DNA from: a virus
Length of the DNA: 33,719 bases
Strand: one strand, 5' to 3'
IMG/VR virus record: IMGVR_UViG_3300025889_000480
Span: 1-33,719 of that record
Shown here: in pieces, positions 1-33,719 of the stretch
Numbering within the stretch: the stretch's first letter is position 1
Layout of the letters: each line of letters opens with the position of its first letter
Notes under the pieces: generated by a model
Database searches by the model: none
Seen by the model: the letters and a program-made list of their open reading frames with translations, nothing else
What the model was told of the DNA's origin: nothing
Translations under genes and position numbers: made by a program

Positions 1-313
1 AGCAGCTATTATTGAACCAGGTTTAGCTATTTCTCCAAATCAATCTATGATTATAGATTTTATGAAAAAAGTAGCAGTTCAGAAAGTATTTGATGATTTA
101 ATACTTCCTAAAGTAACTTCTGGAGTAAGAGAAGCTCTTAATAGTTTAGTATTAGAAGTTCCTTTAGATCAATCAATGAGTGTACTAGCTCGAAGTTTAG
201 AGAGCGCGGAAAAAAAACAATTAACAGAAATAAATACCCAAATTAGTATTTATGGAAGATCAGTAACAGCTTCTATTTCTGAAGCAGCAGGAATAACAAA
301 CTATTTATATACT
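1..313. repeat. Terminal overlap of a circular assembly, left copy
   Basis: These 313 bases recur at 33407-33719 with three substitutions (positions 82 G/A, 115 A/C and 187 A/T, left/right copy). A single reading frame runs from 33042 through the junction into 1-553, so the molecule is circular or circularly permuted with a unit of about 33,406 bases. The overlap lies inside a gene, which argues against a fixed direct terminal repeat. Confidence 0.95.
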
Positions 314-553
314 GGTCCAGAAGATGGATTAACAAGGGCTTTCTGTAGACCTTTAGTAAATAAAGTAATTACAGATTCACAAATGAATCAATTAAATAAT
401 GGACAAGGTTTATCTGTGAGAACTGCAGGTGGAGGCTATAATTGTAGACATTCTTGGAGTCCTGTTACAGATGGATTTATTAAAGCCGCTAGTTTACAAA
501 GAGCTACTAAATCAGATATAAAAAAAGCGAATTCAGGAGGTAAAAGAAAATGA
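1..553 (+). CDS. Minor head protein, 3' part (5' part at 33042-33719)
   Basis: The 5' end is cut by the window start. Joined to 33042-33406 across the circle, the gene gives a 305-residue protein. The N-terminal third is charged and helical. The C-terminus carries a Gly-rich stretch followed by NCRHSWSPV, a Cys-Arg-His-x-Trp motif that I associate with the end of phage Mu F-like and other minor head proteins. It directly follows the major capsid gene and overlaps the next gene by four bases (ATGA), which fits a head structural role. The family assignment rests on the short motif and on context, so a different virion protein is possible. An internal ATG at 47 is not the real start because the frame is open upstream. 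Confidence 0.6.
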   Translation, partial: AAIIEPGLAISPNQSMIIDFMKKVAVQKVFDDLILPKVTSGVREALNSLVLEVPLDQSMSVLARSLESAEKKQLTEINTQISIYGRSVTASISEAAGITNYLYTGPEDGLTRAFCRPLVNKVITDSQMNQLNNGQGLSVRTAGGGYNCRHSWSPVTDGFIKAASLQRATKSDIKKANSGGKRK

Positions 554-1500
554 GAAAAGCAATTACTAGTAAAGATTATCTCTTTGAGTGGAATAGTCCA
601 ACTCCTGTTTCAGGAACTCCAACAATTACTATTAAAGCTTCATCAACAGTTATAAGTAATCTAAATCAATCAAGAGCAGATATTTCAGTAACTACTATTG
701 CTAATGATCGAAGAACTTTAACTATTGCTTCTTCTACTTCACTAGAAAAAGATCAAGTAAGAGCATTCTTTAAAACAGATGGGGATACTTATTACTCTGT
801 AAAAGTAGTTAGAATTGTAGGAACTTCAGCTATATTAGCTGATCCTTTGCCTAGAGAAGTTGATTTATCTTCTCCCGCTTCTTTAGAGTTTGCATTATGG
901 TATTATACAGCATCCTCTTTAGATGTAACTTCTACAAGCGGGACTTTTCAATATGAAATCAATTTTGTATCTGATTTAGGACAACAGACACAAAATAAGA
1001 TTGAAAAAGGAGTAATTAAAGTTACTCCTAGACCTTTTGATACAGGTTTAGATCATGATGAACTAGTGAATAGATTTGCTACACTTGCTGATTTAGTACC
1101 AAGAAGACAATCAGATTTTACTCCTCAAATTCAAGCGAGTTTAGAAGAGCTTTCTTTAATGCTTAGAAATAGACTATCAGCAAGCTCTATTACTGAGGAT
1201 GAGATATTTAATGCTTCAGACTTTCTTTTATGTCATTGCTATTGTGCAGCAGCTCAAATCTATGAAATGAATCTTCAATTAGATATTGCTGAAAGCATGA
1301 GAAATAGATGCTTAGAACTTTTAGATCTAGCTCTTAGATCAGTAGATATAGATTTAAATGGAGATGGTGTGATAGATGATGGAGAAATAGATGTAGAGAA
1401 AGCAGGAGGAAAGAGAACAGATTTTAGGGCTTCCTGGAAAAGCTATACTCCATCTGACTATGAGAAAACTTTCCAACCATCTCGAGCAATGAGACATTAG
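550..1500 (+). CDS. Head-tail connector (adaptor) protein
   Basis: This 316-residue protein probably joins portal to tail. Residues 1-155 look like beta-sandwich sequence; residues 165-265 are helical and rich in Leu, Arg and Glu (around LSLMLRNRLSAS and the Cys/Ala-rich FLLCHCYCAAAQIYEMN), like the helical core of SPP1 gp15/HK97 gp6-type adaptors. The extra N-terminal beta domain makes it longer than typical adaptors of 100-150 residues. Residues 268-279, DLNGDGVIDDGE, match a canonical EF-hand calcium loop. It starts on an ATGA overlap with a GGAGG ribosome site eleven bases upstream. Position after the capsid genes and before the tail completion gene supports the call; no direct homology was tested. 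Confidence 0.55.
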   Translation: MRKAITSKDYLFEWNSPTPVSGTPTITIKASSTVISNLNQSRADISVTTIANDRRTLTIASSTSLEKDQVRAFFKTDGDTYYSVKVVRIVGTSAILADPLPREVDLSSPASLEFALWYYTASSLDVTSTSGTFQYEINFVSDLGQQTQNKIEKGVIKVTPRPFDTGLDHDELVNRFATLADLVPRRQSDFTPQIQASLEELSLMLRNRLSASSITEDEIFNASDFLLCHCYCAAAQIYEMNLQLDIAESMRNRCLELLDLALRSVDIDLNGDGVIDDGEIDVEKAGGKRTDFRASWKSYTPSDYEKTFQPSRAMRH

Positions 1501-1503
1501 ATT

Positions 1504-2022
1504 ATGCCTGTTAAAGTAAATTTAAATCTCCCTTCTTCAGTGTGGACTGCTTCAGATTCAGCAGCTTTAGCTTCTAATACTCTCGCAAGTATCAAGCTGA
1601 GAACTTCTAAAGGTATTGATGCCAATGGAAAGAAATTTGATGATTATTCTGAAGAACCTCTTTATGTACCATACAAAGGAGCTAGACTTAAACCTAAAGG
1701 CGGGAGAAAGTCTAGAAGTGGAAAGAGTGTTTTTTATGAAGATGGATATAGACAATATAAAGAGGAGTCTAGAAAAAGAACTAGAGGAAGAGGGAAATCT
1801 GCAGAAGTCGATTTAATCTTATCAGGTCAACTCATGAATAATTTGATAGTATTAGAAGCTAAAGCTACAAGCTTTAAAATCGGATTGACTAAGCATGTAA
1901 GATACTATGGATATGATGTAAATGATAAAAGAGAATATATAGGCTTGACTAAAAAAGAAGTTGATATTCTAGTAGATGCTGTAGCTTTTGATATTGGGAA
2001 TAAGCTTAGGAGTAAAAGATAA
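1504..2022 (+). CDS. Tail completion / head-closure protein (Mu gpG-like)
   Basis: This basic 172-residue protein has features of the phage virion morphogenesis family (Mu gpG, P2 gpS). The middle has LILSGQLMNNLIV, the family's L-x-x-S/T-G-x-L-x-x-S/N-L type signature, followed by a short beta stretch ending in a Tyr/Gly element (VRYYGYDV), then REYIGLTKKEVDIL near the C-terminus, close to the R-x-F-L-G-L ending of the family. The family completes or stabilises the head-proximal end of the tail. It starts three bases after the previous stop without an evident Shine-Dalgarno site, and its stop overlaps the next start (TAATG). Confidence 0.6.
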   Translation: MPVKVNLNLPSSVWTASDSAALASNTLASIKLRTSKGIDANGKKFDDYSEEPLYVPYKGARLKPKGGRKSRSGKSVFYEDGYRQYKEESRKRTRGRGKSAEVDLILSGQLMNNLIVLEAKATSFKIGLTKHVRYYGYDVNDKREYIGLTKKEVDILVDAVAFDIGNKLRSKR

Positions 2023-2486
2023 TGTCTAGAGGAATCTTTGCATCTTTAGATTATATAAAAAACATGATCGAAGAAATACTTCCTAAAACTGATACCCATC
2101 AAGGATTCATTTCTATTGATGATGGATCAGGATTAGTTACTAATTTAAATGATAGATATGAAGCACAAAGGCAATTTACTTTAGATCAAGTAACATTAGC
2201 TGAAGATGATGGATCATCTGGACTGTCTGGAAGAAAAAGAACAAGCATTGAAATTCAAGTTAGATACTCGATTCCTAAAGAATCAGGATTTAGAGTAAGA
2301 ATGATGAATGAAGATGCAAGTAAGATTGTTGATAAAATTAAAGGTCCACAATATAATTTTAATGAAACAGGAATTATATCAGTAATACCTGGACAATCTC
2401 GAATTGAAGAGATTACTGATATAAACGGAGTTATAGTAGCTCATGTTTTGATTGTACCTTTTGACTTGTTATATCTGGAGGCTTAA
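2022..2486 (+). CDS. Probable tail terminator protein
   Basis: This 154-residue protein is not recognised by motif. It sits exactly where siphophages encode the tail terminator (neck protein between the completion protein and the tail tube), and its length is typical for that role. The sequence is a mix of predicted helix at the start (FASLDYIKNMIEEILP) and beta strands later (IEIQVRYSIP, VIVAHVLIVPFDLLYLEA), which fits the alpha/beta fold of lambda gpU-like terminators. It is translationally coupled on both sides: TAATG at its start, and the next ATG follows its TAA directly. The assignment is by synteny. Confidence 0.5.
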   Translation: MSRGIFASLDYIKNMIEEILPKTDTHQGFISIDDGSGLVTNLNDRYEAQRQFTLDQVTLAEDDGSSGLSGRKRTSIEIQVRYSIPKESGFRVRMMNEDASKIVDKIKGPQYNFNETGIISVIPGQSRIEEITDINGVIVAHVLIVPFDLLYLEA

Positions 2487-3770
2487 ATGGCTGTAACACA
2501 TAGAACTATAGGAGTAGCTATAGAAACTTCATTTGGGAGTTTATCTGCTTCTACTAATTTACCAACTCCAGCAGGAGCTTATACTTCTATTCCTTGCGAG
2601 ATGGATCCGATTTTGATTTATGGAGAACCTGTAGCATCTGAAAGAAATGATACTAGAGATGGTTCTTACTTTCTACCTCCTGAACCTGATACAGTATGGA
2701 GCAGTGGAAATAGAGTAAGAAGAAGAACAGGCCAAGTGCAAATCACTCTCGATTTAACTACTATAGGAACAGCTGCTAATTCTTATGATGCTAATTATCT
2801 AGGAGCACTTCTAGGAGCTGGATTTCTTTCTTATACTTCTGCTCTTACTTCTGCTTCAGTTTCAAGTGTTACTGATGTAAATAATTTTGTAGTGAGCGGA
2901 TTGACTTCTTCAGATGTAGGGACTTTATTAAGTTGTGAAATCAATGGTAAAGCAGAATATTCAGCTATTACTGAAGTAAGCGGAACAGATGTTACAGTAT
3001 CTCCAGCTTTTTCAGCAGGATTTACAGGAACTCCTACAGTAAGAGGAACTCAAGTTTACTATCCAGGTTCTAGAACTTTCACAGGTGATAAAACTCACTC
3101 TTTAACTTTCAGAATCGATGGAGTTGATTTTAGAAGTTATGCTTATGGGTGTGTTTTAGAAAGCTTAGAGATTTCTTTGGATAATGGTAGATTAATGGGT
3201 AACTTTACTTATCAAGCCGCCTGTATCCAAGATGATCATGCTTCAGCAGTAGGACCTATCGAACCTGTATATAATATCGGTGCTCCTCCATTCTTTAGGA
3301 ATTCATATGTATTAGTTTCTACTACTTCTCCTACAAGTTTAACCAATGCAAGTTCTGGAGATGCTTTAGCTAGAACAGAGTTAGATTGTGAAGATTTTAC
3401 TCTTACATTTACTAATACTTTAACTCCTATGGGAAATTCTGAAAGTATTCTAGCAATGTCTGATTATGAAATTTCTGGAGTAGATGTAGAATTAAGCTTA
3501 ACTTTATCTACTGTAAATACTACTGTAAATGATGACTACTTCAATAGAACAGTAAGACAAGTTCTAGTTGGAACAGGTCCTCAAGGAGATGGAGAAGGAT
3601 TAGCTATTATGATTCCTGCAGCTATGCTTTCTAATGATCCATCTGCTTATGATGTATCTGGTAATGATATTGTAAGACAAACTCTAAATTATAAACAGTC
3701 TAGATTTGGAGGAGATGTAGTAGAAAATAATGCTGGTAACTCTCCTTTTAGACTCGCTTTAGGAATATAA
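2487..3770 (+). CDS. Major tail tube protein
   Basis: This 427-residue protein is almost wholly beta-rich, with abundant Ser, Thr and Gly. The opening TIGVAIETSFGSLS resembles the start of many siphophage tail tube proteins. Residues 112-185 form a separate Ser/Thr/Val-rich stretch (from SALTSASVSSVTDVNN to about YYPGSRTF) that could be an inserted surface domain, which would explain why it is longer than simple tube proteins. It precedes the two-part tail assembly chaperone gene and the tape measure, the usual order. GGAGG lies seven bases before the ATG. The monomer would polymerise into the tail tube. Confidence 0.75.
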   Translation: MAVTHRTIGVAIETSFGSLSASTNLPTPAGAYTSIPCEMDPILIYGEPVASERNDTRDGSYFLPPEPDTVWSSGNRVRRRTGQVQITLDLTTIGTAANSYDANYLGALLGAGFLSYTSALTSASVSSVTDVNNFVVSGLTSSDVGTLLSCEINGKAEYSAITEVSGTDVTVSPAFSAGFTGTPTVRGTQVYYPGSRTFTGDKTHSLTFRIDGVDFRSYAYGCVLESLEISLDNGRLMGNFTYQAACIQDDHASAVGPIEPVYNIGAPPFFRNSYVLVSTTSPTSLTNASSGDALARTELDCEDFTLTFTNTLTPMGNSESILAMSDYEISGVDVELSLTLSTVNTTVNDDYFNRTVRQVLVGTGPQGDGEGLAIMIPAAMLSNDPSAYDVSGNDIVRQTLNYKQSRFGGDVVENNAGNSPFRLALGI

Positions 3771-3774
3771 AATT

Positions 3775-4278
3775 ATGATTTCTTTTAACACTTCTACACT
3801 TCATACTTTTAAAATAGTTGTATCTACTGATTCATCTGTAAAGATGACAGAAGAACAAAAAAAGAATTATTTCAATACTGGTGAATTGAATGATATTGAA
3901 GTTAATTCAGATGCTACCTGGTTTACTTTAAGAACTTTATCTATTACAGATAGAGAACAAGCTGAAATAAAAGCGGGTGCTTTTACTAGATCAGAGTTAG
4001 GGAAGCTTCTTTGGGTAGAAGCTCCTAATGATACTCGAGAAAAAGCTGTTTGGCATAATCGATTATCAGATGAAGAAAAAGAGGCTTTAGCTAAATATGA
4101 AAAGTATCTTGATCGATCATATATAGAATATGCTAAAGCTTCTCTAGTTGCTATCAATGATAAAGAAGTTGATTCTAATATTTTAGATAATCTTTCTCCA
4201 TCTGATAAAAGCAATGTTATTTATGAAATAGTAATTCATCTTACAAGAGAAAGCACATTATCAGAAGCGGGAAAATAG
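3775..4278 (+). CDS. Tail assembly chaperone, short form (lambda gpG analogue)
   Basis: This 167-residue acidic, helical protein lies between the tail tube and tape measure genes, the position of the tail assembly chaperone in siphophages. Its stop UAG directly follows a slippery heptamer, so it is made as the unshifted product, with a longer frameshifted form reading into 4275-4691. In lambda the two forms (gpG and gpGT) coat the tape measure and recruit tube subunits. The protein itself has no motif I recognise; the frameshift arrangement and position carry the assignment. Confidence 0.8.
   Translation: MISFNTSTLHTFKIVVSTDSSVKMTEEQKKNYFNTGELNDIEVNSDATWFTLRTLSITDREQAEIKAGAFTRSELGKLLWVEAPNDTREKAVWHNRLSDEEKEALAKYEKYLDRSYIEYAKASLVAINDKEVDSNILDNLSPSDKSNVIYEIVIHLTRESTLSEAGK
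4269..4275 (+). promoter_or_regulatory. Programmed -1 ribosomal frameshift site (GGGAAAA)
   Basis: In the chaperone reading frame the bases are G GGA AAA followed at once by the stop UAG. This is a canonical X-XXY-YYZ heptamer, close to the GGGAAAG used by lambda G-T. Slipping back one base gives GGG AAA AUA GCU and opens the frame to 4691. The downstream frame has no early ATG (first at 4401) although it is open and protein-like from 4275. No strong downstream stem was worked out. Confidence 0.9.
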
Positions 4279-4691
4279 CTTTAGCTTCTGCTGTATGGAT
4301 ACCCTTTAGTAAAGGTAGAAGCTGGAATTGTGAACAATGCTTAGATGATCCATCTCTTAGAAATAAGCGCGGAAATTGTGGAGGTCCTTTTAAAAAAGGA
4401 TTGCCTCAATCTATTAAAGATGAGCTTGGAATTTATGTACCAGGTTATCGAATAGCCCCAAATTCAGGAGAATCATATTCTGATCTAAAGATTAGATCTT
4501 GTCCAATTTCTAATATGAATAGATTAACTTCGATTATATCTAATTATAATCGAATTAAAAAAGGTATACTTCAATTTACAGAAGTATATCCTAATCCATC
4601 CATAGCAATCATTGAAAGTATTGAAACTTTAGATTATAATTATGATGAAATGATTCATAGACAACATGAGCAAGCTTTAAAGGATTCTTAA
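4275..4691 (+). CDS. Frameshift extension of the tail chaperone (gpGT-like T domain)
   Basis: This frame is reached only by the -1 shift at 4269-4275 and adds 138 residues to the 167 of the short form, giving a fusion of about 305 residues. It begins IALASAVWIPFSKG and carries a Cys motif, NCEQC then RGNCGG about a dozen residues later, with a further Cys in RSCPIS. Cys pairs of this kind are common in siphophage T domains and may bind a metal. An ATG-initiated ORF would start at 4401, but that would drop the conserved Cys segment. It ends one base before the tape measure start. In lambda the fused form links the tape measure to tube subunits. Confidence 0.85.
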   Translation: MALASAVWIPFSKGRSWNCEQCLDDPSLRNKRGNCGGPFKKGLPQSIKDELGIYVPGYRIAPNSGESYSDLKIRSCPISNMNRLTSIISNYNRIKKGILQFTEVYPNPSIAIIESIETLDYNYDEMIHRQHEQALKDS

Positions 4692-4692
4692 T

Positions 4693-6804
4693 ATGGCTTC
4701 AGCGGGTACTGTAGAAATAGATGTAGAATTAAAAGGGACTCAAGACATTAAAGATGGGTTTAAATCTATTTCACAAGCGGGAAAGTCATTAGCTACTTCT
4801 GTAGGTTCAGCTAATGAAAAACTAGCTGAAGGACTTGGAGAAATAGGAGAATCTGTTTTTAATTTTGCGGATTCTCTAGGAGAATTAAAAGGAAGTATAG
4901 GACAATTAGGACAATCAGGAGCAGCAGGATTTACTGCTTTATTAGGTCCTATTGGAGCAGTAGCTACTGCTGCTTTTGGTCTTTATGAAGTATTTAAATT
5001 AGTATCTGGATCAGCTTTAGAAGCAGAAGAAAATCAATCGGCTATGTCAGCAGCTGCCGCAGATTTACAGGGTAAACTTGAAGCTTTAGCTGAAAAAGGA
5101 GTAGTTTTAGCTGCTGATGAAATGCAAAGATTTACTAAAATGACTTTGCTTGCACAAGTAGCAAAAGAAAAACTCCAATTCTCACAAGAAAAGCTTACTA
5201 AAAAAACTATAAATTTTATTGAAGCTGAAAAGAATCTAGCCAATGCTCAGAAATTTCTAAATAGAGTTCAATCTAGACAAATTCAAAATACTTTTGAATT
5301 AGAAGCTGCTACTACTTCTCTAAGAACAGCTAAAGAGGGATTAGTTATAGCTGAAAGAGCTTTTAATGAAGCGATTAAAAAAGGACTCAAAGAACAAGAT
5401 GCTGTATCTAAAAAGATAGCTGAAGCAGAAAAGAAATATAAGAGCTATGAAGAAACTTCTGCTGAATTCTTGGGTACTAAAATCAAAGAGAATTTAGAGA
5501 AAAAGAAAGCTCTTGAATTAACTAAAGCAGAAGCTACTTCTTCAGAAAAACAATTTAAACTAAAAAAGATTGAGATTGAACAAGCTACTTCTCTAGCACT
5601 TCTCCAAGCTCAAAAGAATAAAGATGATCAGAAAGCTTTACTAGCACAAAATAAGATTATAGAGAGTGAATTAAAAGGATTAGATGAAGTAGAGATAGCA
5701 AATAAAAAAGCAGCTTTTCAAAGAAAACAATTAGCTAAAGCAGAAGCTGCTAAAGCCAAATCTGAAAAACAGAAGCGAGATAATGAAGCTAAACAAAGAG
5801 CAGCTAGAGAATTGGCTTCTGCTAAGATGAGAGAACAGCAACAGTTAAAGATAGTTGCAGAAGAAGCTAGAATTAAACAGCTTGAATTAGAGCTTACTGA
5901 AGATTCAACTCAGAAGCAGATAAACTTAGCAACCCATAGATATGTTACTCAATTAAAACTAGCTCAAGATAATCAGAATCTTCAAAAGATAGCTATTCTA
6001 GAGTTTGAAAAAGAAATTACTTCGATACAAACTAGAGAAGCTTTAGAAAGAGAAAACAAACACAGAGAACTTGTAAAACAAGCTCAAGAGTTTTCTTTTA
6101 ATAATGCTTTATTCAATGCCCAACAGATAGAAAATAATTTTGATAGAGAGAATGAACTTCTTAGATTGAACTATGAAAAACAAATACTTCAAGCTAAAGG
6201 AAATCAAGAGCAGATAAATGAACTTACTAGAAGATATGCAATAGAGAGAGTAAATCTAGTTAAACAAGAGACTTCTGAAACTTCAGAAGCTCTATCTGGA
6301 TTCTTTAGCAACATGGGAAGAGGATTAGCTGAAGTAGCTGTAAATTCAATTTTAATGGGTGAATCATTTAAAAAAGGAATAGCTTCTCTTTTAATGTCAC
6401 TTAGTAAACAAGCGGGAGTAGAGGCTTTAATGGAAACAGCTAAAGGAGTAGCTGCTTCTTTTCTTACTCCAGCTTTAGCGGCTAATCATTTTAAAGCTGC
6501 TGGTATATTTGGAGCTGCAGCTTTAGCAGCAGGATCAGCAGGAATAGCTCTAGGAGGAGGAGCTTCAGGAACAGCTTCAGCAGGAGGAGGAGGAGGAGGA
6601 GGCGGTGCAATGATGGGAAGTTCACAAACAGCTCCATCAATTCAAAGAGAAGAAGCTACTTCTTCTGAACTTGTATTTAATGTCAATTTCTCAGGAGCTG
6701 TTATATATGATACTAAGAAAGCAGCAGAACAAGCTTTAGCTGATAGAGTAACTAAAGTCATGAATGAGAGAAGAAGAGGAAGCCCTCGAAGGAGAAACTC
6801 ATGA
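4693..6804 (+). CDS. Tail tape measure protein
   Basis: This 703-residue protein sets tail length. It starts with a Gly/Ala-rich region and a hydrophobic segment at about residues 78-108 (around GPIGAVATAAFGLYEVFKLV), then a very long Lys/Glu/Ala/Gln-rich coiled coil from about 120 to 520, then a second hydrophobic Ala/Gly segment near 590-640 ending in a run of Gly. Such helices with hydrophobic patches are typical of tape measures. Using the general 0.15 nm per residue rule, the tail would be about 100 nm. It begins two bases after the chaperone stop, with AAGGA upstream, and overlaps the next gene by four bases. Confidence 0.88.
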   Translation: MASAGTVEIDVELKGTQDIKDGFKSISQAGKSLATSVGSANEKLAEGLGEIGESVFNFADSLGELKGSIGQLGQSGAAGFTALLGPIGAVATAAFGLYEVFKLVSGSALEAEENQSAMSAAAADLQGKLEALAEKGVVLAADEMQRFTKMTLLAQVAKEKLQFSQEKLTKKTINFIEAEKNLANAQKFLNRVQSRQIQNTFELEAATTSLRTAKEGLVIAERAFNEAIKKGLKEQDAVSKKIAEAEKKYKSYEETSAEFLGTKIKENLEKKKALELTKAEATSSEKQFKLKKIEIEQATSLALLQAQKNKDDQKALLAQNKIIESELKGLDEVEIANKKAAFQRKQLAKAEAAKAKSEKQKRDNEAKQRAARELASAKMREQQQLKIVAEEARIKQLELELTEDSTQKQINLATHRYVTQLKLAQDNQNLQKIAILEFEKEITSIQTREALERENKHRELVKQAQEFSFNNALFNAQQIENNFDRENELLRLNYEKQILQAKGNQEQINELTRRYAIERVNLVKQETSETSEALSGFFSNMGRGLAEVAVNSILMGESFKKGIASLLMSLSKQAGVEALMETAKGVAASFLTPALAANHFKAAGIFGAAALAAGSAGIALGGGASGTASAGGGGGGGGAMMGSSQTAPSIQREEATSSELVFNVNFSGAVIYDTKKAAEQALADRVTKVMNERRRGSPRRRNS

Positions 6805-8015
6805 ATCCTAATCCTGCTCCTAATTTTGCTTTAATGTCATCAGTAGATATATCTGCTTTCAGTGGTTCTTTTTTTACTAGAACAGCTACAATTTCAGCAA
6901 ATATATTTAATAAAACAGTATATGAAGATATGATTACTTTTCTTAATGGGCGCGGAATGCAAGTAGGATATGATTTACCCGCTCAATTATTAGCTAGTTC
7001 CACTTTTGGGACTAATTGGCATATTGGAATAGATAATAATGATAAAGTAGAAATATCTTCTACTCATGCTTTTGAAATTAAATTTAATTCTGCTTCTACA
7101 CTTGTAGGAAATAAAGATATTTTAGGAATAGGAAATAACTTTGTACTGTATACAGGAGGAGCAACTATAGGAAGTCCTAGACTTCCTTATAAAGTAACTT
7201 CTCCCTTCGATTGGGAAAGAGGAGAAATTATAGCTTTTTCTTATATTATCGAAGAGGTAGGAAGCGGAACAGCATCTTTTACTTGGAACTTTGTAGGAGG
7301 AGCTCAAGATTTAATAGTGGCATGTAGAGCTCGGGGGAATGGAGATTTAGATGATTCTACTGAATGTTTAGAGCAAATAGATATAGATAAGCATCCAGGA
7401 AATGATATTAGATATTATTTAAATGATGAAGGAAAAGTAGTAACTAGCTATTTAGTAGTTCCTGATATTACTTGGGATTCGATAGAATTTAGAAATAGAT
7501 TAGGATTTACAGGAAATGAAACAGTACAGAATATAAATTTCTATTCTGTAGTAGTAGCTGATAACTATTGTCCTGGTGTTTTGATTCCTTCGAGACCTTA
7601 TCAAGATAATTATTTAGATGTTTTGAATTCATCAGAAAGCAAAAGAAAGATTGGAGGCGGTTATGTTTCTAATTATGTTGGGACTTATATTAGTACTAAT
7701 CTTATGTTTGATTTAGATGCTAGATTAGATCAAATAGACTTATATAGACACTTCACAAATAATTTTATAAATTATATTTCATCTGGTGAGAGAATAAACT
7801 TTTATCAAGTTTTAGGAGACTCTCGAAGAAGCTCTATTTCTGCTTCTTATACAGTAAACCAGCCAGCTCATGATTTACTATATACTTCTTCTAGAAATGG
7901 ATATGAAGGAAGAGTAAGAGCTTCTATGAGAAATGAAAGCTTTAGCTTGTCATATCCTACAAGATTAAGAAAAAGAGTACCTATTAATATGAGATTGGAG
8001 CATTTAAATGAGTAA
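6801..8015 (+). CDS. Tail tip protein, unknown (distal-tail position)
   Basis: This 404-residue protein is not recognised by motif. It follows the tape measure with an ATGA overlap and a clear GAAGGAG site, where siphophages encode the distal tail protein. The sequence is mostly beta strand and loop, rich in Ser, Asn, Tyr and Phe, with no signal peptide or membrane segment. The C-terminal half (YLDVLNSSESKRKIGGGY to the end) looks like a second beta domain. It is followed by three similar beta-rich genes, so a baseplate or tail-tip role is likely. Length is greater than a plain Dit of about 250 residues. Confidence 0.5.
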   Translation: MNPNPAPNFALMSSVDISAFSGSFFTRTATISANIFNKTVYEDMITFLNGRGMQVGYDLPAQLLASSTFGTNWHIGIDNNDKVEISSTHAFEIKFNSASTLVGNKDILGIGNNFVLYTGGATIGSPRLPYKVTSPFDWERGEIIAFSYIIEEVGSGTASFTWNFVGGAQDLIVACRARGNGDLDDSTECLEQIDIDKHPGNDIRYYLNDEGKVVTSYLVVPDITWDSIEFRNRLGFTGNETVQNINFYSVVVADNYCPGVLIPSRPYQDNYLDVLNSSESKRKIGGGYVSNYVGTYISTNLMFDLDARLDQIDLYRHFTNNFINYISSGERINFYQVLGDSRRSSISASYTVNQPAHDLLYTSSRNGYEGRVRASMRNESFSLSYPTRLRKRVPINMRLEHLNE

Positions 8016-9132
8016 TTCATATAGCACTAATCTTTTATTAGCTGATCCATCTTCTACAGTAGCAGGAAAAAATGTAGATTATCAAACTCCCCAAAGAATG
8101 GCTAATTCTATTAACTATTCTTATGCAGTAGGAGCTTCTCATAATGTATTATCTCAAAGCTATTCTGATAGATGTTTTATTCAAGACTCATCTTCATTTG
8201 TCGAAATGTCACAATGGAGAATTCCTTTAGTTTCACTAGATCATGATGAATTAGAAGTTATAGCTCATTATGATATTATTGGAACTTCTTCTAATTGTAA
8301 TTTAAGATTAACTGTAGAAGTAGATACAGCTTCTACAAGTCTTACTTTAAATCTTCCATCTTCTGCAGAAATAGCTTCTGATTCATTTACTGTTACTTTT
8401 CCAAGTTCTAATCAATACTATGCAACTGTAACTTTAGAGATTCAAGCGGATTCTGCTAATAATGCTGAAGTAGTTTTAAAATCAATTATGGCAAGATGGA
8501 AGCCTATTAACTCTCCAATCTCAGCAGGAAGAAAAAAACAATATACTACTACTCCAGATTTAACTCCTTTTGGCACTTCTAGAACAGGAATCAATCAAGC
8601 ATTTACTTCTAGATTTGCTCATAATATGATTGATAATATCCAGATAGTTAGAGAAAGAATGCAATCATATCTTACATGGAGCTCTTGCTATTCAGCTAAT
8701 TCATCAATATTTAGCAATCCTGAAGATGCAGGAGTCCCTGAAATTTATTTGGGAGCAGGACATATAAGGATTTTGGGTGGCTATCCTTTAGTTCCATCAG
8801 GTTATGATGCTTTAAATCATAAAAAACTAGAACTTCATGTAAGATCAGTAGGAGATTATACTAATACAGAATTTGAGTTTTTTGGCAATATAATCAATCT
8901 TACTAATTCAGCTGGAAGTGTCGATTGGAGCATACATACTATTGATATAGATTATGAAAAGATGAGTAGAAGGGGAGACATATTACTTCCTTATTTTGAT
9001 GCTAGTTTAGATAATTCTGAAACTAATTTAGATAACTTAGTAAATTATGGAAGTGTAGCAAATACAGATTATCCAACTGTAACAAGTGGAATCTATGGAA
9101 ATATTCTAAGTATCTGTTTAATGGGAATTTAA
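8008..9132 (+). CDS. Tail tip protein, unknown
   Basis: This 374-residue beta-rich protein overlaps the upstream tail gene by eight bases and lies two bases from the next, so all four tail-tip genes are translated together. Residues 65-165 alternate short hydrophobic strands with Ser/Thr/Asn loops (LRLTVEVDTASTSLTLNLPS), a jelly-roll or carbohydrate-binding-like pattern that is only suggestive. No catalytic motif is visible. Position between tape measure and hub implies a virion component of the tail tip. Confidence 0.45.
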   Translation: MSNSYSTNLLLADPSSTVAGKNVDYQTPQRMANSINYSYAVGASHNVLSQSYSDRCFIQDSSSFVEMSQWRIPLVSLDHDELEVIAHYDIIGTSSNCNLRLTVEVDTASTSLTLNLPSSAEIASDSFTVTFPSSNQYYATVTLEIQADSANNAEVVLKSIMARWKPINSPISAGRKKQYTTTPDLTPFGTSRTGINQAFTSRFAHNMIDNIQIVRERMQSYLTWSSCYSANSSIFSNPEDAGVPEIYLGAGHIRILGGYPLVPSGYDALNHKKLELHVRSVGDYTNTEFEFFGNIINLTNSAGSVDWSIHTIDIDYEKMSRRGDILLPYFDASLDNSETNLDNLVNYGSVANTDYPTVTSGIYGNILSICLMGI

Positions 9133-9133
9133 T

Positions 9134-9850
9134 ATGTTAATACAAACAGCTTATAATCTACTTCCAAATAAAGCATCTTGTAACAATGGAGCGGTCCTTT
9201 ATGGATCAGCAGTTTCTTCTATGTCTGCTGCATTATCACAGTTAAGTCATGTTAAATTTTTAGGTATGAGCAACTATTCAGTAATGAGATCTACATATAA
9301 TGATATTTTTACTAGATCATATTCATCTTCAAGAATAGCAGAAGGTGTAGGAAGAATTACTAAAGGATATACTGAAAACCATAAGTTTTTCTATGCTAGT
9401 ACTCCAATCAGTACCTGGTTAGGTGTAGTACTAGCTTATGAATCTGGATCAAATCAAGCTGATCCTAGTTCTACAGCTTTTTCTCCTCAAATTGATATAT
9501 CTATAAAAGTTCTATCAGGAACTCCCTTATCTGAAGTAGGAGAAGCTGATTATGGAATAAGATTAGATTCAACCAATGGACTATTATTAGCTTCAATAGA
9601 GGGAGCTGATGCAATAGTCGGAGATACAAGAGTTTATACACATTATGCAGAATCTAATATTGAAATTCCTAATACTCCCCCAACTAATACTGCTCCTGTT
9701 TCTCCTCGCCCTCTTTATATTCCTGAAACTGTAACTATATCAAGTACTACTTATCAAGTCAGAGGAAATATAGTAAGTATAAATGTAAGCTGTTCTGATT
9801 GTAAATTAAGACACTTTACAACTTTTGATTTATATCAAGCGGAGCTATAA
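9134..9850 (+). CDS. Tail tip protein, unknown
   Basis: This 238-residue protein is of unknown family. It is beta-rich, with a Pro-rich segment around residues 178-197 (NTPPTNTAPVSPRPLYIPET) that looks like a linker before a short C-terminal domain containing two close Cys (SCSDCKLRHF). It starts one base after the previous stop and ends immediately before the hub gene ATG. The gene order and tight packing suggest a tail-tip part that is made with the hub; function cannot be read from the sequence. Confidence 0.42.
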   Translation: MLIQTAYNLLPNKASCNNGAVLYGSAVSSMSAALSQLSHVKFLGMSNYSVMRSTYNDIFTRSYSSSRIAEGVGRITKGYTENHKFFYASTPISTWLGVVLAYESGSNQADPSSTAFSPQIDISIKVLSGTPLSEVGEADYGIRLDSTNGLLLASIEGADAIVGDTRVYTHYAESNIEIPNTPPTNTAPVSPRPLYIPETVTISSTTYQVRGNIVSINVSCSDCKLRHFTTFDLYQAEL

Positions 9851-12800
9851 ATGATAAATTCAGACAATGGAAGAAGAGTATTCTGCTTACAAATTGCAGG
9901 ACTCCCTATTAGGTATCATTCTATAATTCCTCCTAGTGTGTCCAATTTGGACACTAATATTACCACAGGAATATCATATACAGATACACAAGGAATTTTA
10001 TCAGTAGGAGCTTTTCAATCTTCGATTGATCCAGCAGGAGGATTAGCTTCTTACTCTCCATTATCGATAGAATTAATGATTAAAAGAGATGGTTCTTCTA
10101 CTGATCCAGGAGTAATTTTTTCGCGAGTTGGAAAAAGATCAGCAGTAACTCAAACTAATTTAGAAGAGAATATTACTTTTGATGCACTTCCTCTAACTAT
10201 CAATATAGATAAAAATTTGAGCTCTTTATCAGTACCTAGATTGATGCATATAGGATCAGAAACTTTTAGAGTTTCAGCTTTTACTTCTTCAAGTATGACT
10301 CTTTCAGATAGAGCTGTAGGAAATTCAGTTTATCAATCTCATGAAATCAGCTTACAAGGTACTTCTGTTCCAATAGCTTCTACTGAGATTACAATTTTTA
10401 GAGGAAGAAGAGCAAAGCTTTTCATAGCTTCTCAAGATCCATCAGGTAATGTTTCAGATTATACTGAAATCATCAATGGATTTATTGAATCTTCTCCATA
10501 TTTTGAATCTTCAGATACTGTTTCATTAAATATACTTCCTTTAGTTTCTTTGATTGATGGACCTTTAGCTGATACTAAAGCAGGTGTTTCTTATTTACTT
10601 CAGAATTATCATTACTTTCATAAGAATAAAAGTAACTTCTTTGAATTTGGATCAGCTTTTAAGAATAATTATGTAATTGATATAGAAAATATAGAAGAAT
10701 ATCCAAGTCCTGGAACTCCCTCTTCTCAATCTTTAATCTATGTAGAGTCTCCAACATATGATTTAAATCAGATATTCGATGAAACTAGACCGAAAGGAAT
10801 AGGTTTTGTAAATTGTCATCCTAGATACCCATTATTGATTCTAGAATCATTCGCAAAAATGTATCCTATTTCATTTGGAATAACTTCAGGTAAACCTACA
10901 ATTATTATAGATCATACTGTTCCAGGTTCTATTTCTCAAAATCAATTACTTTCAAATTTTGCAGCAGGCTATAAAAGGGCAGGAATAGGAAATAGAGGAG
11001 AAATTAAAAGAATAAAACTAGGTGAAAATGAAGTAAAAGAATTTCCTGGAGTGATCAATGAAGAAATTAATACACAAGGTCCTGTTCAATTAACAGGAGT
11101 ATCAGGAGCTTTTTCAACTCTAAACATCAATGGAAATTACTTAAATACTATTCCTTTGGCAGATCAAAGAGGAGAAAGACCTCCTCACAGGGGAATGATT
11201 CATCTTTGGTATAGTACTGATTGGCTTTATGAGAGTTCTAATTATCAATATGCTTATTGGAAAGATGATAATACAGAAATGAACTTTTCTAATATTACTT
11301 CTAGCAATACTAATCAGCTTAGAGTTTTTTATCCTCTTGATTGGTGGAATGATGGCACTAAACCAAATTATGCCGCAGGATCAAAAAAAGTAAAAAGTAT
11401 TGAATTTCCTAATAGAAGAAGCGAATCAGTAAGAACAGAAGTAAATATTGCTAAAGCATATCATCAAGCTAATGAGAAAACTATTTTAGTAGAATCTTCT
11501 CTTAATCTTCCATCTTCTTCTTCTCCAGGTGTATTTTTTGGAATACAAGTAGAAACTTTTGATTATGCAACTAAAAGAAAAAAAGTTTTAGATTATAGAG
11601 CTACTCATGAAACAGTAGCTACATTTGGAGGAGCAAACATAGGCTATTTAATACATGTTCCAGCTTTTTCTGATAATCTACAAAATGGTCATTTTGGAGA
11701 TTGGGAAGGTGAAGATAGAACTCAAATCACTAGAGGAGTATTAGCTTATTATATTTCTCCAGGTGAGCTTATGCTTCAGATTCTACAATCAGGAGGAGGG
11801 GGAAATAATGGAGCTTATGACAAATTAGGAGTCGGTTTATCAATTCATGAAGATAATATTGATATAGAATCTTTTCTTGTAAATGCTACTGTGAATAGCT
11901 TAGCAATCAATACAGCTTTCTCTGTTGATGATTTCGATTGTAGAGAATTCTTAGATTCACTTTTAAAGAGCCTTGCTTGTATCATCACAATGAAAAGAGC
12001 AGGCGGGACATCAAAGATTACTTTGCAATCTATTGGAACAGAAAATGAATCTAATGTTTCAGCTACTCTTTTAAATAATGATTTATTAGCTGATCCTGCT
12101 CCTCATTTCTCTATTTATGAAGATATTGTTACTCAAATAAATATCCAATATGGATGGGATAATGCAGAAAATGAATTTAAAGATAAAGTTACTTTTAATA
12201 ATCAAGATGCAATAAATAGGTATGGTGGAGAAAAGAGTGCTATATCTATAGATCTATATGGATTATCTGGAATGGACATAGGATCAGGGGCGGGAGATGC
12301 TTATAATTATCTTCTTCCTATTGCTTCAAGAATTTTTAACACTATGAGCAGTCCCTCGATAGAATGGAAATTATCAATCGGAACAGGCCAAAGCATTTAC
12401 TTAGATGTAGGATCATATGTAAAAGTTACCTCTCCCCATCTCAAGGGATATGATGATTCTTATGGAGTTACTGATAAAATCGGAATGATACAAAGTATCA
12501 ATCAAAATCTTATGTCTGAAGGTGCAGAATTATCAATAATTCATACAGGAATATCAGTAGTAAATTGGAATTCTACTTTAAGAATTACTTTTGTAAGTAG
12601 TAGCATCTCTTTAACTTTTGATGCTGCTTATTATTCTGATGATGATAAAGCTTTCTTTCAAGCGGGTGATATAGTCGACTTTTTACCTTTTGGAGATGAA
12701 GATAATTCAATAAATGGATTAGAAATACAATCAATAAGCGGAGTAGTAGTAACATTTACTACTGCTCATGGTATAACTACACTAGGAACTATTGAACCTA

Positions 12801-12898
12801 CAATTTATACAAGTGCTAGTGATGATCATAAGATAGATGCTTATCTATCAGATGGACTAATACTAGGAATTTCAGATGAAGCAAAGGAATATGCTTAA
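9851..12898 (+). CDS. Tail hub / tip attachment protein
   Basis: At 1015 residues this is the largest product. It is beta-rich throughout, opening with FCLQIAGLPIRYHS. The C-terminal third has features of tail hub proteins: a helical segment (FDCREFLDSLLKSLACIITM, about residue 697), then a domain ending in IYLDVGSYVKVTSPHLKGYDD and IGMIQSINQNLMSEGAELSI, resembling the region where siphophage hub proteins describe local tail-axis rings. Position last in the tip cassette and size support a central fibre or hub. A Gly-rich loop near residue 650 is encoded by repeated GGA. The assignment is by architecture and synteny, not by a tested match. Confidence 0.6.
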   Translation: MINSDNGRRVFCLQIAGLPIRYHSIIPPSVSNLDTNITTGISYTDTQGILSVGAFQSSIDPAGGLASYSPLSIELMIKRDGSSTDPGVIFSRVGKRSAVTQTNLEENITFDALPLTINIDKNLSSLSVPRLMHIGSETFRVSAFTSSSMTLSDRAVGNSVYQSHEISLQGTSVPIASTEITIFRGRRAKLFIASQDPSGNVSDYTEIINGFIESSPYFESSDTVSLNILPLVSLIDGPLADTKAGVSYLLQNYHYFHKNKSNFFEFGSAFKNNYVIDIENIEEYPSPGTPSSQSLIYVESPTYDLNQIFDETRPKGIGFVNCHPRYPLLILESFAKMYPISFGITSGKPTIIIDHTVPGSISQNQLLSNFAAGYKRAGIGNRGEIKRIKLGENEVKEFPGVINEEINTQGPVQLTGVSGAFSTLNINGNYLNTIPLADQRGERPPHRGMIHLWYSTDWLYESSNYQYAYWKDDNTEMNFSNITSSNTNQLRVFYPLDWWNDGTKPNYAAGSKKVKSIEFPNRRSESVRTEVNIAKAYHQANEKTILVESSLNLPSSSSPGVFFGIQVETFDYATKRKKVLDYRATHETVATFGGANIGYLIHVPAFSDNLQNGHFGDWEGEDRTQITRGVLAYYISPGELMLQILQSGGGGNNGAYDKLGVGLSIHEDNIDIESFLVNATVNSLAINTAFSVDDFDCREFLDSLLKSLACIITMKRAGGTSKITLQSIGTENESNVSATLLNNDLLADPAPHFSIYEDIVTQINIQYGWDNAENEFKDKVTFNNQDAINRYGGEKSAISIDLYGLSGMDIGSGAGDAYNYLLPIASRIFNTMSSPSIEWKLSIGTGQSIYLDVGSYVKVTSPHLKGYDDSYGVTDKIGMIQSINQNLMSEGAELSIIHTGISVVNWNSTLRITFVSSSISLTFDAAYYSDDDKAFFQAGDIVDFLPFGDEDNSINGLEIQSISGVVVTFTTAHGITTLGTIEPTIYTSASDDHKIDAYLSDGLILGISDEAKEYA

Positions 12899-12899
12899 A

Positions 12900-13571
12900 A
12901 TGACTAAAGCACAATTAGAACAGCAATTAGAAGAAGCTCGAGATATGCAAAGAAGATTAAAGAGAACTCTTAATCTAGCACTTCAAGACTTGAGCACAAT
13001 TTCAGAAAAACAAAGAGAAGATATTCCAGATATTAAACCAGCTTCAGAAGCTTATGAAGCAATCAAAAGAGCTCAAGTAGAATTTGATAATAATGTAACT
13101 GAACCAGGAGGAGGAGGAGATAGTTCTAGAATCAGCTTTTATATTAAATCTACTTCTGCTTTAGGTTGGACTTGGGAAGCTGATTATACTAAAAATGGAA
13201 GCTTCTCCTGGTGTGGAGCTTTTGCGGCTTATTGTTATACTAATTTGAACTTTAATATTAGACAAAAGATCTTTCCTTCATGCTATAGATTATTTAATAG
13301 CTGGTATAATACAAGTAGAAGAGCTTCTGAAATTTGTATTGGTGATATAGTTACAGTCTATACTTCAGAAGAACAATCTCCTCATTATGGAAATCATATA
13401 GTATTAGCCTTAAGCTTAATTGATGAAAATGGAGATTTTGAGACAATAGAGGGGAATGCAAAAGGGTATGGGCCAAATGGAGATTGGAGGGAAGGAGTAA
13501 GTAGAAGGACTCGAAATATCAAGAATGTAGCTTGTATTTATAGACCTTTAGATGGAGATTTTGATGAATAA
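12900..13571 (+). CDS. Endolysin, CHAP / NlpC-P60-like peptidase
   Basis: This cell-wall hydrolase has an N-terminal helix or coiled coil (LEQQLEEARDMQRRLKRTL), a linker with a GGGGD run, then a cysteine peptidase-like domain. Likely catalytic residues, counted from the longest possible start at 12876, are Cys113 in FSWCGAFAAYC, His174 in YGNHIVLAL and the following IEGNA (Glu192 or Asn194), the usual Cys-His-Asn/Glu order of CHAP and NlpC/P60 enzymes. The start is uncertain: ATGs at 12876, 12891 and 12900 are in frame, with AAAGGA at 12883-12888; 12900 gives the best spacing to that site. The holin gene overlaps its 3' end. The coil could also anchor it to the virion, making it a tail-borne lysin. 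Confidence 0.7.
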   Translation: MTKAQLEQQLEEARDMQRRLKRTLNLALQDLSTISEKQREDIPDIKPASEAYEAIKRAQVEFDNNVTEPGGGGDSSRISFYIKSTSALGWTWEADYTKNGSFSWCGAFAAYCYTNLNFNIRQKIFPSCYRLFNSWYNTSRRASEICIGDIVTVYTSEEQSPHYGNHIVLALSLIDENGDFETIEGNAKGYGPNGDWREGVSRRTRNIKNVACIYRPLDGDFDE

Positions 13572-13764
13572 TTTAATAGCGAATCTAGGCGGGAGAAAAT
13601 CAGCTATGTTTTGTTTAACATTGCTTGCAGTTTTCTTATTGTCTATATTTAATAAAGCAAACTCTGAAACTTTAGGCTTAATAGATACTTTGTATCTAGT
13701 ATATGCAGGAAGTAATGTAGCAACTAAAACAGTTCAAAAAAAGAAAGATGAGGTTCAATTATGA
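13564..13764 (+). CDS. Putative holin
   Basis: This 66-residue protein begins MNNLIANLGGRKSAMF, has one clear membrane helix (CLTLLAVFLLSIF), a second weaker hydrophobic stretch (TLGLIDTLYLVYAG), then GSNVATKTVQKKKDE, a basic tail. The GRK start, two hydrophobic segments and a G-S/G-N-V ending resemble small phage holins encoded next to lysins. It overlaps the endolysin gene by eight bases. An upstream in-frame ATG at 13552 exists but would only extend into endolysin coding sequence. It would make the membrane lesions that release the endolysin. Confidence 0.6.
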   Translation: MNNLIANLGGRKSAMFCLTLLAVFLLSIFNKANSETLGLIDTLYLVYAGSNVATKTVQKKKDEVQL

Positions 13765-14147
13765 GCGGTAAATATGGTGTACAAAATCCAATTTCAGCAG
13801 GTCAATATTTAGCTTGTTATAATGCTACTTCAGTAGCTAATACAGATTGGAATAATCTTACTTCTACAGATTTCTATGATGTAAGTACAGGAAATCAATT
13901 AGCAGCAGGTTTAAAATTTGCTTTTGTAGCAGTTTATTCAAGTAATACTTCATCTATCTCTTACATTAAATTAAGAGCAGCAGCAGGAGCGGGAGATTCA
14001 GTAGATAATTCAGGAGGAGTAGTACCTATAGCTAAATCTTTTGAAGTTGATGTACAAGCTTTAGCAACTGCAAACACTACAAGCATAGCTTATAAAAAAG
14101 CTTCTGCTTCTGATAATTTCTTTTTATATTGTGGATTCAATCAGTAA
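13761..14147 (+). CDS. Small structural protein, unknown
   Basis: This 128-residue protein is rich in Ala, Ser, Thr and Asn with short beta strands and no membrane segment. It starts on an ATGA overlap with the holin and is followed by the large fibre gene after a 12-base gap that holds the AAGGAG site of the fibre. Composition is like phage decoration or fibre accessory proteins. No motif identifies a family. Context places it in the fibre cassette. Confidence 0.4.
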   Translation: MSGKYGVQNPISAGQYLACYNATSVANTDWNNLTSTDFYDVSTGNQLAAGLKFAFVAVYSSNTSSISYIKLRAAAGAGDSVDNSGGVVPIAKSFEVDVQALATANTTSIAYKKASASDNFFLYCGFNQ

Positions 14148-14159
14148 GGAGTAGAGAAT

Positions 14160-16664
14160 ATGGCTATTAAAATTGAGGGTTTCGATACAGCTTCAGGAAG
14201 TCCAATTAGTGGAGGATTAGTTTATAAAGGCTCTTATGATGCTGCTACTAATACTCCTATTTTAACATCTTCATCAAAAGGAGATTTCTATATAGTATCT
14301 GTAGCTGGTACTTTAGCAGGAGTAACTTTAAATGTAGGTGATCATATAGTATTTAATCAAAATGCTTCTTCTCCAATTACTGCTTCTATGTTTGATGTAA
14401 TTGATAATACTGATTCAGTAACTTCAGTTAACACACAAGTAGGAGCTGTAGTTTTAGATACTGATGATATTTCTGAAACAGCAACTAATCAATATTTTAC
14501 TGCAGCTAGATTTGATACTCAATTAGCTACTAAAGATACTGATGATTTAACTGAAGGTGTATCAAATCTATATTTTACAAGTCCTAGATTCACTTCTGAA
14601 CTAGCGACTAAAACAACTGATAATTTAACTGAAGGTGTATCAAATCTATACTACACTAATACAAGATTTGATACTCAATTAGCTACTAAAGATACTGATG
14701 ATTTAACTGAAGGTGTATCAAATCTTTACTATACTAATACAAGATTTGATACTCAATTAGCTACTAAAGATACTGATGATTTAACTGAAGGTGCTACTAA
14801 TCAATACTTCACAAATACAAGAGCAGATGCAAGAATAGCAGCTGCTGATTTAACTGATTTAAATGATGTAGATTATACAGCAGGAGCAGGAATCGATGGG
14901 AGAGTACTTACTTATGTAAATGCTAATTCTAGATGGGAAGCAGTAGCTCCATCAGGAGGATCAGTAGGAACTTTACAACAAGTTACTGATCAAGGTTCTA
15001 CTACTACTACTAATATTTCAACTGCTCAAATTACATTAGGAGGAGATTTATTAGCAGATGCAGTTTTAACTAGAACTATCGGAGATGAAACTAATAGATT
15101 TATTACTTCTTATTCTGATTTGAATGGAGCAGTAAGATTTAAAGCTAAAGCTTCAGTAGCTCTTTCTAAAGGTGATATAGTATATATTGATGGAGTATCT
15201 GGAGGAGTTCCTACAGTTTCTAAAGCTCAATCTAATTCAGCTTCTACTATGCCCGCTTTTGGCTTGTGTTATGCAGCAGCCTCTTTAAATGCAGATGTAG
15301 AAATAGTTACATTAGGAAATCTCGATGGAATAAATACAGGTTCTTTTAGTGTCGGAGATACTCTTTATGTTTCTTCTACTACAGCAGGAGCTTTAACTAA
15401 TTCAGCTCCTACAAGTGAATCTAATTTAATACAAAACATTGCAAAAGTTGTTAAAGTTGATGCTGTAGGAAATTCAGGAATTTATAAAGTTGGAGGAGCG
15501 GGAAGAACTGCAGCTACTCCAAATCTGAATCAAGATAAGATCTTTTTAGGGAATGCTTCAAATCAAGCTGTATCTACTGCTTTATCTAGTGTGAATCTTT
15601 CATCATTCAATAATAATTTAGATACTGATGATATTTCAGAAGGTGTAACTAATCTATATTATACTAATACAAGATTTGATACTCAATTAGCTACTAAAGA
15701 TACTGATGATGTTTCAGAAGGTGTAACTAATCAATACTTCACAAATACAAGAGCAGATGCAAGAATAGCAGCTGCTGATTTAACAGATTTAAATGATGTA
15801 GACTATACAGCAGGAGCAGGAATTGATGGGAGAGTACTTACTTATGTAAATGCAAACTCTCGATGGGAAGCAGTAGTTTCTCCTTCTGCTCCTGTAACTT
15901 CAGTTAATACTCAAACAGGAGCAGTAATTTTAGATACTGATGATATTTCTGAAGGTGTAACTAATCTATATTATACTAATACAAGATTTGATAATCAGTT
16001 ATCCACTAAAACAACTGATAATTTAACTGAAGGTGTATCAAATCTATACTACACTAATACAAGATTTGATAATCAGTTATCCACTAAAACAACTGATAAT
16101 TTAACTGAAGGTGTAACTAATCTTTACTATACTAATACAAGATTTGATACTCAGTTAGCTACTAAAGATACTGATGATGTTTCAGAAGGTGTAACTAATC
16201 AATACTTCACAAATACAAGAGCAGATGCAAGAATAGCAGCTGCTAATCTTACTGATTTAAATGATGTAGATTATACTGCAGGGGCGGGAATCGATGGGAG
16301 AGTACTTACTTATGTAAATGCAAACTCCAGATGGGAAGCAGTAGCTCCTTCAGGAGGAGGAGGGGGATTTACTTATTCAGCTATTACTTCAGCTTCTTCT
16401 CCTGTCACTGGAGTTATTGAATATCATTATTCAGCAGATACCTCTGGAGGAGCTATTACTATAGATCTTCCAGCGATAGCAGCAGGGAATTCAGGAAAAG
16501 AAATTAGAGTTAAACTGAAAACAGCAGGAAATAATCTAGTATTATCTCCTAATGGCACTGATCAAGTAGAAGCAGGAGGAGCAGGAGTAGACTATACTTT
16601 AACAGTGCAAAATACAGCTATTACTTTAGTAAGCGATGGAAGCTCAAATTGGGAGATCATTTAA
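14160..16664 (+). CDS. Tail fibre protein with tandem repeats
   Basis: This 834-residue protein probably contacts the host surface. After an N-terminal domain it has eleven units of about 26 residues of the type D-D-L/I-T/S-E-G-x-x-N-L-Y-Y-T-N-T-R-F, arranged five, two and four, each group ending in an ADARIAAAD unit followed by LTDLNDVDYTAGAG. Such T-D-D-L-x-E-G-x-x-N-L-Y-Y-T repeats are known from phage and prophage tail fibres and form shaft segments. Between groups one and two lies a domain of about 180 residues (VALSKGDIVYIDG to AAATPNL-like region). The C-terminal 100 residues form a Gly/Ser-rich beta domain. A strong site, AAGGAG, precedes the ATG. Confidence 0.85.
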   Translation: MAIKIEGFDTASGSPISGGLVYKGSYDAATNTPILTSSSKGDFYIVSVAGTLAGVTLNVGDHIVFNQNASSPITASMFDVIDNTDSVTSVNTQVGAVVLDTDDISETATNQYFTAARFDTQLATKDTDDLTEGVSNLYFTSPRFTSELATKTTDNLTEGVSNLYYTNTRFDTQLATKDTDDLTEGVSNLYYTNTRFDTQLATKDTDDLTEGATNQYFTNTRADARIAAADLTDLNDVDYTAGAGIDGRVLTYVNANSRWEAVAPSGGSVGTLQQVTDQGSTTTTNISTAQITLGGDLLADAVLTRTIGDETNRFITSYSDLNGAVRFKAKASVALSKGDIVYIDGVSGGVPTVSKAQSNSASTMPAFGLCYAAASLNADVEIVTLGNLDGINTGSFSVGDTLYVSSTTAGALTNSAPTSESNLIQNIAKVVKVDAVGNSGIYKVGGAGRTAATPNLNQDKIFLGNASNQAVSTALSSVNLSSFNNNLDTDDISEGVTNLYYTNTRFDTQLATKDTDDVSEGVTNQYFTNTRADARIAAADLTDLNDVDYTAGAGIDGRVLTYVNANSRWEAVVSPSAPVTSVNTQTGAVILDTDDISEGVTNLYYTNTRFDNQLSTKTTDNLTEGVSNLYYTNTRFDNQLSTKTTDNLTEGVTNLYYTNTRFDTQLATKDTDDVSEGVTNQYFTNTRADARIAAANLTDLNDVDYTAGAGIDGRVLTYVNANSRWEAVAPSGGGGGFTYSAITSASSPVTGVIEYHYSADTSGGAITIDLPAIAAGNSGKEIRVKLKTAGNNLVLSPNGTDQVEAGGAGVDYTLTVQNTAITLVSDGSSNWEII
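14457..16260 (+). repeat. Tandem 78-base units in the fibre gene (three groups)
   Basis: Units of 78 bases encode the D-D-x-x-E-G-x-x-N-L-Y-Y-T repeats. Groups lie at about 14457-14830 (five units), 15618-15770 (two) and 15935-16240 (four). Some neighbouring units are almost identical in DNA, which suggests recent copying by recombination. Confidence 0.8.
14799..16344 (+). repeat. Three copies of a 148-base block
   Basis: Copies at 14799-14946, 15729-15876 and 16197-16344 have equal length and differ at only a modest number of bases. They encode NQYFTNTRADARIAAA through DGRVLTYVNANSRWEAV. Most differences are synonymous. They close each group of fibre repeats and are targets for homologous exchange within the gene. 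Confidence 0.85.
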
Positions 16665-16665
16665 T

Positions 16666-17298
16666 ATGTCACATAATAAAATCACAGTAGCTAATCAAAA
16701 TCCTGATAGTACAGGAAATATTTCTATAGATGTTAGTAACATGTCGGATGTTAATATTAGTTCACCTGTTGACAATCAATTATTACAATATAGTGCATCA
16801 GCTGGGGAGTGGCAAAATCAAACAGTATCAGTGGGTTCGGGCTTGCTTGTTATAGGTCAAGGAGAATCAGATGCTTATTCAAATAGCGGGGCTTCTTCAA
16901 TGTCAGGAGCTATATATTTATATGATTCATCTCCTGTGAATACCTTAGGAGCTACAATTACTAAATACCTAGCTACAGACTGGATAACATCTATCACACT
17001 ACCAGCAGGAAATTATTTTGCACAGATCACTTATAGAGTAGAGTTTAGTTCAAGTGGGTATTTCAATTTCGGCTTGGTAGATTCAGCGACATTTGCAACA
17101 GATTACACTACAAAAGCTTATATTGGTGAAGATCGAACTACTATCGATAATGCAGCTAGTACTGCAATCGGATATTTTGAATTAGCATCATCAACAACAG
17201 TGGTTTTACATAACAATAATTCTTCAGGAGTAGCTGCTGTTGCAAGTCAAGGAAATACACCATCTGAATATAGCACATTATTGATTAGGAGTGTTTAA
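16666..17298 (+). CDS. Short fibre or virion decoration protein
   Basis: This 210-residue protein starts MSHNKITVANQNPDSTGNIS; the start at 16666 follows the fibre stop by one base and is preferred over the in-frame ATG at 16636 inside the fibre gene. The first 20 residues match the pattern at the start of the next gene and resemble the V-N-G-x-x-P-D-x-x-G-N-V element common in tail fibres. The last 120 residues (LPAGNYFAQITYRVEFSS onward) look like a compact beta sandwich. It is probably attached to the fibre or tail tip. Bases are less strictly AT-rich than in the head genes. Confidence 0.5.
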   Translation: MSHNKITVANQNPDSTGNISIDVSNMSDVNISSPVDNQLLQYSASAGEWQNQTVSVGSGLLVIGQGESDAYSNSGASSMSGAIYLYDSSPVNTLGATITKYLATDWITSITLPAGNYFAQITYRVEFSSSGYFNFGLVDSATFATDYTTKAYIGEDRTTIDNAASTAIGYFELASSTTVVLHNNNSSGVAAVASQGNTPSEYSTLLIRSV

Positions 17299-17299
17299 A

Positions 17300-17905
17300 A
17301 TGTCTCATTTATTAAACTCTGTAAATAATGTTAAAAGCTCAAGTGATGGAAATATTGATTTAGGATTATCTAGTTTAGTCACTGCTTCATCAAGTAATGA
17401 TCTTTTAGGAATTGATGCAAGCGGTAATGCTAAGAAATTAAGCGCAGGATCAAAAGTTGGAGACATGGCTATGTCTTATGTAGTTCAGTCGGGGGGGTGG
17501 TCGGGGAATATTACTATTACTGATGGTTATCAGTTACGAATCAGGGGTAATAGTTGTACTATACATAGTAATGGTTCTTTAGTTACTCAACATACAGTGG
17601 GATCCGCAAATTTTATTATCGGCTGGACTGTTGTTCCTGGCAATTATTTATTTATATTAAATAATGCTATTGATACAAGTGCAGGCGGTAGTTGTGACTC
17701 TCAGATTTATAATGTTGCTACATCTTCACATGTGGGTCCAAAAGTTCACTATGAAACAGGAAATTTTAGCACTACATTAGTTTATTATGCTAGTGTAGCA
17801 ACTAGTACAAGATTCGAATATCGAGTACTTAATGTCAGCGGTACTTGTACATTTTTTGATGCGACTTCAATGTTTTCTTGTACAATACAAATATTTAAAA
17901 TTTAA
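17300..17905 (+). CDS. Short fibre or virion decoration protein, paralogous N-terminus
   Basis: This 201-residue protein begins MSHLLNSVNNVKSSSDGNID, parallel to the upstream gene (MSH, then V-N/A-N, then S-x-G-N-I). The start at ATG 17300 is one base after the upstream stop; a GTG at 17291 would overlap. The rest is beta-rich with several Cys (NSCTIHSNG, GGSCDSQIYN, GTCTFFDAT) and shows no similarity to its neighbour that I can see. Codon use differs from the core genes: it contains a run of seven G at 17491, CCGC and ACG triplets, which suggests recent acquisition. Confidence 0.5.
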   Translation: MSHLLNSVNNVKSSSDGNIDLGLSSLVTASSSNDLLGIDASGNAKKLSAGSKVGDMAMSYVVQSGGWSGNITITDGYQLRIRGNSCTIHSNGSLVTQHTVGSANFIIGWTVVPGNYLFILNNAIDTSAGGSCDSQIYNVATSSHVGPKVHYETGNFSTTLVYYASVATSTRFEYRVLNVSGTCTFFDATSMFSCTIQIFKI

Positions 17906-17921
17906 GAATTAGGAGTTTATT

Positions 17922-18284
17922 ATGTATGTTACTGTAAAGTGTAATCAATCTCTGCAAATTGGCCAATTAGTATCTTATAGTTCATTAACTGATCAGTGGG
18001 AAATTGCAACTTCAATTTCAGAAGAAATTTCTGTAGTAAAAAGTACTCCTGAAAATAATGGAACAGATGAGAATCCTGAATATGTTTGTAAAATAATTGT
18101 ATCAGGTCCTGCTTACTGTTTAGCATCTCGAGATATTCCTATTCAAGGAGGACAATTAAATATTGAAAGTGGAAAAGCTTTTGTAGATAATTCTTTAACT
18201 GAGTCAGCAGGTTTTATAGTTCCTAAGGACATCAATGAATCTGATAGAGTAATAGATTCTACAATTAAAATTGTTTTGAGATAA
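17922..18284 (+). CDS. Small beta-rich protein, unknown
   Basis: This 120-residue protein has the opening VKCNQSLQIGQLVSYSSLTDQW, which resembles the K-G-D-x-V-Y-x-D type beta-barrel start seen in decoration and fibre accessory proteins. There is no signal peptide or membrane segment. TAGGAG lies well placed before the ATG. It closes the fibre cassette and precedes small membrane proteins. Function cannot be assigned. Confidence 0.4.
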   Translation: MYVTVKCNQSLQIGQLVSYSSLTDQWEIATSISEEISVVKSTPENNGTDENPEYVCKIIVSGPAYCLASRDIPIQGGQLNIESGKAFVDNSLTESAGFIVPKDINESDRVIDSTIKIVLR

Positions 18285-18288
18285 TATT

Positions 18289-18567
18289 ATGAATATATCG
18301 ATAGATGTTTTATTTCAAATTGGTACACTTATCTGTACAGTAATAAGTGTAGTTTGGTATATTTCAAACACACTAGGAGTTATCAATAATAAAATAGATA
18401 AATCTAATCAATTAAATGAAATTCAAGAAAAGAAGCTCGAAAGTTTAGAGAAGTCTGTTTTAAATAATACTTCAGTATGTAGAGATGGGCGGGTTAAGAT
18501 TTGGGAAGATTTAAATAATCTTAAATTACAAGTAGCTAAACTAGAAGGGCAGCATAAAAAAGAATGA
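18289..18567 (+). CDS. Small membrane protein with coiled coil (lysis-associated?)
   Basis: This 92-residue protein has one membrane helix at about residues 8-31 (VLFQIGTLICTVISVVWYI) and a coiled coil over residues 35-90 ending in a basic tail. One membrane helix plus a coil is the layout of XhlA-type holin helpers and of some holins. It lies in the cluster of small membrane genes after the fibre cassette. No strong ribosome site is visible; it starts four bases after the upstream stop. A structural role cannot be excluded. Confidence 0.45.
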   Translation: MNISIDVLFQIGTLICTVISVVWYISNTLGVINNKIDKSNQLNEIQEKKLESLEKSVLNNTSVCRDGRVKIWEDLNNLKLQVAKLEGQHKKE

Positions 18568-18659
18568 CTCCAGAAGATAAAATAGTAATGTATCTTGGAG
18601 TTACTTCTGCATTTATTTTATTTACATTATGTTTATTGCATCATTTGAATATTATATAA
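18564..18659 (+). CDS. 31-residue membrane protein
   Basis: This short frame begins on an ATGA overlap with the upstream gene and encodes MTPEDKIVMYLGVTSAFILF followed by a further 11 residues. Nearly all of it after residue 8 is one hydrophobic helix. The overlap, the short acidic head and the single membrane helix make a real gene plausible. Its 3' end overlaps by 19 bases the end of the converging gene on the other strand. It could be a holin-like or antiholin-like peptide. Confidence 0.4.
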   Translation: MTPEDKIVMYLGVTSAFILFTLCLLHHLNII

Positions 18660-19069
18660 GTAGAAGAAGTTAAGGCTACTGCTCCAAGTGCTACAGCTAC
18701 ATAATTATAAATTTTATTATGTCTTTTTAATTTATTGATTTGCTTTTTCTGCTTTTCAACATCCATCTTAAGCACTCGAATTAAATTTTTTTGTTCTGCT
18801 GGTATAGTATTACAACTGCTCCAACAGTTATCTATTTGAACATTACAAGATTCCACAGAATCAGCAAGAATATCTTTACAATCATTATCAGTAGATTCAA
18901 CTATACTCTTGATTAAAATAAAGTTCTCAGGAGTAAGAGCTAAAAGCTTCTGCTTAATATCATTTGATTGGCCTGGACTTATGATTTTAGATTGAATGAT
19001 TTGAGTATCAGATACTTTTATTTGAGTAATAGTAGTCATCATTAAAAAAGGAATTAGAAATATATTCAT
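18641..19069 (-). CDS. Exported protein with C-terminal membrane anchor, spanin-like?
   Basis: This 142-residue protein has a hydrophobic N-terminus (MNIFLIPFLMMTTITQ, signal peptide-like but with no lipobox Cys), four Cys at 64, 75, 82 and 86, a Lys-rich helix or coil at 93-120, and a membrane helix at 121-140. A signal sequence, a coil and a C-terminal anchor recall unimolecular spanins, though those normally carry a lipoprotein signal. It overlaps the start of its neighbour by one base, so the pair is co-transcribed leftward against the surrounding late genes. A function in lysis or envelope modification is inference. Confidence 0.4.
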   Translation of the reverse strand: MNIFLIPFLMMTTITQIKVSDTQIIQSKIISPGQSNDIKQKLLALTPENFILIKSIVESTDNDCKDILADSVESCNVQIDNCWSSCNTIPAEQKNLIRVLKMDVEKQKKQINKLKRHNKIYNYVAVALGAVALTSSTYIIFK

Positions 19070-19392
19070 TAATCATTACACTCCAGAACTTTATCAAGTG
19101 CTTTATAGTTTTCAACTGCTTCTCTAACTTTGTTTATACAAACATCTTTACAAGTTTTTAGCTTGCATTCAGCTTTACATTGAATCATGTCTTCAGCATA
19201 CTTTTTATTAAGATTCTTTAAATCATCTTTGCAAGTATCCAGTTTAAGAATATCTTCTTTACAAAGAACATCTGCAGGTATAAAGCCCGCTTTTTTACCC
19301 TGATTGTAACTGATGAAAAGAAGTGCTATAAGAACACTTCCTACAAGCATATAGAATTTATTCTCTAAAATTGTTATTATGAATTTATTCAT
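19069..19392 (-). CDS. Membrane-anchored Cys-rich protein, spanin-like?
   Basis: This 107-residue protein has a short cytoplasmic N-terminus, one membrane helix at about 12-30 (KFYMLVGSVLIALLFISYN) and a charged helical domain outside with seven Cys (44, 54, 72, 76, 81, 85, 105). This is the topology of an inner-membrane spanin subunit, but the number of Cys is unusual and would require disulfide chemistry outside the cytoplasm. It is the first gene of a two-gene leftward unit. Its 5' region lies only 31 bases from the start of the next rightward gene. Confidence 0.42.
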   Translation of the reverse strand: MNKFIITILENKFYMLVGSVLIALLFISYNQGKKAGFIPADVLCKEDILKLDTCKDDLKNLNKKYAEDMIQCKAECKLKTCKDVCINKVREAVENYKALDKVLECND

Positions 19393-19423
19393 AGTTAGTT
19401 TCCTTTTGAAAGTGGTTTTTTTT

Positions 19424-19666
19424 ATGATGGATATGAGTACAATTACTAGTTTAGTTTCAATCTTAGGAGTCTGTTTTGCATATCTATCATTTATGAAAGA
19501 TAAATTAAAATCTGCTGAAGAATTTGGAAAACTTCAGCAGAAAGTACAACAGCTTGAAAACCAGGCTAATATGAATGAGAATAGATTTCAAAAGATTGAA
19601 GGTAAGCTAGATGAAATCCAGCAATCTTTAACTAGACTAGAAACCTTACTTCTAGCTCGAGACTAA
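19424..19666 (+). CDS. Small membrane/coiled-coil protein (XhlA-like holin helper)
   Basis: Read from ATG 19424 this gives 80 residues: MMDMSTITSLVSILGVCFAYLSF contains one membrane helix and the remainder is a coiled coil (KLQQKVQQLENQANMNENRF). This is the layout of XhlA-type proteins. An in-frame ATG at 19379 would add 15 hydrophobic residues but would overlap the divergent gene, so 19424 or 19427 is preferred. It resembles the 18289 product in architecture. Its stop is five bases from the end of the converging recT-like gene and no terminator separates them. Confidence 0.45.
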   Translation: MMDMSTITSLVSILGVCFAYLSFMKDKLKSAEEFGKLQQKVQQLENQANMNENRFQKIEGKLDEIQQSLTRLETLLLARD

Positions 19667-19671
19667 TATTA

Positions 19672-20682
19672 TCAAAATTGATTTAAATAATCATAAAATT
19701 GATATTCAGTTTCAAGAATTGATTGAGTATTCATAGATAAATACTTATTGATTTCATGAGATAATTTATCAGCAGCAATTTCATCATAAACATCAATCTT
19801 ATATCCAGCTTCTACTAATTCATGAATTCTATCAATAGTTACCTGGAAAGATTTCAATCTAAGATTGTTTAAAGCTTTTCTAATATGCTCGATGGGATTA
19901 GCATCATAGACATACCCAAGAAGATATTCTTTAATCTCATTAGATAGAGCATCAATAGAATCTGCATCCATCTTATCAAGTTTCATAAGAGCTTCTGAAG
20001 CAGTCATTGAAACAGATTTAAATTCTCTAGGGAATGGATTAGAAGAAGCTTTAGATGGAGTCTTAGTAGTAATGACTTCTTCAACTTCTTCAGCAACAGG
20101 AGCAGGAGCAGGAGGAGGAGGAGTAGTAGGAACTCTTTCAGATTCTACTGATTGATAGATTATAGCATCTCTTTCTTTTTCATTAGTAATAAGAACTTCT
20201 GCTAATTCATCTGGAGAATAAGCAACTCCAATAATATCAGGATAGAAGCATCTTAAAAGAGCTGTTAAACATCTTTTATGTAACATAGTTTTTCTCATTG
20301 TTTTCCAAGCTCTTTGATTTAATAATCCTCTATCTTGAGCATCTTGAGCAGTAAATGAAAAAGTATGTTCAGGAAGATCAGTAAAATCTAATTCATCTCT
20401 TCTTTTAGTACCCAAGATACATTCATCATCTGTTAATTTAATAATTCGAATATATCCACATATTAAAACTCCATTGGAATCTTTATATCTTCTTACTGCT
20501 CCTGCCATCGAATCAGCATTCATAGCAGGCTTTCCTTTAATTACATAAGTATTAGCAAGAGTTACAGCAATATTATAATTAAAGTGATGACCAAATGTTT
20601 CATAAGCAATTCGATTATTATTAAAATCAAATTGGCTATTAGAAAGAGCGGATAAATTTTGTAATTGTTCTTGAGTTAACAT
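19672..20682 (-). CDS. RecT-like single-strand annealing protein
   Basis: This 336-residue protein resembles RecT/Redbeta-family annealing proteins: KGKPAMNADSMAGAVRRY at about 49-66, then TMRKTMLHKRCLTALLR and YPDIIGVAYSPDEL near 128-160, which match the family pattern of a Met-x-x-Arg/Lys-helix followed by P-D-x-x-x-G-x-Y-x-x-D/E-E. A Pro-rich linker (TTPPPPAPAPVAEE, about 185) leads to a helical C-terminal domain. It would pair single strands during replication-linked recombination. No partner exonuclease is recognised beside it. It ends the leftward early operon, and AAGGAA precedes the start. Confidence 0.68.
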   Translation of the reverse strand: MLTQEQLQNLSALSNSQFDFNNNRIAYETFGHHFNYNIAVTLANTYVIKGKPAMNADSMAGAVRRYKDSNGVLICGYIRIIKLTDDECILGTKRRDELDFTDLPEHTFSFTAQDAQDRGLLNQRAWKTMRKTMLHKRCLTALLRCFYPDIIGVAYSPDELAEVLITNEKERDAIIYQSVESERVPTTPPPPAPAPVAEEVEEVITTKTPSKASSNPFPREFKSVSMTASEALMKLDKMDADSIDALSNEIKEYLLGYVYDANPIEHIRKALNNLRLKSFQVTIDRIHELVEAGYKIDVYDEIAADKLSHEINKYLSMNTQSILETEYQFYDYLNQF

Positions 20683-20699
20683 AATATGTTTTCCTTAAA

Positions 20700-20711
20700 A
20701 GTGTAGTGTGT
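20700..20711 (-). promoter_or_regulatory. 12-base leader motif ACACACTACACT (copy 1)
   Basis: On the minus strand this 12-mer lies 17 bases before the recT-like start. The same 12 bases occur on the plus strand at 25964-25975 in the leader of the possible nuclease gene. A shared exact 12-mer in two leaders is unlikely by chance in 33 kb; it may be an operator or an RNA-binding site. Confidence 0.4.
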
Positions 20712-20715
20712 AATG

Positions 20716-21090
20716 TTAGTAAATTGTTTTAATGAAGCTTCTAATCTCACTATCAGAAGCATCTTGTAAAAGATCCATATGCAAAGTAATTAGTCTTGCA
20801 AAGTCTCTATTATCAATCTTTAAAGTATCTGCTGGAAACTCTCCAAGCTGAAATAAAAGATTGTCTGCATAATTCTCAATATCTTCTTTTGTGACTACTG
20901 AAGAATTAAGCAAGAATTGAATGTTATTTTGATAAACCTCCTCAAAGTGTTTAATTGATTGAAGTATAGAGCAAATCATATCTATATTAAGATATTTGGT
21001 ATGCTTAGAAATGATGATTGGATTATCTTCTACTTTATAAAAAGCAATGATAAGAGCAAGAATAGAAGTAAAAAAGAATAATTCTAACAT
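20716..21090 (-). CDS. Unknown protein with N-terminal membrane helix
   Basis: This 124-residue protein starts MLELFFFTSILALIIAFYKV, one membrane helix, and continues as a soluble, helical, acidic domain (YADNLLFQLGEFPADTLKID). It overlaps the Cro-like gene by seven bases and precedes the recT-like gene in the leftward early operon. Early phage membrane proteins of this type are sometimes involved in exclusion or in host takeover; nothing in this sequence decides that. Confidence 0.5.
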   Translation of the reverse strand: MLELFFFTSILALIIAFYKVEDNPIIISKHTKYLNIDMICSILQSIKHFEEVYQNNIQFLLNSSVVTKEDIENYADNLLFQLGEFPADTLKIDNRDFARLITLHMDLLQDASDSEIRSFIKTIY

Positions 21091-21302
21091 GATTGATCTC
21101 TCCTGAAGTCATCTAGAGTTAAAGTTTCATTAGTAAGATAGTTGAGTGAATCAGCTAGTAATAAAGCTTTCTTCATACTCATATTATTATTTAATGTATA
21201 TGATAAAGACTGTTGAGATATATCCATCTTATTAGCTAAATCTGATTGTTTTAATCCTTTAGCAGCTAAAGCTGATCTAACTTTCATTTGTAATCTGTTC
21301 AT
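21084..21302 (-). CDS. Cro/XRE-type DNA-binding protein
   Basis: This 72-residue protein is a single helix-turn-helix domain: LAAKGLKQSDLANKMDISQQ followed by SLSYTLNNN fits the XRE pattern (A-x-x-x-G-x-x-Q-x-x-L-A-x-x-x-x-x-x-x-x-x-S). There is no dimer or cleavage domain as in CI. It is the second gene of the leftward operon starting at 21553 and probably binds the divergent promoter region at 21567-21700. With no integrase in the genome, it is more likely an early-gene switch than a lysogeny repressor. Confidence 0.78.
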   Translation of the reverse strand: MNRLQMKVRSALAAKGLKQSDLANKMDISQQSLSYTLNNNMSMKKALLLADSLNYLTNETLTLDDFRRDQSC

Positions 21303-21553
21303 TATTTGGACTCCAAAGAATACAAGCTATTTAATACATATTGCATCATCATTTTATTATATTCTGAATCATACATTGACATAAAAGGAGTATAGATAAT
21401 TGATGATTGATTCTTTTGTCGATCATAAATGCATCCATAGCTAAAATCGAATCTATAAAGATCAGTATTTAAATAGTCCTGGTATCTATCAGCATGCTTA
21501 GCAAGCTGCTTTACTGAATAACTTCTGATAGTGCTTTCTTTTAATTGTTTCAT
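21302..21553 (-). CDS. Unknown early protein
   Basis: This 83-residue protein has no motif I recognise. It begins KQLKESTIRSYSVKQLAKH, a basic helix, and then is rich in Tyr, Ser and Met (YGCIYDRQKNQSSIIYTPFM). It is the first gene after the leftward promoter and has a strong AAAGGAGG ribosome site seven bases upstream. Its stop overlaps the Cro-like start by one base. Position suggests an abundant early product. Confidence 0.55.
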   Translation of the reverse strand: MKQLKESTIRSYSVKQLAKHADRYQDYLNTDLYRFDFSYGCIYDRQKNQSSIIYTPFMSMYDSEYNKMMMQYVLNSLYSLESK

Positions 21554-21592
21554 TCTTTCCTCCTTTGAATGAAAAGTTTAGTTGATAAGTTG

Positions 21593-21621
21593 ACTCTAAA
21601 GAAATATGTTTACTATGTCAA
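21593..21621 (-). promoter_or_regulatory. Leftward early promoter
   Basis: On the minus strand TTGACA (21621-21616) is separated by 17 bases from TAGAGT (21598-21593), a perfect -35 with a 4/6 -10. It lies 40 bases before the leftward operon start. The region also has TTGAC/GTCAA arms (21590-21594 and 21616-21620) and a GTTGA direct repeat that could be Cro-like operators. Confidence 0.5.
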
Positions 21622-21628
21622 ATATTAT

Positions 21629-21657
21629 TTTACAAAATAAACAAAAAAGTATATAAG
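21629..21657 (+). promoter_or_regulatory. Rightward replication promoter
   Basis: TTTACA at 21629-21634, a 17-base spacer and TATAAG at 21652-21657 give a good sigma70-type promoter. The initiator ATG at 21701 follows with AAAGGAGGAAG as ribosome site. It is back to back with the leftward promoter. Confidence 0.5.
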
Positions 21658-21700
21658 ATAAATATGAAGTTTTAGAAAAGCTCGATCAAAGGAGGAAGCT

Positions 21701-22459
21701 ATGAATGAGTTTGAATTACAAACTTTAATTATGCAAGCGAGAGAAGTTAAGCCTGCTGATAAATTTGTAATGTTATGTATTCTTAAAAATGTAGATTGGA
21801 GTACCTGGAAAGGAACAGTAACTTTATCTTATATAAGTAAGAAGTATGATGTTAATAGAAGAACATTAACTAGAATCATTCAAAGATTAAAAGATCTAGG
21901 ATGGATAAAGATCATAACTAAAGATGATGAAACAAGAATTACAGTAAATATAAAAGATATTGCAGATAAAAAGACACTAGACAAAATGTCTAGTACCCCC
22001 ATAGACAAAATGTCTAGTACCCCTAGACAAAATGACTATACCCCTATAGACAAAATGTCTAGTACCCCTAGACAAAATGTCTATCCTACACTAGACAAAA
22101 TGTCTACTACCCCTAGACAAAATGTCTATCATAACAATATAATCAATAATAACAATATAAACAATAATATAAACAATAATCAGAATCTTGATCAGCAAGC
22201 AAATTCATATGCTGAATATAGAGAGTTATATCTGCAGTTGTATAATGTCGATATAGATCATGCTAGAAGCTACATAAGAGAAGAAAAGTGGAGCTTCTTA
22301 GAAAGAAATAAAGCTTTCCCTAGATGGGTACATTTAAGCAGCTTAGGAGCAGAAGAAAAAGAAAGAGAGATCTTAGCAAGATTTAATTATGTAGGTTTAC
22401 CCATCACAAAAGCTAATTTATTTAAAGATACAGAATGGAGAAGAGAATGCAGAAAATAA
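21701..22459 (+). CDS. Replication initiator with embedded origin (lambda O-like)
   Basis: This 252-residue protein has an N-terminal winged helix (about residues 20-70; YISKKYDVNRRTLTRIIQRL then LGWIKI) typical of phage replisome organisers. Residues 93-143 are low in complexity (DKMSSTP and PRQNVY repeats) because the DNA there holds seven iterons. Residues 143-162 are Asn/Ile-rich from an AT-rich tract. The C-terminal 90 residues (LYLQLYNVDIDHARSYIREE) would contact the helicase loader. As in lambda O, the protein likely binds its own gene to open the origin. The helicase loader gene overlaps the end. A strong ribosome site fixes the start. Confidence 0.85.
   Translation: MNEFELQTLIMQAREVKPADKFVMLCILKNVDWSTWKGTVTLSYISKKYDVNRRTLTRIIQRLKDLGWIKIITKDDETRITVNIKDIADKKTLDKMSSTPIDKMSSTPRQNDYTPIDKMSSTPRQNVYPTLDKMSTTPRQNVYHNNIINNNNINNNINNNQNLDQQANSYAEYRELYLQLYNVDIDHARSYIREEKWSFLERNKAFPRWVHLSSLGAEEKEREILARFNYVGLPITKANLFKDTEWRRECRK
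21977..22128 (+). other. Replication origin: seven iterons inside the initiator gene
   Basis: A 15-base core TAGACAAAATGTCTA, an inverted repeat of TAGACA around AAA, starts at 21978, 22002, 22024 (one mismatch), 22047, 22069, 22092 and 22114. Spacing is 22-24 bases, about two helical turns, so the sites would face the same side. Most copies are followed by (G)TACCCC. Copies are read in two frames, DKMS four times and RQN(V/D)Y three times, so the DNA and not the peptide is conserved. An AT-rich tract follows directly. Confidence 0.88.
22131..22180 (+). other. AT-rich unwinding element of the origin
   Basis: These 50 bases contain five C and no G. They carry repeated AACAATA and AAACAATAAT units, and lie just after the iterons, as in lambda ori. 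The strand asymmetry (A with C, no G) fits a duplex-opening region. Confidence 0.75.
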
Positions 22460-23328
22460 ACTTTAGTCATTTAGAAGAACTTCTTCTATCAATCAAAGCA
22501 AGTATACCTGAAGATAATTCAAGACCTGTTTACTATGATTACTCTTCATTATCTCCTGATCATCTCCATAAGATGGATTTAATTTTAAGAGGAGAAAAGA
22601 GATATTTAGTAGCAGGAGATATTCCTTGTCATTGTCATGCTGGATATGAATCTGGAAGATCAGGTTCTTATCCTATAGCAATTCCTTGTAAACACTGTCA
22701 TAGTTTAAAGCAAGGTTTACAAAGATTACAGAGGGCCCATCTTCCTAATGATGCTTATGAATGCTCTATAGAAAACTATATCTTTGATTCATCTGTACAG
22801 GAGCAACTAGTAAATCAGATTATCACTTCTAAGAAATCAGCAGGAAACATTCCAGCAAGTCTTTTCATGTATGGAGGAGCAGGAAATGGAAAGAGCACTA
22901 TTAGCTATATTATGAGTAAATATCTATGCCTCAATGGATATAGAGTAAAATATATCCATCATTATCATGAATTTCAGAAAGAAAAAAAGTCCTGGTCAAG
23001 TAATGAAAGTCACTTAGATAAACTGCTAGATAATGTTGATGTATTAGTATTTGATGAATTTGGAGGATTAGGAGGAAGATCAAATTATAGTGAATGGTTT
23101 ACATATACAACTATAGAGCTAATTGGAATTATCTATGAAAAGTTTAAAGCTGGTCAATTATCTATTATTATGACTTCTAATATGACTCCAGATTTAATCT
23201 ATAATAAGCTACTCGATAAGAATTCTATGGCATTATCAAGACTACAAAATATCTTTGGGAATCCTCTTCATATCAAAGGACCAGATAGAAGACCAAAGGG
23301 AAATCAAGTTAGTAGCTGGATAAACTAA
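22447..23328 (+). CDS. DnaC-like AAA+ helicase loader
   Basis: This 293-residue protein would deliver the host replicative helicase to the phage origin. Residues 61-84 carry CHC and CKHC pairs, a likely zinc site seen in phage DnaC-type loaders. A Walker A motif GGAGNGKST is at about 143-151, Walker B VLVFDEFGG around 199-207, and IIMTSN is a sensor-1-like element. It is encoded after the initiator as lambda P follows O. Start at ATG 22447 is chosen because GGAG (22437-22440) lies six bases upstream; ATG 22435 is the alternative. No phage helicase was found, so the host helicase is presumably used. Confidence 0.85.
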   Translation: MQKINFSHLEELLLSIKASIPEDNSRPVYYDYSSLSPDHLHKMDLILRGEKRYLVAGDIPCHCHAGYESGRSGSYPIAIPCKHCHSLKQGLQRLQRAHLPNDAYECSIENYIFDSSVQEQLVNQIITSKKSAGNIPASLFMYGGAGNGKSTISYIMSKYLCLNGYRVKYIHHYHEFQKEKKSWSSNESHLDKLLDNVDVLVFDEFGGLGGRSNYSEWFTYTTIELIGIIYEKFKAGQLSIIMTSNMTPDLIYNKLLDKNSMALSRLQNIFGNPLHIKGPDRRPKGNQVSSWIN

Positions 23329-23406
23329 TTGATTTATATATTTTAAAATGTTAAAAAAGAAGCGGGAGTTTCCTCCTTGCTCCTAAATGAGAAAAAACTA
23401 TAGAAG

Positions 23407-23433
23407 AGCTCAGTGTAAAAACTGAGCTTTTTT
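23407..23433 (+). terminator. Rho-independent terminator after the helicase loader
   Basis: A perfect 8-base stem AGCTCAGT/ACTGAGCT with a GTAAAA loop is followed by six T. It ends the rightward replication operon about 80 bases past the loader stop. Confidence 0.85.
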
Positions 23434-23434
23434 A

Positions 23435-23463
23435 TTGACTGTATTTATCAAGTATTATATATT
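23435..23463 (+). promoter_or_regulatory. Promoter in the 23.3-23.7 kb gap
   Basis: TTGACT at 23435-23440, a 17-base spacer and TATATT at 23458-23463 each match consensus at 5/6. It begins one base after the previous terminator and points into a noncoding hairpin region, with no rightward gene before 24.86 kb. This argues for a noncoding transcript. Confidence 0.5.
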
Positions 23464-23469
23464 CATAAT

Positions 23470-23570
23470 ATAAATCTTTCTGAGGGCCCCCTGTATGTAT
23501 TCTTGGCGGAATGACAGGGGGCTTTCTCTATTTTTATTGCTTTTTTAAGTCTAATCAATTAGACTTTTTA
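23470..23570 (+). ncRNA. Candidate small RNA with GC-rich hairpin
   Basis: The predicted transcript starts near 23470. It contains a 9-base stem GCCCCCTGT (23486-23494) with ACAGGGGGC (23514-23522), an inner ATTC/GAAT stem and a TTGGCG loop. It is followed by a U-rich stretch and a second hairpin at 23547-23566 with five T. In an AT-rich genome this GC stem stands out. No open frame with a ribosome site was seen. It could also be simply a tandem terminator. Confidence 0.42.
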
Positions 23571-23571
23571 G
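23547..23571 (+). terminator. Hairpin terminator ending the small RNA
   Basis: AAGTCTAAT and ATTAGACTT form an inverted repeat separated by CA, flanked by six T before and five T after. It can terminate in either direction. The remainder of the gap has a further 15-base inverted repeat GAGTTA-TAG-TAACTC at 23587-23601 of unknown role. Confidence 0.5.
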
Positions 23572-23649
23572 AATTTTAGATTTCTAGAGTTATAGTAACT
23601 CGATTCACTGTAATTAGTATTTAGTTTAGTTTAGGTGATGTTTGCAAAG

Positions 23650-23674
23650 AAACCTCCTTTTAGGAGGTTTTTTT
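23650..23674. terminator. Bidirectional terminator between converging units
   Basis: AAACCTCC/GGAGGTTT with a TTTTA loop is followed by T on the plus strand and, on the minus strand, by TTTCTTT. It lies three bases beyond the end of the leftward dCMP deaminase gene and serves both directions. Confidence 0.8.
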
Positions 23675-23676
23675 GT

Positions 23677-24126
23677 TTATATAGAAATGACTTCAATATT
23701 ATTAGTAATTAAATACTCGAGTCCAATTTTAGGATAATAAGAAGTTGCAGGGACTACTACAGCAGCTAATCCTACATGATGAATCATCTTAGCACATGAT
23801 AAACAAGGATTAGTACTTACAATCATAGTACACTCTTTTAAGCTGATTCCCTTTTTTGCACTGTTAGCTATAGCATTCATTTCTGCATGATGACATCCAA
23901 CTTCTACACTTGTTCCTGATTCGATTTTATCATGATCTCTTTTACAATGATCTCCTGCACAATATAAACCAGGAGCTTTTCTAGGAGGTCCATTAAAACC
24001 TGCTGATATTGGATTATTAGAAGCATCAATAATAAAAGCTCCTACTTTTCCTCGAGGGCATACTGACATATCAGCAAGTAAAAAGCTATGACTCATCCAA
24101 TGTTTAAACCATCTATTTTTTATCAT
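23677..24126 (-). CDS. dCMP deaminase
   Basis: This 149-residue zinc enzyme converts dCMP to dUMP. Zinc ligands are His80 in HHAEMNA and Cys108 and Cys111 in NPCLSCAK, with Glu82 as the proton shuttle; GFNGPPR near residue 43 is typical of dCMP deaminases. It overlaps the end of thyX by 14 bases in the same leftward unit, so dUMP made here feeds thymidylate synthesis. Length is normal for the family. The additional CAGDHCKRDH segment with two Cys and two His may be a second metal site as in T4 deaminase. Confidence 0.9.
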   Translation of the reverse strand: MIKNRWFKHWMSHSFLLADMSVCPRGKVGAFIIDASNNPISAGFNGPPRKAPGLYCAGDHCKRDHDKIESGTSVEVGCHHAEMNAIANSAKKGISLKECTMIVSTNPCLSCAKMIHHVGLAAVVVPATSYYPKIGLEYLITNNIEVISI

Positions 24127-24793
24127 CTAAGCAAACTCCTAAGATAAATTTCATATCTTCATCTTTTTCTAAAATCTCTTTAATAGCTTCAGCATAATAT
24201 CTGATTTCTGTTTGTGCATCTTTAGCGAGTCTAAGATTAAGAAAATGAATTAAAGCTTGTAAGGATACTGTCCATATACATTCACTAAATAAAGATAATG
24301 GAAGAACTCCTCTAGCTTGTTCTTTACATACTCCCATCTCGAGCAGATTCTTATATACCTCATGAGACATATTAACCGAGAATTGAAAAGCTTTATAGGC
24401 TCTATCTTGTGTATCTAAATCAAGTATATCTCCTGATCCTTGTTTTATACTTTCTTTAGGAGCTTCTCTAAATTTATCTGGACAATGAAAAGAGTTTTTA
24501 AACTCTACATATCTTCCAGACATTTCATTAAATGTACTTCCTACTTGGTGTTTCATCCATTGTCTAAGAATAAAGATAGGAGCTGCAATATGAAAAGAAA
24601 ACATAACATGCCTGAATGGAGAAGTATGTTTATGATTCCATAAATATTTTATAAGTCTTTTATCTTGTTCTGTTAAAGGTCCTTTATGTCTTTTTCCAAA
24701 TGATACCCTAGCCGCATTAACTACACTTGTAGAGTTTCCCATCTGATCAATTAAGTCTATAAAACCGAATTGAGACTTCATTTCTTCTTTCAT
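24113..24793 (-). CDS. thyX: Flavin-dependent thymidylate synthase ThyX
   Basis: This 226-residue enzyme methylates dUMP to dTMP using FAD and methylene-tetrahydrofolate. HTSPFRHVMFSFHI is the family's H-x-S-x-x-E/R-H region, and RQWMKHQVGSTFNEMSGRY holds the signature. The canonical RHR-X7-S reads KHQ-X8-S here (residues 81-92), a variant with a one-residue insertion that I believe also occurs in other phages. N-A-A-R-V-S-F near residue 26 matches the family's opening. It starts a leftward unit with the dCMP deaminase; the start has AAGGG eight bases upstream. Confidence 0.93.
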   Translation of the reverse strand: MKEEMKSQFGFIDLIDQMGNSTSVVNAARVSFGKRHKGPLTEQDKRLIKYLWNHKHTSPFRHVMFSFHIAAPIFILRQWMKHQVGSTFNEMSGRYVEFKNSFHCPDKFREAPKESIKQGSGDILDLDTQDRAYKAFQFSVNMSHEVYKNLLEMGVCKEQARGVLPLSLFSECIWTVSLQALIHFLNLRLAKDAQTEIRYYAEAIKEILEKDEDMKFILGVCLDDKK

Positions 24794-24807
24794 ATCAATA
24801 CCCTTTT

Positions 24808-24816
24808 TGATATAAT
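24808..24816 (+). promoter_or_regulatory. Extended -10 promoter for the late unit
   Basis: TGATATAAT matches the extended -10 consensus TGnTATAAT. No clear -35 is present, which extended -10 promoters tolerate. The regulator gene begins 47 bases downstream. It is the only obvious promoter before the terminase and head genes. Confidence 0.5.
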
Positions 24817-24823
24817 GTTTTCA

Positions 24824-24840
24824 TAATGTATTACACATTA
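24824..24840. promoter_or_regulatory. Operator-like inverted repeat
   Basis: TAATGT-ATTAC-ACATTA is a 17-base inverted repeat with six-base arms placed at the expected transcription start. The next gene encodes a ribbon-helix-helix protein, a family that often represses its own promoter. It would also cover the upstream region of thyX. Confidence 0.45.
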
Positions 24841-24862
24841 ACAGAATAGAATTAAGGTGTCT

Positions 24863-25138
24863 ATGTATAGTCAAATCTCAATTAGTTTATCTTTAGATCA
24901 GATTCATAAAATTGATCAATATGCTAAATATCAGAACATGAGCAGAAGCCAATTCTTAAGAACTATAGTTCAAAGCACTATAGAAAGATTATCTGATTCA
25001 AGCGGAAATTATTCTCATAGAATGGACTCTCAAATTATGCAATCATTAGAATATAGAATAAGCAAGCTAAAGCTTGAATTAAGAGGATTACAACATCAAT
25101 TAGATATATTAAATGAAGAGGGATTAAATCATGACTGA
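24863..25138 (+). CDS. Ribbon-helix-helix DNA-binding protein
   Basis: This 91-residue protein begins MYSQISISLSLDQIHKIDQY and continues with a pattern typical of the CopG/Arc fold: a beta strand (QISISLS), helix A (LDQIHKIDQYAKYQ), turn (NMSRSQ) and helix B (FLRTIVQSTIERL). The C-terminal half is a coiled coil for oligomerisation. ATG 24863 is favoured, with AAGG five bases upstream; GTG 24857 is possible. It lies at the head of the terminase and capsid unit beside an inverted repeat, so autorepression or late control is likely. It overlaps the small terminase gene by eight bases. Confidence 0.75.
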   Translation: MYSQISISLSLDQIHKIDQYAKYQNMSRSQFLRTIVQSTIERLSDSSGNYSHRMDSQIMQSLEYRISKLKLELRGLQHQLDILNEEGLNHD

Positions 25139-25556
25139 AAGACATGAAAAGACAATTAAAAAGAAAAGAACTAAATATAATTCTGGTATAGTCGATGCTT
25201 TAGTAGAAATTCTTTCGAAAGGAATTACTATTCAAGCGGCTTGTGGATATGTTGGAATAAACAAGAGCACTTTCTATAGATGGATACAAGAACATCCTGA
25301 ATTTGAAGCTGCTATAGATGCTACAAAATTTGAAGTAGAAGCTAGACTTCTTACTAAGATAGAAGAACAAGGGAATGATGATTGGAGAGCTTTAGCTTGG
25401 ATGCTTGAAAGAAGGTATCCTCAAGACTGGAGTTTAAAGCGGGAGCTTGAATTAAATGTTAATAAATCCAATGGATCAAATGAAGTAATTGAATTTCTAA
25501 AGCAATCTAGAGAAGAAGAAGATGAGGATGAAGAAGAGAATGAGATACTCGATTAA
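25131..25556 (+). CDS. terS: Terminase small subunit
   Basis: This 141-residue protein recognises phage DNA for packaging. Residues 20-60 form a helix-turn-helix (GITIQAACGYVGINKSTFYR then WIQEHPEF), and residues 80-103 have DDWRALAWMLERRYPQDW, a hallmark of this terminase small-subunit family. The tail is very acidic (EEEDEDEEENE). It lies before the large subunit but is separated from it by two unrelated genes, a terminator and a leader. The recognition site (pac or cos) is not evident. Confidence 0.85.
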   Translation: MTERHEKTIKKKRTKYNSGIVDALVEILSKGITIQAACGYVGINKSTFYRWIQEHPEFEAAIDATKFEVEARLLTKIEEQGNDDWRALAWMLERRYPQDWSLKRELELNVNKSNGSNEVIEFLKQSREEEDEDEEENEILD

Positions 25557-25920
25557 ACTTAAACATAAATATAAAGCGGGTGATAAGCTGCTTAATAAAG
25601 TTGATGATAGAATCTATATCATTAAAGAAGTTCATCCAGCTATTTCTCTTTTCTGGAGTGGAGAAATAGATAATACTGAAGATTTTAAAGAGCTGCTCGA
25701 AGATATTCTAGCTGATTTAAATGATGAAGATCATCCTAATTATGATTTTGCTGATATATCAAAATATCATAGTAAATATACTCTAGTTCATGATCCAAGC
25801 TGGACTTATAATAGTAATATTGGAACTTTCATAGATGAAGTAGAAATTGAATTTACAGAATTAGAGCTGAATGATTCATTTCAAATTATCTATGAAGATT
25901 TAGATAATACCCATCAGTAG
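25540..25920 (+). CDS. Acidic small protein, unknown
   Basis: The frame is open from ATG 25522 (132 residues), with further ATGs at 25528 and 25540; 25540 is chosen arbitrarily as the shortest sensible start. It overlaps the terminase small-subunit gene. A short basic beta-rich start (IKLKHKYKAGDKLLNKVDDR) resembles an SH3-like K-x-G-D element. The remaining 85 residues are strongly acidic (FKELLEDILADLNDEDHP and DEVEIEFTELELND). It is the last gene before a strong terminator. A packaging accessory or DNA-mimic role is possible but unsupported. Confidence 0.6.
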   Translation: MRYSIKLKHKYKAGDKLLNKVDDRIYIIKEVHPAISLFWSGEIDNTEDFKELLEDILADLNDEDHPNYDFADISKYHSKYTLVHDPSWTYNSNIGTFIDEVEIEFTELELNDSFQIIYEDLDNTHQ

Positions 25921-25924
25921 AAAG

Positions 25925-25959
25925 AAAAAAAGCTTGCAGTGAGAGAGCAAGCTTTTTTT
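25925..25959. terminator. Strong bidirectional terminator
   Basis: AAAAAAAGCTTGC and GCAAGCTTTTTTT form a perfect 13-base stem with a nine-base loop AGTGAGAGA. The GC core with flanking A and T tracts works on either strand. It splits the terminase subunit genes into separate units. Confidence 0.9.
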
Positions 25960-25963
25960 CTTA

Positions 25964-26012
25964 ACACACTACACTCTCATTTAAAAAGAAAAACATCTTA
26001 AAAAAGAGATGT
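25964..26012 (+). promoter_or_regulatory. Leader of the nuclease-like gene: 12-base motif and hairpin
   Basis: ACACACTACACT (25964-25975) is identical to the motif before the recT-like gene. It is followed by a small hairpin ACATCT/AGATGT (25993-25998 and 26007-26012) just before AAAGGA and the ATG at 26027. No convincing promoter was found here although a strong terminator lies directly upstream, so one must exist or terminator readthrough must feed the late genes. Confidence 0.4.
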
Positions 26013-26026
26013 AAAAGGAACATATC

Positions 26027-26647
26027 ATGAAAACTCATAACTTTGCAAATCATAACTGTAGAATCAAAACTCAAAGAGTGCATGATGCTATTTTATTTCA
26101 AATGTTAGCAGTATTAAAATCAACTGATCTCGGTATATTTTATGAAGAGCTTGATGAAAATGGAAAGATATTAAGAGATAAAAAAGGAAAGCCAATTATG
26201 AAAAAAGAAGCTTTCTTTTTTAGAGAATCAGATAAAGATACTCCTCTTCTAAGACTATGTGATGCTATCATGTATAAAGCAAATCATAATCCTCATAAAG
26301 ATGATGAAATACTTTTTATCGAAATGAAAACTAAATTAGTAAATGACTTTTCAAAGAATGGACTAGAGTTAGCTAAACAATCAATTTATAGAGGGCCTGC
26401 TGAAGTATACAAAGAAATTTATAATCATAAGTTTTTAGTTATTGTAGGACTTTATACTTATGAAAATAGACACAAGCATGATTTCACTAATTCTAAAATC
26501 ATGTTTTACTTTGGAGATAAAAAACAAAGATATTGGAGCAGGGAACATACAATGAAAGATTGGTATAATATACTATTAAAAGCTCATGATATATCTAGTC
26601 TGTTTAATTTAATCTATAATGATATATCTCTCTTTGAAGCAGTTTAA
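26027..26647 (+). CDS. Possible PD-(D/E)XK nuclease
   Basis: This 206-residue protein has an alpha/beta layout with Asp79 in LLRLCDAIMY and Glu99-x-Lys101 in EILFIEMKTKL at the end of a hydrophobic strand, the D-(X19)-E-x-K arrangement of PD-(D/E)XK nucleases. A helix (LAKQSIYRGPAEVYKEIYN) and another strand (KFLVIVGLYTY) follow, as in that fold. It sits between a terminator and the large terminase gene, which starts two bases after its stop. Possible roles are host DNA degradation, recombination end-processing with the RecT-like protein, or packaging. This is inference from a short motif. Confidence 0.4.
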   Translation: MKTHNFANHNCRIKTQRVHDAILFQMLAVLKSTDLGIFYEELDENGKILRDKKGKPIMKKEAFFFRESDKDTPLLRLCDAIMYKANHNPHKDDEILFIEMKTKLVNDFSKNGLELAKQSIYRGPAEVYKEIYNHKFLVIVGLYTYENRHKHDFTNSKIMFYFGDKKQRYWSREHTMKDWYNILLKAHDISSLFNLIYNDISLFEAV

Positions 26648-26649
26648 AT

Positions 26650-28005
26650 ATGAATACACCGAAATTAAACAAGCTACAAAAAAGCATCATAAGAGCTATC
26701 GATAAAGAGCAAGAAGTAATAGCTGCTAGATGCGGCTGGGGATCAGGTAAAACTGCAGCTCTTATATTCTCTTTGTGGTCTATTGCTAAAATAAGACCAG
26801 GCACTTCATCTTTACTCATAACAGATACTACTCCTAGATATAATTCTGTTTTGCTTCCTGAGATCGAAAAGTGGCTAGTTCCTATTGGATGGGTTTATAA
26901 TCATACAAACAAAATATGGACAGATTCACATACAGGATCAAGTGTTTACTGTAGATCATATTTTAGACCAGGTACAAGAGAAGCTACACATAATCCACTC
27001 GAAGGTTTAAATATTACTTCAGGAGTAGTTCTTATAGATGAATGTCAAACTTTAACAGCTGAAGTAGCACATAAGGCTTTAGGAAGATTGAGAAGTGGAC
27101 CTTCTCCTATTATGATCCTTGTAGGATTGCCTGTAGTGGATGCCTGGTGGGTAAAACTAGGAGAAGAAGCAGGCTATCCTCCTCTTTTGTTCTCCTCTTA
27201 TGTTAATCAAGATAATCTATCTTCGAGATGGTTTGAGGCTACTAAGCTTCTTCCTGAAGATGAGCGGGAAGCTATGGTAATGAATAAGCCAAAACCTCCT
27301 ACAGGTTTAGTTTATTCAGAATTCAATCCAGAAAAACATATAATAGATGACTTTGTATATCATGAATCTATGACTGCTCGAATTTCGATAGACTGGGGAT
27401 TTAGAAAACCATCTGTTTTAATTATTGTACATGATCCACAAAGAGAAGCTGATATTATTGTACATGAAATCAATCCTCAAGAAACTACTATTGAATTATT
27501 ATCATCAATGATTCTTAGAGTAGCATATCCTAGAAGCTTAAAACATAATGCTCCAAGTAGAAGAATTTGGCTTGATAGTGGAGTAGCTGATAAAGCAGGA
27601 AGAGCTCGAAGTGATCATACAGGAATTTCAGCTTTTAAGTTAATAAGAAGAACTCCTGAAGAGGGAGGAATAGGAATAGCATTAAGGTCTAATACTGATC
27701 CTGTAAAAACTGATATTCTCAATGGAGTACAAAGATTAAAAAGAGCTTTTCATTCTAACAAGTATTTGATTACTAGAGAAGTGTGGAATAAAGGAGAAAG
27801 AGCTGTAGGGAATTCTCTTAGAAAAGCTTTGCTATCTTATGCTTGGGACAATAAAGAGCAACCTAAAAAAGATGGAAGAGAAGACCCGCTTGATGCTCTT
27901 AGATATGACTGCATAACTTTTCATTGGACTGAATCTAATAGAGTTTACTCCAAAGGAAGATCAGTAAGGAATAATGAAACTCGAAAAAGAAAGTTAAGCT
28001 TTTAA
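26650..28005 (+). CDS. terL: Terminase large subunit
   Basis: This 451-residue packaging motor has an N-terminal ATPase: Walker A CGWGSGKTA at about 28-36 and Walker B VVLIDEC at 126-132, with SLLITDTTPRYN between. The C-terminal RNase H-like nuclease has ISIDWG (Asp248), IWLDSG (Asp309) and EDPLDALRYD (Asp415) as likely metal ligands. Length is typical. It starts two bases after the preceding stop. Its divergence from lambda-type terminases leaves the packaging mode (cos or headful) undecided. Confidence 0.95.
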   Translation: MNTPKLNKLQKSIIRAIDKEQEVIAARCGWGSGKTAALIFSLWSIAKIRPGTSSLLITDTTPRYNSVLLPEIEKWLVPIGWVYNHTNKIWTDSHTGSSVYCRSYFRPGTREATHNPLEGLNITSGVVLIDECQTLTAEVAHKALGRLRSGPSPIMILVGLPVVDAWWVKLGEEAGYPPLLFSSYVNQDNLSSRWFEATKLLPEDEREAMVMNKPKPPTGLVYSEFNPEKHIIDDFVYHESMTARISIDWGFRKPSVLIIVHDPQREADIIVHEINPQETTIELLSSMILRVAYPRSLKHNAPSRRIWLDSGVADKAGRARSDHTGISAFKLIRRTPEEGGIGIALRSNTDPVKTDILNGVQRLKRAFHSNKYLITREVWNKGERAVGNSLRKALLSYAWDNKEQPKKDGREDPLDALRYDCITFHWTESNRVYSKGRSVRNNETRKRKLSF

Positions 28006-28018
28006 TAAGGTAATCAAT

Positions 28019-28234
28019 ATGAATAAAGAAAAAGCAGATACTATAACAAGCTTATCTAAGCATTTACTAATCAGACCACAAAGAGAGTTTAATAATGATC
28101 TCTATATAGAGTCTGTAAAGCTATTCATAGACATAGCTAGGACTTTATCTAATGACTTTATTGACAATGAGACAAGTTATAGTAATAATACATTAGTAAA
28201 AGAGAAATCTACAGGCATTCAAGATGAAATATAA
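28019..28234 (+). CDS. Small protein between terL and portal, unknown
   Basis: This 71-residue soluble protein has no recognisable motif. It is helical and polar, with PQREFNNDLYIESVKLFIDI as the most hydrophobic part. It has TAAGG before its ATG and overlaps the portal gene by 11 bases, so it is translated with the packaging genes. A packaging or portal accessory role is only positional. Confidence 0.5.
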   Translation: MNKEKADTITSLSKHLLIRPQREFNNDLYIESVKLFIDIARTLSNDFIDNETSYSNNTLVKEKSTGIQDEI

Positions 28235-29639
28235 AGATACTCCTAGACATATGCGAGCACTGTATCCAAAGTTTAAGCAATATGGTATATCTGGTACTCA
28301 GTTATCAGGAGGAGTAATTTCAGGATATGAACAGAATAAATATCTTATTGGCTTGAATTGGATTAAAGAAGCTGAAGAGATGTTAAGGACTGATCCTATT
28401 GTCGCTCAATCTTGGTACATTCTAAAGCAGACTTTATTGAGTGCTACTTGGAGATTTAAACCAGGTATTGAGGGAGATCCAACTTCTGAAAAATTAGCGG
28501 ATTATGCTAATGAAGCTTATGGTTTTGATGGGTATCCTGGACAGATGAGAGTTAGCTTTGAAGAACAATTAGCTTATCTCTTAGAGTTTATTCCTATCGG
28601 CTATCGATATGCAGAAGAAGTATATAAAATCGGATCAGATAAAGATGGTAATTCTAGAATTTGGCTTGATATATATGCAGATAGAGAACCATCTTCACAT
28701 TCTGATTGGATTTCTAGGAATGGACAGATATTAGATGGAGTTCTTCAAAATACAGTAGGAATAGAAGTAACTCCTGAACCTATTCCATCTAATAAATTAT
28801 TATTACTGACTTTAAATAGAACGGGTAATAATTATGAAGGTGTAGGATTATTAAGGCGAGTATGGTGGGCCTGGAGATTAAAACAAAGATCATGTAATCT
28901 TATGGCAATAGCTTTAGATAGATATGCAGTCCCAACTCCAAGAATAACAGTAGATAGAGCTGCTGCTGAATTAGGCGGATATTCAGATGGAGATATTGAT
29001 GCTATGATCGATGATGGAGAAGCTCAAGCTCAAGCATTGATAGCAGGAGAAAGACAATATCTAATTGAGAATGAAGTAATTAAATTTGATACTTATGCAG
29101 CTCAATCTAATTCATATTCACAAGCTCCTATTGATACTAATACATATTGCGATAATCAAATCTCACAAGCTTTTCTTACTCAGTTCACTAATCTAGGAAT
29201 TACAGATACAGGAGCTAGATCAGTCGGAGAAGTTCATCTATCTATATTTAGAAGATCAGCTATCAATCTATGTGATATTATAGCATCTCAAATATCAGGA
29301 AAAGATAGACCTGGAGGAGGCACTATAGGAAGATTGATTAAATTTAACTTTGGTTATATCGATCAATCCAAGCTTCCAAGATTAGTTCATACTGGATTAG
29401 ATACTGATCATCTTGCTGAATCTTTAGCTATGCTTCCAACTCTTGTTCAAAGTGGAGTATTAACTCCAACTGATTCAGATGAACAAGTTTTAAGAGATCT
29501 CTTTGGATTAAATGAGCTTCCAGATGATTCTAAGAGGTCATCTCTTGAAAGAGCCGCTTCTAATTCGAAATCCTCAGGAGCTGCTTTACTAGCTGAACAG
29601 CTAATCAAGCAAAGAAAAAAGGCGGCTAAAGATGGTTAA
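28224..29639 (+). CDS. Portal protein (DUF935 / Mu gp29-like)
   Basis: This 471-residue protein forms the DNA entry ring at one capsid vertex. Features of the DUF935 portals include an early EEMLRTDPIVAQSWYILKQT, then YEGVGLLRRVWWAWRLKQRS in the middle and a QISQAFLTQFTNLG helix, followed by a long helical C-terminus with FGLNELP near the end. Length is normal. It follows the terminase and precedes the protease, the usual head order, and overlaps the protease gene by eight bases. Confidence 0.85.
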   Translation: MKYKDTPRHMRALYPKFKQYGISGTQLSGGVISGYEQNKYLIGLNWIKEAEEMLRTDPIVAQSWYILKQTLLSATWRFKPGIEGDPTSEKLADYANEAYGFDGYPGQMRVSFEEQLAYLLEFIPIGYRYAEEVYKIGSDKDGNSRIWLDIYADREPSSHSDWISRNGQILDGVLQNTVGIEVTPEPIPSNKLLLLTLNRTGNNYEGVGLLRRVWWAWRLKQRSCNLMAIALDRYAVPTPRITVDRAAAELGGYSDGDIDAMIDDGEAQAQALIAGERQYLIENEVIKFDTYAAQSNSYSQAPIDTNTYCDNQISQAFLTQFTNLGITDTGARSVGEVHLSIFRRSAINLCDIIASQISGKDRPGGGTIGRLIKFNFGYIDQSKLPRLVHTGLDTDHLAESLAMLPTLVQSGVLTPTDSDEQVLRDLFGLNELPDDSKRSSLERAASNSKSSGAALLAEQLIKQRKKAAKDG

Positions 29640-31614
29640 AAAGATTAAACAAAGAACTAAAGCTCAAACTCCCGCGCCTAAAAAAGATCAGATTGTAGGA
29701 TCAAAAAAGAATCCTAAAGGATCAGCTTCAGGATCAAGAGGAGATATTAAGATTTCAGAAGCTACTGAAAAAGCTTTATCTAATATGAGAGATGAGCATA
29801 ATAAAAAATATAAGTCTCCATCTAAAAAAGTAGATCTTGGAATGTTAAAAGCAGTCTACAGAAGAGGAGCAGGAGCTTTTAGTGTATCACATAGACCAAA
29901 TGTATCATCTAGAGAACAGTGGGCCCTTGCTCGAGTAAAAGCTTTCCTTAAGTTAGCAGGTACAGGAGAAAGAAAGAAAGCTTATAATACTGATTTAGAT
30001 TTGCTTCCTAAAGGTCATCCTCAAAAAACAGAAAAGAAAACTGAACTTCTTAATATTCCAGATAAATATTCTCATATTGATTTCATACCTCCTAAAGCAG
30101 CAGCAGAAGCAGCTGAAAGAGCTTTAAGAATAAGAGCTACTAAACCTCCATCACAAAGGGGGGGAACAGAAGTAGGATTAGCTCGAGCTCGAGATTTAGT
30201 AAATAGAAAAAGATTAAGTCCTGACACTGTTAAAAGAATGCTTGCATACTTTCAAAGACATGAAGTAGATAAAGAGGGCTCTAGTTGGGATGATTATGGC
30301 AAAGGTAGACAAGCTTGGGACTTATGGGGAGGTAATTCAGCTTATACTTGGAGCAAAACAAAGGTAAATCAAATGAAGAAAGCAGATGAAAAAGCTCAAA
30401 GCTTAAGAGCATATGGGGAAGCTATACAATTAGATGCAACTTCTAATTATAATATTCCTGATGGTCTTCAAATTGGAAAAGCTTTTAAAACACTCTCACT
30501 AGGTCAAGTCTCAAGTCGAATGAATGGAGAGAAGATAGGAAAAGAAATATCTTCTGATCTACTTGAAGAACTAGTAAGAGTATTCAAAGAAAGACAAATA
30601 CAAGATCCTGTTATTATTGACTGGCAACATGCGACAAGTCCTTTTAATGGTGGTGCTCCTGCTCCTCCTGAAAGTGGAAATAGCTTAGGCTTAATTCTTG
30701 ATTTAGAACTTCGAGAAGATGGGCTTTATGCTATACCAGCTTATAATGAAAGAGGGCTTGAAGTAGTCAAGAATGCAGGTGGTATTTTATGGAGTTCTCC
30801 AGAATATATTGATGGAGAAGTCTTTTCTAGAGATGGAGGAGAAAAAATAGGAGATGCTCAATTATTAGCTATTACTCTTACTCCTAGACCCGCTCAAAGT
30901 CACAACAAAATTGATTCTATAACACTCTCAGAAAGTGCTAAGGAGCAAAAAATGAATGAGAATGAAAAAGAAAAGTTAGAGGAGCTTGGAACAGAAGCCC
31001 TTAAAGCTATGATTCTAGAACTTCAGAAGCAAATTGCAGAAATGAAAGCTGAATCTGAAGCTTCTTTAAATGCTGAACATGATGATAAACAAAAGATGAA
31101 TAATCATTATGATGCTGAAAAGAAAGCTGAAGAAGCTGAAGAAATGAAAGAGCATGATGAAGAAGAAAAGAAAAAGAAAATGATGGAAGATGAGGAGAAG
31201 CATAAAAAGCTTTCTGAATCATCTAATCTACTTTCTGAAATTACACTTCTTAAAGAAACAGTTTCTAAACTTACTCGAGAGAATAATGAAATTAAGTGTA
31301 AAGAAGCTGTATCTGTTCTTTTAAATGAAGGTAAGATTACTCCAGCAGAAGAAGCTTATGCTAAAGATGCTTGGAACATGAAAGATGTACAGCCCTCTTT
31401 TTGGAATATGTTCAATGATAGACCTGCTAACAGTCAAGTAAATTTAAAGACTGTAGGTCATTCTTCAAGCGGTCAGGAAATCAATCGATCTACTTTAGAT
31501 CAAAAGATTAGAAATCTATCTGAAGAAAAGAATATTTCTTACTCTGAAGCTCTTTCTTTATTTAGAGAAAACAATTCAGAATTTTATAATAAAGCAATCA
31601 ATGGAGTGTTATAA
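29632..31614 (+). CDS. Head maturation protease with scaffold (Mu gpI-like), extended
   Basis: This 660-residue protein combines several parts. Residues 1-250 are basic and include PNVSSREQWALARVKAFLKL and RGGTEVGLARARDLVNRK, with LSPDTVKRMLAYFQRHEVDK and GKGRQAWDLWGG after it; such segments occur in other phage head proteases. Residues 270-435 form the Mu gpI-type protease, with His333 in IIDWQHAT and Ser388-389 in ILWSSPEY as likely catalytic residues. From residue 441 a coiled-coil scaffold follows. It would assemble the procapsid and then degrade the scaffold. An in-frame start for the scaffold alone lies at 30952. Confidence 0.82.
   Translation: MVKKIKQRTKAQTPAPKKDQIVGSKKNPKGSASGSRGDIKISEATEKALSNMRDEHNKKYKSPSKKVDLGMLKAVYRRGAGAFSVSHRPNVSSREQWALARVKAFLKLAGTGERKKAYNTDLDLLPKGHPQKTEKKTELLNIPDKYSHIDFIPPKAAAEAAERALRIRATKPPSQRGGTEVGLARARDLVNRKRLSPDTVKRMLAYFQRHEVDKEGSSWDDYGKGRQAWDLWGGNSAYTWSKTKVNQMKKADEKAQSLRAYGEAIQLDATSNYNIPDGLQIGKAFKTLSLGQVSSRMNGEKIGKEISSDLLEELVRVFKERQIQDPVIIDWQHATSPFNGGAPAPPESGNSLGLILDLELREDGLYAIPAYNERGLEVVKNAGGILWSSPEYIDGEVFSRDGGEKIGDAQLLAITLTPRPAQSHNKIDSITLSESAKEQKMNENEKEKLEELGTEALKAMILELQKQIAEMKAESEASLNAEHDDKQKMNNHYDAEKKAEEAEEMKEHDEEEKKKKMMEDEEKHKKLSESSNLLSEITLLKETVSKLTRENNEIKCKEAVSVLLNEGKITPAEEAYAKDAWNMKDVQPSFWNMFNDRPANSQVNLKTVGHSSSGQEINRSTLDQKIRNLSEEKNISYSEALSLFRENNSEFYNKAINGVL
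30952..31614 (+). CDS. Scaffold protein nested in the protease gene
   Basis: An ATG at 30952, in the frame of the long gene, is preceded by AAGGAG (30940-30945) with six bases between, one of the best ribosome sites in the head region. It would yield a 220-residue protein: a Lys/Glu-rich coiled coil (EKKAEEAEEMKEHDEEEKKK) and a C-terminal helical domain. This copies the lambda C/Nu3 and Mu I/Z arrangement, where the scaffold is the separately translated C-terminal part of the protease. Confidence 0.7.
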   Translation: MNENEKEKLEELGTEALKAMILELQKQIAEMKAESEASLNAEHDDKQKMNNHYDAEKKAEEAEEMKEHDEEEKKKKMMEDEEKHKKLSESSNLLSEITLLKETVSKLTRENNEIKCKEAVSVLLNEGKITPAEEAYAKDAWNMKDVQPSFWNMFNDRPANSQVNLKTVGHSSSGQEINRSTLDQKIRNLSEEKNISYSEALSLFRENNSEFYNKAINGVL

Positions 31615-32003
31615 TGAGTACTAATACTAATAATATTCGAAGTTTTGAAGCTGCAAGTTCTATTACTAAATATGCAGTAGTTAAATTTGATACAGCTGGT
31701 AAAATTGCAGTAGCAACTGATCCAACTGAAGCACAAATTGCAGGAGTAGCTCAAAGAGCAGGATCAGCGGGAGATATGATTGATGTAGTAATCTTTGGTA
31801 TCACTCGAGTAGTTGCGGGAAATACAATTACTAATTTTGCTACTACTCCAATTTTATCAGTGACAACAGCAGGAAAAGTAGAAGCAGCAGTATCTACAGA
31901 TTATCCACTTTGTCGAGTTCTTCCAAATGTCAATCAAGTATCTGCTGTAGATGGTGATGAAATTGAAGTTTATTTCAATGGACCATCTGTATTAAAAGCT
32001 TAG
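31614..32003 (+). CDS. Head decoration (capsid cement) protein
   Basis: This 129-residue protein is small and beta-rich, with Ala, Gly, Val and Thr predominating (YAVVKFDTAGKIAVATDPTE, then IAGVAQRAGSAGDMIDVVIF). The pattern of a short beta barrel with I-x-G-V-A-x-x-x-x-x-x-G-D is that of the DUF2190-type capsid decoration proteins. It lies between scaffold and major capsid, the place of lambda gpD. It starts on a TAATG overlap. It would bind the capsid surface after expansion. Confidence 0.75.
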   Translation: MSTNTNNIRSFEAASSITKYAVVKFDTAGKIAVATDPTEAQIAGVAQRAGSAGDMIDVVIFGITRVVAGNTITNFATTPILSVTTAGKVEAAVSTDYPLCRVLPNVNQVSAVDGDEIEVYFNGPSVLKA

Positions 32004-32014
32004 GAGTATAAATT

Positions 32015-33025
32015 ATGAATAGTGCATATAGTGTAATTCATCCTGTTGATCAGATTTTAACTAGCTTAGTTCAACAAGCTATTCCATCTAATTCTCAACT
32101 TATTGCAAATGAAGTATTTGAAAATATCAAGATTCCTGAAAGATCAGGCACTCTTCTTTTAGAGAATACTAGAAATTTTATGGGAGCTCCTGAACTTGAT
32201 ATTAGAAGAGCTCCTGGTTCAAGTCGAGTTTCTTTAACTGAATTTGATAGAACTAGCATGACTTTCAAAGCTGAAAATTATGGGCTTGAAGAAAAAATTG
32301 CTATGGAAGATATTATTGATTCTCAATATCCAGGCAGTGAAGAACAAAGAGCAGCCTTAAAAGTTCAAAGAGCTTTATTACTAAAGAAAGAACAAAGAGC
32401 TGCTGATTTACTTTTTAATACAGCAGTTTTCACTAATACTAGTACTTGTACTGCTTTAATGGGCGGTCAATTAGATGCAGCTGGTACAGATGCTTTAACA
32501 GGACTTGACTTATTAAAAGATCAAGTTTTTCAAAATGCACATGGTATTAATCCAGATACTATCATTTTGGGCAGGGGAGCAGCTCGAGCTTTAGCTAGAA
32601 ATCCTGAGTTTAGAAGCTATTTAACAGTGGGTGCTACTCCATCAGGTATTGCAGGCGGTGGTCAGCTTGTATTAAATGATGAAGCTGTAGCTGCTATTAT
32701 TCGAGATGTTTTAGGAATTCCTCATGTATATGTCGGAGCAGCTCGAAGAGAAACTGCTATTCCTGGTCAAACATCATCAGAAGCTCAAATCTGGAATGAT
32801 GCAACTATCTTCTGTGGAATCATGAAAGGTTCAGATGCTGTAGTACAAAAGTCAGGTGGTGTAAAAGCTATGCCTGTAGCGGCTCTTAACTTTGATTTTA
32901 AGCCTATGCACTCGGGCCAATATGATTCTAATGATTCAGTAAGAAGATCTGTATGGGTAGAAGAGCAACATATCTTTAAAGAAGTAGATACTTCTCTAGG
33001 ATTCATTGTAACAGCTTGTATCTAA
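32015..33025 (+). CDS. Major capsid protein
   Basis: This 336-residue protein builds the head shell. It has a Mu-type or E-type major capsid layout: NSAYSVIHPVDQILTSLVQQ at the start, YGLEEKIAMEDIIDSQYPGS at about 89-108, then helices rich in Arg/Lys (RAALKVQRALLLKKEQRAAD) forming the spine, and a C-terminal beta domain. Position after protease, scaffold and decoration genes agrees. A clear GGAG before the ATG fits high expression. No long N-terminal delta domain is present, matching the separate scaffold. Confidence 0.9.
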   Translation: MNSAYSVIHPVDQILTSLVQQAIPSNSQLIANEVFENIKIPERSGTLLLENTRNFMGAPELDIRRAPGSSRVSLTEFDRTSMTFKAENYGLEEKIAMEDIIDSQYPGSEEQRAALKVQRALLLKKEQRAADLLFNTAVFTNTSTCTALMGGQLDAAGTDALTGLDLLKDQVFQNAHGINPDTIILGRGAARALARNPEFRSYLTVGATPSGIAGGGQLVLNDEAVAAIIRDVLGIPHVYVGAARRETAIPGQTSSEAQIWNDATIFCGIMKGSDAVVQKSGGVKAMPVAALNFDFKPMHSGQYDSNDSVRRSVWVEEQHIFKEVDTSLGFIVTACI

Positions 33026-33041
33026 GATTTAAGATTTATCT

Positions 33042-33719
33042 ATGTGCTCTAATGATCTCTCTAATATAAATCTATTATCTGAATCAGAAGCTGATAAAAA
33101 AGCAGTTTCTGAATTAGAGAGACAATTAAAAAACCAAACAGGAATTAGAGCAGAATTAACTAAAGCTAAACTCGATGAATTAAAAACACAAATCAAAGCT
33201 GAAGCTAAAATGAAAAAGTCACTTGATCGATCAAGAAAAGACTTTTTAAGAAATTTTAAGGGAGTTGCTAAATCTAGCAATCCTTTAAATTTAATGAATC
33301 TCACAAATTCAGAATTAACTGATTTAGCTATTGATGGAGGATATGCTTCTTCAATAGATGAATTTGTAGAGCAATCAGAAAACATAAGTAAAGCTGCTCA
33401 AGTTACAGCAGCTATTATTGAACCAGGTTTAGCTATTTCTCCAAATCAATCTATGATTATAGATTTTATGAAAAAAGTAGCAGTTCAAAAAGTATTTGAT
33501 GATTTAATACTTCCTAAAGTCACTTCTGGAGTAAGAGAAGCTCTTAATAGTTTAGTATTAGAAGTTCCTTTAGATCAATCAATGAGTGTACTTGCTCGAA
33601 GTTTAGAGAGCGCGGAAAAAAAACAATTAACAGAAATAAATACCCAAATTAGTATTTATGGAAGATCAGTAACAGCTTCTATTTCTGAAGCAGCAGGAAT
33701 AACAAACTATTTATATACT
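33042..33719 (+). CDS. Minor head protein, 5' part (continues at 1-553)
   Basis: The frame starts at ATG 33042, 16 bases past the major capsid stop, and is cut by the window end. It encodes MCSNDLSNINLLSESEADKK and then a charged helical region (LERQLKNQTGIRAELTKAKL). It enters the repeated segment at 33407 in the same frame as 1-553. The start lacks a visible ribosome site, so a later in-frame start remains possible. The three base differences from the other copy of this overlap are all at third codon positions and silent. Confidence 0.75.
   Translation, partial: MCSNDLSNINLLSESEADKKAVSELERQLKNQTGIRAELTKAKLDELKTQIKAEAKMKKSLDRSRKDFLRNFKGVAKSSNPLNLMNLTNSELTDLAIDGGYASSIDEFVEQSENISKAAQVTAAIIEPGLAISPNQSMIIDFMKKVAVQKVFDDLILPKVTSGVREALNSLVLEVPLDQSMSVLARSLESAEKKQLTEINTQISIYGRSVTASISEAAGITNYLYT
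33407..33719. repeat. Terminal overlap of a circular assembly, right copy
   Basis: This repeats bases 1-313 with A at 33488, C at 33521 and T at 33593 where the left copy has G, A and A. Joining at the repeat restores an unbroken gene. Confidence 0.95.

Follow-up and report, generated by a model that had tools for sequence, protein, structure and literature searches.

Iteron plasmids carry their iterons, which a winged-helix Rep protein binds, beside an AT-rich tract and usually outside the rep gene. Among lambdoid phages, the O proteins and the ori are type-specific partners. In lambda, atccctCAAAACGagggaa and three variants of it stand within the O gene in three reading phases and are followed by an AT-rich tract, a layout that carries a proven origin (PMC6022878). 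The minimal site is a 19-bp imperfect inverted repeat (PMC7466680, PMC6022878), which O, existing as dimers, binds as a dimer (PMC7466680), and this binding is considered to put the AT-rich region under strain (PMC7466680, PMC6022878). Here we describe a sequence of 33,719 nucleotides from an uncultured phage (IMG/VR record IMGVR_UViG_3300025889_000480; the window, meaning the whole stretch analysed) in which the region 21977-22182 is very probably a phage replication origin of the lambda type, lying inside the gene of its own initiator and working by the mechanism proposed below. Its iterons, unlike those of most iteron plasmids, are thus located within the initiator gene (Table 1).

Table 1. 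Features of the putative origin and its surroundings in the window.
Feature	Coordinates	Strand	Basis or remark
Initiator gene, 252 aa (wHTH domain, iteron-encoded linker, small C-terminal domain)	21701..22459	+	PHROG matches, fold
wHTH codons, residues 16-69	21746..21907	+	aligned across 89 initiators
Recognition helix, residues 53-66	21857-21898	+
R54 codon	21860-21862	+	recognition helix
T57 codon	21869-21871	+	recognition helix
R58 codon	21872-21874	+	recognition helix
Iteron 1	21978..21992	+	encodes DKMS
Iteron 2	22002..22016	+	encodes DKMS
Iteron 3	22024..22038	+	single mismatch (TGACTA); encodes RQND
Iteron 4	22047..22061	+	encodes DKMS
Iteron 5	22069..22083	+	encodes RQNV
Iteron 6	22092..22106	+	encodes DKMS
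Iteron 7	22114..22128	+	encodes RQNV
G-free AT-rich tract, 58 bases (putative DNA unwinding element)	22125..22182	+	sequence scan
DnaC-like AAA+ helicase loader	22435..23328	+	phrog_50, E 1e-23
Block exchanged relative to contig L002 (gene start, wHTH, all iterons), ~520 bp	21635..22155 (approximate ends)		identity comparison

Scanning the window revealed seven copies of the 15-mer TAGACAAAATGTCTA inside a single ORF, one of them with a mismatch, at start-to-start spacings of 24, 22, 23, 22, 23 and 22 bases. These positions confirm an earlier note on this DNA, which had reported seven iterons, one mismatched, 22, 23 or 24 bases apart, and translation of each copy agrees with its claim that they are read in two frames, four as DKMS and three as RQN(V/D). 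The third frame (*TKCL) is closed to the 15-mer because the TAG stop would fall in frame. When up to three mismatches are allowed, the window has 16 occurrences, whereas shuffles have 3.5 +/- 1.9 and at most 10. The G-free tract that the note had placed after the array is present and is the longest such run on the + strand of the window, but its length is not the 50 bases given there. GC skew, one of the coverage-type checks suggested earlier, marks no origin in the window. Since Tandem Repeats Finder also covers the array with an in-frame 45-bp unit, the sameness inside the window array alone could come from recent duplication, and the argument that selection acts on the DNA therefore rests on the relatives.

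The product of the ORF matches the O-like and DnaD-like initiator families of PHROG (E 2e-8 to 1e-7), which, with the adjoining DnaC-like loader, bear out the earlier placement of the array in an initiator gene; its matches to several wHTH Pfam domains are weak. AlphaFold predicts a wHTH for residues 1-90 with fair confidence, a pLDDT below 50 for residues 92-213, including the iteron-encoded linker, and a helical C-terminal part at low confidence, and the top Foldseek matches of the model are MarR- and ArsR-type wHTH proteins. A sequence search for solved relatives returned only weak matches to wHTH regulators, lambda O also being without a match, while tblastn found no relative of the initiator among 50,697 phage records, and the array and the loader used as queries had no match in phage records either. 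Near the putative origin, the window also encodes a RecT-like annealing protein (19672-20682, - strand; phrog_561, E 1e-10). A ThyX-type thymidylate synthase (E 2e-48) is encoded beside a dCMP deaminase (E 5e-20; both in 23677-24793, - strand). The large structural gene 14160-16664 contains 78-bp coding repeats with a NLYYTNTRFDTQLATKDTDD-like unit (14508-14822 and 15949-16220, + strand) which, in contrast to the iterons, keep their frame. The position of the capsid gene near the right end of the window (1-33719) and of the tail genes at the left suggests that the genome is nearly complete and permuted, the cut falling within the head genes.

The likeness to lambda O proposed in the earlier note holds for the layout: both genes have inverted-repeat iterons in several phases beside an AT-rich tract, about 20-24 bp apart and between the DNA-binding and C-terminal domains. 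The lambda iterons (TCCCT-CAAAACG-AGGGA and variants, with CAAAACG, TAAAACG or CAAATTG centres) have arms unlike those of the window, the partner of O is P whereas the window loader is DnaC-like, and PF04492 (Phage_rep_O), which matches lambda O at 6e-36, has no match in the window protein at E 0.05. By analogy, the window would work like the lambda ori, with a protein that by sequence falls outside PF04492. Alternatively, the repeats may be operators that serve the wHTH protein mainly to repress or autoregulate transcription of its own gene, with the origin located elsewhere. This would agree with the MarR/ArsR-like fold and with a sigma-70-like promoter match (TAGACA-18 nt-TATAAT, 11/12) formed by iteron 7 together with the AT tract at 22114-22143 on the + strand. 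However, the array is in the middle of the gene and not at its promoter; the initiator families, the adjoining helicase loader and the AT-rich tract fit an origin, and in lambda this layout belongs to a proven origin (PMC6022878), so that a mainly regulatory role appears unlikely. Autoregulation could accompany origin function, and given the promoter match the initiator could regulate transcription through or near the origin.

In the close relatives of the gene (L002, L003/L312, L004, L309, L177, L180, L326 and L352), the N-terminal domain is retained and the array sits at the corresponding place, again with inverted symmetry and mixed frames, but the arms are different (GTTCAAAATGAAC and GCTCAAAATGAGC, TATCAAAATGATA, GGACAAATTGTCC in three frames, and others). 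What they conserve is the pattern of the DNA site, including a CAAA(A/T)TG core, and not the encoded peptide. The comparison of the 15-mer that the earlier note had recommended thus favoured the DNA pattern over the peptide, but the full TAGACAAAATGTCTA is not kept: only the 7-bp core is common to the relatives, and the arms vary along with the recognition helix. Its central claim, that selection acts on the DNA, was to be abandoned if relatives retained the peptide and lost the site; we observed the reverse, and sequence comparison demonstrates frame-independent selection on the iteron DNA.

The array belongs to a wider class. Two close copies of the 11-mer GACAAAATGTC are present in 75 IMG/VR stretches, against a chance expectation below one (a rough estimate that assumes ~40 Gb of uniform sequence); 26 of these loci belong to the wHTH set, and all three frames occur. 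Triplicate arrays were found in 14 bacterial or archaeal contigs, nine of which are in the wHTH set. In literature text the 11-mer turned up only in apparently unrelated papers. Outside the wHTH initiator set, GACAAAATGTC arrays were seen in L294 (6122-6371) and in L020, L011, L055 and L075, some with a strict 21-bp period. A search for triple CAAAATG yielded 59 non-redundant loci among the matches listed, some of the matches falling outside initiator genes. Raw triple-core counts were rejected as a discriminator, with at least 119 for CAAAATG and 90 for the reversed core; the two cores are separated by arms, gene families and covariation. Arms are complementary at positions 1-3 in ~0.6 of distinct arm pairs versus 0.2-0.3 for the reversed core, and the initiator family phrog_428 matches 30/42 ORFs, whereas no single initiator family exceeds 4/22 in the reversed-core control. 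The few initiator genes that this control scan (L202-L281) did match, up to 4/22 for one family, perhaps represent another iteron class.

An iterated hmmsearch seeded with the wHTH of the window collected 206 array-bearing entries, some loci being entered more than once, which clustered at 70% identity into 89 non-redundant initiators; because of this seeding, the match of the window itself to the profile is not independent. More than one frame is used in 76 of the 89 arrays and all three in 27, and multiples of three make up 70 of the 226 spacings of 20-25 bp, the third expected by chance. R58 is present in 87/89 array-bearing initiators, including that of the window. The 60 bp that follow the arrays are AT-rich and G-poor (69% AT and 15% G, versus 58% and 22% in the remainder of the gene; n = 85, p about 1e-11 to 1e-12). 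As the profile was grown from array-bearing loci, the share of array-less initiators has to come from elsewhere: most initiators found family-first are without such arrays, and the family-first search of bacterial genomes gave few arrays, for which reason the rule described below is claimed for array-bearing members only. A phylum-wide pattern search was positive in 5/398 genomes. Other in-gene inverted-repeat arrays were observed in bacterial genomes (L561, L563, L569 and L557) in initiators that lack R58, with GGTGAA-N5-TGCACC in a single frame and GTACCAACAC...GGTAC in mixed frames; these may be additional iteron classes built on a different core.

The arms were compared with the protein by calculating the mutual information between arm bases, taken as the majority across copies and both sides, and each wHTH column. 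Base -1 covaries with residue 54 at a z of about 16-17, the next column reaching 3.4, and base -2 with the same residue at about 14-15; residue 57 covaries with bases -3 (z about 9.5) and -4 (about 6.5). The low background of the other columns serves as a control, because shared ancestry would raise many of them. The signal persists when loci selected for GACA arms are left out (n = 63; z 10.4, 10.1, 7.4 and 6.0 for -1, -2, -3 and -4) and when the unselected loci are clustered at 50% (n = 44; z 5.1, 6.0, 5.5 and 3.8). In the unselected set, R or K at 54 goes with G at -2 in 19/20 cases, against 9/43 for other residues; S54 goes with GT or TT in 15/16, N54 with CC in 5/7, D54 with TG or CG in 6/6, and P or A at 54 with AT or CT in 8/10. 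In a leave-one-out test, residue 54 predicted base -1 correctly in 46 of 61 cases, compared with 51% for the commonest base. The window, with R54 and the arm TAGA, fits the association of R with GA at -2/-1; its relatives L180 and L326 are exceptions to the code, base -2 still being G with R or K there. Among close pairs, the arms changed in 98/103 with a different residue 54 and in 15/76 with the same one, counts that are descriptive only because the pairs are not independent. Across the aligned initiators, then, residues 54 and 57 of the recognition helix covary with the iteron arms.

It was predicted beforehand that D54 should be found where arrays were chosen by a single criterion, G at -1. 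Of 14 non-redundant new initiators of this kind, less than 70% identical to earlier ones, 8 have D54 and one has R54, as against D54 in 1/81 of the non-G set (p 2e-7), so that the prediction holds as a strong enrichment and not as an absolute rule. Named phages chosen for the similarity of their proteins agree with the prediction where D54 goes with G (Erwinia PEp14, Klebsiella SopranoGao and ZX1) and N54 with C (Listeria LM 4-11-1); L514, found by family, also combines D54 with G. In Staphylococcus phages whose residue 54 is M, I or V, for which there was no prior prediction, the base is mostly T, while Bacillus vB_BhaS-171 (K54), with mixed T/A, is a miss for the code, and several named phages with the wHTH domain had no visible array. 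The wHTH profile of the window recurs in the DnaD-like or O-like initiators of Staphylococcus 42E, L-m44 and phiIPLA88 and Listeria LM 4-11-1, and likewise in Erwinia PEp14, Klebsiella SopranoGao and the mEp460 group; these share R58, the CAAA(A/T)TG core and the location of the array within the gene with the window, and differ from it in their C-terminal domains and arms. Lambda O, the initiator of the one origin with biochemistry, gave no usable alignment to the profile at the recognition helix. No description of such a residue-base rule was found in searches of open-access literature, which misses most subscription journals.

These results also bear on whether the array is simply a coding minisatellite, a recent tandem duplication of the 45-bp unit in a disordered linker, with identical copies because they are young. 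That the unit is a multiple of three and spans the array, and that the linker is predicted to be disordered, would agree with such an origin. Nevertheless, the same core with its inverted symmetry is found, in mixed frames, across 89 non-redundant initiators whose arms and spacers differ, and the arms track the recognition helix, which makes this explanation very improbable. Duplication may well be the way in which iteron copies multiply, but it leaves the recurring core and the link between arm and helix unexplained.

On either side of the block listed in Table 1, identity between the window and L002 is about 95-98% (per 60-bp bin, mostly 0.92-1.00 with a lowest value of 0.77 from 19901 to ~21630, and 0.90-1.00 from ~22160 to 23400), and within the block it is only 0.42-0.63. 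The S. aureus phages 42E and L-m44 encode the same residues 1-54, and past the array their sequences are again almost identical; they differ in a short stretch in which the recognition helix reads SERTIKR or SESTIKR and the arms read GGA or GGT. L180 and L352 have a common C-terminal half with different helices and iterons, and the initiator of the mEp460 group shares its C-terminal domain with lambda O (36% identity), its N-terminal part being without a match. At the level of sequence, these cases establish that the wHTH and its iterons were exchanged jointly as one unit. That a host protein and not the initiator reads the repeats, as the recurrence of the 11-mer GACAAAATGTC in phages of very different hosts might suggest, is hardly credible, since the arms vary between close relatives, tracking the recognition helix of the initiator itself, and helix and sites are swapped together.

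For the replication origin proposed here, we infer dimer binding, base contacts, melting, helicase loading and actual use as follows. The wHTH of the initiator would bind each 15-bp inverted repeat as a dimer, for which the inverted symmetry and the covariation of arms and residues offer indirect support. The near-invariant R58 would read or anchor the CAAAATG core, residue 54 would read arm bases -1 and -2, and bases -3 and -4 would be read by residue 57. With a spacing of about two helical turns, seven dimers could then form a complex like the lambda O-some, which would strain and melt the adjoining G-free AT tract, and the C-terminal domain, together with the DnaC-like loader, may recruit the host helicase.

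More broadly, a large group of phages infecting Bacillota, Pseudomonadota, Bacteroidota and other hosts probably uses a one-helix code that relates amino acids to origin bases (residue 54 to -1/-2, residue 57 to -3/-4 and the invariant R58 to the core), is carried on a cassette and can be predicted from sequence. Under such a code, specificity would move as a self-contained cassette, because the sites and their reader share one gene. Origins within genes are known from lambda, and the evolution of specificity in which protein and site change together is hard to study; here, dozens of natural protein-site pairs display this co-change at the level of single residues and bases, 42E and L-m44 being a near-minimal example. 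The specificity of phage origins and its exchange would thereby become predictable from sequence, and these pairs would also offer a route to candidate origins in uncultured phages.
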